A stretch of 64,000 bases of DNA, from contig NZ_JANLCK010000007.1 in NCBI RefSeq assembly GCF_024979315.1, positions 1 to 64,000 on the forward strand, in the 5' to 3' direction. Position 1 is the stretch's first letter, and the number at the start of each line of letters is the position of its first letter. Both the position numbers and the translations under genes were made by a program. The stretch comes from Herbiconiux oxytropis (GTDB lineage: Bacteria > Actinomycetota > Actinomycetes > Actinomycetales > Microbacteriaceae). Shown in pieces: positions 1 to 64,000 of this stretch. The notes beneath the pieces were generated by a model. That model made no database searches. It was not told the origin of the DNA and was given only the letters and a program-made list of their open reading frames with translations.

Positions 1-372
1 GTGAAGAGCATCGCGATCGCCGGCGGCCCGGCATCGGTCTCGGCAGGCATCCAGAAGGATGCCGCGAAGATCGCGACCACGGTGCGACTGGGTGGCGCCG
101 ACCGGTACGAGGCGTCTCGCAGCATCAACGATCACTTCTTCACCGAAGCCGATCACGTGCTGCTCGCAACGGGTCTGAAGTTCTCCGACGCCCTTGCGGG
201 CTCGGCGTACGGACCTCGGATCGATGCGCCCCTGTTCACGGTGAAGGCCGACTGCATCCCGGCGGCGACCCTCGCGCAGATCGAGGAGCTCGGCGCCACG
301 AAGGTCACCCTCCTGGGCGGCCCCGCGAGCCTGAGCGCCGCCGTCGAGGACCTGGAGGCCTGCACCCCCTAG
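1..372 (+). CDS. Cell wall-binding repeat 2 protein, C-terminal part (5' truncated)
   Basis: The visible 123 residues carry CWB_2-type (cell wall-binding repeat 2) sequence: an AGGPASVS motif at residues 7-14, LGGADRYEAS near 31-40, a FSDALAGSAYG stretch around 61-71 and LLGGPASLS near 104-112. Family members are secreted proteins that attach non-covalently to the envelope through tandem repeats, usually fused to an enzymatic or adhesive domain upstream. The reading frame is open from base 1, and a GTG there is probably internal, so the functional part lies outside the window. The stop codon is followed by a 64-nt hairpin element. The family call is solid; the protein's activity cannot be seen. 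Confidence 0.8.
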   Translation: MKSIAIAGGPASVSAGIQKDAAKIATTVRLGGADRYEASRSINDHFFTEADHVLLATGLKFSDALAGSAYGPRIDAPLFTVKADCIPAATLAQIEELGATKVTLLGGPASLSAAVEDLEACTP

Positions 373-393
373 TCCCCACCCCTCCTCCACCTT

Positions 394-457
394 CTGCCGA
401 ACCGTCACTTTCCACGCATCCCCTCGGGGTATGGCGCGAGAAGTGACGGTTCGGCAG
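394..457. repeat. 64-nt intergenic hairpin element, copy 1
   Basis: Two perfect 17-nt inverted arms (394-410 and 441-457, CTGCCGAACCGTCACTT and its complement) flank a 30-nt loop. It lies between a stop codon and the leaderless promoter of the next gene. A second element of exactly the same length, with related arms and loop, lies at 50683-50746. Both are preceded by a stop codon and a CCCCACCCCT tract. It may act as a terminator, but no T-tract follows. Confidence 0.7.
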
Positions 458-484
458 AGGCGGTGAGGGGATTAGGCTCGCCGG

Positions 485-1678
485 GTGGCGGAGTGGCAGG
501 GGCACGAGCGGGGGAGCCGCGAGTACCGCCGCATCCTCGCGGGGCTCTTCTTCGCCGGGGTCGCCACGTTCGCCCAGCTCTACTCCACGCAGGCGCTGCT
601 GCCCGAGATCGCCGCCGAGCTCCGGATCGCGCCCGCCACCGCCGCCCTCACGCTCTCGGTCGCGGCCATCGGCCTCGCCGTGGGAGTCATCCCGTGGTCG
701 GTGCTCGCCGACCGGATCGGCCGGGTGCGCGCCATGACGATCGCCCTCGCCGGGGCCTCGCTTATCGCGCTGGTGGTGCCGTTCTCGCCGAGCATCCCGG
801 TGCTGCTGGCCGGGCGGTTCGTCGAGGGCCTCCTCGTGGCCGGGGTGCCCGCCACGGCCATCGCGCTGCTCGGCGAGGAGATCGCGAAGCGCGACATCGT
901 GCGGGCCGCGGGCATCTACGTGGCGGGCACCTCGATCGGCGGGCTGTCCGGCCGGCTCGTCGCGGGTCCCGTGGGCGAGCTCGTGTCGTGGCGCATCGGC
1001 GTGCTCGCGGTGGGGTTCGTCTGCGGGCTCGCGACGGTCGCCTTCATCTTCCTGGTGCCGAGGGCCCGGGGCTTCGTGTCGTCGCGCGCGGCGGGTCGCG
1101 GGCTCGGGCACCGGCTCGCGGTCAACCTCAAGTCGCCGCGGCTGCTCGTGCTCTACGCGCAGGGATTCCTCTTGATGGGCGCGTTCGTGGCGCTCTACAA
1201 CTACCTCGGCTTCCGGCTGCTCGGCGAACCGTTCGGGCTCCCGCAGCTGTTCGTGAGCCTCATCTTCGTGGCCTACCTCTCGGGAACGGTCTCGGCGTCG
1301 TGGGCCGGGGGAGTGGCCTCGCGCTTCGGCCCGCAGCGGGTGCTCGTGGGGGCCGGCCTCGTGATGATCGCGGGTGTCGCGCTCACGGCGGTCGACCAGC
1401 TCGCCGTGGTGCTCGTCGGCCTCGTCGTGGCCACCGCCGGCTTCTTCGCCGCCCACGCCATCGCCTCGGGCTGGACCGGTCGCGAGGCCGTGGTGGGCCG
1501 CGCCCAGGCCTCGTCGCTCTACAACCTGGCCTACTACGCGGGCTCCAGCCTCTTCGGCTGGTTCGGCGGCGTCGTGCTCGCCTGGGCGGGGTGGGATGCG
1601 GTGGTCGGCCTCATCGTGGCGCTCGTGCTGCTCGCGAGCATTCTCGCCGCCGTCGTGCTGCGGCCGCGCCGGGCCTGA
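485..1678 (+). CDS. MFS transporter, YnfM/AraJ-like
   Basis: A 397-residue integral membrane protein of the major facilitator superfamily with about 12 hydrophobic segments. The loop 2-3 signature is at residues 74-83 (LADRIGRVRA), and a YSTQALLPEI motif in the first helix is typical of the YnfM-like drug/metabolite exporter branch. Length matches that family. The GTG start is chosen because TAGGCT (473-478) lies exactly six bases upstream, the leaderless layout used repeatedly in this window. It stands alone after a hairpin element. The substrate cannot be deduced. Confidence 0.85.
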   Translation: MAEWQGHERGSREYRRILAGLFFAGVATFAQLYSTQALLPEIAAELRIAPATAALTLSVAAIGLAVGVIPWSVLADRIGRVRAMTIALAGASLIALVVPFSPSIPVLLAGRFVEGLLVAGVPATAIALLGEEIAKRDIVRAAGIYVAGTSIGGLSGRLVAGPVGELVSWRIGVLAVGFVCGLATVAFIFLVPRARGFVSSRAAGRGLGHRLAVNLKSPRLLVLYAQGFLLMGAFVALYNYLGFRLLGEPFGLPQLFVSLIFVAYLSGTVSASWAGGVASRFGPQRVLVGAGLVMIAGVALTAVDQLAVVLVGLVVATAGFFAAHAIASGWTGREAVVGRAQASSLYNLAYYAGSSLFGWFGGVVLAWAGWDAVVGLIVALVLLASILAAVVLRPRRA

Positions 1679-1764
1679 CGGCCTGCGCCCATCCGCCCAT
1701 CCCACCCCTGACGGGCCGCGCGGGTCGGCCCGCGGAATCGACGGAGATCGGCCGCCCGGGTGGT

Positions 1765-1810
1765 GAACGACGGATGCCACACGGCCGGGCGCCCGGAGAC
1801 TCCGTCGTTC
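1765..1810. repeat. Inverted repeat upstream of the FAD oxidase gene
   Basis: Perfect 10-nt arms GAACGACGGA (1765-1774) and TCCGTCGTTC (1801-1810) enclose a GC-rich loop that can itself fold. It sits in the 180-nt gap between the MFS gene and the oxidase gene. It could be a terminator of the first or an operator of the second; there is no T-tract. Confidence 0.45.
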
Positions 1811-1858
1811 TCGCCGTCCACGGGCGCCCACTCCTGTGCTGGCCGATACGGTGGAGGG

Positions 1859-3256
1859 ATGACCAGCACCGCCCACCTCGACCCCGTCCGCGAAGCTCTC
1901 CGGGCCGCCGTGCCTGCCGAGCGGGTGCTCACGGGCGACGCCGAGCGGGAGGCCTACAGCCACGACGACGCCGAATGGGCGGCCTTCGCCCCGCCGGTGG
2001 CCGTGGTGCTCGCCGAGAGCACCGAGGAGGTCGCCGCCGTGGTGCGGATAGCCGCCGCCCACGGCGCGAGCGTCGTGCCGCGAGGTGCCGGAACGGGTCT
2101 CTCCGGCGGCGCCAACGCCACGGCCGACTCCATCGTGCTCTCACTCGAGCGCATGAACCGGGTGCTCGAGATCGACGCGGCCGAGCGCGTCGCGGTGGCG
2201 CAGGCGGGCGTGCTGAACGACGCCCTGCGCGCGGCCGTCGCCGAGCACGGCCTCTGGTATCCGCCGGACCCGGCGAGCTCCGCCATCTCCACCATCGGCG
2301 GCAACGCCGCCACGAACGCCGGCGGCATCTGCTGCGTGAAGTACGGCGTGACGCGTGACTACGTGCTCGGCCTCACCGTGGTGCTCGCCGACTGCGAGAT
2401 CGTGCGCCTCGGCCGCCGCACCGCGAAGGGCGTCGTGGGCTACGACCTCACCCACCTGATGGTGGGCTCGGAGGGCACCCTCGGCATCATCGTCGATGTC
2501 ACCGTGCGCCTGCTGCCGCTCGCCGGTCGGCAGGAGCGTGCGGTCGTGGGCTCGTTCGCCTCGGTGCGCGACGCCGGCGTGGCGGTCGCCGCCATCAGCG
2601 CGGCCGGCGTCATCCCCTCGGCGCTCGAGATCGTCGACGGCACATGCCTGCGTGCGGTCGACGAGTGGCAGCACCTCGGGCTGCCCACCGGGGTCGACAC
2701 GCTGCTGCTGGCCAAGGTCGACGAGCCGGGCGACGCGGGTGAAGGGGCTGCCGAGGCGGTCGCCGAGCGGATGCGCGAAGCGGGCGCCCTCGGCGTCGAG
2801 CGGGCGACCGACCCGGACGAGGTGGCCCGGCTCTTTCTCGCCCGCCGCCTCGCCTACCCGGCGCTCGAGCGGCTCGGCCCCGTGCTCACCGAGGACATCT
2901 GCGTGCCCCGTGGCGCCGTGCCCGAGATGCTCGAGCGCATCGAGGCCGCAGCATCCGCCCACGACGTCACGATCGCCAACATCGCCCATGCGGGCGACGG
3001 CAACCTGCATCCGCTGATCATCGCGCCCGAGGGCGACGAGGCCGCGAAGGCCAGGGCCAAGACCGCGTTCGACACCATCGTGGCCGACTGCCTCGCGCTC
3101 GGCGGCACCGTCACGGGCGAGCACGGCGTGGGCCTCCTGAAGCTCCCGGGTGCGGCCGAGGAGCTCTCGCCCCGGGTGCGCGCCCTGCATACCGCCGTCA
3201 AGCACGCGCTCGACCCGGCCGGCCTCCTCAACCCCGGCAAGGCCTTCACCCCCTGA
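1859..3256 (+). CDS. FAD-binding oxidase, glycolate/D-lactate dehydrogenase (GlcD) family
   Basis: This 465-residue protein has an N-terminal FAD_binding_4 (PCMH-type) domain with the pyrophosphate-binding PRGAGTGLSGG at residues 74-84. Its C-terminal FAD-oxidase_C domain carries AHAGDGNLHP and TGEHGVGLLK. Relatives oxidise 2-hydroxy acids such as glycolate or D-lactate and pass electrons to the respiratory chain. The reading frame is open further upstream, but ATG 1859 is preceded by TACGGT-GGAGGG, a leaderless promoter, and homologues begin near this point. No glcE or glcF partners are adjacent, so it probably acts as a single-chain enzyme. The substrate is not resolved. Confidence 0.85.
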   Translation: MTSTAHLDPVREALRAAVPAERVLTGDAEREAYSHDDAEWAAFAPPVAVVLAESTEEVAAVVRIAAAHGASVVPRGAGTGLSGGANATADSIVLSLERMNRVLEIDAAERVAVAQAGVLNDALRAAVAEHGLWYPPDPASSAISTIGGNAATNAGGICCVKYGVTRDYVLGLTVVLADCEIVRLGRRTAKGVVGYDLTHLMVGSEGTLGIIVDVTVRLLPLAGRQERAVVGSFASVRDAGVAVAAISAAGVIPSALEIVDGTCLRAVDEWQHLGLPTGVDTLLLAKVDEPGDAGEGAAEAVAERMREAGALGVERATDPDEVARLFLARRLAYPALERLGPVLTEDICVPRGAVPEMLERIEAAASAHDVTIANIAHAGDGNLHPLIIAPEGDEAAKARAKTAFDTIVADCLALGGTVTGEHGVGLLKLPGAAEELSPRVRALHTAVKHALDPAGLLNPGKAFTP

Positions 3257-3263
3257 GGGCTGG

Positions 3264-3420
3264 TCAGCCTCGGGAGGTGCGAAGGAAGCCGAGCAGCTGC
3301 TCATCGAAGGCCGCCGGCTGCTGGTGGCGTGCCCGGCCCTCTCGATCACCACCGAGGTGCCGCGCGGTGCGAGAGCCGCGGCCGCCGCCGCGTGCTCGCA
3401 CACGAGCCGGCCGGGCCGAC
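3264..3420 (-). pseudogene. Frameshifted C-terminal remnant of an alpha/beta-hydrolase (tentative)
   Basis: On the minus strand one frame reads SVVIERAGHA, resembling the strand and catalytic-His segment of alpha/beta-hydrolases. A second frame offset by one base continues HQQPAAFDEQLLGFLRTSRG to a stop at 3264-3266. Joined, they look like the last ~45 residues of a hydrolase. There is no start and no nucleophile region, so I read it as decayed. The evidence is short and compositional bias is possible. Confidence 0.35.
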
Positions 3421-3477
3421 CGCTAGAGTGGCGGCTATCGGCACCTTCCGGGCGGCCGGTCACAGTGTGGGGGCACG

Positions 3478-5649
3478 ATGGTGCGGGAGCGGACGACGCA
3501 GCGGGCGGGAGCCCAGGGGACGACGACGGCGCAGGGGGCGCAAGTCTCGCCGGGCTCTCGACGGCGCGGCCTCGGCATCCAGTCGAAGCTCCTCATCATG
3601 CTGCTCTCGGTGAGCATCGGATCGACGCTCGTGGTGGGGTGGGTCGGCTACACGAACGGCCGCGACAGCCTGCGCGACGCGGCGTTCGACCAGCTCACCA
3701 ACGTGCGCGAGGCCAAGGCCGACGCCGTCCAGGCGCTGTTCTCGAACATCGAGGCGGGACTGCGCCTCGACTCGAGCGGCGCCACGGGCAACCAGGCCGC
3801 CGTGGAGTTCGCGAGCGCGTTCGCCGAGCTCAACGCCCAGCCGGTCGACCCGGCCCGGGAAGCCGTGGTCGACGCCTACTACGACACCGAGTTCATCCCG
3901 GCCCTCGAAGAGCGCACGGGCGACACCTCCGACCCGGCGGTCTTCCTGCCCACCTCGAGCGCGGAGATCACGCTGCAGGCCGAGTACACCGTGCCGCCGG
4001 CCAGTTTCGACGACGCTGCGCTCGTCGACGACGCCGGGGACGGCAGCGCGTGGTCGGCGGTCAACGCCCGCTACAACTCCTACTTCCGCGAGATGGTCAC
4101 GAGCTACCAGTACGAGGATGCCCTCATCCTCGACACCGAAGGCAACGTCGTCTACTCCGTCTACAAGGGCGTCGACCTCGGCACCAATGTGCTGACCGGC
4201 CCCTACAAGGGCACGATCCTCGCCGAGGCCTACGACGACGCCCTGAACTCGAACGTGGTCGACTACACCGAGATCACCGACTTCGAGCGCTACCAGCCCT
4301 CGCTCGGGGTGCCCACCGCCTGGGGCGTCTCGCCCATCGGTGCGGACGGCGTGGTGAACGGCGTGCTCGCCGTGCAACTGCCGATCACGGCCATCAACGA
4401 CGTCATGACCAGCGGGGAGGACTGGGCTGCCTACGGGCTCGGCGAGACGGGGGAGTCCTATCTCGTGGGCCCCGACCGCACGATGCGCTCGGTGTCGCGC
4501 CTGCTCATCGACGACCCGGAGCAGTTCCGGGAGCTCACGATCGAGGGCGGTTCGTCGCCGGCGACGGCGCAACGGATGGTCGACGTGGGTGGCACGGTCG
4601 AACTCCAGCGCGTCGACACCCTCCCCGTCGACCTCGCCCTCACGGGCAAGAAGGGCACGACGGTCGCCAGGGACTACCTCGGCCGGGAGACCCTCGCCGC
4701 CTACACCCCGGTCGACATCGCGGGCGTGCAGTGGGTGCTGGTCTCGAGCATCACCTCGGCCGAGGCGTTCGCGCCCGTCGACGAGTTCACCCGCAACATC
4801 GCCCTGGCCATGCTCGCCATCATCGTCGCCGTCTCGCTGCTGTCGCTCCTGCTCGCGCAGGTCTTCGCGCGCCCGGTCAGAACCCTCGTGGGCGCGGTGC
4901 GGCGGGTGGCGGGCGGCGATCTCGGGGTGGAGGTCACCTCCCGCACGCGCGACGAGTTCGGTGACCTGTCGGTGGCATTCAACGACATGAGCCGGAGCCT
5001 GCAGGTCAAGCAGCAGCTCATCGACGAGCAGCGCGCCGAGACCGACCGCCTGCTGCTCAGCGTGATGCCCGAGAAGGTGGCCCGCCGATACCGCGAGGGC
5101 GAGGAGACGATCGCCGAGAACCACCAGGACGTGACCGTGGTCTACGCCGACCTCGCCGGCTTCGACGATTTCGCCGCGGGCCTCGGCACCGACCGCGAGC
5201 TGTCGCTGCTCAACGACCTCATGCGGCAGTTCGACGACGCCGCGGCGGCGGCCGGGGTGGAGAAGGTGCGCACCCTCCGCGCCGGATACCTCGCGAGCTG
5301 CGGTCTCATCGTGCCGCGCGTCGACAGTGCGCGCCGCACCGTCGGCTTCGCCCTGCAGCTCGCCGAGATCGTGGCGCGCTTCAACGCCCAGCACGACGCC
5401 GGCATCGCCATCCGGGTGGGCATCGACAGCGGAACGGTGACGAGCGGTCTCGTGGGCCAGGCGAGCATCGCCTACGACATGTGGGGTGACGCGGTCAACG
5501 TGGCGAACCGGGTGCAGGCGCTCTCCGGCCGGCCCGGGATCTTCCTCACGCAACGGGTGCGCGACAAGCTGCCCGACACGGCGGGCCTCACCCAGGTCGG
5601 CGAGATCGAGATCGCGGGTGCGACCCAGTCGGTGTGGCAGGTCTCCTGA
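3478..5649 (+). CDS. Membrane receptor with extracellular sensor, HAMP and class III nucleotide cyclase domain (probably impaired catalysis)
   Basis: Layout of the 723 residues: TM1 about 36-58, a large extracellular Cache-like sensor, TM2 about 441-464, HAMP about 465-517 and a class III cyclase homology domain 548-720. In the catalytic domain the first metal Asp is present (Asp558 in YADLAGF). The second is Ala602, and the purine-specifying Lys four residues before it is Arg598 (EKVRTLRAGY). Asp667 in YDMWGD, Asn674 and Arg678 are retained. An intact homodimeric enzyme needs both metal Asps, so this may be a pseudo-cyclase or a nucleotide receptor. Its stop overlaps the start of an MscS channel with a cyclic-nucleotide-binding-like domain, implying coupled function. 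The start is ATG 3478. Confidence 0.85.
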   Translation: MVRERTTQRAGAQGTTTAQGAQVSPGSRRRGLGIQSKLLIMLLSVSIGSTLVVGWVGYTNGRDSLRDAAFDQLTNVREAKADAVQALFSNIEAGLRLDSSGATGNQAAVEFASAFAELNAQPVDPAREAVVDAYYDTEFIPALEERTGDTSDPAVFLPTSSAEITLQAEYTVPPASFDDAALVDDAGDGSAWSAVNARYNSYFREMVTSYQYEDALILDTEGNVVYSVYKGVDLGTNVLTGPYKGTILAEAYDDALNSNVVDYTEITDFERYQPSLGVPTAWGVSPIGADGVVNGVLAVQLPITAINDVMTSGEDWAAYGLGETGESYLVGPDRTMRSVSRLLIDDPEQFRELTIEGGSSPATAQRMVDVGGTVELQRVDTLPVDLALTGKKGTTVARDYLGRETLAAYTPVDIAGVQWVLVSSITSAEAFAPVDEFTRNIALAMLAIIVAVSLLSLLLAQVFARPVRTLVGAVRRVAGGDLGVEVTSRTRDEFGDLSVAFNDMSRSLQVKQQLIDEQRAETDRLLLSVMPEKVARRYREGEETIAENHQDVTVVYADLAGFDDFAAGLGTDRELSLLNDLMRQFDDAAAAAGVEKVRTLRAGYLASCGLIVPRVDSARRTVGFALQLAEIVARFNAQHDAGIAIRVGIDSGTVTSGLVGQASIAYDMWGDAVNVANRVQALSGRPGIFLTQRVRDKLPDTAGLTQVGEIEIAGATQSVWQVS

Positions 5650-7094
5650 TGACCGCGATCTGGACCGAACCGTGGTTCCCCTGGGCCGTCGGGCTCGCGA
5701 TCGGCCTGCCGGTCCTGCTCGTGGTGCTCACCGAGATCCTCGGCCACCTCGTGCGGCGCGGCAGCCCCGCTGCGAAGCCGCTGCGGCTGCTGCGCAACCT
5801 CGTGGTGCCGGTGTTCGCGCTGTTCGTCCTGATGACCCTCGCCTCCGACCAGCAGTTCGACCTCACCTGGGTGCGGGTCGTCGGCACGGTGCTCGGCTTC
5901 CTGCTCATCCTGCTCGTGCTCTCGGCGTTCAACGTGGCGCTGTTCTCGAACGCCACGGAGGGCAGCTGGCAGAAGCGGCTGCCCTCGATCTTCATCGACC
6001 TGGCGCGGCTCGTGCTCATCCTGGTGGGGCTCGCCATCCTGTTCTCCTGGGTCTGGGGAGCCGACGTCGGGGGTCTGTTCGCCGCGCTCGGCGTGACCTC
6101 GATCGTGATCGGTCTCGCCCTGCAGAACGCGGTGGGCTCGGTCATCTCGGGGCTCCTGCTGCTGTTCGAGCAGCCGTTCAAGCTCGGTGACTTCCTCGAC
6201 ACCCCGGCGGGCCGGGGGCGGGTGGTGGAGGTCAACTGGCGCGCCGTGCACATCGACACCGGCAACGGCATCCAGATCGTGCCCAACTCCTCGCTCGCGG
6301 GCGCCTCGTTCACGAACCTCAGCCAGCCCGCGGGTGCGTACGTGGCCACGGCCACGGTGAAGTTCTCCACCGACGACGCGCCGCACGAGGTCTCGGCCAT
6401 GCTCGTGCAGGTGGCACGGGCGCTGCCCATGCTCGACCCGGTCGACAAGCCGGCCGTCGCCTACCGCGGCAACGGAGCCTTCGACGTCAGCCTGCCCGTC
6501 ACGTCTCCGGCGCGCGAGGAGGAGGCGGTCTCGCTGTTCCTCGGCTGGCTCTGGTACGCCGCCAGGCGGCACGACCTGGCCCTCGACGGCGACGCCACCG
6601 ACCCCGTCAACACCCCCGAGTCGGTGCGAGCGGCTCTCACCTCGGTGGGGCCGCTGTTCGGCCTCGGCGGCGGCGATCTCGATGAGATCGCCGGACTCTG
6701 CCGGGTGGAGCAGTGGGGAGCGGGCGAGACCGTGCAGGAGCTCGGCCGGGTGCCCGACAGCCTGCGGATCGTGCTCGAGGGCGCCCTGCAGCTCACGGTG
6801 CCGTTCGAGAACGGGCGTCTCCAGTTCAGTGAACTGGGGAGCGGGGAGTCGGTGGGGCTCACGGCCCTCACCCGTCAGCCCACCACCTACTTCGCCACCG
6901 CCACCCGCCCCACCCTGGTGCTGCGGGTGCCGCGCGACGCGGTGGATGCCGCCGTGCGGCAGAACCCTGCTCTGGCCAGACGCGTGGGCGAGCAGCTCGA
7001 CAACCGCCGCGTGCTCGCGCTCGCGGCGATCGCCCGCGCGCGGGACTCCTCCGGTGTCATCGCGATCGGCGACGAGGCGGTCGGCCTGAGCTAG
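5649..7094 (+). CDS. MscS-family channel with C-terminal cyclic-nucleotide-binding-like domain
   Basis: This 481-residue protein has several N-terminal transmembrane helices and an MscS pore/beta-domain core (ALQNAVGSVISGLLLLFEQP, then VVEVNWRAVHIDTGNG). A cNMP-binding fold occupies about 335-450. It belongs to the MscS branch whose members can be gated by cyclic nucleotides. In the phosphate-binding cassette Glu400 is present, but the Arg that normally follows the Pro and holds the cyclic phosphate is Thr412 (RQPTTYFATA). ATG 5649 overlaps the stop of the cyclase-like gene by one base, so the two are translationally coupled. Ligand specificity has probably changed or been lost. Its TAG stop is also the first half of the next -10 box. 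Confidence 0.85.
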   Translation: MTAIWTEPWFPWAVGLAIGLPVLLVVLTEILGHLVRRGSPAAKPLRLLRNLVVPVFALFVLMTLASDQQFDLTWVRVVGTVLGFLLILLVLSAFNVALFSNATEGSWQKRLPSIFIDLARLVLILVGLAILFSWVWGADVGGLFAALGVTSIVIGLALQNAVGSVISGLLLLFEQPFKLGDFLDTPAGRGRVVEVNWRAVHIDTGNGIQIVPNSSLAGASFTNLSQPAGAYVATATVKFSTDDAPHEVSAMLVQVARALPMLDPVDKPAVAYRGNGAFDVSLPVTSPAREEEAVSLFLGWLWYAARRHDLALDGDATDPVNTPESVRAALTSVGPLFGLGGGDLDEIAGLCRVEQWGAGETVQELGRVPDSLRIVLEGALQLTVPFENGRLQFSELGSGESVGLTALTRQPTTYFATATRPTLVLRVPRDAVDAAVRQNPALARRVGEQLDNRRVLALAAIARARDSSGVIAIGDEAVGLS

Positions 7095-7097
7095 AGT
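7092..7097 (+). promoter_or_regulatory. -10 box of the cbs leader transcript
   Basis: TAGAGT overlaps the channel gene's TAG stop and lies six bases (GGAGGG) before GTG 7104. This is the layout of a leaderless actinobacterial promoter. Confidence 0.65.
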
Positions 7098-7103
7098 GGA
7101 GGG

Positions 7104-7136
7104 GTGTTCGTGAACCTCCCCTGTTGTCGTCGCTGA
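7104..7136 (+). CDS. Cys-Cys leader peptide (10 aa) before cystathionine beta-synthase
   Basis: The mini-ORF reads MFVNLPCCRR-stop and begins with a GTG six bases after a TAGAGT -10 box, so it is probably translated from the very 5' end of the mRNA. Two adjacent Cys codons sit just before the stop. They run directly into a perfect hairpin (GTCGTCGC at 7126-7133, loop TGA, GCGACGAC at 7137-7144). Leaderless polycysteine mini-ORFs are known in mycobacteria as cysteine-responsive attenuators of sulfur genes. The downstream genes here are exactly of that class. Regulation is inferred. Confidence 0.65.
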   Translation: MFVNLPCCRR

Positions 7137-7144
7137 GCGACGAC
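7126..7144 (+). promoter_or_regulatory. Hairpin overlapping leader-peptide Cys/Arg codons
   Basis: A perfect 8-bp stem with the UGA stop as loop. A ribosome paused on the Cys codons would cover its 5' arm. A second small stem, CGTGCA-CGATC-TGCACG, lies further on in the leader, and a good AAGGA ribosome site precedes ATG 7247. Confidence 0.5.
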
Positions 7145-7246
7145 TCCCTTCACGCACGGAATCGTCACCGCCCCCAGCCGCCGCTCTCGCTGCGCGCCGT
7201 GCACGATCTGCACGAAGCGGTCGCGAGACCCACTCAAGGACACCCC

Positions 7247-8614
7247 ATGAAGTACGCCAACAGCGTCATCGAACTCGTCGGCAACACCCCGCTCGTCAAG
7301 CTCAACAGCGTCACCGACGGCATCAAGGCCACCGTGCTCGCCAAGATCGAGTACCTCAACCCGGGTGGGTCGTCGAAGGACCGCATCGCGACCAACATCA
7401 TCGACGCCGCCGAGCGCGAGGGCCTGCTGAAGCCGGGCGGCACGATCGTGGAGCCCACCTCGGGCAACACCGGCATCGGTCTCGCCCTCGTGGCGCAGCA
7501 GCGCGGCTACCGCTGCGTGTTCGTGCTGCCGGACAAGGTGGGCGAGGACAAGCGCAACGTGCTCACGGCCTACGGCGCCGAGATCGTGGTGACCCCCACG
7601 GCCGTCGCCCCCGAGGATCCGGACTCCTACTACTCGGTCTCCGACCGCCTCGTCACCGAGATCCCGGGTGCCTTCAAGCCCAACCAGTACTCCAACCAGA
7701 ACGGCCCGCTCAGCCACTACCAGTCGACCGGTCCCGAGATCTGGCGCGACACCGAGGGCCTCGTGACCCACTTCGTGGCGGGCGTGGGCACCGGCGGCAC
7801 CATCAGCGGCACCGGCCGCTACCTCAAGGAGGTCTCGGACGGCCGCGTGCAGATCATCGGCGCCGACCCCGAAGGATCGGTGTACTCCGGCGGCACCGGC
7901 CGCCCCTACCTCGTGGAGGGCGTGGGCGAGGACTTCTGGCCCACCGCCTACGACGGCACCGTCGTCGACGAGATCATCGCCTCGAGCGACGCCGAGTCGT
8001 TCGAGATGACCAGGCGGCTCGCCCGCGAGGAGGGCCTCCTGGTGGGCGGCTCGAGCGGTCTCGCCGTCTCGGTGGCGCTGAAGGCCGCGAAGGACCTGCC
8101 GGAGGACGCCGTGGTGGTCGTGCTCCTGCCCGACGGCGGCCGCGGCTACCTCGGCAAGATCTTCAACGAGAAGTGGATGCGCTCCTACGGCTTCGCGAAC
8201 GTCTCCGAGGGCGCCACCGTGCGCGACATGCTGAAGCTCAAGAGCGAGGGCCTGCCCGCCCTCGTGCACGCCCACCCGAGCGACACCGTGCACGACGCCA
8301 TCGGGATCATGACCACCTACGGCGTCTCGCAGCTGCCCGTGCTCTCGGCCGAGCCCCCCGTGGTGATGGGCGAGGTGATCGGCTCGCTCGACGAGAAGAC
8401 CCTGCTCGAGCAGGTGTTCGGCGGCGAGGCCGCGATGACCGACAAGGTCGGCGACTTCGTCGGCGCCTCCCTCCCTCTCATCGGGGCCAACGAGCCCGTC
8501 GCGGCCGCCCGCCAGGCGCTCACCTCCTCCCCGGCCCTGCTGGTGTCGGATGACGGCAAACCCGTCTCCGTGATCACCCGCCAGGACCTCCTCACCTTCC
8601 TCAGCGAAGCCTGA
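7247..8614 (+). CDS. cbs: Cystathionine beta-synthase
   Basis: PLP-dependent enzyme that joins serine and homocysteine to cystathionine, in the cytoplasm. It has 455 residues. The PLP lysine is Lys44 in GGSSKDRI, the substrate loop TSGNTGIG is at 71-78, a GTGGTISGTGRYLK phosphate-binding stretch follows near 178, and a pair of CBS (Bateman) domains occupies about 340-455. That tandem distinguishes it from plain cysteine synthase. ATG 7247 has an AAGGA site six bases upstream. It is followed after 17 nt by a cystathionine gamma-synthase/lyase gene, giving a transsulfuration operon behind the Cys-Cys leader. Confidence 0.93.
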   Translation: MKYANSVIELVGNTPLVKLNSVTDGIKATVLAKIEYLNPGGSSKDRIATNIIDAAEREGLLKPGGTIVEPTSGNTGIGLALVAQQRGYRCVFVLPDKVGEDKRNVLTAYGAEIVVTPTAVAPEDPDSYYSVSDRLVTEIPGAFKPNQYSNQNGPLSHYQSTGPEIWRDTEGLVTHFVAGVGTGGTISGTGRYLKEVSDGRVQIIGADPEGSVYSGGTGRPYLVEGVGEDFWPTAYDGTVVDEIIASSDAESFEMTRRLAREEGLLVGGSSGLAVSVALKAAKDLPEDAVVVVLLPDGGRGYLGKIFNEKWMRSYGFANVSEGATVRDMLKLKSEGLPALVHAHPSDTVHDAIGIMTTYGVSQLPVLSAEPPVVMGEVIGSLDEKTLLEQVFGGEAAMTDKVGDFVGASLPLIGANEPVAAARQALTSSPALLVSDDGKPVSVITRQDLLTFLSEA

Positions 8615-8631
8615 TCCGAAAGGCATCCGAC

Positions 8632-9792
8632 ATGGCCACCAAGAAGACCGAGCAGTTCGAGACCCTCGCCATCCACGCCGGCCAGGAGTTCGACCCCACC
8701 ACCGGAGCGATCATCCCGCCCGTCTACTTCACGAGCACGTTCGTGCAGGACGGCATCGGCGGGTTCCGGAACGGGTACGAGTACACCCGCGGCGGCAACC
8801 CCACCCGCACCGCGCTCGAGACCCAGCTCGCCGCGCTCGAGGGCGCGAAGCACGGCCTGAGCTTCGCCTCCGGCCTCGCCGCGGAAGACGCGCTGCTGCG
8901 CGCCGTGCTGGAGCCCGGCGACCGCATCGTCATGGGCAACGACGTCTACGGCGGCACTCACCGCCTGATCGAGCGCATCCACGGCAAGTGGGGCGTGCAG
9001 AACGAGGTCGTCGAGATGAGCGACCTCTCCGCCGTGTCGAAGGCCGTCGCCGCCGGGGCGACGAAGCTGCTGTGGCTCGAGACCCCCTCGAACCCGCTCA
9101 TGAAGATCAGCGACGTGGCCGAGCTCGCCGAGATCGGCCACGCCGCCGGTGCGCTCGTGGTGGTCGACAACACCTTCGCCTCGCCCTACCTGCAGCAGCC
9201 GCTCGCCCTCGGCGCCGACATCGTGGTGCACTCCACCACCAAGTACCTCGGCGGCCACTCGGACGTGCTCGGCGGTGCCGTGGTGCTGAACGACGACGCG
9301 CTGGAGGAGAAGATCCGCTTTCTGCAGTTCGCCTCAGGCGGGGTGTCGGGCCCGATGGATGCGTGGCTCACCACGCGCGGCATCAAGACCCTCGCGGTGC
9401 GCATGGACCGGCACTCCTCCAACGCCCAGGCGATCGCCGAGCACCTCGTGGGCCACCCCGCCCTCGAGGGCGTGTACTACCCCGGACTCCCCACCCACCC
9501 CGGTCACGAGCTCGCCAAGCGGCAGATGCGCTCCTTCGGTGGCATGATCTCGCTCGCGCTGAAGGGCGGCCCGAAGGCGGCGCGCCGGTTCGCGGAGTCG
9601 ACGCAGCTGTTCCAGCTCGCGGAGTCGCTCGGCGGTGTCGAGTCGCTCATCGGCTACCCGACCGAGATGACGCACGCCTCGGTGAAGGGCACCGTGCTCG
9701 AGGTCCCCGAGAACGTCATCCGCCTCTCGGTGGGCATCGAGTCGGTCGACGACCTGATCGCCGACCTCGACCGCGCGCTGCCGCGCAAGTAG
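8632..9792 (+). CDS. metB: Cystathionine gamma-synthase/gamma-lyase (Cys/Met metabolism PLP enzyme)
   Basis: This 386-residue member of the Cys/Met PLP family has its PLP lysine at Lys204 in STTKYLGGHSD and the YTRGGNPTR and ETPSNP motifs. Close relatives either make cystathionine from O-acyl-homoserine and cysteine or cleave cystathionine to cysteine. Immediate linkage to cystathionine beta-synthase favours use in reverse transsulfuration, but sequence alone does not separate the two activities. ATG 8632 follows GAAAGG. The gene ends 13 nt before the alditol oxidase gene. Confidence 0.88.
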   Translation: MATKKTEQFETLAIHAGQEFDPTTGAIIPPVYFTSTFVQDGIGGFRNGYEYTRGGNPTRTALETQLAALEGAKHGLSFASGLAAEDALLRAVLEPGDRIVMGNDVYGGTHRLIERIHGKWGVQNEVVEMSDLSAVSKAVAAGATKLLWLETPSNPLMKISDVAELAEIGHAAGALVVVDNTFASPYLQQPLALGADIVVHSTTKYLGGHSDVLGGAVVLNDDALEEKIRFLQFASGGVSGPMDAWLTTRGIKTLAVRMDRHSSNAQAIAEHLVGHPALEGVYYPGLPTHPGHELAKRQMRSFGGMISLALKGGPKAARRFAESTQLFQLAESLGGVESLIGYPTEMTHASVKGTVLEVPENVIRLSVGIESVDDLIADLDRALPRK

Positions 9793-9805
9793 CGGCGGCC
9801 GCAGC

Positions 9806-11116
9806 ATGACCGACGTCGGGGCGACCTGGGCCGGAACCCACGTGTTCGGGGCCGTGTCGCTCCGGCGACCCACGAGCGTCGACGAGCTGCAGCGCGTCAT
9901 CCGGCAATCGGATCGCGTGCGCGCGCTCGGCACCCGGCATTCGTTCAACGACATCGCCGACACCGAGGGTGAGCTCGTGACCGTGGGCGACCCCGGCGAC
10001 CCCGGTTGTCCAGGCGATGTCACGGCGCTCGGTGCGGGGCCGGTCGTGGCCCTCGACAGGCGCACCGTCGATGTGCCCGCGGGCATCCGCTACGGCGCGC
10101 TCGCCCTGGCACTCGAGGCCGAAGGGCTGGCCCTGCACAACCTGGGCTCACTGCCGCACATCTCGGTGGCCGGCGCCACCGCGACGGGCACCCACGGCTC
10201 GGGCGTCGGCAACGGCAGCCTGTCGACCGCGGTCGCCGCGCTCGAGTTCGTCGACGGGCGTGGTGAGCCCGTGCGGCTCGCGCGCGGCGACGAGGGCTTC
10301 GACGGTGCCGTCGTGCATCTCGGGGCGCTCGGCGTCGTGACCCGGCTCGTGCTCGACGTGCAGCCCACCTACCGGGTGCGGCAGGACGTGTTCGTCGACC
10401 TGCCCTGGGAGTCGGTGCTCGCCGATCCGGAGGCCGTGCTCTCGGCCGGCTACAGCGTGAGCCTCTTCGCCGACTGGAGGGGTGAGACCCTCAAGCAGGC
10501 CTGGGTGAAGACGCGGCTCGAGGAGGGCGAGGAGCTGCCCGCCACCCTCTTCGGCGGCGACTTCTTCGGCGCTCGCCCGAGCACGGCCAAGGTCATGACG
10601 CCCGCGGGCGACGACCTCGACAACACCACGGTGCAGGGCGGAGTGCCCGGATCGTGGGCCGAGCGGCTGCCGCACTTCCGGCTCGACGCCACGCCGAGCG
10701 CGGGGGACGAGATCCAGAGCGAGTACTTCGTGGCGCGCTCGGACGCCGCGGCGGCGCTCACGGCGGTCAGAGCCCTCGCCTCCCGGATCGCGCCGCACCT
10801 GCTCGTGACCGAGCTCCGCAGCGTGGCGGCCGACGAGCTGTGGCTGAGCCCTGCCTACGGGCGCGACAGCCTCGCCATCCACTTCACCTGGCGCAACGAG
10901 CCGCAGGCTGTGCGGGAGCTACTTCCCCTCATCGAGCAGGCGCTCGAACCCTTCGACGTGCGGCCGCACTGGGGCAAGTGGTTCTCGCTGGGGGCGTCGC
11001 AGGTCGTGCCCCGTTACGAGCGGATCGACGACTTCCGCGCGCTCGCCGAACGCCACGACCCTGAGCACAGGCTCCGGAACGCCTACCTCGAGCGCGTGCT
11101 GGGACTGCCGCGCTAG
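9806..11116 (+). CDS. FAD-linked alditol (xylitol) oxidase family protein
   Basis: This 436-residue VAO-family flavoprotein closely resembles streptomycete alditol oxidase. GTRHSFNDI at residues 42-50 contains His45, the expected covalent FAD attachment site. GATATGTHGSG is the FAD loop and PHWGKWF near the C terminus is the substrate-domain signature. Relatives oxidise the terminal hydroxyl of xylitol or sorbitol to an aldose and release H2O2. It starts 13 nt after metB and may share that transcript although the pathways differ. It converges on the M1 peptidase gene with a 4-nt overlap. Confidence 0.85.
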   Translation: MTDVGATWAGTHVFGAVSLRRPTSVDELQRVIRQSDRVRALGTRHSFNDIADTEGELVTVGDPGDPGCPGDVTALGAGPVVALDRRTVDVPAGIRYGALALALEAEGLALHNLGSLPHISVAGATATGTHGSGVGNGSLSTAVAALEFVDGRGEPVRLARGDEGFDGAVVHLGALGVVTRLVLDVQPTYRVRQDVFVDLPWESVLADPEAVLSAGYSVSLFADWRGETLKQAWVKTRLEEGEELPATLFGGDFFGARPSTAKVMTPAGDDLDNTTVQGGVPGSWAERLPHFRLDATPSAGDEIQSEYFVARSDAAAALTAVRALASRIAPHLLVTELRSVAADELWLSPAYGRDSLAIHFTWRNEPQAVRELLPLIEQALEPFDVRPHWGKWFSLGASQVVPRYERIDDFRALAERHDPEHRLRNAYLERVLGLPR

Positions 11117-12888
11117 AGCGTCGGCTTCGTGGGGCTGTAGACCCACTCCTCGAAGAAGTCGGTCAGGTCCTGACCCGAGACGAACTCCGCGAACTCCACG
11201 AACTCGGTGGTCGAGACCGTGCCACCCGCCTTCGAAGTGGCCCAGTCGCGCACGATCGTGTCGAACGCCGCGTCTCCCACCTCGAGCTTGAGCGCCTGGA
11301 GCGTCATCGCCCCGCGGTAGTAGACGGCCGTGTCGAAGATGCCCGCGGCACCCGGATCGGCCACGACGGTCGACCAGAAGGCGTCGTCGTCGCCCGGCGG
11401 GTTCGCGTAGTACTCGTCGAAGTACTCCTGGGCGCCCGGGCCGCCGTGGCCCTCGCTCCAGAGCCACTCGGCGTAGGTGGCGAAGCCCTCGTTGAGCCAG
11501 ATGTCGCTCCAGCGCTTCATCGCGAGCGAGTCGCCGTACCACTGGTGGGCGAGTTCGTGCACCACGACCGCGGGGTCGGCGTCTGCCGGGAAGGCCCAGG
11601 CCGGGTAGATCGGCCGGGTCTGGTTCTCGAGCGCGTAGGGCAGGTCTTCACCCGGAGCGATCTCGCCGATCGCGATGCCGCCCGCCTCGGTGAAGGGGTA
11701 AGGGCCGAAGTGCTCCTCGAGGAACGCGATCACCTCGGGCTCGGAGGCGAAGATCTCCTTCGCGACCTCACCCACGGAGGTGGTGCCGCCGTCGGTGACC
11801 CTGTCGTAGAGCTCGGGGTCGATGGCGTCGTAGTAGGAGATGCCCGTCTCCTCGTCGACGTCGGTGGTGACCTCGTAGTCGCCGATCGTGGCGGTGGCGA
11901 GGTAGGTGGCCATGGGCTGGGTGGTCTCCCAGGTCCAGATCGTCTGCTCGCCCGAGGCCTCCTCGCCCGTGAGGGCGCCGTTGCCGATGACCTCGAGACC
12001 CGTCGGTGCGGCCATCCGGAGCGTGAAGGTGGCCTTGTCGGAGGGGTGGTCGTTGGCGGGGAACCAGGTGGCGGCCACGCGGGGCTGGCCCACGACCACC
12101 GCGCCGTCCGGTGACTCGAAGACCCCGGCGGGGCCGAACGCGTCGTCGATCGTGATGGGCACGCCGCTGTAGGCGACCGTGGTGCTGAAGCTCGTGCCGG
12201 CGGGGAGACCGGAGACGGGGATGACGGTGAGCTCGGTGCGCGGCGGCGTGGCGTCGGCGTCGGTGCTCTCGGGCGTCTGCGGCTGGCCGGTGACCGCGCT
12301 GATCTGCGTGCTCGCGAGGCTCCAGTCGGAGGCCGTCGCGGCGGCACCGGGAGCGGGGGCGACCGTGATGCCCGAGATCGAGATGGAGTCGGCGCCGTCG
12401 ACCGTGCGGGTGTCGAAGTCGAGGTTGAAGGCCGAGAGGTTCTGGGTGGCCGTCGCGGTGATGGTCGCGGTGCCCGCGAGCACGTTCGTCTCGGGGTCGT
12501 AGGCGAGGTCGAGGGCGTAGTGCTCCACGTCGTAGCCGCCGTTGCCGTCGAGCGGAAAATAGGGGTCGCCGATGCCGGCGTCTCCGGGGCGGTAGACGGT
12601 GGGGTCGGGCGAGGGCGTGGGGGCCGGGGTCGGCGCCGGAGTGGGGGTCGGAGTGGGGGTCGAGCAGCCCGAGCCGCCGTCGTGCGCGAACGTCGGGGCG
12701 GGGGCCCCGGCTCCGGAGACCACGAGGGCCAGCGCCACGAGGGGCACGGCGGCGAGCATCACGGCGGGGCGGCGGCCGCGGCGAAGCAGCACGGCAGCCG
12801 TGCCGAGGCCGATCACCACGAGACCCAGGGCGAGCAGCCACGGCCAGGAATCAGACGATCCGGTCGCCGCCAGCAGGCAGTCGTTCAT
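11113..12888 (-). CDS. M1-family zinc metallopeptidase with N-terminal double membrane segment and Pro/Thr linker
   Basis: 591 residues. The zinc site is HELAHQWYGD beginning at His444, followed 18 residues on by the third ligand in WLNEGFATY. Together with an N-terminal beta domain this is an M1 aminopeptidase. A Pro-Thr repeat linker at about 77-95 separates it from the N terminus. The N terminus is odd: LAATG at residues 6-10, a hydrophobic segment, then RRGRR and a second hydrophobic segment. LAATG-hydrophobic-Arg is what a C-terminal sortase signal looks like, here placed at the front. The catalytic domain is predicted to be extracellular. A GGGGGCTCCCT stretch lies before ATG. Confidence 0.87.
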   Translation of the reverse strand: MNDCLLAATGSSDSWPWLLALGLVVIGLGTAAVLLRRGRRPAVMLAAVPLVALALVVSGAGAPAPTFAHDGGSGCSTPTPTPTPAPTPAPTPSPDPTVYRPGDAGIGDPYFPLDGNGGYDVEHYALDLAYDPETNVLAGTATITATATQNLSAFNLDFDTRTVDGADSISISGITVAPAPGAAATASDWSLASTQISAVTGQPQTPESTDADATPPRTELTVIPVSGLPAGTSFSTTVAYSGVPITIDDAFGPAGVFESPDGAVVVGQPRVAATWFPANDHPSDKATFTLRMAAPTGLEVIGNGALTGEEASGEQTIWTWETTQPMATYLATATIGDYEVTTDVDEETGISYYDAIDPELYDRVTDGGTTSVGEVAKEIFASEPEVIAFLEEHFGPYPFTEAGGIAIGEIAPGEDLPYALENQTRPIYPAWAFPADADPAVVVHELAHQWYGDSLAMKRWSDIWLNEGFATYAEWLWSEGHGGPGAQEYFDEYYANPPGDDDAFWSTVVADPGAAGIFDTAVYYRGAMTLQALKLEVGDAAFDTIVRDWATSKAGGTVSTTEFVEFAEFVSGQDLTDFFEEWVYSPTKPTL

Positions 12889-12900
12889 AGGGAGCCCCCA

Positions 12901-13839
12901 TCAGTGTCGGTGGGGGAACACTACCCGAACGGGGGCCGTCACGGCATCCCGCGGGCGCGTTGTACTCCGCTGGCCCACGACGACCCCGCCGAGCACCAGT
13001 GCGGTGCCGAGCGCCTGCGCCGGCCCGAAGGCTTCGTGGGCCACGAGCGTGCCGAGCAGCACGCCGGTGACCGGATTGAGCAGCCCGACGAGTCCCACGG
13101 ATCCGGCGGGCAGATGGCGGAGCCCCGCGAACCACGCCACGAAGGCGAGCGCCGTGGCCACCATCGCGACGTAGGCGAAGCCGACGAGCGCCGGGCCGTC
13201 GAGCACCGGTGGCGCGCCCTCGACGAGCACGGCGAGCGGCAGCACCACGAGGCCGCCCGCGATCAGCTGCCAGGCGGTGAGCGGCAGAAGGCGCACGCCG
13301 CCTCCCCAGCGCTTGGCCAGCACGAAACCGAGCGACGACATCAGCATGGCCACGAGTGAGACGGCGACGCCGAGCGGATCGACGCCCGCGGAGGTGCCGG
13401 GGACGGCGTCTTCCGGATCTGCGCCGAGCAGCATGATCGCCACTCCCGCGAAGCCCACCACGGCCCCGATCCCCGACACGAGTGCCGGGCGTTCCCGCAG
13501 CAGCGGCCAGGCGAGCAGGAGCAGCACGGCGGCCGACGACGCCATGAGGGTCGACGCCACGCTCGTCGGCAGCAGCTGCGAGGCGAGGTAGATGAGCACG
13601 AAGAAGGCACCCACGTTGAGCGTGCCGAGCACGAGCGACCGCCACCACCACTCGCCCCGGGGTCGCTCGCGGGCGAGCGCGAGCAGCAGCAGACCAGCCG
13701 GGAGTGCTCGGATGACGGCACCCCAGAGCGGGGAGTCGTCTGGAAGGAACTGTCGGGTGACGAAGTAGTTCGACCCCCAGGCGATGGGCGCGATCGCGGT
13801 GAGGGCGATCCAGCGCCACCGTCTGGATGTAACTTCCAT
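12901..13839 (-). CDS. EamA/DMT-family transporter
   Basis: This 312-residue protein has ten predicted hydrophobic helices in two EamA repeats. PIAWGSNYFVTRQFLP opens the first repeat and a matching half begins near residue 160. Such proteins export amino acids or metabolites; the substrate is unknown. ATG 13839 lies seven bases after a TAGAGT -10 on the minus strand. That -10 is inside a 26-bp palindrome shared with the divergent MarR gene, so repression by that regulator is the obvious expectation. It ends 12 nt upstream of the M1 peptidase gene and may be co-transcribed with it. Confidence 0.87.
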   Translation of the reverse strand: MEVTSRRWRWIALTAIAPIAWGSNYFVTRQFLPDDSPLWGAVIRALPAGLLLLALARERPRGEWWWRSLVLGTLNVGAFFVLIYLASQLLPTSVASTLMASSAAVLLLLAWPLLRERPALVSGIGAVVGFAGVAIMLLGADPEDAVPGTSAGVDPLGVAVSLVAMLMSSLGFVLAKRWGGGVRLLPLTAWQLIAGGLVVLPLAVLVEGAPPVLDGPALVGFAYVAMVATALAFVAWFAGLRHLPAGSVGLVGLLNPVTGVLLGTLVAHEAFGPAQALGTALVLGGVVVGQRSTTRPRDAVTAPVRVVFPHRH

Positions 13840-13846
13840 GGAAGGC

Positions 13847-13872
13847 ACTCTAGCTTCCTGGGAAGCTAGAGT
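13847..13872. promoter_or_regulatory. Palindromic operator covering two divergent leaderless promoters
   Basis: ACTCTAGCTTCC-TG-GGAAGCTAGAGT is a perfect inverted repeat with 12-nt arms. Its outer six bases on each strand are TAGAGT, the -10 boxes of the divergent EamA and MarR genes (starts seven and six bases beyond). One bound MarR dimer would block both. Confidence 0.75.
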
Positions 13873-13878
13873 CGAGGG

Positions 13879-14382
13879 GTGGCGGAGAACGAGGATCGGG
13901 TCGGGCGCATTCAAGAGGAGTGGCGGCGGGAGCGACCCGACCTCGACGTCTCGCCCCAGGGGGTGATCGGCCGGCTGCACCGTCTGGCGGGCGCACTCAC
14001 CGGCGAACTCGTCGCCGTCTACGAGCGGCACGGTCTCGGCGAGGGGGAGTTCGACGTGCTGGCCACCCTCCGCCGGAGCGGCCCGCCGTTCGAGCGCGCG
14101 CCCGGCGAGCTGGCCGAGCACACGATGGTGACCACGGGGGCGATGTCCAAGCGGATCGACCGGCTGGAGGCGGCGGGTCTGGTCAGCCGTCGGGCTGCGG
14201 GCCCTGAAGACGGCCGCCGCCGCGTGGTGTCGCTCACGTCGGCCGGCCGCGAGCTCATCGACGCCGCCTTCACCGAGCACATGGCCAATGAGGCCCGCCT
14301 GGTGGCCGAGCTCGACCCGGCCGACCGGGCCGAGCTCGAGCGCATCCTCACCCGGTGGCTCGCCCACCACGAGCACCCCTAG
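13879..14382 (+). CDS. MarR-family transcriptional regulator
   Basis: 167 residues with a winged helix-turn-helix: GELAEHTMVTTGAMSKRIDR as recognition region, then the wing GPEDGRRRVVSLTSAGREL. It forms dimers that bind short palindromes and usually release DNA on binding a small phenolic or drug-like ligand. GTG 13879 is six bases after TAGAGT, so the mRNA is probably leaderless. Divergent from an EamA exporter with a shared operator, it most likely represses both itself and the exporter. Confidence 0.88.
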   Translation: MAENEDRVGRIQEEWRRERPDLDVSPQGVIGRLHRLAGALTGELVAVYERHGLGEGEFDVLATLRRSGPPFERAPGELAEHTMVTTGAMSKRIDRLEAAGLVSRRAAGPEDGRRRVVSLTSAGRELIDAAFTEHMANEARLVAELDPADRAELERILTRWLAHHEHP

Positions 14383-14444
14383 CCCCACCCCTGGTCGCGT
14401 CCCCGTGGCGACACGCCCGACGCGCCGGATGTCGGAGGTTGAAC

Positions 14445-14567
14445 TTATCCTCAGGCCATGGATCCCTTTCTCTCCACAGGTCGGCCGACAAGGCCGGAAT
14501 CACGCCGTTCCGGCTGTGGAGTAAGGGGTCGAAACTCTGTGCACAGGTGTGGATGGCCTGTGGATAA
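14445..14567. promoter_or_regulatory. Cluster of DnaA-box-like sites upstream of nrdHIEF
   Basis: A perfect DnaA box TGTGGATAA lies at 14559-14567. Imperfect ones are TTATCCTCA (14445-14453, 8/9), CTCTCCACA (14470-14478), TGTGGAGTA (14515-14523) and TGTGGATGG (14548-14556), each 7/9. Five in 123 nt, directly before the nrd promoter, suggest replication-linked control of nrd by DnaA. The weaker matches could be chance. This holds most of the 342-nt gap between marR and nrdH. Confidence 0.5.
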
Positions 14568-14580
14568 TTACACGGGTGTA

Positions 14581-14628
14581 ACACTTCATCTAGTGGTGCT
14601 CGATATCGCAGAGAACTAGATGTAGTAT
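14581..14628 (+). promoter_or_regulatory. Two NrdR boxes and -10 of the nrdHIEF promoter
   Basis: ACACTTCATCTAGTGG (14581-14596) and GAACTAGATGTAGTAT (14613-14628) both resemble the NrdR consensus ACACWATATWTWGTGT. Their starts are 32 bp apart, three helical turns, as typical for tandem NrdR boxes. TAGTAT at 14623-14628 is a plausible -10, so the second box overlaps the promoter and binding would repress. Confidence 0.65.
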
Positions 14629-14724
14629 TGAACTCCCGGCGCTGAGAGCCCCCTGATAGGGCTCGAAGGGCCGGAAATCCCCAGATCCTCCCTCTTTCCT
14701 CGTCTCGAGAAAGGTGCTCTCCTC

Positions 14725-14964
14725 ATGGCAATCACCGTCTACACGAAGCCTTCCTGCGTGCAGTGCACGGCAACCTACCGCGCCCTCGAGAACAAGGGTC
14801 TCGAGTTCGAGATCTTCGACCTGTCGGTCGACGAGAAGGCGCTCGAGACCGTCAAGGAGCTCGGCTACCTGCAGGCCCCCGTGGTCATGACGAGCGAGGG
14901 CGACCACTGGTCCGGCTTCCGCCCCGACAAGATCGCCGAGCTGGCCAGCCGCGTCACGGCCTGA
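14725..14964 (+). CDS. nrdH: NrdH glutaredoxin-like protein
   Basis: This 79-residue thioredoxin-fold electron donor for the class Ib ribonucleotide reductase has the redox motif CVQC at 11-14 and the C-terminal WSGFRPDKI that distinguishes NrdH from glutaredoxins. It is reduced by thioredoxin reductase in this family. The 5' untranslated region holds an AGCCC...GGGCT stem-loop, and GAAAGG lies before ATG. First gene of nrdHIEF; nrdI starts five bases after its stop. Confidence 0.95.
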
Positions 14965-14968
14965 GCCG

Positions 14969-15373
14969 GTGACCGACGACCTCGTCTACTTCTCGAGCGT
15001 CTCCGGCAACACCCACCGCTTCGTCGAGTCGCTCGGCCGGCCTGCCTCGCGCATCCCGATCTACGCCCGCGAAGAGAAGCTGAAGGCCACGGCCCCCTAC
15101 GTGCTCGTGCTCCCCACCTACGGCGGGGGCAACGGAGCGGGGGCCGTGCCCAAGCAGGTGATCCACTTCCTCAACGACGAGGAGAACCGATCACTCATCC
15201 GGGGCGTCATCGCCGCCGGCAACACCAACTTCGGCGAGGCCTACTGCCTTGCGGGCGACATCGTCGCGCGCAAGACGGGGGTTCCGCTCCTCTATCGATT
15301 CGAAGTATTCGGAACCCCGGATGACCGCGAGGCCGTCCAGAACGGATTGGACAGACTGTGGAAGCAACTCTGA
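14969..15373 (+). CDS. nrdI: NrdI flavodoxin-like activator
   Basis: This 134-residue flavodoxin-fold protein supplies an oxidant to build the Mn(III)2-tyrosyl radical cofactor in NrdF. Visible signatures are [16 protein letters not shown] for FMN phosphate, PTYGGGN and [13 protein letters not shown] 14969 follows the nrdH stop by four bases, and its 3' end overlaps nrdE by 16 nt, consistent with tight translational coupling. Confidence 0.94.
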
Positions 15374-17505
15374 TCGAGGCCCCCCAGGCCTCCCCCGCGC
15401 TCGACTACCACTCGCTCAACGCGATGCTCAACCTCTACGACGACAACGGTCTGATCCAGTTCGACAAGGACAAAGAGGCGGCGAAGCAGTACTTCCTGCA
15501 GCACGTCAACCAGAACACGGTCTTCTTCCACAACCTGCGCGAGCGCCTCGACTACCTGATCGAGAAGGAGTATTACGAGCGCGAGCTGATCGAGTCGTAC
15601 TCGTTCGAGTTCATCCAGAAGCTCAACGACCTCGCCTACTCGAAGAAGTTCCGCTTCGAGACCTTCCTCGGCGCGTTCAAGTACTACACGAGCTACACGC
15701 TCAAGACGTTCGACGGCAAGCGCTACCTCGAGCGCTTCGAAGACAGAGTGGTCATGACGGCCCTCGGCCTCGCCCAGGGCGACGAGAAGCTCGCCGTCAA
15801 CCTCGTGGAGGAGATCATCGGCGGCCGCTTCCAGCCCGCCACCCCCACCTTCCTCAACACGGGCAAGGCTCAGCGCGGCGAGCTCGTCTCCTGCTTCCTG
15901 CTGCGCATCGAAGACAACATGGAGTCGATCGCCCGCGGCATCAACTCCGCCCTGCAGCTCTCGAAGCGCGGCGGCGGCGTGGCCCTGCTGCTCTCGAACA
16001 TCCGTGAGGCCGGCGCCCCGATCAAGCAGATCGAGAACCAGTCCTCGGGCATCATCCCCGTCATGAAGCTCCTCGAAGACTCCTTCTCCTACGCCAACCA
16101 GCTCGGTGCGCGTCAGGGTGCGGGCGCCGTCTACCTGAGCGCCCACCACCCCGACATCATGAAGTTCCTCGACACCAAGCGCGAGAACGCCGACGAGAAG
16201 ATCCGCATCAAGACGCTGTCGCTCGGCGTCGTGGTGCCCGACATCACGTTCGAGCTCGCCAAGAACGACGAGGACATGTACCTCTTCTCGCCGTACGACG
16301 TCGAGAAGGTCTACGGCCTGCCCTTCGGCGACATCTCGGTGACCGAGAAGTACCGCGAGATGGTCGACGACCCGCGCATCCGCAAGACCAAGATCAAGGC
16401 CCGCGAGTTCTTCCAGACCCTCGCCGAGATCCAGTTCGAATCCGGCTACCCGTACATCATGTACGAAGACACCGTCAACAAGGCGAACCCCATCAAGGGC
16501 CGCATCAACATGTCGAACCTGTGCTCGGAGATCCTGCAGGTCAACACGCCCACGACCTACAACGAAGACCTGTCGTACGACCACATCGGCAAGGACATCT
16601 CGTGCAACCTCGGGTCGATGAACATCGCGCTGTCGATGGACTCGCCCGACTTCGGCCTCACCGTCGAGACGGCCATCCGCGGCCTCACCTCGGTGTCGAA
16701 CCAGTCGCACATCACCTCGGTGCGCTCGATCGAGGACGGCAACGACAAGTCGCACGCCATCGGCCTCGGCCAGATGAACCTGCACGGCTACCTCGCCCGT
16801 GAGCGTGTGCACTACGGCTCGGAGGAGGGTGTCGACTTCACGAACATCTACTTCTACACCGTGCTGTTCCACGCCCTGCGCGCCTCGAACTCGATCGCGA
16901 TCGAGCGCAACGAGAAGTTCGACGGCTTCGAGGACTCGACCTACGCCTCGGGCGAGTTCTTCGACAAGTACACGGATGCACCGTGGGTGCCGGCGACGGC
17001 GCGCGTCGCCGAGCTGTTCGCCTCGTCGGAGATCGCCATCCCCACGCAGAGCGACTGGCTCGAGCTGAAGGCCTCCATCCAGGCCCACGGCATCTACAAC
17101 CAGAACCTGCAGGCCGTGCCGCCCACCGGATCGATCTCGTACATCAACAACTCGACCTCGTCGATCCACCCCGTGGCGTCGAAGATCGAGATCCGCAAGG
17201 AAGGCAAGATCGGCCGCGTCTACTACCCGGCGCCGTTCCTCACGAACGACAACCTGGAGTACTACGCCGACGCCTACGAGATCGGCGCCGAGAAGATCAT
17301 CGACACCTACGCCGCGGCCACGCAGCACGTCGACCAGGGCCTCTCGCTCACGCTGTTCTTCAAGGACACCGCCACCACCCGCGACATCAACCGGGCGCAG
17401 ATCTACGCCTGGCGCAAGGGCATCAAGACCATCTACTACATCCGTCTCCGCCAGCTCGCGCTGGAGGGCACGGAGGTCGACGGCTGCGTCAGCTGCATGC
17501 TCTGA
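15358..17505 (+). CDS. nrdE: Class Ib ribonucleoside-diphosphate reductase, alpha subunit
   Basis: The 715-residue catalytic subunit reduces ribonucleoside diphosphates. The thiyl-radical cysteine lies in SNLCSEI and the redox-active pair in LVSCFLL and ISCNLGSMN. The C-terminal CVSC accepts electrons from NrdH, and [15 protein letters not shown] belongs to the substrate region. There is no N-terminal ATP-cone of the NrdA type, as expected for Ib. The GTG start overlaps nrdI. Expression is probably governed by the NrdR and DnaA sites upstream of nrdH. Confidence 0.96.
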
Positions 17506-18540
<1,035 letters not shown>

Positions 18541-18544
18541 TCCG

Positions 18545-19657
18545 GTGACGGCCGAAGCGCCCGCGTCGCCCGCGACCGCCGCGGGCGACGCGCACGCAGG
18601 TGCCCGCCCGGCCGGCGCGCGCGAGCGGGCGGCCTGGGCCGACTTCGCGCGCGGGGTGAGCGTCGTGCTCGTGGTGCTCATGCACCTGTACTTCCTGCAC
18701 TACACCTGGTTCTTCCGGGGCGAAGACGGCGCCGCGGTCGTGAAGTCGGTGCTCGACTTCACGAGCCCCCTCCGCATGCCGTTGTTCTTCCTCGTCTCGG
18801 GGTTCCTGGCGTCCCGAGCGGTGGAGCGCTCCTGGGGATCGAGCCTGCACGGCCGCATCGTCCAGCCCGTCTACCTGTTCGTGCTGTGGCTCGGTGTCAA
18901 CATCGCCATCGACGTCTGGCGGGCCGCCCTCGGCGTGCGCGGCGAGGTGAGCCCGTGGGAGTACTTCACCGACAACCTCCTCTGGCCGCAGACCACGCTC
19001 TGGTACCTCTACGCCCTCGTGCTCTTCTTCACGGTCACGAGACTCACCCGCGACGTGCCGGCGCCCGTGGTGGTGATCGTCGGCACGATGGTCTCCATCA
19101 TCGGCACCACGTTCGTCGACGGCCTCGCCCAGAACCTGCTCCGCTCATTCGTCTTCTACGCGCTCGCCTCCCGCGCACCCCAGGTGATCGACTGGATCGT
19201 GGCGAGCGTCGCAGCTCTCCGGGCGTGGCCGGCGCTCCTCCTCGTGCTCGGCGCAGGCGCGGGCTACGCCGCGCTCACCGCCCTCTACCTCGAGCTCTGG
19301 GTCGACTTCGGCCTCTACCTGCTCGCCGGCGCCGCCGGGGTGCTCTTCGGGCTCGTGCTCTCGGCCCGCATCGGTGGGCACATCCTCGTGGCGCCCGTGC
19401 GCTACCTCGGCCGCCACACGCTGCCGATCTTCCTCGTGCACCCGTTCGTCTTCATCGCCGCCAACGACATCCTGGCGGAGAACCCGGACCTGGCCGATGC
19501 CATCCTCGACGACCAGACCCTCCTCATCGCCTACCCATGGCTCCTGCTCCTCATCACCCTCGGTCTCAGCGTGGGCCTCGAGGCTCTCGCCGAGCTCCTC
19601 GGACTTCGCGCGCTGTTCAGCCTGCCGCGCTGGAAGCAGCGGGCCTCCGGCCCCTAG
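18545..19657 (+). CDS. Acyltransferase family 3 membrane protein
   Basis: This 370-residue protein has about ten hydrophobic helices and the Acyltransferase_3 opening motif, DFARGVSVVLVVLMHLY, with the conserved His near residue 45. Members move acyl groups across or onto surface glycans, or act in related exopolysaccharide modification. It begins only four bases after the nrdF stop and so may be read through from the nrd operon, but it is functionally unrelated. No specific substrate can be inferred. Confidence 0.8.
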   Translation: MTAEAPASPATAAGDAHAGARPAGARERAAWADFARGVSVVLVVLMHLYFLHYTWFFRGEDGAAVVKSVLDFTSPLRMPLFFLVSGFLASRAVERSWGSSLHGRIVQPVYLFVLWLGVNIAIDVWRAALGVRGEVSPWEYFTDNLLWPQTTLWYLYALVLFFTVTRLTRDVPAPVVVIVGTMVSIIGTTFVDGLAQNLLRSFVFYALASRAPQVIDWIVASVAALRAWPALLLVLGAGAGYAALTALYLELWVDFGLYLLAGAAGVLFGLVLSARIGGHILVAPVRYLGRHTLPIFLVHPFVFIAANDILAENPDLADAILDDQTLLIAYPWLLLLITLGLSVGLEALAELLGLRALFSLPRWKQRASGP

Positions 19658-19690
19658 GCTGGGGGTTCTGTCCGGCGAGCAAGGAGTGCT

Positions 19691-20770
19691 GTGGGAGTCG
19701 TCCGAACCTGGGTCTTCCCGATCCTCCGCATCGTCCTGATCCTCGTGATCGCCGTCGCCCTCGGCAAACTCGCCTTCTTCCCCGATCAGGCGGAGGAGGC
19801 GGATCCGGCGGTGCCGACGGGCGAGATCGTCGAGCCCCGCACCGTGGTGGGCATCGGCAGCATCACGAACGACGTGATCGTGCAGGCCACCGTCTCCGCC
19901 GACGCCGCCGTGCCCGTGAAGGCCACCGCCGCGGGCACCGTCGACGAGATCTTCGTGGCCCAGGGCGCCGGCGTGAGCGCGGGCGACGTGGTGTTCGACG
20001 TCAAGGTCGAGATCGAGCGCGATCCGGCGGCGAGCGTCGACGCCGAGGGCAAGCCGCTGCCCGCGATCTTCCGCTACGTGGAGGTGACCGCACCGGCATC
20101 CGGCACCCTCAGCTCGCTCGGCGTGATCGAAGGCCAGGCGGTGACGATCGGCGAGGTCACGGGCCAGGTGGCACCGCCCACGTTCTCGGTCAGCGGCACC
20201 CTCGAGCCCGCGCAGCAGTACCGGCTCGTGAACCAGCCCACCGAGGCGTCGGTCGCCATCAGCGGCGGCCCGGCCCCGTTCGTCTGCACGGGGCTCCGCA
20301 TCATCACCCCGCTGCCGGGCAGCACGGGCACGGATTCCGGTGGCGGGTCGGGCGGAACCGGTTCGGGCGGGTCGGGCGGCGCGCCGGGCGGTGGCGCCGG
20401 CGGTGGTGCCGGCTCCACCACGGTCACCTGCCCGGTGCCGAACGGCCAGGTCGTCTTCTCCGGACTCACCGCCGAGATGACGCTCGCAGGCGGTCAGGTC
20501 GACAACGTGCTCGTGGTGCCGATGACGGCCGTGCGCGGTGCAGCCCAGACCGGCACGGTGTGGGTGTCGACGACCGACGGTGGCACCGAGGAGCGCGCCG
20601 TCGGGCTCGGGCTGAGCGACGGGACGTTCGTGGAGATCACGGGCGGGCTCACCGAGGGCGAGGAGATCCTCGAGTTCGCCCCCGGCGCGCTCGCCGTGCC
20701 TGGCGGAGGCATGGAGGGCATGGAGAACTGCATCAGCCTTCCCGACGGCAGCATGAGCTGCGCCGGCTGA
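19691..20770 (+). CDS. MacA-like periplasmic-adaptor/membrane-fusion protein
   Basis: 359 residues: one N-terminal membrane anchor (about 6-26), then two biotinyl-lipoyl-like segments (ATAAGTVDEIFVAQGAGV and TAPASGTLSSLGVIEGQ). A Gly-Ser-rich loop near 215-240 follows, then a beta-barrel half ending with two Cys in the tail. In Gram-positive bacteria such proteins work with MacB-type ABC exporters on the outer face of the membrane. GTG 19691 has AAGGAG just upstream. The next gene's ATG overlaps its stop, giving a MacA-ATPase-permease operon. Confidence 0.82.
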   Translation: MGVVRTWVFPILRIVLILVIAVALGKLAFFPDQAEEADPAVPTGEIVEPRTVVGIGSITNDVIVQATVSADAAVPVKATAAGTVDEIFVAQGAGVSAGDVVFDVKVEIERDPAASVDAEGKPLPAIFRYVEVTAPASGTLSSLGVIEGQAVTIGEVTGQVAPPTFSVSGTLEPAQQYRLVNQPTEASVAISGGPAPFVCTGLRIITPLPGSTGTDSGGGSGGTGSGGSGGAPGGGAGGGAGSTTVTCPVPNGQVVFSGLTAEMTLAGGQVDNVLVVPMTAVRGAAQTGTVWVSTTDGGTEERAVGLGLSDGTFVEITGGLTEGEEILEFAPGALAVPGGGMEGMENCISLPDGSMSCAG

Positions 20771-21534
20771 TGTCGCTGCTGCACCTCAGCGAGGTCACCC
20801 GCACGGTGATCCCGCCCGATCAGCCGGCGCTGACCATCCTGAACGGGGTCGACCTCACCGTCGAGCCCGGAGACCGGGTGTCGATCGTCGGCCGCTCCGG
20901 ATCGGGCAAGTCGACGCTGCTCAACCTGATGGGCCTCCTCGACCAGCCCACGAGCGGCACCCTCACCTTCGACGACCGGCCCGTGAAGTCGTACTCGAGC
21001 GCCGAGCGCGACCGCGTGCGGGGGGCCCGGATCGGGTTCATCTTCCAGCAGTTCAACCTGCTGCCTGGCCGCACGGCGCTCGAGAACGTGACCATGCCGC
21101 TGCTCTACGCCAGCGGCACGCAGTTCTGGCGGCGCAAGGCGATCGCCGCCGAGATGCTCGAGCAGGTCGGGCTCGGACACCGGCTCACCAGCCTGCCGGA
21201 TCGGCTCTCGGGCGGCGAGCAGCAGCGGGTCGCGATCGCGCGGTCGCTCGTGCGCGGGCCGAGCCTCATCCTCGCCGACGAGCCCACCGGCGCCCTCGAC
21301 CTCGACACGGGGCAGACCGTGATGGAGCTCATCGACGACGTCGCCACGCGCACGGGGGCGGCCCTCGTGATCATCACGCACGATCCGGCCATCGCCACGC
21401 GCGCCCGCGACCACTACCGGCTCGACCGCGGCGTGCTGCGGCGGGCGGATGCGGGCGTGGGGGAGCGGACGGCGGCGCTCGCCGCCGACGGGGCCGGGGC
21501 CTCCGGGGCCGGCGCCTTCGGGGCATCCGCATGA
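20770..21534 (+). CDS. ABC transporter ATP-binding protein, MacB/LolD type
   Basis: 254 residues with a canonical nucleotide-binding domain: Walker A GRSGSGKST near 43-51, Q-loop FIFQQFNLL, signature LSGGEQQRVAIARSL, Walker B LILADEPTGAL and the switch His in IITHDP. Sequence type matches the MacB/LolD group, which pairs with FtsX-like permeases. An Ala/Gly-rich tail of about 25 residues is dispensable in appearance. The start overlaps the adaptor's stop by one base and its end overlaps the permease start by four. Confidence 0.92.
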   Translation: MSLLHLSEVTRTVIPPDQPALTILNGVDLTVEPGDRVSIVGRSGSGKSTLLNLMGLLDQPTSGTLTFDDRPVKSYSSAERDRVRGARIGFIFQQFNLLPGRTALENVTMPLLYASGTQFWRRKAIAAEMLEQVGLGHRLTSLPDRLSGGEQQRVAIARSLVRGPSLILADEPTGALDLDTGQTVMELIDDVATRTGAALVIITHDPAIATRARDHYRLDRGVLRRADAGVGERTAALAADGAGASGAGAFGASA

Positions 21535-22817
21535 AGCGCGCGCTCACCGGTTTCGTGGGGGCCGTTCTCGAGGCATGGCAGGAGCTGCGCATCCACCGCA
21601 CCCGAGTGCTGCTCTCGCTCATCGGGGTGGCGGTCGCGGTGTGCTCGCTCACCACCGTGGTGGCGCTCGGCGCCATCGTGCAGCAGGCCAACGAGGAGCT
21701 CAGCGAGCGCTCGAGCGGGCGCCCCGCGACCCTCTACCTCTCGGCCTACAGCGACGGCACCGGCGCCGGCGGGTCTGCCGAGATCGACGGCGAGCTCATG
21801 GATGCCACGTGGGCCGAGACCCTCGAGCGCTACGACGTGACCTACGGCAGCCGGGTGCTCTCGGGCTCGCAGAACGTGGGGTTCGTCGACGGCATCGTGC
21901 CCGTGGGCGTGCAGGCCGTCGACCAGCCCTACGGCGAGATGCACCGCGTGCGCGTCTCCGAGGGTGCCTGGTTCACTCCGGGCGACGCGCTCCAGCTCGC
22001 ACCGCGCCTGATCGTGAACCAGATCTTCTGGGAGCGGATCGGCTCGCCCGACCTCGCAACGCATCCCACCGTGAAGCTCGGCGGCCAAGGCGCGCAGCCC
22101 ACCACGATCGCGGTGGTCACGGGGGTCACCCCGGTGGCGAGCTACGAGACCGAGCCGTCGATGTTCATGCTCGTCGACCAGTTCGCGGCCGTGCAGGCGG
22201 CCGACCCCACGGGTGGTGGCGGCGGCGCGGGGGGCTTCGCCGACCCGTTCGCGGGCGGCGCGCAGACCCAGTACGAGATGTGGGTGCCTCCCGCGCTCGC
22301 CGAACCGCTCATCCCGCTGCTGCAGCGCGACTTCACCGCAGCCCTCGGCGAGGGGGTGCAGGTCGACGTGTTTCGGCAGGACTTCGCGCAGTACGGCGAC
22401 GACCCGTTCCTCGTGACGAAGCTCGTGGTGGGCGGGATCGCCGTGCTCGTGCTGCTGCTCGGGGCGCTCGGGCTCGTCAACATCGCGCTCGTGACGGTTA
22501 AGCAGCGGGTGCGGGAGATCGGCATCCGGCGGAGCTTCGGTGCGACGGCCGGGCGGGTGTTCTTCGCCGTGATGATGGAGAGCGTCGTGGCGACGGTCGC
22601 GGCCGGTATCGCGGGAGTCGTCGCGGCGGTGCTCATCGTGCAGAGCCCGTGGGTGCGAGATCTCGTGGGGCAGGGCATGATCACCGACTTCCCGCCGTTC
22701 CCCGTCGATGCCGCCCTGCTCGGGCTCGTGGCCGCGACCGCCGTGGGGGCCCTCGCGGGGCTGCTGCCGGCGCTCGTGGCGGTGCGCGTGAAGGTGATCG
22801 ACGCGATCCGGTACTGA
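21531..22817 (+). CDS. ABC transporter permease, MacB/FtsX family
   Basis: This 428-residue permease has one N-terminal helix (about 22-45), a large extracellular MacB-PCD-like domain with a short Gly-rich loop near 225-235, and three C-terminal helices. The FtsX coupling motif VKQRVREIGIRRSFGAT is visible. MacB-type transporters use a mechanical cycle to expel peptides, lipoproteins or drugs rather than moving them across the membrane. ATG 21531 overlaps the ATPase stop. Substrate unknown. Confidence 0.9.
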   Translation: MKRALTGFVGAVLEAWQELRIHRTRVLLSLIGVAVAVCSLTTVVALGAIVQQANEELSERSSGRPATLYLSAYSDGTGAGGSAEIDGELMDATWAETLERYDVTYGSRVLSGSQNVGFVDGIVPVGVQAVDQPYGEMHRVRVSEGAWFTPGDALQLAPRLIVNQIFWERIGSPDLATHPTVKLGGQGAQPTTIAVVTGVTPVASYETEPSMFMLVDQFAAVQAADPTGGGGGAGGFADPFAGGAQTQYEMWVPPALAEPLIPLLQRDFTAALGEGVQVDVFRQDFAQYGDDPFLVTKLVVGGIAVLVLLLGALGLVNIALVTVKQRVREIGIRRSFGATAGRVFFAVMMESVVATVAAGIAGVVAAVLIVQSPWVRDLVGQGMITDFPPFPVDAALLGLVAATAVGALAGLLPALVAVRVKVIDAIRY

Positions 22818-22877
22818 GCGGTGCGGGGGCGCATCGCCGCATCCCCGCATAGCCGCTTCGGTGCTGATGCGGGCGGG

Positions 22878-23960
22878 CTAGACCGGTGTGACCGGTGGAA
22901 GGCCACCGAGGACCGCGACGACGTTCTGCACCGCGAGGTCGCCCATGCGCTCGCGCGTGGCGGCGCCGGCGCTGCCGATGTGCGGCACCGCGACGACGTT
23001 CGGCAGGGCGAGGAGGCCCTGGCTGATGGCGGGCTCCCACTCGAAGACGTCGAGGCCGGCGGCGCCGATGACGCCGTCGCGGAGGGCGTCGATGAGGGCG
23101 AGCTCGTCGACGATGGGCCCGCGGGCGGTGTTGATGAGGATGGCGGAGCGCTTCATGGCCGCGAACTGCTCGGCGCCGATGAGGTGCCGGGTCTCGGAGG
23201 TGAGCGGGCAGTGCAGCGACACGACGTCGCTCTCGGCGAGCAGCTCGGCAAGCTCGACGGCGCGGATGCCCAGGGCCTCCGCCTCGGGGCCCGACGCGCG
23301 CGAGCCCGTGGCCACGATGCGCATCCCGAACGCGGCCGCCCGCCTCGCCACCGCGAAGCCGATGCGGCCGAGGCCGACGATGCCGAGGGTGGCGCCCGCG
23401 CTCACGTCGAGGCCCACGAAGAAGTCGGGCTCCCAGCGCCACTCGGCCCCGGTGCGCACGAAGCGGTCGGCCTCGACCACCCTGCGGGCGGTGGCGAGCA
23501 GGAGGGTGAAGGCGAGGTCGGCGGTGGCCTCGTCGAGCACGCCGGGGGTGTTGGTCACGGCGATGCCGCGGGCGGTGGCGGCGGGCACGTCGATGTTGTC
23601 GTAGCCCACGCCGAGGTTGGCGACGAGGCGGAGGGAGGGGCCCGCGGCGTCCATGACCTCGCCGTCGATGCGGTGGGTGACGAGGCTCACGATGGCGGAA
23701 GCGCCCGGCACGGCGGCGAGCAGGTCGTCGCGGTCGGCGGTGGAGGTGGTGACCTCCACGGGGGCGGCGGCGAGCCGGGCGGCCGCGTTCGGCGGCAGCG
23801 TGAACGTGAGGTGTGCGCGGGGGCGGCGCGCGAGGGCGGCGGCGGGGTCGGTGGCAGCGTCGGTGCCGGTGGCAGCGTCGGTGCCGGCGGGGTCGGTGGC
23901 CGCCGAGGTGGCCCCGTTGCGGGCGGCCGGGGGAACGGAGGGCGTCGTCGCATCGCTCAT
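22878..23960 (-). CDS. D-isomer-specific 2-hydroxyacid dehydrogenase (glyoxylate/hydroxypyruvate reductase type)
   Basis: This 360-residue NAD(P)-dependent dehydrogenase has the nucleotide motif GIVGLGRIG, the catalytic Arg in INTARGPIVDE, a Glu in DVFEWEP and the His in VPHIGSAG. The first ~45 residues are an unusual Ala/Thr/Asp-rich extension encoded by repeated GTCGGTGGCAGC-type units; homologues normally begin near RAHLTFTLP, so a later start is possible. CAGAGT-GGAGTC precedes the ATG, close to the leaderless pattern. Divergent from glycerate kinase, it could supply glycerate from hydroxypyruvate. Confidence 0.85.
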   Translation of the reverse strand: MSDATTPSVPPAARNGATSAATDPAGTDAATGTDAATDPAAALARRPRAHLTFTLPPNAAARLAAAPVEVTTSTADRDDLLAAVPGASAIVSLVTHRIDGEVMDAAGPSLRLVANLGVGYDNIDVPAATARGIAVTNTPGVLDEATADLAFTLLLATARRVVEADRFVRTGAEWRWEPDFFVGLDVSAGATLGIVGLGRIGFAVARRAAAFGMRIVATGSRASGPEAEALGIRAVELAELLAESDVVSLHCPLTSETRHLIGAEQFAAMKRSAILINTARGPIVDELALIDALRDGVIGAAGLDVFEWEPAISQGLLALPNVVAVPHIGSAGAATRERMGDLAVQNVVAVLGGLPPVTPV

Positions 23961-24059
23961 GACTCCACTCTGGCATCTCCGGTCGCCCGTGGGGGTCGCT
24001 GGGTGCTCGGCGACGTTCCGCGTGTTGACAAGGGGCGGGCGGCGTGAGGGGATGAGCGG

Positions 24060-25238
24060 GTGGCTTCTCGTGTCGTGATCGCGCCGGACTCGTTCAAGGG
24101 CACCGCCACCGCGGTCGAGGCGGCTGAGTGGCTGGCCGAGGGGTGGCTCTCGGTGTGCCCGGGCGACGACGTCGTCCGCATCCCGATGGCCGACGGCGGC
24201 GAGGGCGCTCTCGACGCTTTCGAGCTGGCGCGCCCGGATGCGCGGCGCATCCCGGTCACCGTCACCGGTCCCGACGACCGCGTGATCGAGGCGACCTGGC
24301 TGTGGCTGCCGCCGACCGCGGTGCTCAGGGGTGTGTCGGGCGCTGCCGATCGGCTCGGCGGCACCGCCGTGGTCGAGCTCGCGAGCACGAGCGGCATCAC
24401 GCTGCTCGACCGGCTGCGGCCGCTCGAGGCGCACACGATCGGCTTCGGCCAGGCCATCCGCGCGGCCCTCGACGCGGGGGTCGACGAGGTGGTGCTCGCC
24501 ATCGGCGGGAGCTCCTCGACCGACGGCGGGGCGGGCGCCCTCGAGGTGCTCGGGGCGAGTTTCACGGGAGACGATGGCCGTCCGGTGGCCCCGGGCAACG
24601 GAGGGCTCGCGTCGATCCGGCGCGCCGACCTCTCGACGCTCCGCGCTCTGCCGCCCGGGGGCGTCGCGGTGCTGAGCGACGTCGACAACCCCCTGCTCGG
24701 TCGCCGAGGAGCCGTGGCGGTCTTCGGGCTTCAGAAGGGGATCGAGGAGGGCCTCGCTCCCCAGGCCGAGGCCAATCTCGCGGTGTTCGCCCGGGTGCTG
24801 GCGGAGGCCACGGGCATCGACCCCGAGACCCCCGGCGCGGGCGCAGCCGGCGGCACGGGCTTCGGGCTGCTCGCGTGGGGCGCGCGACTCACCCCGGGCG
24901 CCACCGCGGTGGCCGAGCTGCTGAGGCTGCCGGAGCGACTCGCCGGCGTCGACGTCGTCATCACCGGGGAGGGCCGCTTCGACGACCAGTCCGAAGCGGG
25001 GAAGGTCCCCACCACGGTGCGCGACCTGGCGCGAGCGGCCGACGCCGGCACCTCCACGTCCGCCCCGGTGCGCGTGGCACTCGTCGCGGGGGCGATCGAG
25101 GGCCCGACCGCCTCGTTCGACGACGCCGTCGCGCTCACCGACCTGGCCGGATCCGCTGCCGCCGCCATGGCCGACCCCCGCCCCCACCTCGTGGCCGCCG
25201 GAGCAGCCCTCGCCTCGCGCGGACATCGCCACGTCTGA
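24060..25238 (+). CDS. Glycerate 2-kinase, GlxK family
   Basis: This 392-residue member of the class II glycerate kinase family phosphorylates D-glycerate with ATP. Signatures are VVIAPDSFKGT at the N terminus, PMADGGEGAL, GGSSSTDGGAGAL and the C-terminal ITGEGRFDDQSEAGK. GTG 24060 is about eight bases after GAGGGG. The divergent hydroxyacid dehydrogenase may provide its substrate. The 202 nt downstream (25239-25440) contain no recognisable gene or RNA. Confidence 0.9.
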   Translation: MASRVVIAPDSFKGTATAVEAAEWLAEGWLSVCPGDDVVRIPMADGGEGALDAFELARPDARRIPVTVTGPDDRVIEATWLWLPPTAVLRGVSGAADRLGGTAVVELASTSGITLLDRLRPLEAHTIGFGQAIRAALDAGVDEVVLAIGGSSSTDGGAGALEVLGASFTGDDGRPVAPGNGGLASIRRADLSTLRALPPGGVAVLSDVDNPLLGRRGAVAVFGLQKGIEEGLAPQAEANLAVFARVLAEATGIDPETPGAGAAGGTGFGLLAWGARLTPGATAVAELLRLPERLAGVDVVITGEGRFDDQSEAGKVPTTVRDLARAADAGTSTSAPVRVALVAGAIEGPTASFDDAVALTDLAGSAAAAMADPRPHLVAAGAALASRGHRHV

Positions 25239-25440
25239 GCTGAAGCGGCACTGCATCCGGCTCGGAGAACAGCAGCCTCGGCGAACTCCGCGCCACACCG
25301 GACGTCGCGCACCCACGACACCGCGTGAGACGGCGTGCGGGCACGTGCGGCGCCGTGAGTGGTGGGGTTTATGCGCCCGCTGCTCCGCGGGTGGGGCGGT
25401 CCGCGCGCACGCGACGGCCGAGTGGTGACAGAGTGAGGGG

Positions 25441-26967
25441 ATGACTGCATCGAGGCGCGCCTGGCAGGCGCTCATCGTCCTGCTGGCGGGTATGTGCATC
25501 GCCCTGCTGGACACCACCATCGTGAACGTGGCGCTGCCCTCGATCCGCACGAGCATCGACGCGAGCGAGGCGACCCTCAGCTGGATCATCTCCGGCTACG
25601 CCCTCGCCTTCGGTCTCGCACTCATCCCCGCGGGCCGGATCGGCGACCGGATCGGCCACAAGTGGGTGTTCTTCACCGGCATCGCGCTGTTCACCCTCGC
25701 GAGCCTCGCGTGCGGGCTGTCGCAGAACGACTTCCAGCTCATCGCCTCGCGCGTCGTGCAGGGGCTCGCCGGCGGCATCTTCGTGCCCGCGGTCACCGCG
25801 TACATCCAGTTGCTGTTCCCGATCAGGATGCGCGGCAAGGCCTTCGCGATCATGGGCGCCGTGATCGGCGTCTCGACCGCCCTCGGCCCCATCATCGGCG
25901 GTCTCATCATCCAGGCGTTCGGATCCGAGGAGGGCTGGCGGCTCGTCTTCGGCGTCAACCTCCCGATCGGCATCGCGACGCTCATCGCGGCGGCGATCCT
26001 CCTCCCCGGCCGGAGGGAGACGGACGAGGTGGCGGCCGAGGCCGCGCCTGCCGGTGCAGGCGCGCCTGCCGGTGCCCCCGCATCGGCTGCCCCTGCCGGC
26101 CCATCTTCCGCCCCCACCAGGGCCGGCATCGACTGGGTCGGGCTCGTCCTCGTGTCGGGTGGCCTCATCGGCCTCCTCGTCCCCCTCATCCAGGGTGAAG
26201 ACGAGGGCTGGCCGCTCTGGACCTTCCTCGTCCTCGCCGCCGGCGTGCTCCTCCTCGTGGCGTTCGGCGCCTGGGAGGTCGCCTACACCAAGCGCGGCCG
26301 CCTGCCCCTCGTGCCCCCCAAGCTCTTCCGGCATCCGGCGTTCACGGGCGGAGTCGTGCTCGCCCTCGTCTACTTCGCAGCCTTCACGAGCATCTTCTTC
26401 ACCATCTCGCTGCTCTGGCAGAGCGGGCTCGGCCACACGGCGCTCGAATCGGGGGCGGTCTCGATCCCCTTCGCCATCGGCTCCATCATCGGCTCCAGTC
26501 AGAGCAACCGCCTCTCCGAGCGTCTCGGCCGCACCGTGCTCATCATCGGCACGGCGGCCGTCGCGGTGGGGCTCGCCTGGGTGTGGATCGTGCTCCTCGT
26601 CACGAACCCGGCGGATCTCACCAACTGGCTCCTCCTCGCCCCGCTGTTCATCGCGGGCCTCGGCAACGGCCTCTTCATCGCCCCGAACGCCCAGTTCATC
26701 GTGGCGACTGTCGACCGGCCTGACGCGGGCGCGGCCTCCGGAGTCATCAGCGCCATGCAGCGCATCGGCAGCGCGGTGGGCATCGCGGTCATCGGCAGCG
26801 TGCTGTTCGGCACGCTCGTGGTGAACGGATCGTCGGCGGATGCCGTGGCGAGCGCGTTCGTGACCAGCTCGGCCGCGGCGATGGGCGTGAGCGTCGCGTT
26901 CGCGGTCGTCGCCTTCCTGCTCGTGTTCGCACTGCCGCGCCGCACGGCGGCCCCGGGCGGGCGCTGA
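25441..26967 (+). CDS. DHA2-family (EmrB/QacA) MFS drug transporter
   Basis: 508 residues with about 14 transmembrane helices. The DHA2 helix-1 motif LLDTTIVNVALPSI lies near residues 21-34 and PAGRIGDRIGHKW in loop 2-3. A hydrophilic Ala/Pro-rich loop of about 30 residues sits between helices 6 and 7. Members expel drugs and cationic dyes by proton antiport. CAGAGT-GAGGGG-ATG gives the same six-base spacing as leaderless genes, with a weaker -10. No regulator is adjacent. Confidence 0.9.
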   Translation: MTASRRAWQALIVLLAGMCIALLDTTIVNVALPSIRTSIDASEATLSWIISGYALAFGLALIPAGRIGDRIGHKWVFFTGIALFTLASLACGLSQNDFQLIASRVVQGLAGGIFVPAVTAYIQLLFPIRMRGKAFAIMGAVIGVSTALGPIIGGLIIQAFGSEEGWRLVFGVNLPIGIATLIAAAILLPGRRETDEVAAEAAPAGAGAPAGAPASAAPAGPSSAPTRAGIDWVGLVLVSGGLIGLLVPLIQGEDEGWPLWTFLVLAAGVLLLVAFGAWEVAYTKRGRLPLVPPKLFRHPAFTGGVVLALVYFAAFTSIFFTISLLWQSGLGHTALESGAVSIPFAIGSIIGSSQSNRLSERLGRTVLIIGTAAVAVGLAWVWIVLLVTNPADLTNWLLLAPLFIAGLGNGLFIAPNAQFIVATVDRPDAGAASGVISAMQRIGSAVGIAVIGSVLFGTLVVNGSSADAVASAFVTSSAAAMGVSVAFAVVAFLLVFALPRRTAAPGGR

Positions 26968-27062
26968 TCCACGGCTGCCCCGCACGGCGGACCGGGCTCC
27001 TCCTCCGGATCCGCTGTGGGCGGTTTCTCAGACAGGGGTTGCGCCCGGGCGTGTCGGGCCGC

Positions 27063-27068
27063 TAGTGT
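27063..27068 (+). promoter_or_regulatory. Promoter of the leader mini-ORF transcript
   Basis: TTGCGC followed by 18 nt and TAGTGT forms a reasonable -35/-10 pair. It is placed about 48 nt upstream of the mini-ORF start and about 200 nt upstream of the hypothetical gene at 27266. Confidence 0.4.
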
Positions 27069-27115
27069 CGGAGACCGCGACAACACGGTCGCCCGGAGAA
27101 GGAGGAGGTGAGCAC

Positions 27116-27169
27116 ATGTTTGATTCAGATCACATCGCGCTTCCCCCGTTCTCCCACGTCGCAGGCTAG
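27116..27169 (+). CDS. 17-aa leader mini-ORF
   Basis: ATG 27116 is preceded by a very strong ribosome site (GGAGGAGGTGAGCAC) and encodes MFDSDHIALPPFSHVAG, then TAG. A hairpin follows, CCTGACG-GTCTT-CGTCGGG at about 27198-27216, ahead of the next gene's own AAGGAA site. This layout (promoter, well-translated short peptide, stem-loop, structural gene) is that of a translation-dependent leader. I do not recognise the peptide. Confidence 0.5.
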   Translation: MFDSDHIALPPFSHVAG

Positions 27170-27265
27170 CCTCCCGCTCGCCGCGCTGCGGATGCCCTGA
27201 CGGTCTTCGTCGGGCCCGCCTGGAAGCGCCTTCATCGCCCGCATCCCGCTTGAAGGAAATCAACC

Positions 27266-27796
27266 GTGTTCACCTCGTCCTCGCGCGCGCTCGACAGCGC
27301 GCTGCTTCGTTTCGTCCCCCCTGAATCCGTCTCGTCGGTCGACGCCCAGGCCTACGGCCGAGGGCTCGCGGCCGGCACCTATCGCCGCGAGTGGTCGTGG
27401 CTCGCCCTCCTCGATGGCGCCGTCGTGGCGCGCGGGGTGTGGTGGGGCCCCGTCGGCTCCGTGCACCCCGTGGAGCTGCGGTGCCTCGCGGTCGACGCGA
27501 CCGTGCCGCATCCCGAGGTCTGGGGTGCTGCGCTCATCCGCTGCGCGCATCGGGAGTTCGCCGAGGCGGGAGCGATCCTCGCGCCCGACCTGGTCGTGGA
27601 GGTCGACTCTACCCGGCGCACCGAGCCCGACGTGGTGGCGGCGCTCGCCTGGCGGCAGGAGGCCGCTCGACAGGCGGGGCTGCCTGTCGTGACCGAGACC
27701 GTCGTCGAGTCGGCGGCTTCGCCGCTGGCGCGGGTGACGTTCTCGGCGCGTCCTCTCGTGGCCCCGGCCGCCGCCGCTCAGCCCGCCCTCCGCTAG
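27266..27796 (+). CDS. Hypothetical protein, possibly GNAT-like
   Basis: This 176-residue soluble protein starts at GTG with GAAGGAA eight bases upstream. It has weak resemblance to GNAT-type folds (LALLDGAVVARGVWWGP followed by a leucine-rich strand and an acidic helix). It lacks a clear acetyl-CoA loop, so I do not assign activity. It lies after a leader mini-ORF. Its TAG stop forms the first half of the -10 box of the degenerate ABC ATPase gene, with which it seems functionally linked. Confidence 0.6.
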   Translation: MFTSSSRALDSALLRFVPPESVSSVDAQAYGRGLAAGTYRREWSWLALLDGAVVARGVWWGPVGSVHPVELRCLAVDATVPHPEVWGAALIRCAHREFAEAGAILAPDLVVEVDSTRRTEPDVVAALAWRQEAARQAGLPVVTETVVESAASPLARVTFSARPLVAPAAAAQPALR

Positions 27797-27805
27797 CGTG
27801 GAGGC

Positions 27806-29398
27806 GTGAGCGATCCAGCGGCGACCGGGCCGGCCTTCGAGATCCCGATCGGCCCGGGCTCCACCTCCGCCCTGCGCGTGGAGCCCGGGACGATCCTCGC
27901 CGTCTGCTCTGCCTCCGCCTCCGATCTCGGGGCCCTGCTCGCCTCGGCCACCTCGCAGGTCGAACGCCAGCGCAACGCGCCCTCGCGGCAGCCGGTGCGA
28001 CCTGGCCCCGCCTCGGTTGCTCGGCTCGCGGTGATCTCGGCGCGGTCGGGTGTGGCGAGCGGGTTCGACCTGATCGAGAACGTCTTCCTCGGGCGGGTGC
28101 CGCTTCGCCGTCTCGGCCCGATCCCGATCGGCATCGACACCAAGCGGATGCGCGCCGAAGCGGCCCTCGTGCTCGCCGACGTCGGCCTCGACCTGCCCCT
28201 CGAGACCCGCGGCGACCAGCTCGACGAGCTCGCCCGCCTGCGCCTCGAGCTCGCCAGAGCCCTCACCGCCGACGCCGACCTCATCGTGCTCGACGAGCCC
28301 ACCGCCCTGCTCGGCGCCCCCGCTGTGCATCCGGACGCCACGGGGGACGCCGCCCGTCTCCTCGCGCTGCTCGGGCGGCTGCGCGATCGCGGGCTCGCCG
28401 TCGTCGTGCTCACCCAGCGCCCCCGCCAGGCCCTCGCCTACGCCGACTCGGTCGCCGTGCTCGCCGGGCGCCGGCAGGTGGCGCGCCACGTCGTGCCCGC
28501 CGGGGCTTCTGCCGCCGACGTCGAAGCCGTCCGTGCGGCGATCCTGCGCGACATGTTCGCCGGTGCAGACGTCGCCGGTGCAGACGTCTCCGGTGCGCCG
28601 GAGGCGTCTTTCACCGCCGCATCCGGTGCCACCTCGGCCACCTCCGACGCGCGCGGGGACCTGCTGCGGGTGCGCGGGTGGAGCGTGCACGACGTGCTGC
28701 GGCCCGAACGGCTCGTGGTCGACGACGTCTCGTTCGAGGTGGGCGCAGGCGAGATCGTGGGCGTCGCGGGCCTGCGTCGATCCGGTGCCGAGGATCTGCT
28801 GCTCAGCATCTACGGGCGCTCCGCCGGCACGGATGCCACGGGCGAGGTGAGAGTGAGCGGCACCACCGTGCAGACCGACACCGTCGAGCGCGCCATCGCC
28901 GCCGGACTCTTCTTCGCCGGCACGCCCCACCAGCGCTACCGCATGCAGCTGCTCGGCGGTTTCGCCGTGCCGGTCTCGCAGTCGAGGGTGCGCGGGCTCG
29001 CGTCGTTCGGACTGCTGAGCGACGCCTCCGAGGTGCCCTCGGACGCCGAACGCGGCACCGGCGCGAAGCTCCTCGGGGCCGTGCGCTCGCTCAGCCGGGA
29101 GGGCGATCAGGGTGCCAGGGTGCTCGGCCTGCTCGAGGCGTTCCCCGCCTCCGAGCGCCAGGTGCTCCTCCTGCTCGAGCCGTTCGATGGCGCGACCCCC
29201 GCCGAGCGCGACAGCCTGCTCGCCGCCCTCCGCACGGCGGTCGCCGGTGGCAAGGGCGCCGTGCTCGTCTCGACCGACACCGCGTTCCTCCTGGAGCACT
29301 GCGACCGCACCCTCGCGCTCGCCGAGGGCCGCCTCACCGGCACCCTCCCGCGCGGCACCTCCCTCGCCACGGCGGGCCCGCTCCTCGCCCCCCACTGA
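27806..29398 (+). CDS. Degenerate double ABC ATPase related to sugar-type RbsA proteins, lacking P-loops
   Basis: 530 residues in two ATPase-like halves. The first half keeps a Walker B, DLIVLDEPTALL, and a helix like the signature region (DELARLRLELARAL). Where GxxGxGKST should be it reads CSASASDLGALL. The second half has the RbsA-like GEIVGVAGL, but RRSGAED replaces the nucleotide loop. No Walker A lysine remains in either half, so hydrolysis is unlikely. No permease or binding protein is nearby. GTG 27806 is leaderless (TAGCGT-GGAGGC). A regulatory or scaffold role is possible. Confidence 0.7.
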   Translation: MSDPAATGPAFEIPIGPGSTSALRVEPGTILAVCSASASDLGALLASATSQVERQRNAPSRQPVRPGPASVARLAVISARSGVASGFDLIENVFLGRVPLRRLGPIPIGIDTKRMRAEAALVLADVGLDLPLETRGDQLDELARLRLELARALTADADLIVLDEPTALLGAPAVHPDATGDAARLLALLGRLRDRGLAVVVLTQRPRQALAYADSVAVLAGRRQVARHVVPAGASAADVEAVRAAILRDMFAGADVAGADVSGAPEASFTAASGATSATSDARGDLLRVRGWSVHDVLRPERLVVDDVSFEVGAGEIVGVAGLRRSGAEDLLLSIYGRSAGTDATGEVRVSGTTVQTDTVERAIAAGLFFAGTPHQRYRMQLLGGFAVPVSQSRVRGLASFGLLSDASEVPSDAERGTGAKLLGAVRSLSREGDQGARVLGLLEAFPASERQVLLLLEPFDGATPAERDSLLAALRTAVAGGKGAVLVSTDTAFLLEHCDRTLALAEGRLTGTLPRGTSLATAGPLLAPH

Positions 29399-29468
29399 CC
29401 GCTCGCGCCACCCCGGGCGCGGAGCGGACGTGCGGGGGTGGATCGGGCTGAGGCGCTAGCGTGGTGGG

Positions 29469-30263
29469 GTGAGCGTGCAGACGGGGCGGGTGCCGCGGTG
29501 GGGACTCGTCGACGTGGTCGCGGGGCTCCTGGGGTTCGTGCTGCTGTCGGCCCTCGTGCAGGCGCTCGTGCGGATGCCCGCCCTCGCCACCCAGCCGCAG
29601 CTCCGCTGGGCGCTCGAGCAGATCGTGGCCGGATGGCTGCCGCTCGTGGCCGTGGTGCTCATCGCGTGCTTCTGGCGGGGCCGCCGGAGCCTGGCCGCCG
29701 ACTTCGGTCTGCGCTTCCAGCCCGTCGACCTCGCCATCGGACTGCTCGCCGGGCTCGTGCTGCGCGCCTCCGCCGTCGGCATCGCCGAGCTCACCCGCGC
29801 GGTCTCGGGCACCCCGAGCACGCCGTACGGCGGGGGAGTGGGCGCCGACCCGCTGTGGTTCGCGCTCACCGCGGTCGTCGCCGCCTCGATCGTGACGCCC
29901 GTCGTGGAGGAGCTCTACTTCCGAGGCCTCGTGCTCCGCTCCCTGCAGCAGGCGGTGCTCGGCACCGGCACAGGCACAGAAGAGCGTGCACCCGACCGCC
30001 ACCGGCTCGCCGCCGTCGTCGCGGTCATCGGCTCGTCGCTGCTGTTCGTCGTGTTCCACCTCGACGGCGTGCCCGAGACCGCCGCCGCCGTCTCCCGGCT
30101 GATCACCCTCTTCATCGTCGGACTCGTGCTCGGCTGCCTCGCCGTGCTCACTCGACGCCTCGGCCCCTCGATCGTGACCCACATGGTGTTCAACCTCTCG
30201 GTCGCCGTGATCGACATCGTCACGAGCGCGACGTCGGCGCCGTCGGCGCCGATCCTCGGCTGA
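29469..30263 (+). CDS. CPBP-family intramembrane metalloprotease (type II CAAX prenyl endopeptidase)
   Basis: A 264-residue membrane protein with about eight helices. The catalytic motif EELYFRG lies near 144-150, with later His residues in VVFHLDG and THMVFN. CPBP proteins cut within the membrane and in bacteria serve in bacteriocin self-protection or other processing; the substrate is unknown. GTG 29469 is leaderless (TAGCGT-GGTGGG). Its TGA stop is part of a heptamer tandem array. Confidence 0.87.
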   Translation: MSVQTGRVPRWGLVDVVAGLLGFVLLSALVQALVRMPALATQPQLRWALEQIVAGWLPLVAVVLIACFWRGRRSLAADFGLRFQPVDLAIGLLAGLVLRASAVGIAELTRAVSGTPSTPYGGGVGADPLWFALTAVVAASIVTPVVEELYFRGLVLRSLQQAVLGTGTGTEERAPDRHRLAAVVAVIGSSLLFVVFHLDGVPETAAAVSRLITLFIVGLVLGCLAVLTRRLGPSIVTHMVFNLSVAVIDIVTSATSAPSAPILG

Positions 30264-30329
30264 CACCTGACGGCTGACACCTGACACCTGACACCTGACG
30301 GCTGACGGCTGACGGCTGACGGCTGACAC
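30260..30329. repeat. Heptanucleotide tandem repeat, ten units
   Basis: Ten perfect consecutive 7-mers, CTGACAC or CTGACGG (order: AC, GG, AC, AC, AC, GG, GG, GG, GG, AC for the last two bases). The array begins on the stop codon of the CPBP protease gene and ends 42 nt before the -10 of the PAP2 gene. Such arrays change length by slippage. Confidence 0.9.
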
Positions 30330-30382
30330 CGACGGGACCAGAGCCACGGGCGTGATCCCGTACACCGGGATAGCATCACGAG

Positions 30383-31174
30383 ATGTCCTCACCGCCGAGT
30401 CCCGCCGCCCCCGACGACCACGACCACGGCCGCCCGCCCGAAGCCCGGGTCCCCGAGGCGGCGGGCCCGGTCGAGGCCCCCGCCCCCTACAAGGTGGCGC
30501 GCCGCTGGCCGATCGTCTCCGGTGCCGTCGCGCTTCTCGTGGTGGGGCTGCTCGCCCTCGTGCTCGTGACCCGCGGACAGGGCTCGCTCCCGTTCGCCTT
30601 CGACGAGGAGTGGATGGAGGAGGTGCTCGAGAACCGCAACACCTTCTGGGAGGCACCCTCCCTCTTCATGAACTACCTCGGCGGCGGCTTCGTGGCCGTC
30701 TTCGTCATCCCGCTGCTCGTGATCGGCCTGCTCCTGCTGTTCCGCCGCCCCTGGGCCGCCCTCTACTTCCTGGCCTCGATCGTGGCGAGCGCGGCAGTGG
30801 TGCAGATCCTCAAGTCGGCGGTGGGCCGCGCCCGCCCCGAGGAGATGCTCGTGGTCTCGGACTTCGGCTCGTTCCCGTCCGGCCACGCCGCCAATGCGGC
30901 CACCCTCTCGGTGGCCCTCGGCATCGTCTTCGTGCGGGTGTGGATCTGGGTGGCCGGCTCCGTCTACACCGTGCTCATGATGGCGAGCCGCACCTACCTC
31001 GGCGCCCACTGGCTGAGCGACACCATCGGCGGTCTGCTGCTCGGCGCAGGTGTCGCCGTGCTGCTGTGGGCTCCGTTCGCCGCGCGACTCTACCGCGAAC
31101 GCGGCCTACCGCATCCGCCCGTCTGGAAGCCCCGACCCGACCGCGCTCTCGAATCCGGGCCCCGCGCCCGGTAG
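30383..31174 (+). CDS. PAP2-family membrane phosphatase
   Basis: 263 residues, with a disordered Pro/His/Asp-rich N terminus of ~45 residues and then about six helices. The three lipid-phosphatase motifs are intact: KSAVGRARP, PSGH and SRTYLGAHWLSD. Members dephosphorylate phosphatidic acid, undecaprenyl pyrophosphate or related lipids on the outer face of the membrane. ATG 30383 is leaderless (TAGCAT-CACGAG). Its TAG stop overlaps the -10 of the next gene. Confidence 0.9.
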   Translation: MSSPPSPAAPDDHDHGRPPEARVPEAAGPVEAPAPYKVARRWPIVSGAVALLVVGLLALVLVTRGQGSLPFAFDEEWMEEVLENRNTFWEAPSLFMNYLGGGFVAVFVIPLLVIGLLLLFRRPWAALYFLASIVASAAVVQILKSAVGRARPEEMLVVSDFGSFPSGHAANAATLSVALGIVFVRVWIWVAGSVYTVLMMASRTYLGAHWLSDTIGGLLLGAGVAVLLWAPFAARLYRERGLPHPPVWKPRPDRALESGPRAR

Positions 31175-31183
31175 CGTCGACCC

Positions 31184-32311
31184 ATGAGCGCCCTCCCCGT
31201 CACCCTCGAAGCCGTCGAACTGCACCGGATCGGCATGCCGCTCGTGCGGCCCTTCGAGACGAGCTTCGGCCGCCAGACCGCCCGCGAGGTGCTGCTCGTG
31301 CGCGTGCGCACTGCCGAGGGCGAGGGCTGGGGCGAGTGCGTGGCGATGACGGATCCCTTCTACTCCCACGAGTACGTCGACGGCTGCGAGGCCGTGATCA
31401 CCTCCTACCTCGCCCCGGCCCTGCTCGCGGCGCGCACCCTGAGGGCCGACGACGTGGCGGGACTCCTCCGCTTCGTGGTGGGGCACCGGATGGCGAAGGC
31501 CGCGCTCGAGACCGCCGTGCTGGATGCGCAGACACGGGCGGCCGGTCTGAGCTTCGGCGAGTTCTTCGGCGCCGTGCGGCCCGAGGTCGACTGCGGGGTC
31601 TCGGTGGGGATCTCGCCGTCGATCGACGAGCTGCTCGAGGAGGTCGCCGGCTATCGCGACGCGGGCTACCGGCGCATCAAGCTCAAGATCAAGCCCGGCT
31701 GGGACCTCGAGCCGGTGGCCGCGGTGCGCGAGCTCCTCGGCCCCGCCGCCCTGCTCCAGGTCGATGCGAACACCGCCTACACCGAGGCCGACATCGATCA
31801 CCTGCGCGGCCTCGATCCGTTCGGCCTCCTGCTGATCGAGCAGCCGTTCGTGGAGGAGGACATCCGCACGCACGTGCGGCTCGCCCGCGCGATCGACACC
31901 CCCGTGTGCCTCGACGAGTCGATCACCGGGGTCGACGTCGCCATCGATGCGATCGAGCGGGATGCGACCTCCATCGTCAACATCAAGCCGGGCCGGGTGG
32001 GCGGCTACCTCGAGGCGATCCGCATCCACGACGCCTGCCTCGAACGCGACGTGCCCGTGTGGTGCGGTGGCATGCTCGAGACCGGGGTGGGCCGCGCCGC
32101 CAACGTGGCCCTCGCGGCCCTGCCGGGCTTCACCTTGCCGGGCGACACCTCCGCCTCCGACCGCTACTTCGCCGAAGACCTCACGGAGTCGTTCGTGCTC
32201 GTCGACGGCCGCCTCGCGGTTCCCGCGGGCCCGGGCTCCGGCGTGACGGTGCGCGAGGAGCTCCTCGGCGACTGGGCGCTCCGCACGCCCGTCGTGCTCT
32301 CGGTCTCGTGA
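31184..32311 (+). CDS. menC: o-Succinylbenzoate synthase / N-acylamino acid racemase family (MenC type 2)
   Basis: A 375-residue enolase-superfamily enzyme. The catalytic Lys pair is in RIKLKIKPGWD. Metal ligands lie in LQVDANTAYTE, LLIEQPF and CLDESITG, and the second Lys is in NIKPGRVGG; WCGGMLETGVGRA is typical of the OSBS/NSAR branch. It would make o-succinylbenzoate for menaquinone or racemise N-acyl amino acids; many members do both. No other men genes are nearby, so the physiological role is open. ATG 31184 is leaderless (TAGCGT-CGACCC). A GNAT gene overlaps its stop, a pairing known for racemase-type members. Confidence 0.82.
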   Translation: MSALPVTLEAVELHRIGMPLVRPFETSFGRQTAREVLLVRVRTAEGEGWGECVAMTDPFYSHEYVDGCEAVITSYLAPALLAARTLRADDVAGLLRFVVGHRMAKAALETAVLDAQTRAAGLSFGEFFGAVRPEVDCGVSVGISPSIDELLEEVAGYRDAGYRRIKLKIKPGWDLEPVAAVRELLGPAALLQVDANTAYTEADIDHLRGLDPFGLLLIEQPFVEEDIRTHVRLARAIDTPVCLDESITGVDVAIDAIERDATSIVNIKPGRVGGYLEAIRIHDACLERDVPVWCGGMLETGVGRAANVALAALPGFTLPGDTSASDRYFAEDLTESFVLVDGRLAVPAGPGSGVTVREELLGDWALRTPVVLSVS

Positions 32312-32898
32312 CGCCAGAACCTGCATCCTTCACCGTCCGCCCCTACCGGCCGGAAGACCGCGCGGCGGTCGAGCGGATCTGCCTCGAGACGGGTGACGCC
32401 GGCCGCGACGCCACACCTCTGCACCCCGACCCGCGCGAGCTGACCCACCGCTGGGCGACCCCGTACCTGCTGCTCGAGCCCGAGCATGCCTTCGTGGCGG
32501 AACGCCACGGGGTCGTGGTCGGCTACGTGCTCGGCACGGCCGACACCCGGGCCTATGTCGCCGATTTCGTCCGTGCCGACTGGGCCGATGCCGCCGGGGG
32601 ATCCCCGCTCGACGACCCCGCCCGGCGCGAGCACGCCGCACATATGCTTCCCGTGGAATGCGACGACTACCCCGCCCACCTGCACATCGACCTCGGCGAA
32701 GGTGCGAGGGGTGGCGGCCTCGGCCGCCGTCTGATCGACCGCTTCGTCGAGGGCCTTCCGCCGGGCACCGGCGTGCACGTGGTGGTCGATCCCGAGAACG
32801 CCGGCGCCCTCGCGTTCTACCCCCGCATCGGCTTCGAGCGGTTGAGGCAGAGCGCCGAGGGCGTCGTGTTCGGCCTCAGCGCTCCGCAGCGGGAGTGA
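32308..32898 (+). CDS. GNAT-family N-acetyltransferase
   Basis: 196 residues with a complete GNAT core: RPYRPEDRAAVERI strand-helix, GVVVGYVLGTAD, the acetyl-CoA loop GEGARGGGLGRRLID and PENAGALAFYPRIGFE. Sequence type is like the acetyltransferase domains related to O-GlcNAcase C termini. GTG 32308 overlaps the stop of the MenC-like gene, so the pair is co-translated; an amino-compound acetylation step paired with a racemase is plausible. The 3' end overlaps the convergent membrane-protein gene by 23 nt. Confidence 0.87.
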   Translation: MTPEPASFTVRPYRPEDRAAVERICLETGDAGRDATPLHPDPRELTHRWATPYLLLEPEHAFVAERHGVVVGYVLGTADTRAYVADFVRADWADAAGGSPLDDPARREHAAHMLPVECDDYPAHLHIDLGEGARGGGLGRRLIDRFVEGLPPGTGVHVVVDPENAGALAFYPRIGFERLRQSAEGVVFGLSAPQRE

Positions 32899-33517
32899 GC
32901 ACGAGCGCCTCGGGTGACATCAGGGCGATCAGGATGAGCGCGAGCAACGCGATCACTCCCGCGATCGTGAGCCGGCCGGCCCACGGCCATCGCTCGAACC
33001 AGAAGAGGAGATCGGCGTGGTCGTGGCGCAGCTGGGTCGCGGTGATCGGATCGGGGGCCCGCCGCACGGGCACCTCGAACGCGGCGGCGACGGTCTCGAT
33101 GGCCTCGTTGGTCCAGAACTCTCCGCGCATCCGCACGAGCAGCTCGCCCGTGGTGTCGACGAGGAAGAGCTGGCGGTCGGTCTCGGCGGTCACCCCGCGA
33201 TAGACGTCGATCACGACCGCGGCGGCGATCCGCTTGGCCGGGATGCGGCTCTGACGGCGGAAGAAGCCGCGCTCGACGAGGCCGTCCGGGCCCAACCGGA
33301 TGCTCACACCGCGCAAGAGAGCAGACCCGGCCAGGTAGAGGGCGAGCACGAACGCGAACGCGATGGCGACGCGGAGCCAGGTGCCGCGCGGAAGCGAGAA
33401 CCACAGCATGGCCGCGAAGACCGGGAGGATGAGGGCCGCGGCGGCGAGGCGGGTCTGCCGGATGAGCTGCACGCGGGGACGGATCAGCATGGTCGAGCGA
33501 TCGATCGGGACTCCCAC
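32876..33517 (-). CDS. Membrane protein with PH-like domain, unknown function
   Basis: 213 residues: two hydrophobic helices at about 23-60, a soluble ~80-residue part resembling the bacterial PH/DUF304 type (RLGPDGLVERGFFRR, then a strand-rich stretch), and a further helix near the C terminus. The start is GTG 33517, not the more internal ATG, because TATCCT lies exactly six bases before it on the minus strand. Convergent with the GNAT gene and divergent from phosphoketolase. Role unknown. Confidence 0.65.
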   Translation of the reverse strand: MGVPIDRSTMLIRPRVQLIRQTRLAAAALILPVFAAMLWFSLPRGTWLRVAIAFAFVLALYLAGSALLRGVSIRLGPDGLVERGFFRRQSRIPAKRIAAAVVIDVYRGVTAETDRQLFLVDTTGELLVRMRGEFWTNEAIETVAAAFEVPVRRAPDPITATQLRHDHADLLFWFERWPWAGRLTIAGVIALLALILIALMSPEALVLTPAAER

Positions 33518-33650
33518 GTGTCGAGGATACGGATCGCGCGGTGCTGATGCAGGCGGCCAGGTGGGGGACATCGGCGGGCCGATTACCAGCGAGCGCCCAG
33601 GCGAGCCCCCGGCCCTATGCACGGTCCGCATCCGTTCGTAGGCTGGCGGC

Positions 33651-36065
33651 ATGACAGTCACCAGCCCTGTCCATCCCGCCGCCGCCGACCCTCGCTCGAC
33701 CGTCTCCCTCGCCGCCGTCGACCTCTGGTGGCGAGCAGCCAACTACCTCTCCGTCGGCCAGATCTACCTGCTCGACGACCCCCTTCTCGAGCGCCCGCTC
33801 GCGCGCGACGACGTCAAGCCGCGCCTGCTCGGCCACTGGGGCACGACACCCGCGCTGAACTTCGTCTGGGCGCACCTGAACAAGCTCATCGTCGAACGCG
33901 AGACGAATGTGATCTACATCGCCGGCCCCGGCCACGGCGGCCCCGGCGTGGTGGCGAGCGCCTGGCTCGACGGCACCTACTCCGAGCTCTTCCCGCGCAT
34001 CACGCGCGACGGCGCGGGCATGAAGAAGCTGTTCCGCCAGTTCTCGTTCCCGGGCGGCATCCCCTCCCACGCCGCTCCCGAGACCCCGGGCTCGATCAAC
34101 GAGGGCGGGGAGCTCGGCTACTCGCTCGTGCACGCCTACGGAGCCGTGCTCGACAACCCCTCCCTCGTGGCCGCCTGTGTGGTGGGCGACGGCGAGGCCG
34201 AGACCGCCACGCTCGCAGCGAGCTGGCACCTCAACAAGTTCCTCGACCCGGCCAGCGATGGCGCTGTGCTGCCGATCCTGAATCTCAACGGCTACAAGAT
34301 CGCCAATCCCACCCTGCTCGCGCGCATCCCCGAGGAGGAGCTGCTCGCTCTGTTCACCGGCTACGGCTACTCCGCGCGGATCGTCGCGGGTGGTTTCGAC
34401 GGGGAGGATCCGGCGGCCGTGCACGAGCGGTTCGCGGCGGCGCTCGCCGAGGCGACCGACGAGATCGAGGCCATCCAGCACGCCGCTCGCGAGGGCGGAG
34501 AGACCGCCCGGCCGGCCTGGCCGATGCTCATCCTGAAGACCCCGAAGGGCTGGACGGGACCCAAGGTGGTCGACGGCCTCCCGGTCGAGAACACCTGGCG
34601 CTCGCACCAGGTGCCGCTCTCGGGCGTGCGCGACAACCCCGAGCACCTCGCCCAGCTCGAGGAGTGGCTGCGGAGCTACCGCCCCGAGGAGCTCTTCGAC
34701 GCCGACGGTCGCCCCGTCGCCGGGCTCGACGCGGTGCGCCCGACCGGCACCCTCCGGATGAGCGACAACCCGCACGCCAACGGCGGACTGCTCCGCCGGG
34801 CCCTCGACCTGCCGCCGCTCGAGCCCCGCGCCGTGCCGATGGGGGAGCGGCGCGGTGCCGAGGAGGTGGAGCCCACCCGGGTGCTCGGCCGGTGGCTCCG
34901 CGACCTGATGGCCGCGAATCCCCACGACTTCCGGCTCTTCGGCCCCGACGAGGTCGAGTCGAACCGGCTGGGCGACGTCTACGAGGTCACGGGCAAGCAG
35001 TGGCAGGGTGAGGTGCTCCCCACCGACCTGCACCTCGACCGCGAGGGCCGGGTGATCGAGGTGCTGAGCGAGAACCTCGCGCAGGGCCTGCTCGAGGGCT
35101 ACCTGCTCACCGGCCGGCATGGTCTGTTCACCTCGTACGAGGCCTTCATCCACGTGGTCGACTCGATGTTCAACCAGTACGCGAAGTGGCTCGAATCGGC
35201 TGCGAAAGTGGACTGGAGGCGCCCCGTCTCCTCCTTCACCTACCTTCTGTCGTCGCACGTCTGGCGGCAGGACCACAACGGCTTCTCGCACCAGGATCCC
35301 GGCTTCCTCGACCACGTCGTCAACAAGCAGGCGAGCATCGTGCGCATCTACCTGCCGCCGGACGCGAACTCCCTGCTCGTCACCGCCGAGCACTGCTTCG
35401 CCACCCGCGACCTCGTGAACGTGATCGTGGCGGGCAAGCACCCCACCGGTGCGCTGCTGAGCCTCGAGGAGGCGCGCACGCACGGGGCTCGCGGCGCGAG
35501 CGTGTGGGAGTGGGCGGGCACCGAGCGGGTGGGGGAGGAGCCCGAGGTCGTGGTCGCCTGCGCGGGCGACGTGCCGACCGTCGAGGCGGTCGCCGCCGTG
35601 CAGATCCTGCGCGAGCAGATCCCGGATCTCGGTGTGCGGTTCGTGAACGTCGTCGACCTGATGCGCCTGCAGGACGCCTCAGAGCATCCGCACGGCCTCG
35701 ACGAGGCGTCGTTCGACGCCCTCTTCACACGCGACAAGCCTGTGGTGTTCGCCTTCCACGGCTACCCGTCGCTCATCCACCGGCTCACCTACCGGCGGGC
35801 GAACCACGCCAACATCCACGTGCGCGGGTTCAAGGAGATGGGCACGACCACCACGCCGTTCGACATGCTCATGCTCAACGACCTCGACCGGTTCCGGCTC
35901 GTCATGGACGTGATCCGCCGGGTGCCGCGGCTCTCGACGGCCTACGCGGGGCTGTCGCAGCGGATGGACGACGAGCGGGCGGCCCACCGCGCCTACACGC
36001 GGGAACACGGAGAGGACATGCCGGATGTCACCGGGTTCCCGGTGCTGGGTACGATGGCGGGATGA
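33651..36065 (+). CDS. xfp: Xylulose-5-phosphate/fructose-6-phosphate phosphoketolase
   Basis: This 804-residue TPP enzyme cleaves xylulose-5-P or fructose-6-P with phosphate to acetyl phosphate and a C3 or C4 sugar phosphate. Catalytic His positions are present in GHWGTTP, GPGHGGP, IPSH, SHQVPL and [11 protein letters not shown]. The TPP-binding motif is GDGEAETAT. Length matches bifidobacterial enzymes (~825). ATG 33651 is leaderless (TAGGCT-GGCGGC). The stop overlaps the DUF3151 gene. pta and ackA lie about 2 kb downstream and consume its product. Confidence 0.95.
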
Positions 36066-36499
36066 GCAACCAGAACCTCCTCGGCCCTCCCGCCACCCTC
36101 CTGCCCGATGAGCCGGAGGTGCGCGAGGCGCTCACCCGCGCCGTCGGCTTCGACGTCGACGAGGTGCTGGAGCAGACGGTGAAAGAGCACCCCACGTCGT
36201 CGCTGGCCTGGGCGACGCTGTCGGATCGGGCCTGGTCGCGGCGCGAGCCCGTGCAGGCCTACGCCTACGCTCGGGTGGGCTACCACCGTGGGCTCGACGC
36301 CCTCCGCCGGGCCGGCTGGAAGGGCCACGGCCCCGTGCCGTTCTCGCACGAGGGCAACCGCGGAGTGCTGCTCGCGCTCTACACGCTGCGCCGTGCGGCC
36401 GAGGGCATCGGCGAGACCGACGAGGTCGTGCGGCTGAGCGAGTTCCTCGAGGGCGCCGACCCCGAGGCCGTCGCCGCCATCGAGGCCGGCGAGCGCTGA
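36062..36499 (+). CDS. DUF3151 family protein
   Basis: This 145-residue soluble protein belongs to a family found in actinobacteria ([17 protein letters not shown] start, [23 protein letters not shown] core, a family hallmark). Function is unknown. The upstream frame is open, but ATG 36062 is correct: TACGAT-GGCGGG precedes it and it overlaps the phosphoketolase stop by four bases. It thus has its own leaderless promoter inside the preceding gene's end. Confidence 0.85.
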
Positions 36500-36535
36500 G
36501 CGAGCAGCCCATTCCGGTCGTGTAGGATCTTCCTC

Positions 36536-36620
36536 GGAAGTGTGTCCGAGCGGCCTAAGGAGCACGCTTGGAAAGCGTGTAGCGTGCAAGCGCTCGCAGG
36601 TTCGAATCCTGTCACTTCCG
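36536..36620 (+). tRNA. tRNA-Ser (anticodon GGA)
   Basis: An 85-nt class II tRNA. The acceptor stem GGAAGTG/CACTTCC is perfect. The anticodon arm is CACGC-TTGGAAA-GCGTG with anticodon GGA (reads UCC/UCU), followed by a long variable arm and T-arm GCAGG-TTCGAAT-CCTGT. Discriminator G; CCA is not encoded. TAGGAT at 36523-36528 is a plausible -10. Confidence 0.97.
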
Positions 36621-36623
36621 CTC

Positions 36624-36659
36624 ATGAAGGCCCCCGATCCGAGGATCAGGGGCCTTCAT
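36624..36659. terminator. Bidirectional hairpin after tRNA-Ser
   Basis: Perfect 11-bp stem, ATGAAGGCCCC (36624-36634) with GGGGCCTTCAT (36649-36659) and a 14-nt loop. It is placed between the tRNA and the end of the convergent NAD(P)-binding gene. T-tracts are short. Confidence 0.7.
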
Positions 36660-36668
36660 CCGTTCGGG

Positions 36669-37322
36669 CTACAGGTCGCGGAGCGCCTCGGCGATGGGGG
36701 TCGATCCCGAGATCGCCTCGAACTGGCGGCGCACCGCGTCGCCGGAGGTCAGCAGCTGGGTGATGATCCAGGCGACGTCGGCGCGCGGGATCTCGCCGCG
36801 GCCGGTCGACTGCGCGAGGGTGACGGTGCCGGTGGCCGGTTCGTCGGTGAGTCCGCCCGGCCGCACGACCGTCCAGTCGAGCGAGGTCTCGCGGAGCGCC
36901 GCATCCGCTTCGCTCTTGGCGCGCAGGTAGACCTGGAAGACGTCGTCGCTGTCGGGGTCGAAGTCGTCGGCCGCCATGGCCGAGATCATGATGTAGCGGG
37001 AGACACCCGCGCGGGCGGCGGCGTCGGCGAGCAGCACCGCGCCGTCGCGGTCGACCGTGAGCTTCCGCTCCGCGGTGGAGCCCGGGCCCGCGCCCGCCGC
37101 GAAGACCACGGCGTCGATCTCGCGCTCGGAGAGCTCGGCGGCGAGCTTCTCCGCGTCGGCCTGCTCGAGGTCGAGCACGAGCGCATGCCCGCCGGCCACG
37201 GCGATGTCGGCCCCGTGCGAGGAGTTGCGGACGATGCCCCAGACCTCGTGCCCGGAGGCGCTCAGGAGCTTCGTGGTGAGGAGTGCGATTTTTCCGTGCC
37301 CGCCGGCGATGGCTACCTTCAT
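36669..37322 (-). CDS. NAD(P)-binding atypical SDR-family protein (NmrA-like)
   Basis: 217 residues with the nucleotide motif at the extreme N terminus (VAIAGGHGKIALLT) and a short Rossmann fold of the atypical short-chain dehydrogenase group, like YwnB/NmrA. SRYIMISAM is the strand-4 region and WTVVRPGGLTDEP follows. The Tyr-xxx-Lys pair of classical SDRs is replaced by a YLRAKSEAD-like segment. Substrate unknown; such proteins serve as oxidoreductases or redox sensors. ATG 37322 follows GGGGGC on the minus strand. Confidence 0.82.
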   Translation of the reverse strand: MKVAIAGGHGKIALLTTKLLSASGHEVWGIVRNSSHGADIAVAGGHALVLDLEQADAEKLAAELSEREIDAVVFAAGAGPGSTAERKLTVDRDGAVLLADAAARAGVSRYIMISAMAADDFDPDSDDVFQVYLRAKSEADAALRETSLDWTVVRPGGLTDEPATGTVTLAQSTGRGEIPRADVAWIITQLLTSGDAVRRQFEAISGSTPIAEALRDL

Positions 37323-37386
37323 GCCCCCAGTCAACGCCGCCAGGCGGCGGCCCGCCACCGGCCCGGGACTTGCTACACTGGTTCCC

Positions 37387-37475
37387 GGCTCCCCGTGTGG
37401 CGCCATCCAGGCCAACTCCCCCAGGGCGGAAACGCAGCAAGGGTAACCGGGCTCTGGCGGGTGCGCGGGGAGTCC
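37387..37475 (+). ncRNA. ffs: Small bacterial signal recognition particle RNA (4.5S type)
   Basis: The conserved apical helix is unmistakable: CCAGGCCAACTCCCCCAGGG, GGAAACGCAGCAAGGGTAAC and CCGGGCTCTGG. The end helix pairs GGCTCCCCG (37387-37395) with CGGGGAGTCC (37466-37475). TACACT at 37374-37379 is the -10. The RNA binds Ffh for co-translational membrane targeting. Termini are approximate to a few bases. The 204 nt between the NAD(P)-binding gene and the lipoprotein gene are largely this RNA. Confidence 0.95.
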
Positions 37476-37526
37476 TCATACGTTAACCGGGGGTCGGTCG
37501 ACGGTGATGCTCACGGGGGGGACTCG

Positions 37527-38189
37527 ATGAAGGCACTCGCTCGCACCGCTCTGATCGCCGTCGCGATGGCGACGGTGCTGGCCGCCTCCGGCTGCGCGGG
37601 AGGCGATCCCGCCCCCACCACGACGGTCACCGTGACGGCCCCCGCCCCGGCGCCCTCGCCCGCCGAGACGCCCGAGCCCGCGCCCGAACCGGCACCGGAT
37701 CCCTCCGCCTACTCGGTCGACGACCCCGGCACCTGGGTCATCGACTACGCCGGGATCGGTCCGTTCGTGGTGGGCTCGACGCTCGAGGGCATCGAGGCCG
37801 ACCTGCCCCACCCGCCCGAGACCTGCCGCCCGGGCGTCGACACCTACGACGTCGACGGCCTCGGTCTCACCGCCGTGAGCGGCATCGACGAGTCCGATCC
37901 GGCCGCACCCGTCGTGGTCGTGCGGATGCTCGCCCTCGACACGATCGACACAGCCGACCCCGCCGCCCGGCCGCGCACCGAGGCGGGCATCGGGCTCGGC
38001 TCGACCGTGGCGGAGCTCCAGGCGGCCTACCAGGAGCTCGAGACCGTGCAGGGCATGGGCGGTTCCACCGTCTACCAGCTGGCGGCCGACTCCCGGTACA
38101 TCTCGTTCGAGGACCTGGGCTCCGGCGAGATCCAGATCATCTCGGTGTCGGATTCGGTGGGAGTCGGGAGCGAGTACTGCGGGGCCTGA
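37527..38189 (+). CDS. Putative lipoprotein, unknown function
   Basis: 220 residues. The signal peptide ends in the lipobox AASGC with lipidated Cys23, followed by a Pro/Thr/Ala-rich spacer to about residue 65. The folded part has a repeated G-G-S-T pattern (VVGSTLEGIEADLP and GLGSTVAELQAAY), reminiscent of small extracellular beta domains seen in actinobacterial lipoproteins. ATG 37527 follows ACGGGGGGGAC. Attached to the outer face of the membrane. No further function can be read. Confidence 0.75.
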   Translation: MKALARTALIAVAMATVLAASGCAGGDPAPTTTVTVTAPAPAPSPAETPEPAPEPAPDPSAYSVDDPGTWVIDYAGIGPFVVGSTLEGIEADLPHPPETCRPGVDTYDVDGLGLTAVSGIDESDPAAPVVVVRMLALDTIDTADPAARPRTEAGIGLGSTVAELQAAYQELETVQGMGGSTVYQLAADSRYISFEDLGSGEIQIISVSDSVGVGSEYCGA

Positions 38190-38233
38190 TCACCCGCCCG
38201 TAGGATTGGACGCGGTCGACCGAAGAGGAATCC

Positions 38234-40474
38234 GTGTCATCTGCTGAGAACATCTCCCCGTCCCGTCCGAACTCCCACCCTGGCTCCGGGCCCGGTGTGA
38301 AGAGCATCTACATCACCTCCGCCGAGGGGCACTCGGGCAAGTCCACGATCGCTCTCGGAGTGCTCGACATCCTCCGCCGTTCCGTGCAGCGGGTGGGCGT
38401 GTTCCGGCCCGTCGCCCGCTCGGTCAGCGCGCGCGACTACGTGCTCGAGATGCTGCTGCAGAACGTGGGGCTCGACCTCGAGTACGAGCAGGCCATCGGC
38501 GTGACCTACGACGCCGTGCACGACGATCCGGATGCCGCGCTCTCGCGCATCCTGGAGCGCTACAAGGCCGTCGAGCAGCGCTGCGACGCCGTGGTCATCC
38601 TCGGTTCCGACTACACCGACGTGGGCAGCCCCACCGAGCTGAGCTTCAACGCGCGCATCGCCGCGAACCTCGGAGCGCCCGTGCTGCTCGTGCTGGGCGG
38701 CCGCCGCGGCCAGGGCAACGACGAGCTGCTCGGCCACTCCGAGGCGCGCACGCCGAGCGACATGCGGCAGATCACCGAGATCGCCCTCGTGGAGCTGCGG
38801 AACGCGCACGCGTCGCTCGTGGGGATCGTGGCGAACCGGTCGGATCCGGAGAACCTCGAGAAGATCCGCGACGCCATCGGCAGTGCGGCCCGCGAAGCCG
38901 TGGACGCGCTCGCCGAGTCGACCTCGGGCGCGCAGCCCACGAGGATCCCCGTCTGGGCACTCCCCGAGGACCGCGTGCTCGTGGCGCCGAGCGTCTCGGG
39001 CATCCTCGAGTCGATCGACGGCACGCTCGAGTTCGGCGACCGCCGGCTGCTCGCCCGCGAGGCTCTCGGGGTGGTCGTCGCCGCGATGTCGATGCGCAAC
39101 GTGCTGCCCCGGCTCACCGAGGGCGCCGTGGTGGTGGTGCCCGCCGATCGGGCCGAGGTGCTGCTCGCGGTGCTCATGGCCAACGCCTCCGGCACCTTCC
39201 CGTCGCTCGCCGCCATCGTGCTGAACGGCGGGTTCGAGCTGCCGGAGGCCGTCCTGCGGCTGATCAAGGGGCTCGATCCGGCGATCCCCATCATCTCGAC
39301 CGGGCTCGGCACCTACGAGACCGCGGTGCGGATCACCTCCACGCGCGGCCGGCTCGCGGCCGACTCGCGGGTGAAGTACGACAACGCGCTCAGCCTGTTC
39401 GAGCAGTACGTCGACGGCGGGCAGCTGCTCGCCCTGCTCGACGTGAGCACGAGCGACGCGGTCACCCCGCTCATGTTCGAGTACGGGCTGCTCGACCGGG
39501 CTCGCGCCGCCGACCGGCACATCGTGCTGCCCGAAGGCGACGACGACCGCATCCTGCGCGCCGCCGCGACCGTGCTGAAGCGCGGGGTGGCTCGTCTCAC
39601 GATCCTCGGCGAGGAGGAGAGCGTGCGCAGCCGCGCTCGCGACCTGGGGGTCGACATCGACGCCGCCGCCGTAGTGTCGCCGTTCGACCCGGAGCTCCGC
39701 CAGCGCTTCGCCGAGGAGTACCAGCGCCTGCGCGCCCACAAGGGCACGACCTACGAGATGGCGTTCGACACGGTCTCGGACGTCTCGTACTTCGGCACCA
39801 TGATGGTGCAGCTCGGCCTCGCCGACGGCATGGTCTCGGGGGCGGCCCACACCACGGCGCACACCATCCGCCCGGCCTTCGAGATCATCAAGACCCGGCC
39901 CGGCGTGTCGGTGGTCTCGAGCGTGTTCCTGATGGCGCTCGCCGACCGCGTGCTCGTCTACGGCGACTGCGCCGTCGTGCCCGACCCCACGAGTCCGCAG
40001 CTCGCCGACATCGCGGTCTCGGCGGCGGCCACGGCCACCCAGTTCGGCATCGAGCCGCGCGTGGCGATGCTCTCCTACTCCACGGGGGCCTCGGGATCCG
40101 GGGCCGACGTCGAGAAGGTGCGCGAGGCCACGGCGCTCGTGCGGGCTGCCGCTCCCGAGCTGCCGGTCGAGGGCCCGATCCAGTACGACGCGGCTGCGGA
40201 TGCGGCGGTCGCGGCCGCGAAGATGCCGGGGTCGGCCGTGGCCGGGCGGGCGACGGTGTTCATCTTCCCCGACCTCAACACCGGCAACAACACCTACAAG
40301 GCGGTGCAGCGCTCGGCGGGCGCGGTGGCCATCGGACCCGTGCTGCAGGGGCTGCGCAAGCCGATCAACGACCTCTCGAGGGGGGCGCTCGTGCCGGACA
40401 TCGTGAACACGATCGCGATCACCGCGATCCAGGCGGCGGCGCTGGCGGCGTCGGCCTCGGAGGTGTCCTCGTGA
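38234..40474 (+). CDS. pta: Phosphate acetyltransferase, long form
   Basis: This 746-residue enzyme interconverts acetyl-CoA and acetyl phosphate. The N-terminal part (about 20-230) is a P-loop-like AAA_26 domain (SAEGHSGKSTIALGVL), the middle a DRTGG domain. The C-terminal ~330 residues are the PTA/PTB catalytic domain (VLPEGDDDRILRAA, YSTGASGSGADVEKV, FPDLNTGNNTYKAVQR). Length agrees with long-form Pta. TAGGAT at 38201-38206 is the probable -10 and AGAGGA the ribosome site. Its stop overlaps the ackA start. Confidence 0.95.
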   Translation: MSSAENISPSRPNSHPGSGPGVKSIYITSAEGHSGKSTIALGVLDILRRSVQRVGVFRPVARSVSARDYVLEMLLQNVGLDLEYEQAIGVTYDAVHDDPDAALSRILERYKAVEQRCDAVVILGSDYTDVGSPTELSFNARIAANLGAPVLLVLGGRRGQGNDELLGHSEARTPSDMRQITEIALVELRNAHASLVGIVANRSDPENLEKIRDAIGSAAREAVDALAESTSGAQPTRIPVWALPEDRVLVAPSVSGILESIDGTLEFGDRRLLAREALGVVVAAMSMRNVLPRLTEGAVVVVPADRAEVLLAVLMANASGTFPSLAAIVLNGGFELPEAVLRLIKGLDPAIPIISTGLGTYETAVRITSTRGRLAADSRVKYDNALSLFEQYVDGGQLLALLDVSTSDAVTPLMFEYGLLDRARAADRHIVLPEGDDDRILRAAATVLKRGVARLTILGEEESVRSRARDLGVDIDAAAVVSPFDPELRQRFAEEYQRLRAHKGTTYEMAFDTVSDVSYFGTMMVQLGLADGMVSGAAHTTAHTIRPAFEIIKTRPGVSVVSSVFLMALADRVLVYGDCAVVPDPTSPQLADIAVSAAATATQFGIEPRVAMLSYSTGASGSGADVEKVREATALVRAAAPELPVEGPIQYDAAADAAVAAAKMPGSAVAGRATVFIFPDLNTGNNTYKAVQRSAGAVAIGPVLQGLRKPINDLSRGALVPDIVNTIAITAIQAAALAASASEVSS

Positions 40475-41676
40475 GCGCGATCCTGGTGGTCAACAGCGGC
40501 TCCTCCTCCTTCAAGTACCAGCTCATCGAGGTGGAGTCCGAGGAGGTGCTGGCTTCGGGGCTCGTCGAACGCATCGGCGAGGAGTCGGGAGCCGCGCGGC
40601 ACACGACGCCCGAGGGGTCGTGGACGACGGAGACCCCGATCCCGGATCACACCGCCGGCTTCCGCGCCATGCTCGACGCCTTCGAGGAGCACGGTCCCTC
40701 GCTCTCGGCGCATCCGCTCTCGGCCGTGGGGCACCGGGTGGTGCACGGCGGCAAGCGGTTCCACGAGGCCACCGTCGTGACCGACCTCGTGAAGATCAAC
40801 ATCGAGGACCTCAGCGAGCTCGCACCCCTGCACAACCCCGCCAACCTCTCGGGCATCTCGGCTGCGCAGGAGGCGTTCCCGGGGGTGCCGCAGGTGGCGG
40901 TGTTCGACACCGCGTTCCACCAGACGCTGCCGCCCGCGGCCTACACCTACGCGGTCGACACGGCGCTCGCCGAGAAGCAGCGGGTGCGGCGGTACGGGTT
41001 CCACGGCACGTCGTTCGAGTACGTGGCGGGAGCGACGGCAGAGTTCCTCGGCGCCCCGGTCTCGTCACTCAAGCTCATCGTGCTGCACCTCGGCAACGGG
41101 GCATCGGCGTGCGCGATCGACGGCGGTCGCTCGGTCGAGACCTCGATGGGCATGACGCCGCTCGAGGGGCTCGTGATGGGCACTCGGTCGGGTGACATCG
41201 ATGCGGGGGTGCTGTTCCACCTGCACCGGAAGACGGGGGCGACCTTCGCCGAGCTCGACGAGCTGCTCAACCGGCGGAGCGGGCTGCTCGGGCTCTCGGG
41301 CACGGGCGACATGCGCGACGTCGTGTCGGCGGCCTCCTCGGGAGACGAGGCGGCGTCGGCGGCGCTCGACGTGTATCTGCACCGCATCCGCTCGTATGTC
41401 GGCGCGTACTACGCGCAGCTCGGGCACGTCGACGCGATCGTGTTCACGGCGGGCGTGGGGGAGAACAACGCGCTCGTGCGGGCCGGTGCGCTCGCGGGGC
41501 TCTCGGAGGTCGGCATCACGGTCGATCAGTCGCTCAACGAGGCGGCGGGGTCGGGGGCGCGGGTGATCTCGGCGGAGTCGTCGCGCGTGAAGGTGCTCGT
41601 GGTGCCCACCAACGAGGAGCTGGAGATCGCGCGGCAGTCGTTCGCGGCTGTCTCGATCGAACAACAGCAGATCTGA
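40471..41676 (+). CDS. ackA: Acetate kinase
   Basis: This 401-residue ASKHA-fold kinase converts acetyl phosphate and ADP to acetate and ATP. Motifs: VVNSGSSSFKYQLIEV at the N terminus, VGHRVVHGGKRF, FDTAFHQTLP, YGFHGTSFEYV and SMGMTPLEGLVMGTRSGDID. GTG 40471 overlaps pta by four bases, so the two are coupled. With phosphoketolase upstream they form an acetyl phosphate module yielding ATP from pentose phosphates. Confidence 0.96.
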   Translation: MSAILVVNSGSSSFKYQLIEVESEEVLASGLVERIGEESGAARHTTPEGSWTTETPIPDHTAGFRAMLDAFEEHGPSLSAHPLSAVGHRVVHGGKRFHEATVVTDLVKINIEDLSELAPLHNPANLSGISAAQEAFPGVPQVAVFDTAFHQTLPPAAYTYAVDTALAEKQRVRRYGFHGTSFEYVAGATAEFLGAPVSSLKLIVLHLGNGASACAIDGGRSVETSMGMTPLEGLVMGTRSGDIDAGVLFHLHRKTGATFAELDELLNRRSGLLGLSGTGDMRDVVSAASSGDEAASAALDVYLHRIRSYVGAYYAQLGHVDAIVFTAGVGENNALVRAGALAGLSEVGITVDQSLNEAAGSGARVISAESSRVKVLVVPTNEELEIARQSFAAVSIEQQQI

Positions 41677-41716
41677 GCGACACCGAGCCGATATACGGGG
41701 CCGGTGTCGCTCAGAT
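41671..41716. terminator. Bidirectional hairpin at the end of ackA
   Basis: Perfect 15-nt arms ATCTGAGCGACACCG (41671-41685) and CGGTGTCGCTCAGAT (41702-41716) with a 16-nt loop. The ackA stop TGA lies inside the left arm. It separates two convergent genes; there is no U-tract. Confidence 0.7.
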
Positions 41717-41731
41717 CCACCGTTACTCGGT

Positions 41732-42838
41732 TCAATCTGCGATGAGGCGCTTGCCGAAGCTCACCGCGGCGTCCCGTTCGTACCCGAGCGCCCGGTAGAA
41801 CTCCATCACGGGCTCGTTGCCCTCGCGGATCTGCAGGTTCACCTTCGGGCATCCGCGCTCGAGCAGCAGCCGCTCGGCCTCGGCCATGAGACGTCGGCCG
41901 AGCCCATGCCCCTGCAGAGCGGGCGCGACCGCGAGGTAGTTCACCCAGGCACGGTGGCCGTCGTAGCCCGCCATCGCGGTCCCGACCACGCGCCCGTCGG
42001 CCTCCGCCACGAGGAACAGGTCGCGCTGCACACCGAGCTTCCGCGCCACGTCCTTCCGGGGGTCGTTCCACGCCCGGGTGAGGCCGCACTCCATCCACAG
42101 CGCGACCACCGCCTCGGTGTCGGGCTCGCGGAAGGCGCGCAGCCTGATGCCGTCGGTGCCCGCGGCCGTGGCCGCGGCCGTGCCCGTGTCCGCGCTCGTC
42201 GGCATCCCGCGGAGCAGCTCTCCCGGCGCATCCGCGGGTCCACTCGCTCCCACTCCGCGCCGCACGGCCTCCGCCATCGCGTGCCGCTGCACCGCCACCG
42301 TGTACGTCTCGGGGTCGGCGGAGGCGAGTGACCCCAGACCCTCCGAGAGCGAGACGAGCCCGAGCGCCTCCGCCCGCGCCCGGTCCTCGTCCCACTCCGG
42401 CCGGCAGCCGCGCACGAGCCGCGCGATCCGCTCGACGAACCGGCGGTTCTGCGCCCGATGCCGCTCGGCGAGGGTCTGGTCCACGAGGGCGGCCGCGAGA
42501 AAGCTCACCCAGACCCGGGCCGCGTCCTCGCCCACCCGGTCGAGGGCGAGCGAGTTCCAGAGCACGGCGAGCAGTGCGCCCTCGGCACCGCCGGCCTCCC
42601 GGCCTTCCGCCTCGGCGGCATCCGCGGTGGCCGCGGTGCGTGCATGCAGGAGGTCGCGGGCGTGCAGCAGCAGTGCCTGCTTCGTGGGGAACGCGTGCAT
42701 CACGAGCCCGGTCGTGCAGCCCGCGCGATCGGCGACGGCGCGGATCGTGAGCCCCGGCAGCCCACGTTCGGTGAGCACCGACCAGGTGGCCTCGGAGAGC
42801 CGCTCCTGCTGATCGTCGAGGTTGCGCGAGCGGGCCAT
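41732..42838 (-). CDS. TetR-family regulator fused to a YpeA-like GNAT acetyltransferase
   Basis: 368 residues in one uninterrupted frame. Residues 1-~190 are a TetR-type regulator: HTH GLPGLTIRAVADRAGCTTG, then HAFPTKQALLLHA. An Ala/Thr-rich linker near 195-225 follows. Residues ~226-368 are a complete GNAT domain of the YpeA type (WNDPRKDVARKLGV, VVGTAMAGYDGHRAWVNYLAV, GLGRRLMAEAERLL, RGCPKVNLQIR). The two modules are normally separate. It is divergent from a second GNAT gene across a region with inverted GTTACG repeats. It may couple acetylation of a ligand to its sensing. Confidence 0.82.
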   Translation of the reverse strand: MARSRNLDDQQERLSEATWSVLTERGLPGLTIRAVADRAGCTTGLVMHAFPTKQALLLHARDLLHARTAATADAAEAEGREAGGAEGALLAVLWNSLALDRVGEDAARVWVSFLAAALVDQTLAERHRAQNRRFVERIARLVRGCRPEWDEDRARAEALGLVSLSEGLGSLASADPETYTVAVQRHAMAEAVRRGVGASGPADAPGELLRGMPTSADTGTAAATAAGTDGIRLRAFREPDTEAVVALWMECGLTRAWNDPRKDVARKLGVQRDLFLVAEADGRVVGTAMAGYDGHRAWVNYLAVAPALQGHGLGRRLMAEAERLLLERGCPKVNLQIREGNEPVMEFYRALGYERDAAVSFGKRLIAD

Positions 42839-42879
42839 CGTTCTCCGTCCGGTCGGATGGTGCTGACTTGCAGGGCAAG

Positions 42880-42910
42880 CGTAACAGGCGTTACGGTAAT
42901 GTTCGTTACG
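42880..42910. promoter_or_regulatory. Probable TetR operator: repeated CGTAAC/GTTACG sites
   Basis: CGTAAC-AGGC-GTTACG is a perfect inverted repeat (42880-42895). An overlapping set, GTAA-TGTTCG-TTAC (42896-42909), follows. It lies in the 84-nt region between the TetR-GNAT fusion and a divergent GNAT gene, just ahead of the latter's AGAAGAGG site, as expected for an autoregulated operator. Confidence 0.6.
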
Positions 42911-42922
42911 AGAAGAGGATGC

Positions 42923-43399
42923 ATGCCCGCCGACGAGACCGCGACCGCGATCACCATCTCCCGGGAGCCGTTCGACTCCGCCGACGCCGCCGCGCTCCGG
43001 CAGGCCCAGCGCGACGAGCTCGACGCCCGGTACGGTCGGGACGACCACGAGCCCGGTGAGAAGCCGACGGCCGACAGTGTGCCGGTGTTCCTCGTGGCGC
43101 GCACGCCTTCGGGGCGGCCGATCGGCTGCGGAGGGCTTCGTCCCCTCCCTGGTGGCGGTGCCGAGATCAAGCGGATGTTCGTGACGGCTCCGGCGCGCGG
43201 GACCGGTGTCGCCGTCACCCTGCTCCGTGCGATAGAGGAGGAGGCGAGGGGGATGGGGCTCGATCGGCTCGTGCTCGAGACGGGCACGGAGCAGCCCGAT
43301 GCGATGCGCTTCTACGAGCGCGAGGGCTACTCGCGCATCCCGCTCTTCGGGGCCTACGTGGGGTCGGATCTCTCCGTGTGCTATGCCCGGGACCTCTGA
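42923..43399 (+). CDS. GNAT-family N-acetyltransferase
   Basis: 158 residues: PVFLVARTPSGRPIGCGGLR strands, IKRMFVTAPARGTGVAVTLL as acetyl-CoA loop, and LDRLVLETGTEQPDAMRFYE. It belongs to the small GNAT group acting on unidentified small molecules or proteins. ATG 42923 is preceded by AGAAGAGG; an ATG four bases earlier is out of frame. Likely controlled by the divergent TetR-GNAT fusion. Its stop TGA is part of a 23-nt palindrome. Confidence 0.85.
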   Translation: MPADETATAITISREPFDSADAAALRQAQRDELDARYGRDDHEPGEKPTADSVPVFLVARTPSGRPIGCGGLRPLPGGGAEIKRMFVTAPARGTGVAVTLLRAIEEEARGMGLDRLVLETGTEQPDAMRFYEREGYSRIPLFGAYVGSDLSVCYARDL

Positions 43400-43419
43400 T
43401 GTGGACAATGTCCACATCA
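43397..43419. promoter_or_regulatory. 23-nt perfect palindrome followed by a -10 box
   Basis: TGATGTGGACA-A-TGTCCACATCA has 11-nt perfect arms. TAGGAT (43426-43431) lies seven bases beyond, then a gene remnant. This is the arrangement of a repressor site in front of a small leaderless gene. Confidence 0.55.
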
Positions 43420-43437
43420 TCTCGCTAGGATGACGAC

Positions 43438-43527
43438 ACGATCTCGGTGAGTGCGAAGCTGCGCAAGGAGTTCGCCAAGGAGATCGGCGACACCGTGACG
43501 GTGCGGCTCTCCGAGCGCCTCAGCTGA
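43438..43527 (+). pseudogene. Small remnant gene, DUF1905-like tail
   Basis: Six bases after TAGGAT, where a leaderless start codon should be, the sequence is ACG. An open frame follows: ISVSAKLRKEFAKEIGDTV, then TVRLSERLS and TGA. GTG 43447 could start a 26-residue version. The K-x-IGDTVTVRL pattern resembles the C-terminal end of DUF1905 domains, so I read this as a residual fragment. Nothing else in the 303-nt gap 43400-43702 looks coding; the rest is GC-rich repeat. Confidence 0.4.
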
Positions 43528-43584
43528 GCGAAGGCCCGGGCGCCGCCGCGCCGCCTCAGCTGAGCGGGCGCGGGCGCCGCCGCG
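43517..43584. repeat. Imperfect direct duplication in the gap before dnaX
   Basis: GCCTCAGCTGAGCG...CGGGCGCCGCCGCG occurs at 43517-43550 and again at 43553-43584, the second copy two bases shorter. A 16-mer CGCGAAGCGACGGCCC at 43581-43596 recurs at 43645-43660. The 12-mer core CGTCGCTTCGCG also appears in reverse at 51860-51871. The stretch looks like low-complexity intergenic GC sequence. Confidence 0.6.
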
Positions 43585-43702
43585 AAGCGACGGCCCCCGC
43601 GCCCACCCCGCGCCGGGCGGGGACCGGCGCGGAGCCGGGACCATCGCGAAGCGACGGCCCAGGCCAATCAACACTGTCGGTGGCCGCAGGTAGTCTGGTG
43701 GC

Positions 43703-46384
43703 GTGGTTACCGCCCTGTATCGCCGCTACCGGCCAGAGACCTTCGCCGAGATGATCGGGCAGTCGCAGGTGACCGATCCGCTCATGACCGCGCTCCGCAC
43801 CAACCGCGTCAACCACGCGTACCTCTTCAGTGGCCCGCGCGGGTGCGGCAAGACCACGTCGGCCCGCATCCTGGCCCGGTGCCTCAACTGCACCGAGGGC
43901 CCCACCGACACCCCGTGCGGCGTGTGCGCGAGCTGCGTCGAGCTGGGGCGCGACGGCCCCGGTTCGCTCGACGTGGTGGAGATCGACGCCGCGAGCCACA
44001 ACGGTGTCGACGACGCGCGCGACCTGCGCGAGCGAGCGGTGTTCGCGCCGGCGCGCGACCGGTTCAAGATCTTCATCCTCGACGAGGCGCACATGGTCAC
44101 GCCGCAGGGCTTCAACGCGCTGCTGAAGATCGTGGAGGAGCCGCCGGAGCACATCAAGTTCATCTTCGCCACCACGGAGCCCGACAAGGTCATCGGCACC
44201 ATCCGGTCGCGCACCCACCACTACCCGTTCCGGCTCATCCCGCCGGCCCAGCTGCTGGAGTACGTGCAGTCTCTGTGCGACGCCGAGGGCGTCGAGGTGG
44301 CGCCGGGCGTGCTGCCGCTCGTGGTGCGGGCGGGCGGCGGGTCGGCGCGCGACACCCTCTCGCTGCTCGACCAGCTCATCGCGGGCTCCGAGGGCAACCG
44401 CGTGGAGTACGAGCGCGCCGTGGCGCTGCTCGGCTACACGCACGGCGCTCTGCTCTCCGAGGCGATCGACGCGCTCGGCACGCACGACGGTGCGGCGGCG
44501 TTCGATGCGGTGGATCGGGTGATCCAGACGGGGCAGGATCCGCGGCGCTTCGTGGAGGACCTGCTCGAGCGGCTGCGCGACATCATCGTGGTCGCGGCCA
44601 CGCGCGAGCAGGCGGCGTCGGTGCTCCGCGGTGTGCCGGCCGACGAGATCGAGGTCATGCGGCGGCAGGCGACCCTCTTCGGGCACGCGGAGCTCTCGCG
44701 CGTGGCCGACATCGTGAACGCCTCGCTCACCGAGATGGCGGGCGCGACCTCGCCGCGGCTGCACCTCGAGCTCATGGTGGCGCGGGCACTCGTGCCGGCC
44801 TCCGACGACACGCAGCGCGGCGCCCTCGCGCGCGTCGAGCGCCTCGAGCGCCGCATCGGGGTCGACGACGGGCGGCCCGCGCCGGCCGTGGCGCCTGCTC
44901 CTGCTTCGGCAGCGGGTCCTGCGGTGGCTGCCCCGGCAGGGAGACCTGCGGCGGCTGCCCCGGCAGCGACCGTCCCGGTGGTGCCTGCCCCGGCACCCGC
45001 GCCCGCAACCGAGGCGCCGACGACCGCGCCTGCCTCCTCGGCGCCTACCGCTTCGTCGCCCGCTGATTCCGCGGTTCCGGATGCCGAGGGCGGCAGCGAC
45101 GCGCCGGAGCCGGCCGCGTCGTCGACACCGTCCGCCGGGGTGGCCACCCCCGACGTGGTGGCGGTCCCGCCCTCGGCTGCGCCGGTCGCACCCGCCGGTG
45201 CGCCGGCCGCTGCGGCGGCCGCCGGCGAGGTGACGTTGCAGCAGCTGAAGGATGCCTGGCCCGAGATCCTCGAGGTCGTGCAGAAGGTCAAGATGACCGC
45301 GTGGCTCGTGGTCTTCACGGCGCAGGTGCGGGCGCTCGACGGCGACGTCCTCACTCTCGCCTTCCCCAGCGAGAACGACGTCGCGAGCTTCAAGGAGCGC
45401 TCCGCTCCCGGCCAGGGCGTGAGCGAGTACCTGCGTCAGGCCATCGTCGACGTGCTCGGCCTCCGCGTGAAGTACATCGCCCGGGTCGACACCACGCTCC
45501 GCCCGGCTGAGCCGGACGCCGCGCCCCCCGCCTCCGAGGCGTCCGCCCCGCCGGCCGCTCCTGCACCCGGAGCTCCCGCTGAGGCGAGCCCGGAGGGCGC
45601 AGCGTCAGTCGCCACATCGCCCGCTGAGCCGGAAGGCCCGGTCGGCTGGGCCACCCCGGGTGTGTCGGGCCGACCCGCCCCGGAGCCTGTCGCGCCGGCG
45701 ACCGCACCTGCGTCCCCGAACGCTGCTCCCGGTGCAGCGAGCCGCGCCACGGTCGCACCTCCTGCCGCGCGCCCTCAGGCCGAGCGCCCGACGCCGGCCG
45801 GTCGCGCGCCGGCCGGTCAGGCGCCGGCAGGTCAGGCGGCGTCACGTCCGGCCGGGCCGTCCGTCCCCACCACCTCGTGGGACGTCGTGTCCATTCCCAC
45901 GGGCTCCGACGAGGAGCCCCCGCCCTTCGACGAGCCCATGCCGAGCGACGAGCCCGACCTGCCGCCCGACCGCGGCGACGCCTTCCGCCCCGCCGCCGCA
46001 GCGCCCGCCGCCCCGCAGTCCCGCACGTCGCCGAGCGCCGCCTCACCCACCGCTGCCCCGTCCACGGGCAACCCGTCCCCGTCCACGGGCAACCCGTCCG
46101 CCGGGTCCGCGCCCACGGGCGGCCGGCAAGCCGGCGCTGTGCCCGCCACCTCGTCCGGTGGCCCGACGGCCCAGGTCTCCGCGGCGCGCCCCGGGGGCGA
46201 CCCCGCGGCTCGCCCGGGTGCGCTGCGCTTCGAGGGGGCGGGGGAGGAGCCCTCCGCGCCGGGTGCTGCCCCTGCTCCCGCCCCCACCGTCGGCGGTCGC
46301 GCCCGCTACGGCGAGGCGGTGGTGCGCGAGATCCTCGGCGCCAACTTCATCGAGGAGCAGCCCCTGCCCGGCCGCGAGGGCTGA
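43703..46384 (+). CDS. dnaX: DNA polymerase III subunits gamma and tau
   Basis: 893 residues. AAA+ clamp-loader ATPase at the N terminus: Walker A GPRGCGKTTSARIL near 46-59, four-Cys zinc site in CLNCTEGPTDTPCGVCASC, Walker B FILDEAHM. Domain III ends near residue 370. A very long Ala/Pro-rich region (about 395-510 and 600-860) surrounds a folded block around 515-595 that probably contacts the polymerase. GTG 43703 is leaderless (TAGTCT-GGTGGC). recR follows after 146 nt. Confidence 0.95.
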   Translation: MVTALYRRYRPETFAEMIGQSQVTDPLMTALRTNRVNHAYLFSGPRGCGKTTSARILARCLNCTEGPTDTPCGVCASCVELGRDGPGSLDVVEIDAASHNGVDDARDLRERAVFAPARDRFKIFILDEAHMVTPQGFNALLKIVEEPPEHIKFIFATTEPDKVIGTIRSRTHHYPFRLIPPAQLLEYVQSLCDAEGVEVAPGVLPLVVRAGGGSARDTLSLLDQLIAGSEGNRVEYERAVALLGYTHGALLSEAIDALGTHDGAAAFDAVDRVIQTGQDPRRFVEDLLERLRDIIVVAATREQAASVLRGVPADEIEVMRRQATLFGHAELSRVADIVNASLTEMAGATSPRLHLELMVARALVPASDDTQRGALARVERLERRIGVDDGRPAPAVAPAPASAAGPAVAAPAGRPAAAAPAATVPVVPAPAPAPATEAPTTAPASSAPTASSPADSAVPDAEGGSDAPEPAASSTPSAGVATPDVVAVPPSAAPVAPAGAPAAAAAAGEVTLQQLKDAWPEILEVVQKVKMTAWLVVFTAQVRALDGDVLTLAFPSENDVASFKERSAPGQGVSEYLRQAIVDVLGLRVKYIARVDTTLRPAEPDAAPPASEASAPPAAPAPGAPAEASPEGAASVATSPAEPEGPVGWATPGVSGRPAPEPVAPATAPASPNAAPGAASRATVAPPAARPQAERPTPAGRAPAGQAPAGQAASRPAGPSVPTTSWDVVSIPTGSDEEPPPFDEPMPSDEPDLPPDRGDAFRPAAAAPAAPQSRTSPSAASPTAAPSTGNPSPSTGNPSAGSAPTGGRQAGAVPATSSGGPTAQVSAARPGGDPAARPGALRFEGAGEEPSAPGAAPAPAPTVGGRARYGEAVVREILGANFIEEQPLPGREG

Positions 46385-46463
46385 CCCGCCCGCGCCGTCG
46401 CGGCGCGTCGCCTTACCACGCGATCGCCTCCACCCGGCGCCGAGACGCACCCTGCCGCACGCA

Positions 46464-46514
46464 CCGCATCCACCCCACCGCATCCACCCCACTGCATCCA
46501 CCCCGCCGCATCCG
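46464..46514. repeat. 14-bp tandem repeat between dnaX and recR
   Basis: CCGCATCCACCCCA occurs twice exactly (46464-46477, 46478-46491), once with two changes (46492-46505) and then partially. It lies in the 146-nt spacer just ahead of the recR ribosome site (GAGAGG). Confidence 0.8.
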
Positions 46515-46530
46515 CTGAGAGGCTCCGCAC

Positions 46531-47130
46531 ATGTACGAAGGAATCGTCCAAGAGCTCATCGACGAACTCGGCCGTCTGCCCGGCATCGGGCCGAAGTCGG
46601 CGCAGCGCATCGCGTTCCACATCGTGCAGACCGAGTCGTTCGACGTGAGCCGGCTCGCCGAGATCCTCACCGACGTGCGCGACAAGGTGCACTTCTGCCA
46701 GATCTGCGGCAACGTCTCCGAGCAGGAGACCTGCGGCATCTGCCGCGACCCGCGCCGCGCCCAGAACCTCATCTGCGTGGTCGAGGAGGCCAAGGACGTC
46801 GTGGCGATCGAGCGCACCCGCGAGTTCCGCGGGCTCTACCACGTGCTCGGCGGCGCCATCAGCCCGATCGACGGCATCGGCCCCGACAACCTCCGCATCC
46901 GCGAGCTCATGCAGCGCCTCGCCGATGGCACGGTGACCGAGGTCATCATCGCCACCGACCCCAACCTCGAGGGCGAGGCCACCGCCACCTACCTCTCACG
47001 CCTTCTCACGACGCTCGAGATCCGCGTCACCCGCCTCGCCTCCGGCCTCCCGGTGGGCGGTGACCTCGAGTACGCCGACGAGGTCACCCTGGGTCGCGCC
47101 TTCGAGGGCCGCCGCCTCGTCGAGAACTGA
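46531..47130 (+). CDS. recR: Recombination mediator protein RecR
   Basis: This 199-residue protein assists RecF/RecO in loading RecA at gaps. It has an N-terminal helix-hairpin-helix ([19 protein letters not shown]), the four-Cys zinc finger [16 protein letters not shown] and a Toprim domain ([29 protein letters not shown]). Length is standard. ATG is ten bases after GAGAGG. Located directly after dnaX as in many bacteria. Confidence 0.96.
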
Positions 47131-47172
47131 CGTGCCCGCGGCTCCATCGATCCCGGCGGGTGACGAGTCCCG

Positions 47173-49293
47173 ATGCGCAGGACCCCGGTGACCTCCGACT
47201 ACATCGTGGTCGCCGGCACCGACGACGGCGCGATCGAGCTGCTCCGGGCGGCGGACGACGCCGCGAGCGTCGGCGAAGCCCGCTCGACGCGGCTGGACGC
47301 GAGCGAATGGGCGGCGGCCGTGGCGGAGCTCGAGCGGGAGAAGCCGCGCTGGGTCTGGCTCGACACCGCCGCGTGGTACCCGCGGCTCCTCGCCGCCGGG
47401 GTGCGCGTGGAGCGGTGCGTCGACCTTCGGCTCTCGCACGCCATCCTCCGCACCTCCACCCTCACCGCGGGCACGGCGTTCGCCGCCGCACCGCCCTCGT
47501 GGTGGGACTCGTTGCGACCCGCGATCGCCGAGCCGAGCGCGGGACCGGGAGGTGCGGGACAGGGAGGCGCCGGGCCAGGAGGCGCCGGGCCAGGAGGCAT
47601 CGGGCCAGGAGGCGCCGGGCCAGGAGGCGTCGGGCCAGGAGGCGCTGGATCAGGAGTTGCGGGTGGGGGGCTCCCACGAGCGCCGTTCGCAGGAGCCGGT
47701 CAGCCCGGGCTCGGGTACGACCCGCTGGCAGCGGCGCGAGCGAGAGAGCAGGCGGGCCAGACCACCCTCTTCGACGACGTGCTGCCGACCGCGCCGCGCC
47801 GCGGTGAGGGCAACCGCGCCGAGCATGCCCGTGCCGACCTGGCCCATGCCCTGCAAGGACGAGCCGTCGCGGACCGTGCGGCCCAGGACCGTGCGGCCCC
47901 GGACCGCGCTGCCCAGGACCTCCCCGCGCCCGAGGGCAGCCCCGGGCCAGGCGAAGCCGCAGCGCCCGACGGCGCCGCCGAACTCCTGCGCGAGCTGCGC
48001 GCCCAGCGCGCCGCCGTGGCCGACGCCGCGACCGCCGACCCCGCCGCGGGCCGCATCGCCCTGCTCCTCGCCGCGGAGTCGGCGGGTGCCCTCGCCGCCG
48101 CCGAGATGCGCCATGTCGGTCTCCCCTGGAGCCCGACGCGCCACGACGCCGTGCTCACCGACCTCCTCGGCCCCCGCCCGGCCCGCCCCGATGAACGGCC
48201 GGCCCGCCTCGCCGAGCTGCTCCAGCGCATCCGCGTCGCCCTCGACGACCCCACCGCCAACCCCGACTCGCCCGCCGAGCTGCTCAAGTCGCTCCGCCGC
48301 GCCGGTCTCACGGTGTCGAGCACCCGCTCCTGGGAGCTCGAGAAGATCCGGCACCCCGTCATCGAACCCCTGCTCGACTACAAGAAGCGCGCACGACTGC
48401 TCACGGCCAACGGCTGGAACTGGCTCGACACCTGGGTGCGCGACGGCCGCTTCCACCCCACCTACCTCCCGGGCGGGGTCGTCACCGGCCGCTGGGCGTC
48501 GGAAGGCGGCGGCGCGCTGCAGCTGCCCAAGCTCGTGCGGAGCGCCGTGGTCGCCGATCCCGGCCGCGTGCTCGTGGTGGCCGATGCCGCCCAGCTCGAG
48601 CCCCGCATCCTCGCCGCCCTCGCCGGCGACCGCGCCATGGCCGCCGCCGGCCGAGGCCGCGACCTCTACGACGGCATCGTCGCCACGGGCGCCGTCGACA
48701 CCCGCCCTCAGGCCAAGCTCGGAATGCTCGGAGCCATGTACGGCGGCACCACGGGCGAGAGCGGCCGCATGCTGCCGCGGCTGGCCCGCGCGTTCCCCGC
48801 CGCGATCGACTTCGTGGAGAACGCCGCCCGCGCGGGCGAGGCGGGCGCGACCGTCTCGACCCGCCTCGGCCGCACGAGCCCGAGGCCCGGCGACGACTGG
48901 CTCGACCTCCGCGACGAGGCCTCCGCCGACGGCGCCACCGAGCAGCTGCGCGCGCGGGCGCGCTCGAGCGCTCGCAGCTGGGGGCGCTTCACGCGCAACT
49001 TCGTGGTGCAGGGCACGGCCGCCGAGTGGGCGCTGTGCTGGATCGCGTCGGTGCGGCGGCGCCTCTGGGCCATCGGCGGAGGCGAGGGTGCGTCGCCCCT
49101 GCACGACCGCCCGCACCTCTCCTTCTTCCTGCACGACGAGCTCATGGTGCACACCCCCCTCGAGCACGCCGACCGCGTCGCCCAGGAGCTGCGCGAGGCC
49201 GCCGCCGAGGCCGGCCGACTCATCTTCGGCGACGCGCCCGTGGAGTTCCCGGTCACGGTCGCCACCGTCGACAGCTACGACCAGGCCAAGTGA
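47173..49293 (+). CDS. Family A DNA polymerase with 3'-5' exonuclease-like N-terminal domain
   Basis: 706 residues. Polymerase motif A is VVADAAQLEPRILAAL, motif B RPQAKLGMLGAMYGG, motif C FFLHDELMVHTP. Residues 1-~110 resemble the degenerate exonuclease domain of actinobacterial proteins annotated as bifunctional 3'-5' exonuclease/DNA polymerase. No 5'-3' exonuclease domain is present, so this is not PolI proper. Between them a Gly-Pro repeat (about 126-160) and a second Ala/Asp-rich repeat near 233-250 enlarge the protein beyond the size I would expect for the family. ATG 47173 or GTG 47188 may start it. Probably a repair polymerase. Confidence 0.85.
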   Translation: MRRTPVTSDYIVVAGTDDGAIELLRAADDAASVGEARSTRLDASEWAAAVAELEREKPRWVWLDTAAWYPRLLAAGVRVERCVDLRLSHAILRTSTLTAGTAFAAAPPSWWDSLRPAIAEPSAGPGGAGQGGAGPGGAGPGGIGPGGAGPGGVGPGGAGSGVAGGGLPRAPFAGAGQPGLGYDPLAAARAREQAGQTTLFDDVLPTAPRRGEGNRAEHARADLAHALQGRAVADRAAQDRAAPDRAAQDLPAPEGSPGPGEAAAPDGAAELLRELRAQRAAVADAATADPAAGRIALLLAAESAGALAAAEMRHVGLPWSPTRHDAVLTDLLGPRPARPDERPARLAELLQRIRVALDDPTANPDSPAELLKSLRRAGLTVSSTRSWELEKIRHPVIEPLLDYKKRARLLTANGWNWLDTWVRDGRFHPTYLPGGVVTGRWASEGGGALQLPKLVRSAVVADPGRVLVVADAAQLEPRILAALAGDRAMAAAGRGRDLYDGIVATGAVDTRPQAKLGMLGAMYGGTTGESGRMLPRLARAFPAAIDFVENAARAGEAGATVSTRLGRTSPRPGDDWLDLRDEASADGATEQLRARARSSARSWGRFTRNFVVQGTAAEWALCWIASVRRRLWAIGGGEGASPLHDRPHLSFFLHDELMVHTPLEHADRVAQELREAAAEAGRLIFGDAPVEFPVTVATVDSYDQAK
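47548..47652 (+). repeat. 15-bp in-frame tandem repeat inside the polymerase gene
   Basis: Seven units of GGAGGCGCCGGGCCA or close variants, each coding Gly-Gly-Ala/Ile/Val-Gly-Pro-like pentapeptides. Because the unit is five codons, copy-number changes keep the frame. Confidence 0.9.
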
Positions 49294-49340
49294 GCGGAGG
49301 CGGCCCCCGCCGCATAGCCGCCCCCGCATACCTCCGGCGA

Positions 49341-49346
49341 TATAGT
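49341..49346 (+). promoter_or_regulatory. -10 box of lysC
   Basis: TATAGT about 53 nt before GTG 49399, giving a short untranslated leader that ends in the ribosome site CCAGGAG. Confidence 0.5.
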
Positions 49347-49398
49347 GGGAAGTCGGGTTCCGACACCCGATCCCGCGCCCGTACCCCCAGGAGTCCCC

Positions 49399-51810
<2,412 letters not shown>

Positions 51811-51817
51811 GTTTGTG

Positions 51818-51842
51818 CTGCGCCGCCCCCTGTGCGGCGCAG
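51818..51842 (+). terminator. Hairpin after asd
   Basis: CTGCGCCGC (51818-51826) pairs perfectly with GCGGCGCAG (51834-51842) over a seven-base loop, eight bases after the asd stop. No U-tract. Confidence 0.6.
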
Positions 51843-52002
51843 GCGACATGCGGTGCGTCCGTCGCTTCGCGGCGAACGTACCGCTCTGGGTCGGCGAGTA
51901 GGGCCTGTTGGGTTCGGGTCGTCGACTGCTGTGGGGATGCGTTCGGAGTGGACGGGTTCGGCCGCGGTTGAGGATCGGGCTGGCTGACCAAACCACCTGG
52001 GG

Positions 52003-52749
52003 GTGGGGCTCCGAAATGCTTCGGTGAACCCTCGGCTGCGGAATCTCGTGATCGTCGTGGTGGCCTTCGTGGCCGCCGTGACCTTCTTCCTCCTCATGGT
52101 GTCCGCCATCTCAGGGCGGAGCGGGCAGGCCGGCGAGGCCGAGCCTGAAGCCCGGCCCTCGGCCGTCGATCCCGATGCGCCCGTCGTGGCGTTCTACGGC
52201 GACTCGTACACGCTCGGCACGGGCGCGTCCGATCCGTCGCACCGCTGGTCGACCGCCATCAGCCTCGACCGCGGCTGGAACGAGTTCAACCCGAGTGTCA
52301 ACGGTCTCGGCTTCGTGAACAACCGGTCGAGCACACCGCCCGACTACGCCCCCGACGACGAGATCCCGAAGATCATCGAGGTGCAGCCCGACATCGTCTT
52401 CGTGACCATGGGGCTCAACGACAACTTCTCCATGCCCGGTCGCGCCGACGACATCCAGGACGCCATCACGACCGACCTCCGGACCCTCCGCGACGAGCTC
52501 CCGGATGCCCGTCTCATCGTGGTCGAGCCCTTCTGGTACACGGATGCCCGCCCCGACTCGGTCGAGCAGATCATCGGCTGGGTGCGTGAGGGCGCCCAGG
52601 CCGTCGGCGCCGACTACATCGCCGGCGCCTCGCGCTGGATCGAGGGGCATCCGGAGTGGATGGCCGCCGACCGCCAGCACCCGAACGACGACGGCTACGC
52701 CGAGATGACCCGCCGGATGGAGAAGGCTCTCGAGGAACTCGGCCTGTGA
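52003..52749 (+). CDS. Membrane-anchored SGNH/GDSL hydrolase
   Basis: 248 residues: one N-terminal membrane helix (about 14-36), then an extracellular SGNH hydrolase. The nucleophile block is FYGDSYTLG near 64-72, the Asn block GLNDN and the acid/base DRQHPND near the C terminus. Such enzymes remove acyl or acetyl groups from lipids or glycans. GTG 52003 is used; GTG 52024 is also possible. The upstream 192 nt hold only a terminator and GC-rich repeat sequence. It lies beside the polysaccharide/c-di-GMP block. Confidence 0.83.
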   Translation: MGLRNASVNPRLRNLVIVVVAFVAAVTFFLLMVSAISGRSGQAGEAEPEARPSAVDPDAPVVAFYGDSYTLGTGASDPSHRWSTAISLDRGWNEFNPSVNGLGFVNNRSSTPPDYAPDDEIPKIIEVQPDIVFVTMGLNDNFSMPGRADDIQDAITTDLRTLRDELPDARLIVVEPFWYTDARPDSVEQIIGWVREGAQAVGADYIAGASRWIEGHPEWMAADRQHPNDDGYAEMTRRMEKALEELGL

Positions 52750-52807
52750 CCCCGTTGCCGGCGGGCGAGGGCCGCGGGGCGCCGAGGCCGGGGACTAAAC
52801 TCACGGC

Positions 52808-55285
52808 ATGGGTGTGAGGCTCCAATCGCGCACGGGCCGGGGCGGCACGAGTCAGCTCGTCATGTCGATCCTGCTCATGGCCATCGCCGTGGCCACTGTC
52901 GCGGTCGGTGTGGTCTCCGGCCTCCAGAACCCCCCGCCGAGCTGGCTGGGCTGCGTCGTCTTCCTCATCAGCGTGGGCGTGACCGCCGTCTACCAGCTGC
53001 CGATCAGCCGTGTCGTCGGGCTCCCGCCGCTCGGGGTGGCGAGCGCCTTCCTCGTGATCGGCACGGCCGGAGACGACCCGGCGCTCGACATCGCCCTCTG
53101 GGTGATGGCCTACTTCGCCTCGAAGTGGATCACGTCGCGGAGCCTCTGGATGGCGGTGCAGTGGGCGGGGATCGCCGCGGTCGGCGCGGTCGCGTTCGTG
53201 CTGCTCTCGAGGAGCCTCGTCGAGGCGGGAGTCTGGCCGCTGGTGGCCGTGGTGGTCGGCGTGGTGGCCTACATGTGCGTGGTGCTGTTCGTCGACTTCG
53301 TGCGGGAGCGCGGCCGGTGGAGCATCGACAACGCGTTCGGCATCAGCGGTCTCAGCCCTCTGCGGCTCGTGGGGGTGATGGCCCTGTGCTCTCTCGTGGC
53401 GGTGGCCGTCTACGTCACCACCACCGGAACGCTCCGTCTCGTCGACGGGGCTGAAGCCGAACTCCGGCTGGCGCGCGAGACGGTGCCGCTGCTCGTGGTG
53501 GCGCTGTTCTTCTACGGCGCCGCCAAGCGCCGCCAGACGCGCTTGAGCGAGCAGCGGCTGAGCGGCGTGGTCGATGCCGCTCGCGCGCTCCCCTGGGATG
53601 CGGAGAGCGACACCAAGGCCCTCATGGTCGACTTCGCCCGGCGGGCCATCGACGCGGGGGAGTTCGAGGTGCGGCGCACCCCGCCCGGCCGCAACGAGAT
53701 CGGCGCGCGCTTCTCGTCGCTCGACTCCACCGACCCGCAGCTGGCGGCCGAGGCCGTCTCGGGCGAGGGCGACGGCGTGACCCGGGAGCACCAGCAGGAC
53801 GCCGTGGAGCCCACGGAGTACCTCGTGGCGAGCCGCAAGAACGGCGGCACCCCCTTCACCCCCGACGACGAACTCGCCCTCGACGCGATCGGCCACATCG
53901 CCTCCGAGACGGCCCGCGTGCGCGGCGCCTACGACACCCTGCTCGACCGGGTCGACCGTGACTCGCTCACGGGGCTGCCGAACTACAACGCGTTCCAGCG
54001 CTCGCTCGCCCGCCTCAACGAGGACCGCACCTACGCCTCAGGCATCGCCGTGCTGTTCATCGACCTCGACCAGTTCAAGCGCCTCAACGACACCGAGGGC
54101 CACCACATCGGGGACGAGGTCCTCGCCACGGTGGCCACGCGGCTGCGGGCGAGCGTGCGCCCGCACGACTTCGTGGCACGGGTCGGCGGCGACGAGTTCG
54201 TCATCATCCTCACCAAGCTGCAGTCGCTCGCCGAGGCCAAGAGCGTGGCCGACAACATCGTGGCCAACGTCGGCGCTCCTGCCACCCTCGGCGGCCGGGA
54301 GTACCGCCCGCTCGTGAGCGTGGGCCTCGCCTACTCCGGCCACCAGGAGACCGATCCGCAGTCGATCGTGGTCGACGCCGACCACTCGATGCTCGCCATC
54401 AAGAAGTCGAGGCGCCAGGGCGGCCCCTCGTTCGAGTCGTCGATCGGGATCTCGCCGCACCGCTCGAGCCGCATCAACGAGATCGTGGCGAAGGCCATCG
54501 ACGACGGCGTCCTCAACGTCGTCTACCAGCCCATCGTCAACACGGTGGAGGACAAGATCTGGGCCTTCGAGTCGCTCGTGCGCTACACGCATCCGGAACT
54601 CGGCCGGATCTCGACCTCGTCGCTGATCGAGAAGGCCAAGGGCCTCGGGCGGATGGACCTGCTGACGACCCAGGTGATCGCGGCGTCGCTGAAGTCGGCG
54701 CGTGAGTTCCGGAAGATCGTGCCCTCGATCAGCGTCGTGACGATCAACCTCGAGGTCGAGCAGATCCGGGACGAGCACGTGGGCGGGTTCCTGAAGGACA
54801 TCGTGCCGCGCTACCCCGACATCACGCTGTGCCTCGAGCTCAACGAGCGCTCGACGAAGGACATCGACGACGACCTGCGCGCGCAGGCGGAGCACTTCCG
54901 CTCGCTCGGCGTGCTCATCGCGCTCGACGACTACGGCTCGGAGGCGTCGAGCGTGGGTGCCCTCGTGCGCATCCCGATGGACATCCTGAAGATCGACCGC
55001 TCGCTCGTCGACAACCTCGACGAGATGCGCCAGCGCGAGGTCGTGCGCGCGCTGCAGGGCTTCGGAGACGCGTTCGACTACTCCACCGTGGTCGAGGGCG
55101 TCGAGACCCGGGATGCCGTCGACATCCTGATCGGCATCGGCGTGCGCCACGCGCAGGGGTTCTTCTACGGCCGGCCGGTGCCGTTCGCGCAGACCATGAC
55201 GCGGCTGAAGGCCAACGGCGCCGCGGGAACGGTGGGTAGGAACGCGGCCAACTCCGCTCCGGCCTCCGCCCCCGCAGTCCGGTAG
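52808..55285 (+). CDS. Membrane-bound diguanylate cyclase/phosphodiesterase (GGDEF-EAL)
   Basis: 825 residues: about eight N-terminal helices (to ~230), a GAF-like region (~245-370), GGDEF (~385-540) and EAL (~555-810). The GGDEF motif itself is intact (460-464), and an RPHD inhibitory c-di-GMP site (451-454) is five residues before it. In the EAL part the motif is ESL with Glu588 kept; Asn in INLEVEQ, LNER, DDYGSE, KIDRS, EGVE and the QG pair are present, so both activities may be real. ATG 52808 is leaderless (TAAACT-CACGGC). It probably sets c-di-GMP levels for the neighbouring glycan genes. Confidence 0.92.
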   Translation: MGVRLQSRTGRGGTSQLVMSILLMAIAVATVAVGVVSGLQNPPPSWLGCVVFLISVGVTAVYQLPISRVVGLPPLGVASAFLVIGTAGDDPALDIALWVMAYFASKWITSRSLWMAVQWAGIAAVGAVAFVLLSRSLVEAGVWPLVAVVVGVVAYMCVVLFVDFVRERGRWSIDNAFGISGLSPLRLVGVMALCSLVAVAVYVTTTGTLRLVDGAEAELRLARETVPLLVVALFFYGAAKRRQTRLSEQRLSGVVDAARALPWDAESDTKALMVDFARRAIDAGEFEVRRTPPGRNEIGARFSSLDSTDPQLAAEAVSGEGDGVTREHQQDAVEPTEYLVASRKNGGTPFTPDDELALDAIGHIASETARVRGAYDTLLDRVDRDSLTGLPNYNAFQRSLARLNEDRTYASGIAVLFIDLDQFKRLNDTEGHHIGDEVLATVATRLRASVRPHDFVARVGGDEFVIILTKLQSLAEAKSVADNIVANVGAPATLGGREYRPLVSVGLAYSGHQETDPQSIVVDADHSMLAIKKSRRQGGPSFESSIGISPHRSSRINEIVAKAIDDGVLNVVYQPIVNTVEDKIWAFESLVRYTHPELGRISTSSLIEKAKGLGRMDLLTTQVIAASLKSAREFRKIVPSISVVTINLEVEQIRDEHVGGFLKDIVPRYPDITLCLELNERSTKDIDDDLRAQAEHFRSLGVLIALDDYGSEASSVGALVRIPMDILKIDRSLVDNLDEMRQREVVRALQGFGDAFDYSTVVEGVETRDAVDILIGIGVRHAQGFFYGRPVPFAQTMTRLKANGAAGTVGRNAANSAPASAPAVR

Positions 55286-55351
55286 TCGCGTCTGCCGGGG
55301 CGGGGCTCCGGTGCCGCTAGGCTGAAAGCACCTGCGAACGAAGGGCCAGTC

Positions 55352-56341
55352 GTGACACGAGTTCTGCCGCGCATCGGGCTGGCCGTGGCCATCGTCGCCA
55401 TCGTGGGCGTGCTGGGCGCCTTGGTCGTGGGTGTCGGTTCGATCCTCGCCCAGGGCGGCGTCGCCTCCGACAACCCCTTCGCGTCGCGCTCGCTCTACGC
55501 CGACCCCGGTTCGAAGGCGGCCACCGCCGCAGACTCCCTGCTCGAGGCGGGCGACGAGGCCGACGCCGAGGTCGTCGACCGGATCGCGGGAGTGCCGACG
55601 GCCATCTGGGTCACGCCGGAGAAGTACCCGGCGGGCGAGGTGGGGTCCTACGTCTCCGACATCGCGGATGCCGCGGAGAAGCTCGGCCAGTCACCGGTCT
55701 TCACGGTCTACGGGGTGCCGAACCGCGACTGCGGCAACTTCTCCGGCGGTGGGCTCTCGGCCGAGGAGTACCCGGTGTGGGTGCAGGAGATCGCCGACGC
55801 CCTCACCGGCGGCACGGCCGTCGTCATCCTCGAACCGGATGCGCTGGCACTCGCCGACGAGTGCGACAACGTCGACGAGCGTCTCGCCGAGGTCGGCTCC
55901 GCCGTCGACATCCTCGCCGAGGCCGGTCTCGTGGTCTACATCGATGCGGGCCACTCCAACTGGGGGCCGGCGGCCGACATGGCCGACCTGCTCGACCGCG
56001 CGGGCGTCGAGCGGGCGCGGGGCTTCTCGACCAACGTCTCGAACTACAACACGACCGACCTCGAGCGCGCCTACGCCGCCGAGATCTCCGGCCTCACGAA
56101 CGGCGCCCACTACGTGATCGACACCGGCCGCAACGGCAACGGGTCGAACGGCGAGTGGTGCAACCCTCCCGGCCGCGCCCTCGGCGCTGCTCCGGCCGCC
56201 TCGCGGGCGGGCTCGGCAGAAGACGCGACGCTCTGGGTCAAGCCCCCCGGTGAGAGCGACGGGCCGTGCAACGGGGGCCCGACCGCCGGGGAGTGGTGGA
56301 ACGAGAACGCCCTCGAACTGGCCGCGAACGCCGGCTGGTAG
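55352..56341 (+). CDS. Glycoside hydrolase family 6 (beta-1,4-glucanase-like), membrane-anchored
   Basis: 329 residues with an N-terminal signal anchor (about 7-33) and a complete GH6 domain. Recognisable blocks are VYGVPNRDCGNFSGGG, AVVILEPDALA, VVYIDAGHSNWG, FSTNVSNY, VIDTGRNGNG, EWCNPPGRALG and LWVKPPGESDG. GH6 enzymes cut cellulose-type beta-1,4 chains by inversion. Next to a processive GT2 synthase gene it may trim or release the polymer, as cellulases do in cellulose operons. TAGGCT 55318-55323 is the -10 and GAAGGG the ribosome site. Confidence 0.92.
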   Translation: MTRVLPRIGLAVAIVAIVGVLGALVVGVGSILAQGGVASDNPFASRSLYADPGSKAATAADSLLEAGDEADAEVVDRIAGVPTAIWVTPEKYPAGEVGSYVSDIADAAEKLGQSPVFTVYGVPNRDCGNFSGGGLSAEEYPVWVQEIADALTGGTAVVILEPDALALADECDNVDERLAEVGSAVDILAEAGLVVYIDAGHSNWGPAADMADLLDRAGVERARGFSTNVSNYNTTDLERAYAAEISGLTNGAHYVIDTGRNGNGSNGEWCNPPGRALGAAPAASRAGSAEDATLWVKPPGESDGPCNGGPTAGEWWNENALELAANAGW

Positions 56342-56406
56342 ACCCTTCCGGGTGCTCCCGGAGCAGTTCCCCATCCGATCCCCCGACGATTGGTACGATC
56401 ATGGCA

Positions 56407-57354
56407 ATGGACACTCAACCGGAACGACGCGTCGCGGTCATCATCGAAGACGATGCCGACATCCGCCACCTGCTCGAGACCGTGCTCACGCAGGCCGGCT
56501 TCGAGGTCATCGCCACCGGTAACGGCCTCGACGGCGTGCAGGCCGTGCGCGCGTACGATCCCATGGTCACCACCCTCGATGTGAGCATGCCCGGCATCGA
56601 CGGCTTCGAGGCGGCCAAGCGCATCCGGGCCTTCAGCAACACCTACCTCGTGATGCTCACGGCGCGCGACGAGGAGATCGACACACTGCAGGGCCTCGAG
56701 GCCGGCGCCGACGACTACCTCACGAAGCCCTTCCGGCCGCGCGAGCTGCGCGCCCGCGTCGAGGCCATGCTGCGCCGCCCGCGCCAGGTGCTCGCGGTCG
56801 ACGGATCCGGCCCGGTCGCCCCCGTGGCCGAGGCCCCGGCGCCCGTCGCGGCTCCGGCCGGAGGCTCCCCCCTGGCGCCTGCCGCCGCCCCGATGGCATC
56901 CGCTCCGGCCGCCCAGGCCCAGCCGGCACCGTCTCCCGTGGCGGGCTCGCCCGCCCAGCCGTCACCGGTGGCCGCGTCGGCCCCGGCCGAACCCGCCGCC
57001 GCGAAGTCGTACAGCCGAGAAGACGGCTGGCTCGAGCACAACGGGCTCTTCGTGAACTCCGAGATGCGCCTCGCCGAGAAGGAGGGCAAGTCGATCGACC
57101 TCACGCGCAGCGAGTTCGACCTGCTCAACGCCCTGATGGAGAGCCAGCGCCGCGTGCGGAGCAAGGCCGACCTGGCGCTGCTCCTGCGTGGTGAGAGCTA
57201 CGTCACGGCCCACTTCGTGAGCGAGGCCGACAAGCGCGCCATCGAGGTGCACATGGCCAACCTCCGCCGCAAGCTCGCCGACTCCATCACGACCCCGCGC
57301 TGGATCGAGACCGTGCGCGGCGTCGGCTACCGCCTCGCCGCCTCCGACGACTGA
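56407..57354 (+). CDS. OmpR-type response regulator with long Ala/Pro linker
   Basis: 315 residues: receiver domain with acidic pair EDD at 14-16, phospho-acceptor Asp58 (TTLDVSMPG) and Lys in LTKPFRPRELR. An Ala/Pro linker of about 70 residues follows, then a winged-helix DNA-binding domain (KSIDLTRSEFDLL, IEVHMANLRRKL, ETVRGVGYRL). ATG 56407 is chosen over ATG 56401 because TACGAT lies seven bases before it. No cognate kinase is adjacent; the HPt-like gene converges on it two bases away, so a phosphorelay link is tempting but that protein lacks the His. Confidence 0.9.
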   Translation: MDTQPERRVAVIIEDDADIRHLLETVLTQAGFEVIATGNGLDGVQAVRAYDPMVTTLDVSMPGIDGFEAAKRIRAFSNTYLVMLTARDEEIDTLQGLEAGADDYLTKPFRPRELRARVEAMLRRPRQVLAVDGSGPVAPVAEAPAPVAAPAGGSPLAPAAAPMASAPAAQAQPAPSPVAGSPAQPSPVAASAPAEPAAAKSYSREDGWLEHNGLFVNSEMRLAEKEGKSIDLTRSEFDLLNALMESQRRVRSKADLALLLRGESYVTAHFVSEADKRAIEVHMANLRRKLADSITTPRWIETVRGVGYRLAASDD

Positions 57355-57355
57355 G

Positions 57356-57730
57356 CTAACGGGGCGCTTCAGCCCGCATCGACTCCAGCACGCCGGTGAG
57401 TTCCCGGCACGTCGCCGAGCCCACCTCGTGCAGCCTCGCCAGGTGCACCATGGCGCCCGGGATGTCGAAGTTCTTGATCTGCGTGTGCATCATGCCGCCG
57501 ATGGCCTCCAGCGGCCACGCGCCGAGCATCGTGCTCGAGGAGCGGATGCTGAGGAGCACGACATCGGCGTCTTCGTAGTCGTGCTGGCCCATGGCCTTCA
57601 TCAGCCTCTGGGATCGGGTCTCCCAGAGGCTGATGAAATCGTGCACGAACCGGCCGCGCCGGTCGTCGTCCCCCACAGCGTTCAGGAGCGAGACCAGCGC
57701 GTCCGGATCGACGTAGCGGTACCGAGTCAA
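57356..57730 (-). CDS. HPt-domain-like protein lacking the phospho-acceptor His
   Basis: 124 residues, predicted four-helix bundle like histidine phosphotransfer proteins. The usual xHxLKGSSxxLGA segment reads LLSIRSSSTMLGA: Leu replaces His and Arg-Ser replaces Lys-Gly. The start is TTG 57730, overlapping the glycosyltransferase stop by four bases (TTGA), so it is made together with the synthase. It may bind a receiver domain without phosphotransfer, or be a synthase partner. The HPt assignment rests on a short motif. Confidence 0.55.
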   Translation of the reverse strand: MTRYRYVDPDALVSLLNAVGDDDRRGRFVHDFISLWETRSQRLMKAMGQHDYEDADVVLLSIRSSSTMLGAWPLEAIGGMMHTQIKNFDIPGAMVHLARLHEVGSATCRELTGVLESMRAEAPR

Positions 57731-59172
57731 ACCTTGTACCCCCGGTAGCGGCGGAGCACCTTGATGACCATGCCGAGGGTCTGCAGGATCGTGATGATCC
57801 CGAGGATGGGCCAGCCGATCCAGAGGATGGTGGACTGCATGAACGGGTCGAGCTGGAACCAGCCGAGCACGAGCACGGCGATCACGAGCACGAAGATCAC
57901 GAGCGGCACGAGGTAACCGTTGCCGCGCCCGCGCTCCGCCTTGGCCTGCGCCGCCCAGTTGTCGGTCTGCTTGCGGCTGAGGAACTTGGTCCAGGCCCGC
58001 AGGAAGTGCCCGAGCCTGACCCACATGTAGATCTCGGCGGGGAAGAGGAACACGGCGAAGAAGACGTCGCGCCCGTTGCGGTTCTTCATCGACAGCGCCG
58101 TGCGGAGGTTCAGCAGGATGGCGATCACGGGGGGCACGAGCCAGATCGGCGAGAAGACGAAGGCGCTGATCGAGAGCGATGCGAACAGCAGCAGCACGAA
58201 GAGCACGCGTGTGACGAGGTTCGTGAGCATCGAGAAGTTCTCGAGCCAGCGCAGCCGGAGGTTCGGGTGGAAGGGCTGGCCCTTCGTGTCTCCGCGCTGA
58301 CCGGGCCACATGAGCTCGATGGCGCCGAAGTTCCACTTCACCTGCTGGGCGTCGAGACCGCGGAGGGTGGTCATGCCGCCCACGTCGGCGCGGGCCTGGG
58401 CCGAGATCTTGGTGAGGTAGCCCGCGCTCTTGATCTGCAGCGACAGCAGCGAGTCCTCCACCTCGCTGTCTTTCACCCAGGGGGTGTTCTGGTGGTTCTC
58501 GACCATGATCTGGCGGAGGGCCTTGGTGCTGAAGATGGAGAACTGACCGCCGAGCACGGCCATGTTGCGGCCGCGGAGCATGTTCTGCATGTTGAAGGCA
58601 GCGAACTGGAAGCGCTGGCCGGTGATGAGGAACTTGGCGATGAAGCCCTTGATGGGCTGGTCGTCGATGGAGAAGATGGCCGAGATGCCGCCGATGCGGG
58701 AATCGGAGGTGATCTCCTCGGCGAGCCGCTCGACCGCGTCGGGGGCGGCCGTGGTGTCGCCGTCGACACCGAGCAGGAAGTCGCAGCCCTCCACGAGCTG
58801 GTAGCCGTAGTTGAGCGCGCCGACCTTCTTGTCCTTGTTCTTGCCGATGTCGTGCACGTAGACCTCGGTGAACTGCTCGACGCCGTCGACCTCCTTGAGG
58901 TGGGGGCCCGCGTACTGCGCGGCGATCTTGACGGTGTCGTCGGTGGTGTTGTTCACCACCACGTGGATGACGTCGGGCAGCCGGGTCTGGGTCAGCAGCG
59001 ACTCGAGCACGGCACCGATCGACTCCGCCTCGTTGTAGGCGGGGATGATGCAGCCGATCGTGGGGCGGTACGACGGGAGCGACTCGACCGACTCGATGAA
59101 GTCGTTCTGGAACTCGTCGTGCTCGTCGCCCAGATCGGTTCGATCGGTGACGTACGGGTTGGTGTCTGACAT
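57727..59172 (-). CDS. Processive family 2 glycosyltransferase (cellulose/hyaluronan synthase-like)
   Basis: 481 residues. The GT-A domain has CIIPAYNEAESI, the DxD in GVDGDT (137-139), the catalytic ED pair at 239-240 and QQVKW (276-280) at the position of QxxRW. Four to five helices follow (about 312-345, 365-385, 420-470). This is the arrangement of membrane polysaccharide synthases. No PilZ domain follows, so c-di-GMP control would be indirect. A GGAGAC site lies before ATG 59172. Co-translated with the HPt-like gene and divergent from a lipoprotein gene. Confidence 0.9.
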   Translation of the reverse strand: MSDTNPYVTDRTDLGDEHDEFQNDFIESVESLPSYRPTIGCIIPAYNEAESIGAVLESLLTQTRLPDVIHVVVNNTTDDTVKIAAQYAGPHLKEVDGVEQFTEVYVHDIGKNKDKKVGALNYGYQLVEGCDFLLGVDGDTTAAPDAVERLAEEITSDSRIGGISAIFSIDDQPIKGFIAKFLITGQRFQFAAFNMQNMLRGRNMAVLGGQFSIFSTKALRQIMVENHQNTPWVKDSEVEDSLLSLQIKSAGYLTKISAQARADVGGMTTLRGLDAQQVKWNFGAIELMWPGQRGDTKGQPFHPNLRLRWLENFSMLTNLVTRVLFVLLLFASLSISAFVFSPIWLVPPVIAILLNLRTALSMKNRNGRDVFFAVFLFPAEIYMWVRLGHFLRAWTKFLSRKQTDNWAAQAKAERGRGNGYLVPLVIFVLVIAVLVLGWFQLDPFMQSTILWIGWPILGIITILQTLGMVIKVLRRYRGYKV

Positions 59173-59277
59173 GTCTCAAGTCTCCAATACGGTCCCCAGG
59201 GTTCCCCCGCCAATGCGCTAGGGTCGCGTCAGGATCAGCTTAAGATTGAATCAGGTCTGCAGGGAAAGGTTTTTTCG

Positions 59278-59928
59278 ATGGCATCCATCACCCGATCGGG
59301 CAGCCGCAAGGCCGTCAGAGCCGCGGCGGCCGGCACTCTGGCGCTCGCGACCGCGATCGCGCTGAGTGCCTGCGGAACGGCCCCCTGGGATCAGTCGCGC
59401 TTCAACACCTCCTCGGCCACCGCGTCGTCGACGGCGCGGCCCACGACAGCCCCGACCATCACCCCCGTGGTGAACGAGCTGGCATCGGGTTCCGCCCGGC
59501 ACACCCTGCAGGCGGGCGACATCGCCCTCACCCTCGACTACTACTCCACGCTCAGCATGGATCAGTGGACGGCGGAGGCCAACAAGCCCCTCACCTTCTC
59601 GCTCACCGGCGCGCTCGGCACCGACGACGGGCAGAGCTTCTACCTCTCGCGCGTCACGCTCACTCCGGGCGTCGACGGCCCCCTCGGCTCGCTGCCGGCC
59701 CCGGCGCCGCTCACGGACCAGGCCTCGGTGCCGCCCGGCTACTACGTCAAGACGCCCTACTCCTACAGCCAGACCTTCATCCTGCCCGCGCTCGACCCGG
59801 CGGCCACGTCGATCACGGTCTCGTTCACGTATGAGATCCTGCTGCAGACGGCTCCCGGATCCGGCGACTACGCCAAGCAGACGGCGACGGACCAGCTCAC
59901 CATCGCCATCGCCCAGCCGGCCGAATAG
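59278..59928 (+). CDS. Putative secreted lipoprotein, unknown function
   Basis: 216 residues. Signal peptide with twin basic start and lipobox ALSAC (Cys32). A Ser/Thr/Pro spacer follows, then a beta-rich domain without recognised family (LTLDYYSTLSMDQW, YLSRVTLTPGVDG). GGGAAAGG precedes ATG 59278 by several bases and TAAGAT near 59241 may be the -10. Divergent from the GT2 synthase, it could belong to the extracellular part of the same system. No enzymatic motif is visible. Confidence 0.7.
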   Translation: MASITRSGSRKAVRAAAAGTLALATAIALSACGTAPWDQSRFNTSSATASSTARPTTAPTITPVVNELASGSARHTLQAGDIALTLDYYSTLSMDQWTAEANKPLTFSLTGALGTDDGQSFYLSRVTLTPGVDGPLGSLPAPAPLTDQASVPPGYYVKTPYSYSQTFILPALDPAATSITVSFTYEILLQTAPGSGDYAKQTATDQLTIAIAQPAE

Positions 59929-59930
59929 CT

Positions 59931-61097
59931 TCAGGCGGTCTGGGGGCGGCCGACCACGATGCGGTTGCCGCCCTCGTCACGGGCGGCCTGGGTGGCGATG
60001 TCGAGGGCGCGGCGGAGGGCCGGGAGGCTGTAGCCGAACGACTCGGTGTCGACCACGCCGAAGCTCGCGGTGGCGCGGAGCGACTGCTCGGGATCGATCG
60101 GCTCATCGACGAGTGCGGTCTGCAGGCGGATGGCCAGCTGTTCCGCCTCGTCGGCCGTGGAGACCACGCTGACGATCACGAACCGGCCCGCACCGGTGTG
60201 GCCGAGAAGTCCGCAGGTGGGCGCGTGGTGACGCACGATCTGTGCCACCGAGCGGATGGCGGTGTCACCGAAGGTGCGGCCGAACGCGGTGTTCATCTGC
60301 GGCAGGTTGTCGACGTCCATGGCGATCATGGCGAGCAGGTCGCCGTGGAACGACGCGCGCTCGACCCAGTCGGCCCACTGCTGCATGAACGACGCCGCCG
60401 ACAGCACGCCCACGACCGAGTGCACGCCCACCGTGACGTCGCCGAGGGCCCGGGCGCCGGATCGCTCGGCCTGCAGGATCGACATCGAGATGGTGCCGAG
60501 CAGCACCAGCAGGATCGTGATGATCGTCGTGACCTGGGTGCTGAAGTAGGTCTGGAAGATGACGCTCTCGGGCCCCATCGTCACGAAGATCGATGAGCGC
60601 AGCACGTAGAAGGCGCAGACGATCCAGAGGCTGAAGCTGAGGATGCGCGCGTTGAGGTTGCGTCGCATGCGCGACCGCATGGTCTCGGCACCCCCCAACC
60701 CGGCGAAGACCGCGATGCCGACGAACAAGGGGGTGGAGCCCGTCCAGACCCCGGCGTCGGGGCCCTCGAGGCAGGTCAGCACGAGGATCGCGCCGGCGGC
60801 GGCCAGCGGGATCCAGATGAAGGAGGAGCGGCCGTTGAACACCCGGGAGCCCGACCAGATGGCACCCACCGACATGACGTAGGCGGTGTTGCCGATCGCG
60901 AGGATCCACCACAGGTTCGGCGACATCCCCCACACCGAGAACGACAGGGCCGTGAGCATCCCGGCGATGAAGGAGATGCTCCAGAGCCGCCCCGAGGCGT
61001 CGTTGCGGCGCATGGCCGTGTTGATGATGAACGAGACGCCGCAGAGGATGATGATGAGGCCCGAGATGAGCAGGAGCGACGGGGTGTCGAGCGTCAT
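59931..61097 (-). CDS. Membrane protein with degenerate GGDEF domain
   Basis: 388 residues: about seven N-terminal helices (to ~210), then a GGDEF-fold domain. Metal-site Asp261 and Asp263 persist (AMDVDNLPQMN). The GGDEF signature is GAGRF (302-306), the GTP-binding Lys of FK is missing and there is no RxxD site. Catalysis is therefore unlikely; a GTP- or c-di-GMP-related sensory role is possible. It ends beside the convergent lipoprotein gene. Confidence 0.85.
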   Translation of the reverse strand: MTLDTPSLLLISGLIIILCGVSFIINTAMRRNDASGRLWSISFIAGMLTALSFSVWGMSPNLWWILAIGNTAYVMSVGAIWSGSRVFNGRSSFIWIPLAAAGAILVLTCLEGPDAGVWTGSTPLFVGIAVFAGLGGAETMRSRMRRNLNARILSFSLWIVCAFYVLRSSIFVTMGPESVIFQTYFSTQVTTIITILLVLLGTISMSILQAERSGARALGDVTVGVHSVVGVLSAASFMQQWADWVERASFHGDLLAMIAMDVDNLPQMNTAFGRTFGDTAIRSVAQIVRHHAPTCGLLGHTGAGRFVIVSVVSTADEAEQLAIRLQTALVDEPIDPEQSLRATASFGVVDTESFGYSLPALRRALDIATQAARDEGGNRIVVGRPQTA

Positions 61098-61144
61098 CGG
61101 CCGTGCTCCCCACTCGAGATCGGATGTGTGCGTCGACTGGGAGT

Positions 61145-62779
61145 TTAGCGCGAGCGCGGGATGGATGCGGTGAAGGTCGTGCCGACCCCGGAGGCGCTCC
61201 GCACCGTGAGATCGCCGCCGTGCCGCCGCACGATGTCGCGGCTGATGGTGAGACCGAGGCCGGAGCCGTGGATGGTGGACTGCCGCACCCCCTCGGCGCG
61301 GAAGTAGCGGTCGAACAGTTTCTGCTGCTCGAGCTCGCTGAGCCCGATGCCCGTGTCGGCCACCACCAGATCGGCGTGATCGCCTGTGGCCGTCACGCCC
61401 ACCTCGACGCGGCCGCCTTCGCGGTTGTACTTGATGGCGTTGGAGAGCAGGTTGTCGACCACCTGACGGAGCCGGAAGCCGTCGGCCTCGAGCAGCACGG
61501 GGCCCTTCGCCGTGTTCTCGATCACGATGTCCCGCTCGCCCGCCGCGATCCGCTGCGCCTCGATCGCCTCCGCCACGATCTCCGAGAGGTCGCAGGTGCT
61601 GAACGACATGACGATCTGCTGGTCCTTCTCGCTCGCGGCCGTGAGCAGGTCGGCCACGAGGGCGAGCAGGCGGTCGGCGTTGGAGGAGGCCACCTCGAGC
61701 ATGGAGCGGGTCGAGGCGTCGAGGGTCTCGTCGTCGAGAGCGAGCTCGAGGTAACCGAGGATGGAGGTCAGTGGGGTGCGCAGCTCATGCGAGACCGACG
61801 CCACGAGGTCGTCCCTGGCCCGGATGGCGTTGATCTCGGCCGTGACGTCGCGCGAGATGAGCACACCGCCGTCGAGCTCCCCGGTGGGAGCGGTGAGCGG
61901 GCGCGAACTCACCGACAGGGCGATGCGGTGCTCGCCCGGCTCGCCGAGCCACACGATGACGTCGTCGAACCGCTGGCCCTCGACGGCCCGGTGGAAGGGC
62001 CGTTCCGCGTCGTCGTAGACGCTCGTGCGGTCGGACTTATAGAGCACCGCGGGCTCGGCGGCGATCTCCGGCTGCCCGAACTGACTCTGGATGGTGCGGT
62101 GCGAGCGGTTGAGGATGGAGAGCCGACCGTCGCGATCGAACGCGACGACACCGAAGGTCACGGCGTTCAGCACCTCGTCGAGCGTCTGCTCCTGCCGCCG
62201 GGCCCGGCCGAGCGCCACCTCGAGGAGGTCGGCCTGTTGGCGGAGGAGCCCGCGCTGGGCCGCCGTGCGGCTGGAGGTGGCGAGGGTCGCGGTGGCGATG
62301 AACGCGAGGGTGATCGGCAGCACGAGGAGCCCCGGGAGGCTCCCGACCGAGAGCGGCACACCGTTGATGCCGGCACTCAGCCAGAGCAGCGCCGACGAGC
62401 CGAGCACGCTCGTGACCGCTCCGGGCAGTGCGTAGTAGCTCGAGAGCCAGATGACCGGGAACGTGAGCAGCAGGCCAACGCCGAGATCGGGGTTGCCCTC
62501 ACGGATCGAGATGATCGCGAGGATGTCGAGCAGGGGAAGGAGCGCGGCCCATCGGCGGTCGACACTCGACCACGGCACGATCGCCGACGCGCCCGTGAGG
62601 ATGAACACGAGCGCGATGCCCCCGAAGAAGCGGAAGTCGAGCACGGAGTCGGGTTGGAAGATGTAGGCGGCGCACACGAGCACGAGCAGAGCGGCGGCCA
62701 GCAGCAGTTGGGACTGGAAGACCGCGCGGTCGAACCGCGAACGACGCTCCGCCTCCGTGTAGTCACTCCCCGACCCCAT
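61145..62779 (-). CDS. Membrane sensor histidine kinase with PAS domain
   Basis: 544 residues: about six helices to residue 175, a short coiled coil, PAS domain (~195-305), HisKA with the phospho-acceptor His in SVSHELRTPLTSILGYL, and HATPase_c with DNLLSNAIKYN, VADTGIGL and GSGLGLTISRDI. It transfers phosphate to a response regulator. ATG 62779 is chosen because TACTCT lies exactly six bases before it on the minus strand. Divergent from a LuxR-like regulator, although HisKA kinases more often pair with OmpR-type partners such as the one at 56407. Confidence 0.92.
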   Translation of the reverse strand: MGSGSDYTEAERRSRFDRAVFQSQLLLAAALLVLVCAAYIFQPDSVLDFRFFGGIALVFILTGASAIVPWSSVDRRWAALLPLLDILAIISIREGNPDLGVGLLLTFPVIWLSSYYALPGAVTSVLGSSALLWLSAGINGVPLSVGSLPGLLVLPITLAFIATATLATSSRTAAQRGLLRQQADLLEVALGRARRQEQTLDEVLNAVTFGVVAFDRDGRLSILNRSHRTIQSQFGQPEIAAEPAVLYKSDRTSVYDDAERPFHRAVEGQRFDDVIVWLGEPGEHRIALSVSSRPLTAPTGELDGGVLISRDVTAEINAIRARDDLVASVSHELRTPLTSILGYLELALDDETLDASTRSMLEVASSNADRLLALVADLLTAASEKDQQIVMSFSTCDLSEIVAEAIEAQRIAAGERDIVIENTAKGPVLLEADGFRLRQVVDNLLSNAIKYNREGGRVEVGVTATGDHADLVVADTGIGLSELEQQKLFDRYFRAEGVRQSTIHGSGLGLTISRDIVRRHGGDLTVRSASGVGTTFTASIPRSR

Positions 62780-62876
62780 GTGTCGAGAGTACAGCCCGCG
62801 GCTCGCGCGGATTGGACCCGTCCGAGGGCGGCGGTTATCATGCCAGCAGGGGTGTGAGGGTGAATTCAGGTCAGGC

Positions 62877-63542
62877 GTGAACGGGCGCGACGCGGGAACG
62901 CCATCCGTCGGCGTGCACACCGTCGGCATCGTCGACGACCACGAGCTCATGCTCGACGGCCTGTGCACCTGGATCGATGCGAACGCTCCCGCGCTCGACG
63001 TCGTCATCCGCTCCTCGTCCTGGTCCGAGATGGCCAGGCACACGGCGTTCCCGCCGGACGTGGTCCTCATGGACCTGCAGCTCAAGGAGCCGATCTCCGT
63101 CGAGGCGCGCGTGCGGATCTGCCGTTCCGTGGGCACGACGGTGGTCGTGATGAGCGCCCTCGACGACCCCGACACGGTCAGGCGGGTGCTCGACGCGGGC
63201 GCCGCGGCCTTCGTGTCGAAGGCCCGCCCCGCCAAGGAGCTGGTCGAGACCGTCATGAACGTGCTCGGTCTCCGGCGTCCGGGAGACGCCGCCTGGGACG
63301 AGGTGTCGCGGCCCCGCGTGGTCTCCACGAGCATCCGCTTCACCGAGGACGAGGAGGAGACGCTGCGGCTGTACGCCTCGGGGCACAGCCCGGTGGAGGT
63401 CGCGATGATCCTCGGCACCAACATCCAGGCCGTCAAGAACGCGCTCGAGCGTGTGCGCCGGCAGTACGGGTCGGAGGGCAGGCAGGCCGACTCCAAGCAC
63501 GACCTGATGCTCCGCGCCGCCGAAGACGGATACCTGGCATGA
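62877..63542 (+). CDS. Response regulator with LuxR-like C-terminal region
   Basis: 221 residues. Receiver domain: acidic pair DDH at 20-22, Asp66 in VVLMDLQLKEP, and Lys in FVSKARPAKEL. The C-terminal part is a helix-turn-helix resembling NarL/LuxR or sigma-70 region 4 (EEETLRLYASGHSPVEVAMI, then NIQAVKNALERVRRQY). GTG 62877 fits the domain start; the frame is open upstream but the 5' codons look non-coding. Followed 22 nt later by a membrane protein gene that runs off the window. Confidence 0.87.
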   Translation: MNGRDAGTPSVGVHTVGIVDDHELMLDGLCTWIDANAPALDVVIRSSSWSEMARHTAFPPDVVLMDLQLKEPISVEARVRICRSVGTTVVVMSALDDPDTVRRVLDAGAAAFVSKARPAKELVETVMNVLGLRRPGDAAWDEVSRPRVVSTSIRFTEDEEETLRLYASGHSPVEVAMILGTNIQAVKNALERVRRQYGSEGRQADSKHDLMLRAAEDGYLA

Positions 63543-63564
63543 CGCCGGAGCGGACGGGGAGACC

Positions 63565-64000
63565 GTGACGCTGCAGATCGCGACCGACGTCGACGGTGTC
63601 GCCACGAGCAGCGCCCTCGCCCGTGGTGGGACCTGGCTCGCCTCGGTCTTCCTCGGCGCGACCTTCGTCATCGCCGCGCTCTTCATCCCCGTCACGGGCC
63701 GCTTCGAGATCGCCGTCGGGCTCGCCGGGCTCGTCGTCACCGGGTTCGGCGTGATCGCCGCCCTGCGCTCGACGGGCTTCGCGCGCGCGATCGTCTTCAC
63801 GGTGGTCGCCTGCGCCGGGCTCTACGTCTTCGCGTTCATCAGCGCCTCGGTCTCGGTGAGCGAGGCGGGGAGCACCCCGTCGAGCGACTACGTGCTGCTG
63901 TCGATGCCCGAGTTCGCGGTGCTCGTGGTGGGCATCGCGGCCCGCTCGCTCGTGCGCTCGCTCACCCTGGGCACCCTCGCCCTCGTGCTCGGCCCAGGCG
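63565..64000 (+). CDS. Membrane protein, N-terminal part (3' truncated), possibly a sensor kinase
   Basis: From GTG 63565 the frame stays open for 145 residues to the end of the window. It contains about five hydrophobic segments (GTWLASVFLGATFVIAALFI, then VGLAGLVVTGFGVIAAL, AIVFTVVACAGLYVF, and others). It follows a NarL-type response regulator by 22 nt, the usual place for the cognate histidine kinase, but the catalytic part lies outside. The overlapping short frame from ATG 63539 stops after nine codons. Confidence 0.6.
   Translation, partial: MTLQIATDVDGVATSSALARGGTWLASVFLGATFVIAALFIPVTGRFEIAVGLAGLVVTGFGVIAALRSTGFARAIVFTVVACAGLYVFAFISASVSVSEAGSTPSSDYVLLSMPEFAVLVVGIAARSLVRSLTLGTLALVLGPG

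What the first reader, a model, noticed from the sequence alone, without database searches (positions are those of the whole stretch)
3478..7094. Coupled cyclase-like receptor and cNMP-type MscS channel, both with altered ligand residues
The genes overlap by one base. The cyclase domain lacks the second metal Asp (Ala602) and the purine Lys (Arg598). The channel's binding domain has Thr412 where the phosphate-binding Arg should be. Loss of matching residues in both partners suggests they co-evolved to a non-canonical nucleotide, a direct protein contact, or a signal-only receptor gating a mechanosensitive channel.
Basis: partly seen in the sequence, partly recalled or inferred. Interest (0 to 1): 0.75.

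Follow-up and report, generated by a model that had tools for sequence, protein, structure and literature searches.

The report
Dead-cyclase receptor paired with tension channel
Two overlapping genes in an actinobacterium encode a membrane receptor whose cyclase domain lacks catalytic residues and a tension-type ion channel whose nucleotide-binding domain lacks its usual binding residues; the pair stays together in its relatives, altered in both partners wherever it was checked, so it probably signals by direct contact instead of through cyclic AMP.

Summary
P0001 (3478-5649) is a dCache-like/HAMP receptor with a class III cyclase domain; P0002 (5649-7094) is an MscS channel with a cNMP-binding-type domain; they overlap by one base (TGATG). 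In 114 distinct homologous pairs no cyclase domain has the canonical catalytic set: the second metal Asp is Asp in 2, the purine Lys is Lys in 0. No channel has the cassette Glu, or Arg/Lys at the Thr412 column. High-scoring ordinary domains from carrier genomes keep these residues. Channel and cyclase domain occur, adjacent, in the same 44 of 299 family genomes. In 46 of 50 family carriers this is the only class III cyclase domain. Four loci of another class carry a receptor-channel-receptor arrangement, degenerate differently. All domains are under purifying selection. Best reading: a non-catalytic receptor controlling an MscS-type channel by contact, not through a cyclic nucleotide. Shown: co-occurrence and loss of canonical residues. 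Inferred: contact and gating. A602 and T412 themselves vary, and residue-level co-evolution was not established. Mycobacterial members are probably Rv2435c/Rv2434c, annotated but, in the papers seen, not characterised as a pair.

The parts
3478..5649 (+). receptor gene (723 aa): TM helix, extracytoplasmic dCache-like domain, TM helix, HAMP, helical linker, class III cyclase-like domain (TM helices read from sequence and model, no TM predictor run)
   Evidence: AlphaFold model mean pLDDT 83.9, pTM 0.57
4849..5004 (+). HAMP domain, residues 458-509
   Evidence: Pfam PF00672, 48.8 bits
5113..5628 (+). cyclase-like domain, residues 546-717, canonical catalytic set incomplete
   Evidence: Pfam PF00211, 116 bits; fold match to the Rv1625c catalytic domain (7yz9), TMt 0.82
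5149..5151 (+). codon of Asp558, first metal Asp (kept here; D 59, E 53, N 1, gap 1 of 114)
5269..5271 (+). codon of Arg598 at the purine-Lys position (R 111, H 3, K 0 of 114)
5281..5283 (+). codon of Ala602 at the second metal Asp position (D in 2 of 114)
   Evidence: control 21 of 21 Asp
5476..5478 (+). codon of Asp667, adenine-specifying Asp position (function label recalled), kept in 114 of 114
5649..7094 (+). channel gene (481 aa): MscS-type pore and cytoplasmic domain plus C-terminal cNMP-binding-type domain; overlaps the receptor stop codon by one base
   Evidence: AlphaFold model mean pLDDT 85.7, pTM 0.61, MscS-family fold matches
6129..6323 (+). MscS beta domain, residues 161-225
   Evidence: Pfam PF00924, 61.7 bits; dN/dS of residues 136-232 is 0.01-0.09
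6711..6965 (+). cNMP-binding-type domain, residues 355-439
   Evidence: Pfam PF00027, 42-46 bits
6855..6896 (+). remodelled binding cassette, residues 403-416 (G-L-T-A-L-T-R-Q...); cassette Glu and Arg absent, Arg409 in 111 of 114
6882..6884 (+). codon of Thr412 at the phosphate-binding Arg column (R or K in 0 of 114)

Best explanation
The two genes encode a receptor-channel pair that has outlived its second messenger. An extracytoplasmic dCache-like domain senses an unknown stimulus; the signal crosses the membrane through the TM helices and HAMP to a cyclase-fold dimer that makes no cyclic nucleotide; that dimer acts by direct contact on the cNMP-binding-type domain under the MscS pore, shifting the tension at which the channel opens. 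Shown: strict adjacency and co-occurrence; incomplete catalytic set in all 114 pairs; loss of the cassette Glu and Arg in the channel; purifying selection on both proteins; no other class III cyclase domain in this genome. Inferred: dimer, absence of turnover, physical contact, direction and effect of gating.
For: The same 44 of 299 family genomes carry both genes, matches 2-62 bases apart with the receptor upstream; within the genus the same 9 of 16; 79 of 80 named loci have the receptor directly upstream (one of them, L165, in a single frame with the channel), and the 80th contig starts at the channel. 33 of 55 junctions have a candidate channel start overlapping the receptor stop by 1 or 4 bases. 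Canonical catalytic set in 0 of 114; cassette Glu in 0 of 114; Arg/Lys at column 412 in 0 of 114. Controls: 21 of 21 ordinary cyclases keep both metal Asp, 24 of 25 ordinary CNBDs keep the Arg. 46 of 50 Microbacteriaceae carriers have only this class III domain; the window's genome has no CRP-type protein above cut-off, only this channel and a CNBD fused to a pyridine-nucleotide oxidoreductase domain. dN/dS 0.21-0.27 for the cyclase-like domain, 0.10-0.19 for HAMP plus linker, four comparisons. New conserved residues stand in both proteins: R598 (111/114) and R409 (111/114); D667 and W669 are kept from ordinary class IIIa cyclases (114/114 each). Four loci of another class have the channel with receptor paralogues, incomplete in a different way; all fall in one clade against 21 ordinary cyclases (support 0.996).
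Against: No contact was shown: inter-protein mutual information did not beat shuffles within 26 clusters (z 0.7-1.0). Asp667 and a basic residue at 598 are kept, as if a purine might still bind. 22 of 114 pairs have an acidic residue at both metal positions, nine of these also with Asn and Arg, so weak residual catalysis in some members is not excluded. 49 of 114 channels have an Arg somewhere in 411-415. A dimeric receptor and a heptameric channel (both recalled for these folds) do not match in symmetry. If Rv2434c is the mycobacterial channel, a published 213-bp deletion inactivates it in modern Beijing-lineage strains (PMC8386458, passage), so the channel is dispensable there. The pair is absent in 7 of 16 genomes of the genus.
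Confidence: 0.55

Rival explanations
1. Allosteric nucleotide sensing: the cyclase-like domain binds ATP/ADP or another purine without turning it over, and/or the channel domain binds a non-cyclic ligand; occupancy sets receptor-channel coupling.
For: D667 (114/114) and R598 (111/114) occupy the two purine-recognition positions; the conserved cassette G-x-T-A-L-T-R-[EQ] with R409 in 111/114 looks selected, not decayed. Precedent: trypanosome PKA CNBs bind nucleosides after losing the Arg (PMC10959531, passages).
Against: The trypanosome solution (Glu at the PKA Ala202 position) is absent: column 406 has no Glu in 114. The Y-D-x-W-G stretch is also kept in the 16 Rv1625c-like control cyclases, so its conservation may be structural.
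Confidence: 0.22
2. Ordinary or low-rate cyclase: Glu or another residue replaces the metal Asp and the pair is still a second-messenger system with altered nucleotide.
For: Acidic residues at both metal positions in 22 of 114 pairs, nine of them also with Asn and Arg.
Against: The window protein has Ala602; 92 of 114 lack an acidic pair; no Lys at 598 in any of 114; no second class III cyclase domain in 46 of 50 family carriers; the receiving domain lost its Glu and Arg as well.
Confidence: 0.1
3. Pycsar-like anti-phage module (class III cyclase plus CNBD membrane effector).
For: Weak PADLOC matches: PycC 24.8 bits, PycTIR 18.4 bits; P0002's CNBD also matches PycTIR 8jsj at E 7e-4; same two-gene logic.
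Against: PycC enzymes keep two catalytic metal Asp (PMC11224242, passages), which this protein does not; the receptor carries a sensor and HAMP. No defence-island test was made.
Confidence: 0.03
4. Relic: the pair is decaying and has no present function.
For: Patchy presence, 9 of 16 in the genus; one MAG whose contig title gives coverage about 5 has a stop in the receptor and a frame change in the channel.
Against: Purifying selection on all domains in four comparisons; the pair persists in 114 distinct forms over many genera.
Confidence: 0.05

Closest known systems
M. tuberculosis Rv2435c (dCache adenylate cyclase annotation) and neighbour Rv2434c
   Same: Rv2435c is described as a double-Cache adenylate cyclase (PMC4822843, passage) and put with Rv1625c in the mammalian-type group (PMC3961136, passage); a named Mycobacterium locus (L170) and 15 genomes of one unnamed genus, probably Mycobacterium, carry this family. 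Most likely the same family; adjacency and orthology of the Rv genes are recalled, not tested.
   Different: Treated in the passages seen as a cyclase or as a membrane protein of unknown or cAMP-related function; none of these passages tests the pair or calls the cyclase inactive.
bCNG channels (MscS pore plus CNBD; Caldwell 2010, Malcolm 2012, seen only as references)
   Same: MscS fold with C-terminal cNMP-binding-type domain
   Different: Cassette Glu and Arg absent in 114 of 114; tied to one receptor gene
Rv1625c/Cya class IIIa adenylyl cyclases
   Same: Among the 21 ordinary cyclases compared, the 16 of this type score highest with the family profile (112-132 bits); fold match. The label Rv1625c-like rests on their sequence and recall.
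   Different: All 16 keep the six catalytic residues at the aligned positions
Pycsar (PycC with PycTM/PycTIR)
   Same: Class III cyclase fold next to a CNBD effector
   Different: PycC is catalytic; here the catalytic set is incomplete and a sensor is attached
Trypanosomatid PKA regulatory subunit (nucleoside-responsive CNB)
   Same: CNB domain that lost the phosphate Arg
   Different: The Glu that creates nucleoside binding there (PMC10959531, passages) is not present here

Membership tests
active class III nucleotide cyclase | cyclase fold | tested here: met
   PF00211 116 bits; TMt 0.82 to the Rv1625c catalytic domain 7yz9
active class III nucleotide cyclase | two metal-binding Asp | tested here: not met
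   D558 present, A602; both Asp in 1 of 114 pairs, L054, which lacks Lys598 and Arg678
active class III nucleotide cyclase | purine Lys | tested here: not met
   R598 here; Lys in 0 of 114
active class III nucleotide cyclase | transition-state Asn and Arg | tested here: met
   N674 and R678 present in this protein; over 114 pairs Asn 62, Arg 84
active class III nucleotide cyclase | nucleotide turnover | not testable with these tools
   needs an enzyme assay
MscS channel superfamily | MscS pore helix and beta domain | tested here: met
   PF00924 61.7 bits; Foldseek E 5e-11 to MscK, 6e-11 to MscS
bCNG channels | MscS pore fused to a CNBD | tested here: met
bCNG channels | CNBD with cyclic-nucleotide-binding Glu and Arg | tested here: not met
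   Glu 0, Arg/Lys at 412 0 of 114; control Arg 24 of 25. Whether described bCNG members keep both was not checked
bCNG channels | gating by cyclic nucleotide | not testable with these tools
   needs electrophysiology
Pycsar | catalytic PycC beside a CNBD effector | tested here: not met
   second metal Asp missing; only weak PADLOC scores
nucleoside-responsive CNB (trypanosomatid type) | Glu at the PKA Ala202 position | tested here: not met
   column 406: A 85, T 12, V 10, S 5, G 1, M 1; no E
Rv2435c/Rv2434c pair | orthology by sequence | not tested
   the H37Rv sequences were not fetched; inferred from L170 and cited descriptions

The most novel reading that the evidence does not exclude
A bacterial receptor-gated tension channel: a dedicated transmembrane receptor controls an MscS-type channel by protein contact, using an enzyme fold and a ligand-binding fold that have both given up their chemistry. 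An ancestral cyclase-to-channel second-messenger circuit would have been rewired into a physical relay, which in another class has a second receptor on the other side of the channel gene.
Probability: 0.45. Interest if true: 0.82.

Novelty: new variant of a known kind. Interest (0 to 1): 0.6.

Why it matters
Genes of this family are probably annotated as adenylate cyclases, mycobacterial ones included; if they make no cAMP, counts of cAMP enzymes and inferences from them are wrong. If the pair works by contact, it would be a bacterial ion channel of the mechanosensitive fold under the control of a dedicated receptor, and a clear case in which a second-messenger circuit lost its messenger but kept both proteins. 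It is testable with genes of environmental bacteria.

Tried and rejected
Heterodimer rescue by another cyclase: rejected for this genome and for 46 of 50 family carriers, which hold one class III domain only; not excluded for G176, G227, G249, G295 or for the 15 f22 carriers (8-38 domains). Other cyclase classes were not searched.

Fusion evidence: Leifsonia aquatica L165 reads receptor and channel as one ORF of 1234 aa, but the receptor's C-terminus looks frame-shifted, so I do not count it as a natural fusion.

Residue co-evolution: mutual information on 132 pairs (near-identical duplicates not yet removed, Neff 58). With 8 broad clusters the single top coupling was reached by 2 of 60 shuffles and the means of the top 10 and top 100 by none (z 2.7, 7.8, 14.3); with 26 clusters they were reached by 19, 12 and 9 of 60 (z 0.7-1.0). 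I take this as no evidence beyond shared ancestry.

How the counts were made: loci L035-L090 and L091-L170 are 136; L044 (second piece of the broken G008 channel) and L107 (no receptor on the contig) gave no row, leaving 134. One search removed 18 rows at least 99.5% identical to another, then L039 (broken, G008) and L165, leaving 114 (54 and 60 from the two sets). Intactness of the rest was not tested further; L040's receptor is cut by the contig end (147 aa). The tally is superseded.

How the controls were chosen: the 21 cyclases are 16 of the highest-scoring and 5 other non-family matches's list, out of well over 200 matches in those genomes, so they favour canonical domains. The 25 CNBDs are the 30 loci without four family channels (L237-L239, L250) and without L002; 13 of the 25 are near-identical CRP-like proteins. 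L002 itself keeps the Glu and has an Arg one residue off the usual spacing (read).

NCBIfam gave no model above its cut-off for either protein. L178, L179 (partial channel hits) and L181-L187 were fetched; L178 and L179 were not analysed and L181-L185, L187 were only scanned by pattern. A first pattern attempt at the CNBD control failed; one search replaced it. No cofolding tool was available. Literature: of the 12 papers naming Rv2434c or Rv2435c I saw passages of 10, only abstract and references of PMC2447327, and nothing of PMC4189613 beyond the listing. PMC2447327, the 2004 survey of actinobacterial cyclases, is indexed with Rv2435c 10 times and Rv2434c 3 times, so it may already discuss these genes and their residues.
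Full report
What is there. The window lies in a genome of the genus Herbiconiux (Microbacteriaceae): contigs of its same-genus genomes match named Herbiconiux records; the genome held is 4.13 Mb, 98% complete. Gene 1, 3478-5649, encodes 723 aa: a TM helix, a dCache-like extracytoplasmic domain (Pfam score below its cut-off), a second TM helix, HAMP and a class III cyclase domain. Gene 2, 5649-7094, encodes 481 aa: MscS pore and cytoplasmic domain with a C-terminal cNMP-binding-type domain. They share one base, TGATG. AlphaFold models have mean pLDDT 83.9 and 85.7 with pTM 0.57 and 0.61 and match the class III cyclase and MscS folds.

Is the pair real? In 299 genomes drawn from the family, the channel is found in 44 (E at most 1e-25) and a profile of the cyclase-like domain finds the same 44, 2-62 bases upstream each time, plus one weak match, G272 (E 8e-11). 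In the genus both are in the same 9 of 16. In 296 genomes of the class, 21 have the channel; the 15 outside the family belong to one unnamed genus, probably Mycobacterium, and each channel locus fetched from them has the cyclase domain next to it. Of 80 named loci, 79 have the receptor directly upstream and one contig is cut there. In 33 of 55 junctions a candidate channel start overlaps the receptor stop. In the genus, the 7 genomes without the pair still have the downstream PALP/CBS gene, and 6 of 9 carriers have the channel right before that gene; in G003 the pair lies about 14 kb away, in G010 the two are on different contigs, and in G007 the gene was not found.

Are the residues really altered? 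After removing 18 near-duplicates and 2 broken pairs from 134 rows, 114 distinct pairs remain, the window included. Position 602 (second metal Asp): G 45, E 21, N 20, S 8, A 5, R 5, Q 5, T 3, D 2. Position 598 (purine Lys): R 111, H 3. Position 558 (first metal Asp): D 59, E 53, N 1, gap 1. Asn674: N 62. Arg678: R 84. None has the full canonical set; the one with both metal Asp (L054) lacks Lys598 and Arg678. In the channel, no Glu occurs at 402-406 and no Arg or Lys at 412 in any of 114. Controls: 21 ordinary class III cyclases, 20 from f22 carriers and one from G227, mostly chosen for high score, keep Asp558 and Asp602 in 21 of 21, Arg678 in 21, Lys in 19, Asn in 17, Asp667 in 16; 25 ordinary CNBDs, 13 of them near-identical, have Arg at the Thr412 column in 24.

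Against my reading. 22 of 114 have an acidic residue at both metal positions, nine of them with Asn and Arg too. 49 of 114 have an Arg somewhere in 411-415, 31 at 411, which could stand in for the lost one. Asp667 (114 of 114) and Arg598 (111 of 114) would still suit a purine. Residue-level coupling between the partners exceeds shuffles within 8 broad clusters but not within 26 finer ones. If Rv2434c is the mycobacterial channel, it is reported as non-essential in rich medium (PMC11278869, passage) and as inactivated by a deletion in modern Beijing strains (PMC8386458, passage).

Why contact is the best reading. First, the channel's receiving site and the cyclase's catalytic site are both altered in all 114 pairs, so the classical circuit looks broken at both ends. 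Second, 46 of 50 family carriers have no other class III cyclase domain, and the window's genome has no CRP-type regulator above cut-off; its other CNBD is fused to a pyridine-nucleotide oxidoreductase domain. Third, selection still holds: dN/dS against four relatives is 0.21-0.27 for the cyclase-like domain, 0.10-0.19 for HAMP plus linker, 0.25-0.30 for the sensor, 0.28-0.34 for the CNBD, 0.25-0.46 for the channel's residues 233-340 and 0.01-0.09 for the pore and beta domain. Fourth, new conserved features stand beside the lost ones: G-Y-L-A-S-[CS]-G after position 602 and T-R-[EQ] at 408-410 (residues 605-607 and 609, before duplicates were removed). Fifth, in another class of the phylum four loci (among 396 genomes drawn) carry the channel with a receptor paralogue A upstream and B downstream; in L174 and L176 all three are read, L175 was placed by homology, and L177 begins inside the channel gene so that only B is seen. 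There A lacks the first metal Asp, Asn and Arg in 3 of 3 but keeps Lys in 3 of 3 and the second Asp in 2 of 3; B is more degenerate; the channel lacks the cassette Glu in 4 of 4, with an Arg near the usual place in 2 of 4 (read). A tree of 67 domains (a third of the 114 plus the window, 21 controls, 7 from these loci) puts all family domains in one clade against the controls (support 0.996). Loss of different residues in different lineages points to loss of catalysis, not to a re-tuned product.

Mechanism, with marks. Stimulus on the dCache-like domain (inferred from architecture); HAMP relay (inferred); a cyclase-fold dimer without catalysis (incomplete catalytic set shown, dimer and lack of turnover inferred); contact with the channel's terminal domain (inferred); shift of MscS gating (inferred).

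What is known. bCNG channels are MscS proteins with a CNBD (references seen). Rv2435c is described as a dCache adenylate cyclase (PMC4822843, passage), of mammalian type (PMC3961136, passages); there another M. tuberculosis cyclase, Rv1359, is noted as unlikely to work as a homodimer. One paper suggests a cAMP-pathway role for Rv2434c (PMC11205783, passage). I found no paper that tests the pair or calls this cyclase inactive in eight searches, of which I saw capped listings and, for the 12 papers naming either gene, passages of 10. Most subscription papers are not held, and the 2004 survey PMC2447327 could be seen only as abstract and reference list. Novelty is therefore stated for the library searched.

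Noticed in passing
L174, L175, L176 (and L177, cut at the channel): In another class of the phylum the channel is flanked by two receptor paralogues, A upstream and B downstream; B's cyclase-like domain is more degenerate.
   Followed up: partly
L091 / G008:C75: One Herbiconiux MAG (coverage about 5 in the contig title) has a stop in the receptor gene and a frame change in the channel gene; joint decay or assembly errors.
   Followed up: no
window 7247-9792; neighbours in 25 representative loci: A PALP/CBS-domain gene (cysteine-synthase type) and a Cys/Met-metabolism PLP gene follow the channel; relatives of both lie nearby in 10 of 25 representatives.
   Followed up: partly
L092:1839-3743, L096:1807-3720, L117:1691-3640: ABC exporters (ABC_membrane plus ABC_tran) lie upstream of the receptor in these three loci; a cluster of similar ORFs covers 14 of 25 representatives, in some of them on the other side. 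The window has an FAD-linked oxidase gene there.
   Followed up: partly
G227:C12:44319-47015 (L181, L203, L236): One Agreia-group genome has a second, ordinary cyclase domain with metal Asp kept, about 2 kb from a CNBD protein with Arg at the usual column.
   Followed up: no
L002 (G000:C23:505700-505960): The genome's other CNBD is N-terminal to a pyridine-nucleotide-disulphide oxidoreductase domain and keeps G-E-L in its cassette.
   Followed up: partly
L165: Leifsonia aquatica reads receptor and channel in one 1234-aa frame, apparently through a frame change near the receptor's end.
   Followed up: partly
literature on Rv2434c: A small deletion is reported to inactivate Rv2434c in modern Beijing-lineage strains (PMC8386458; a 214-bp deletion in 273 isolates, PMC10581218).
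   Followed up: no
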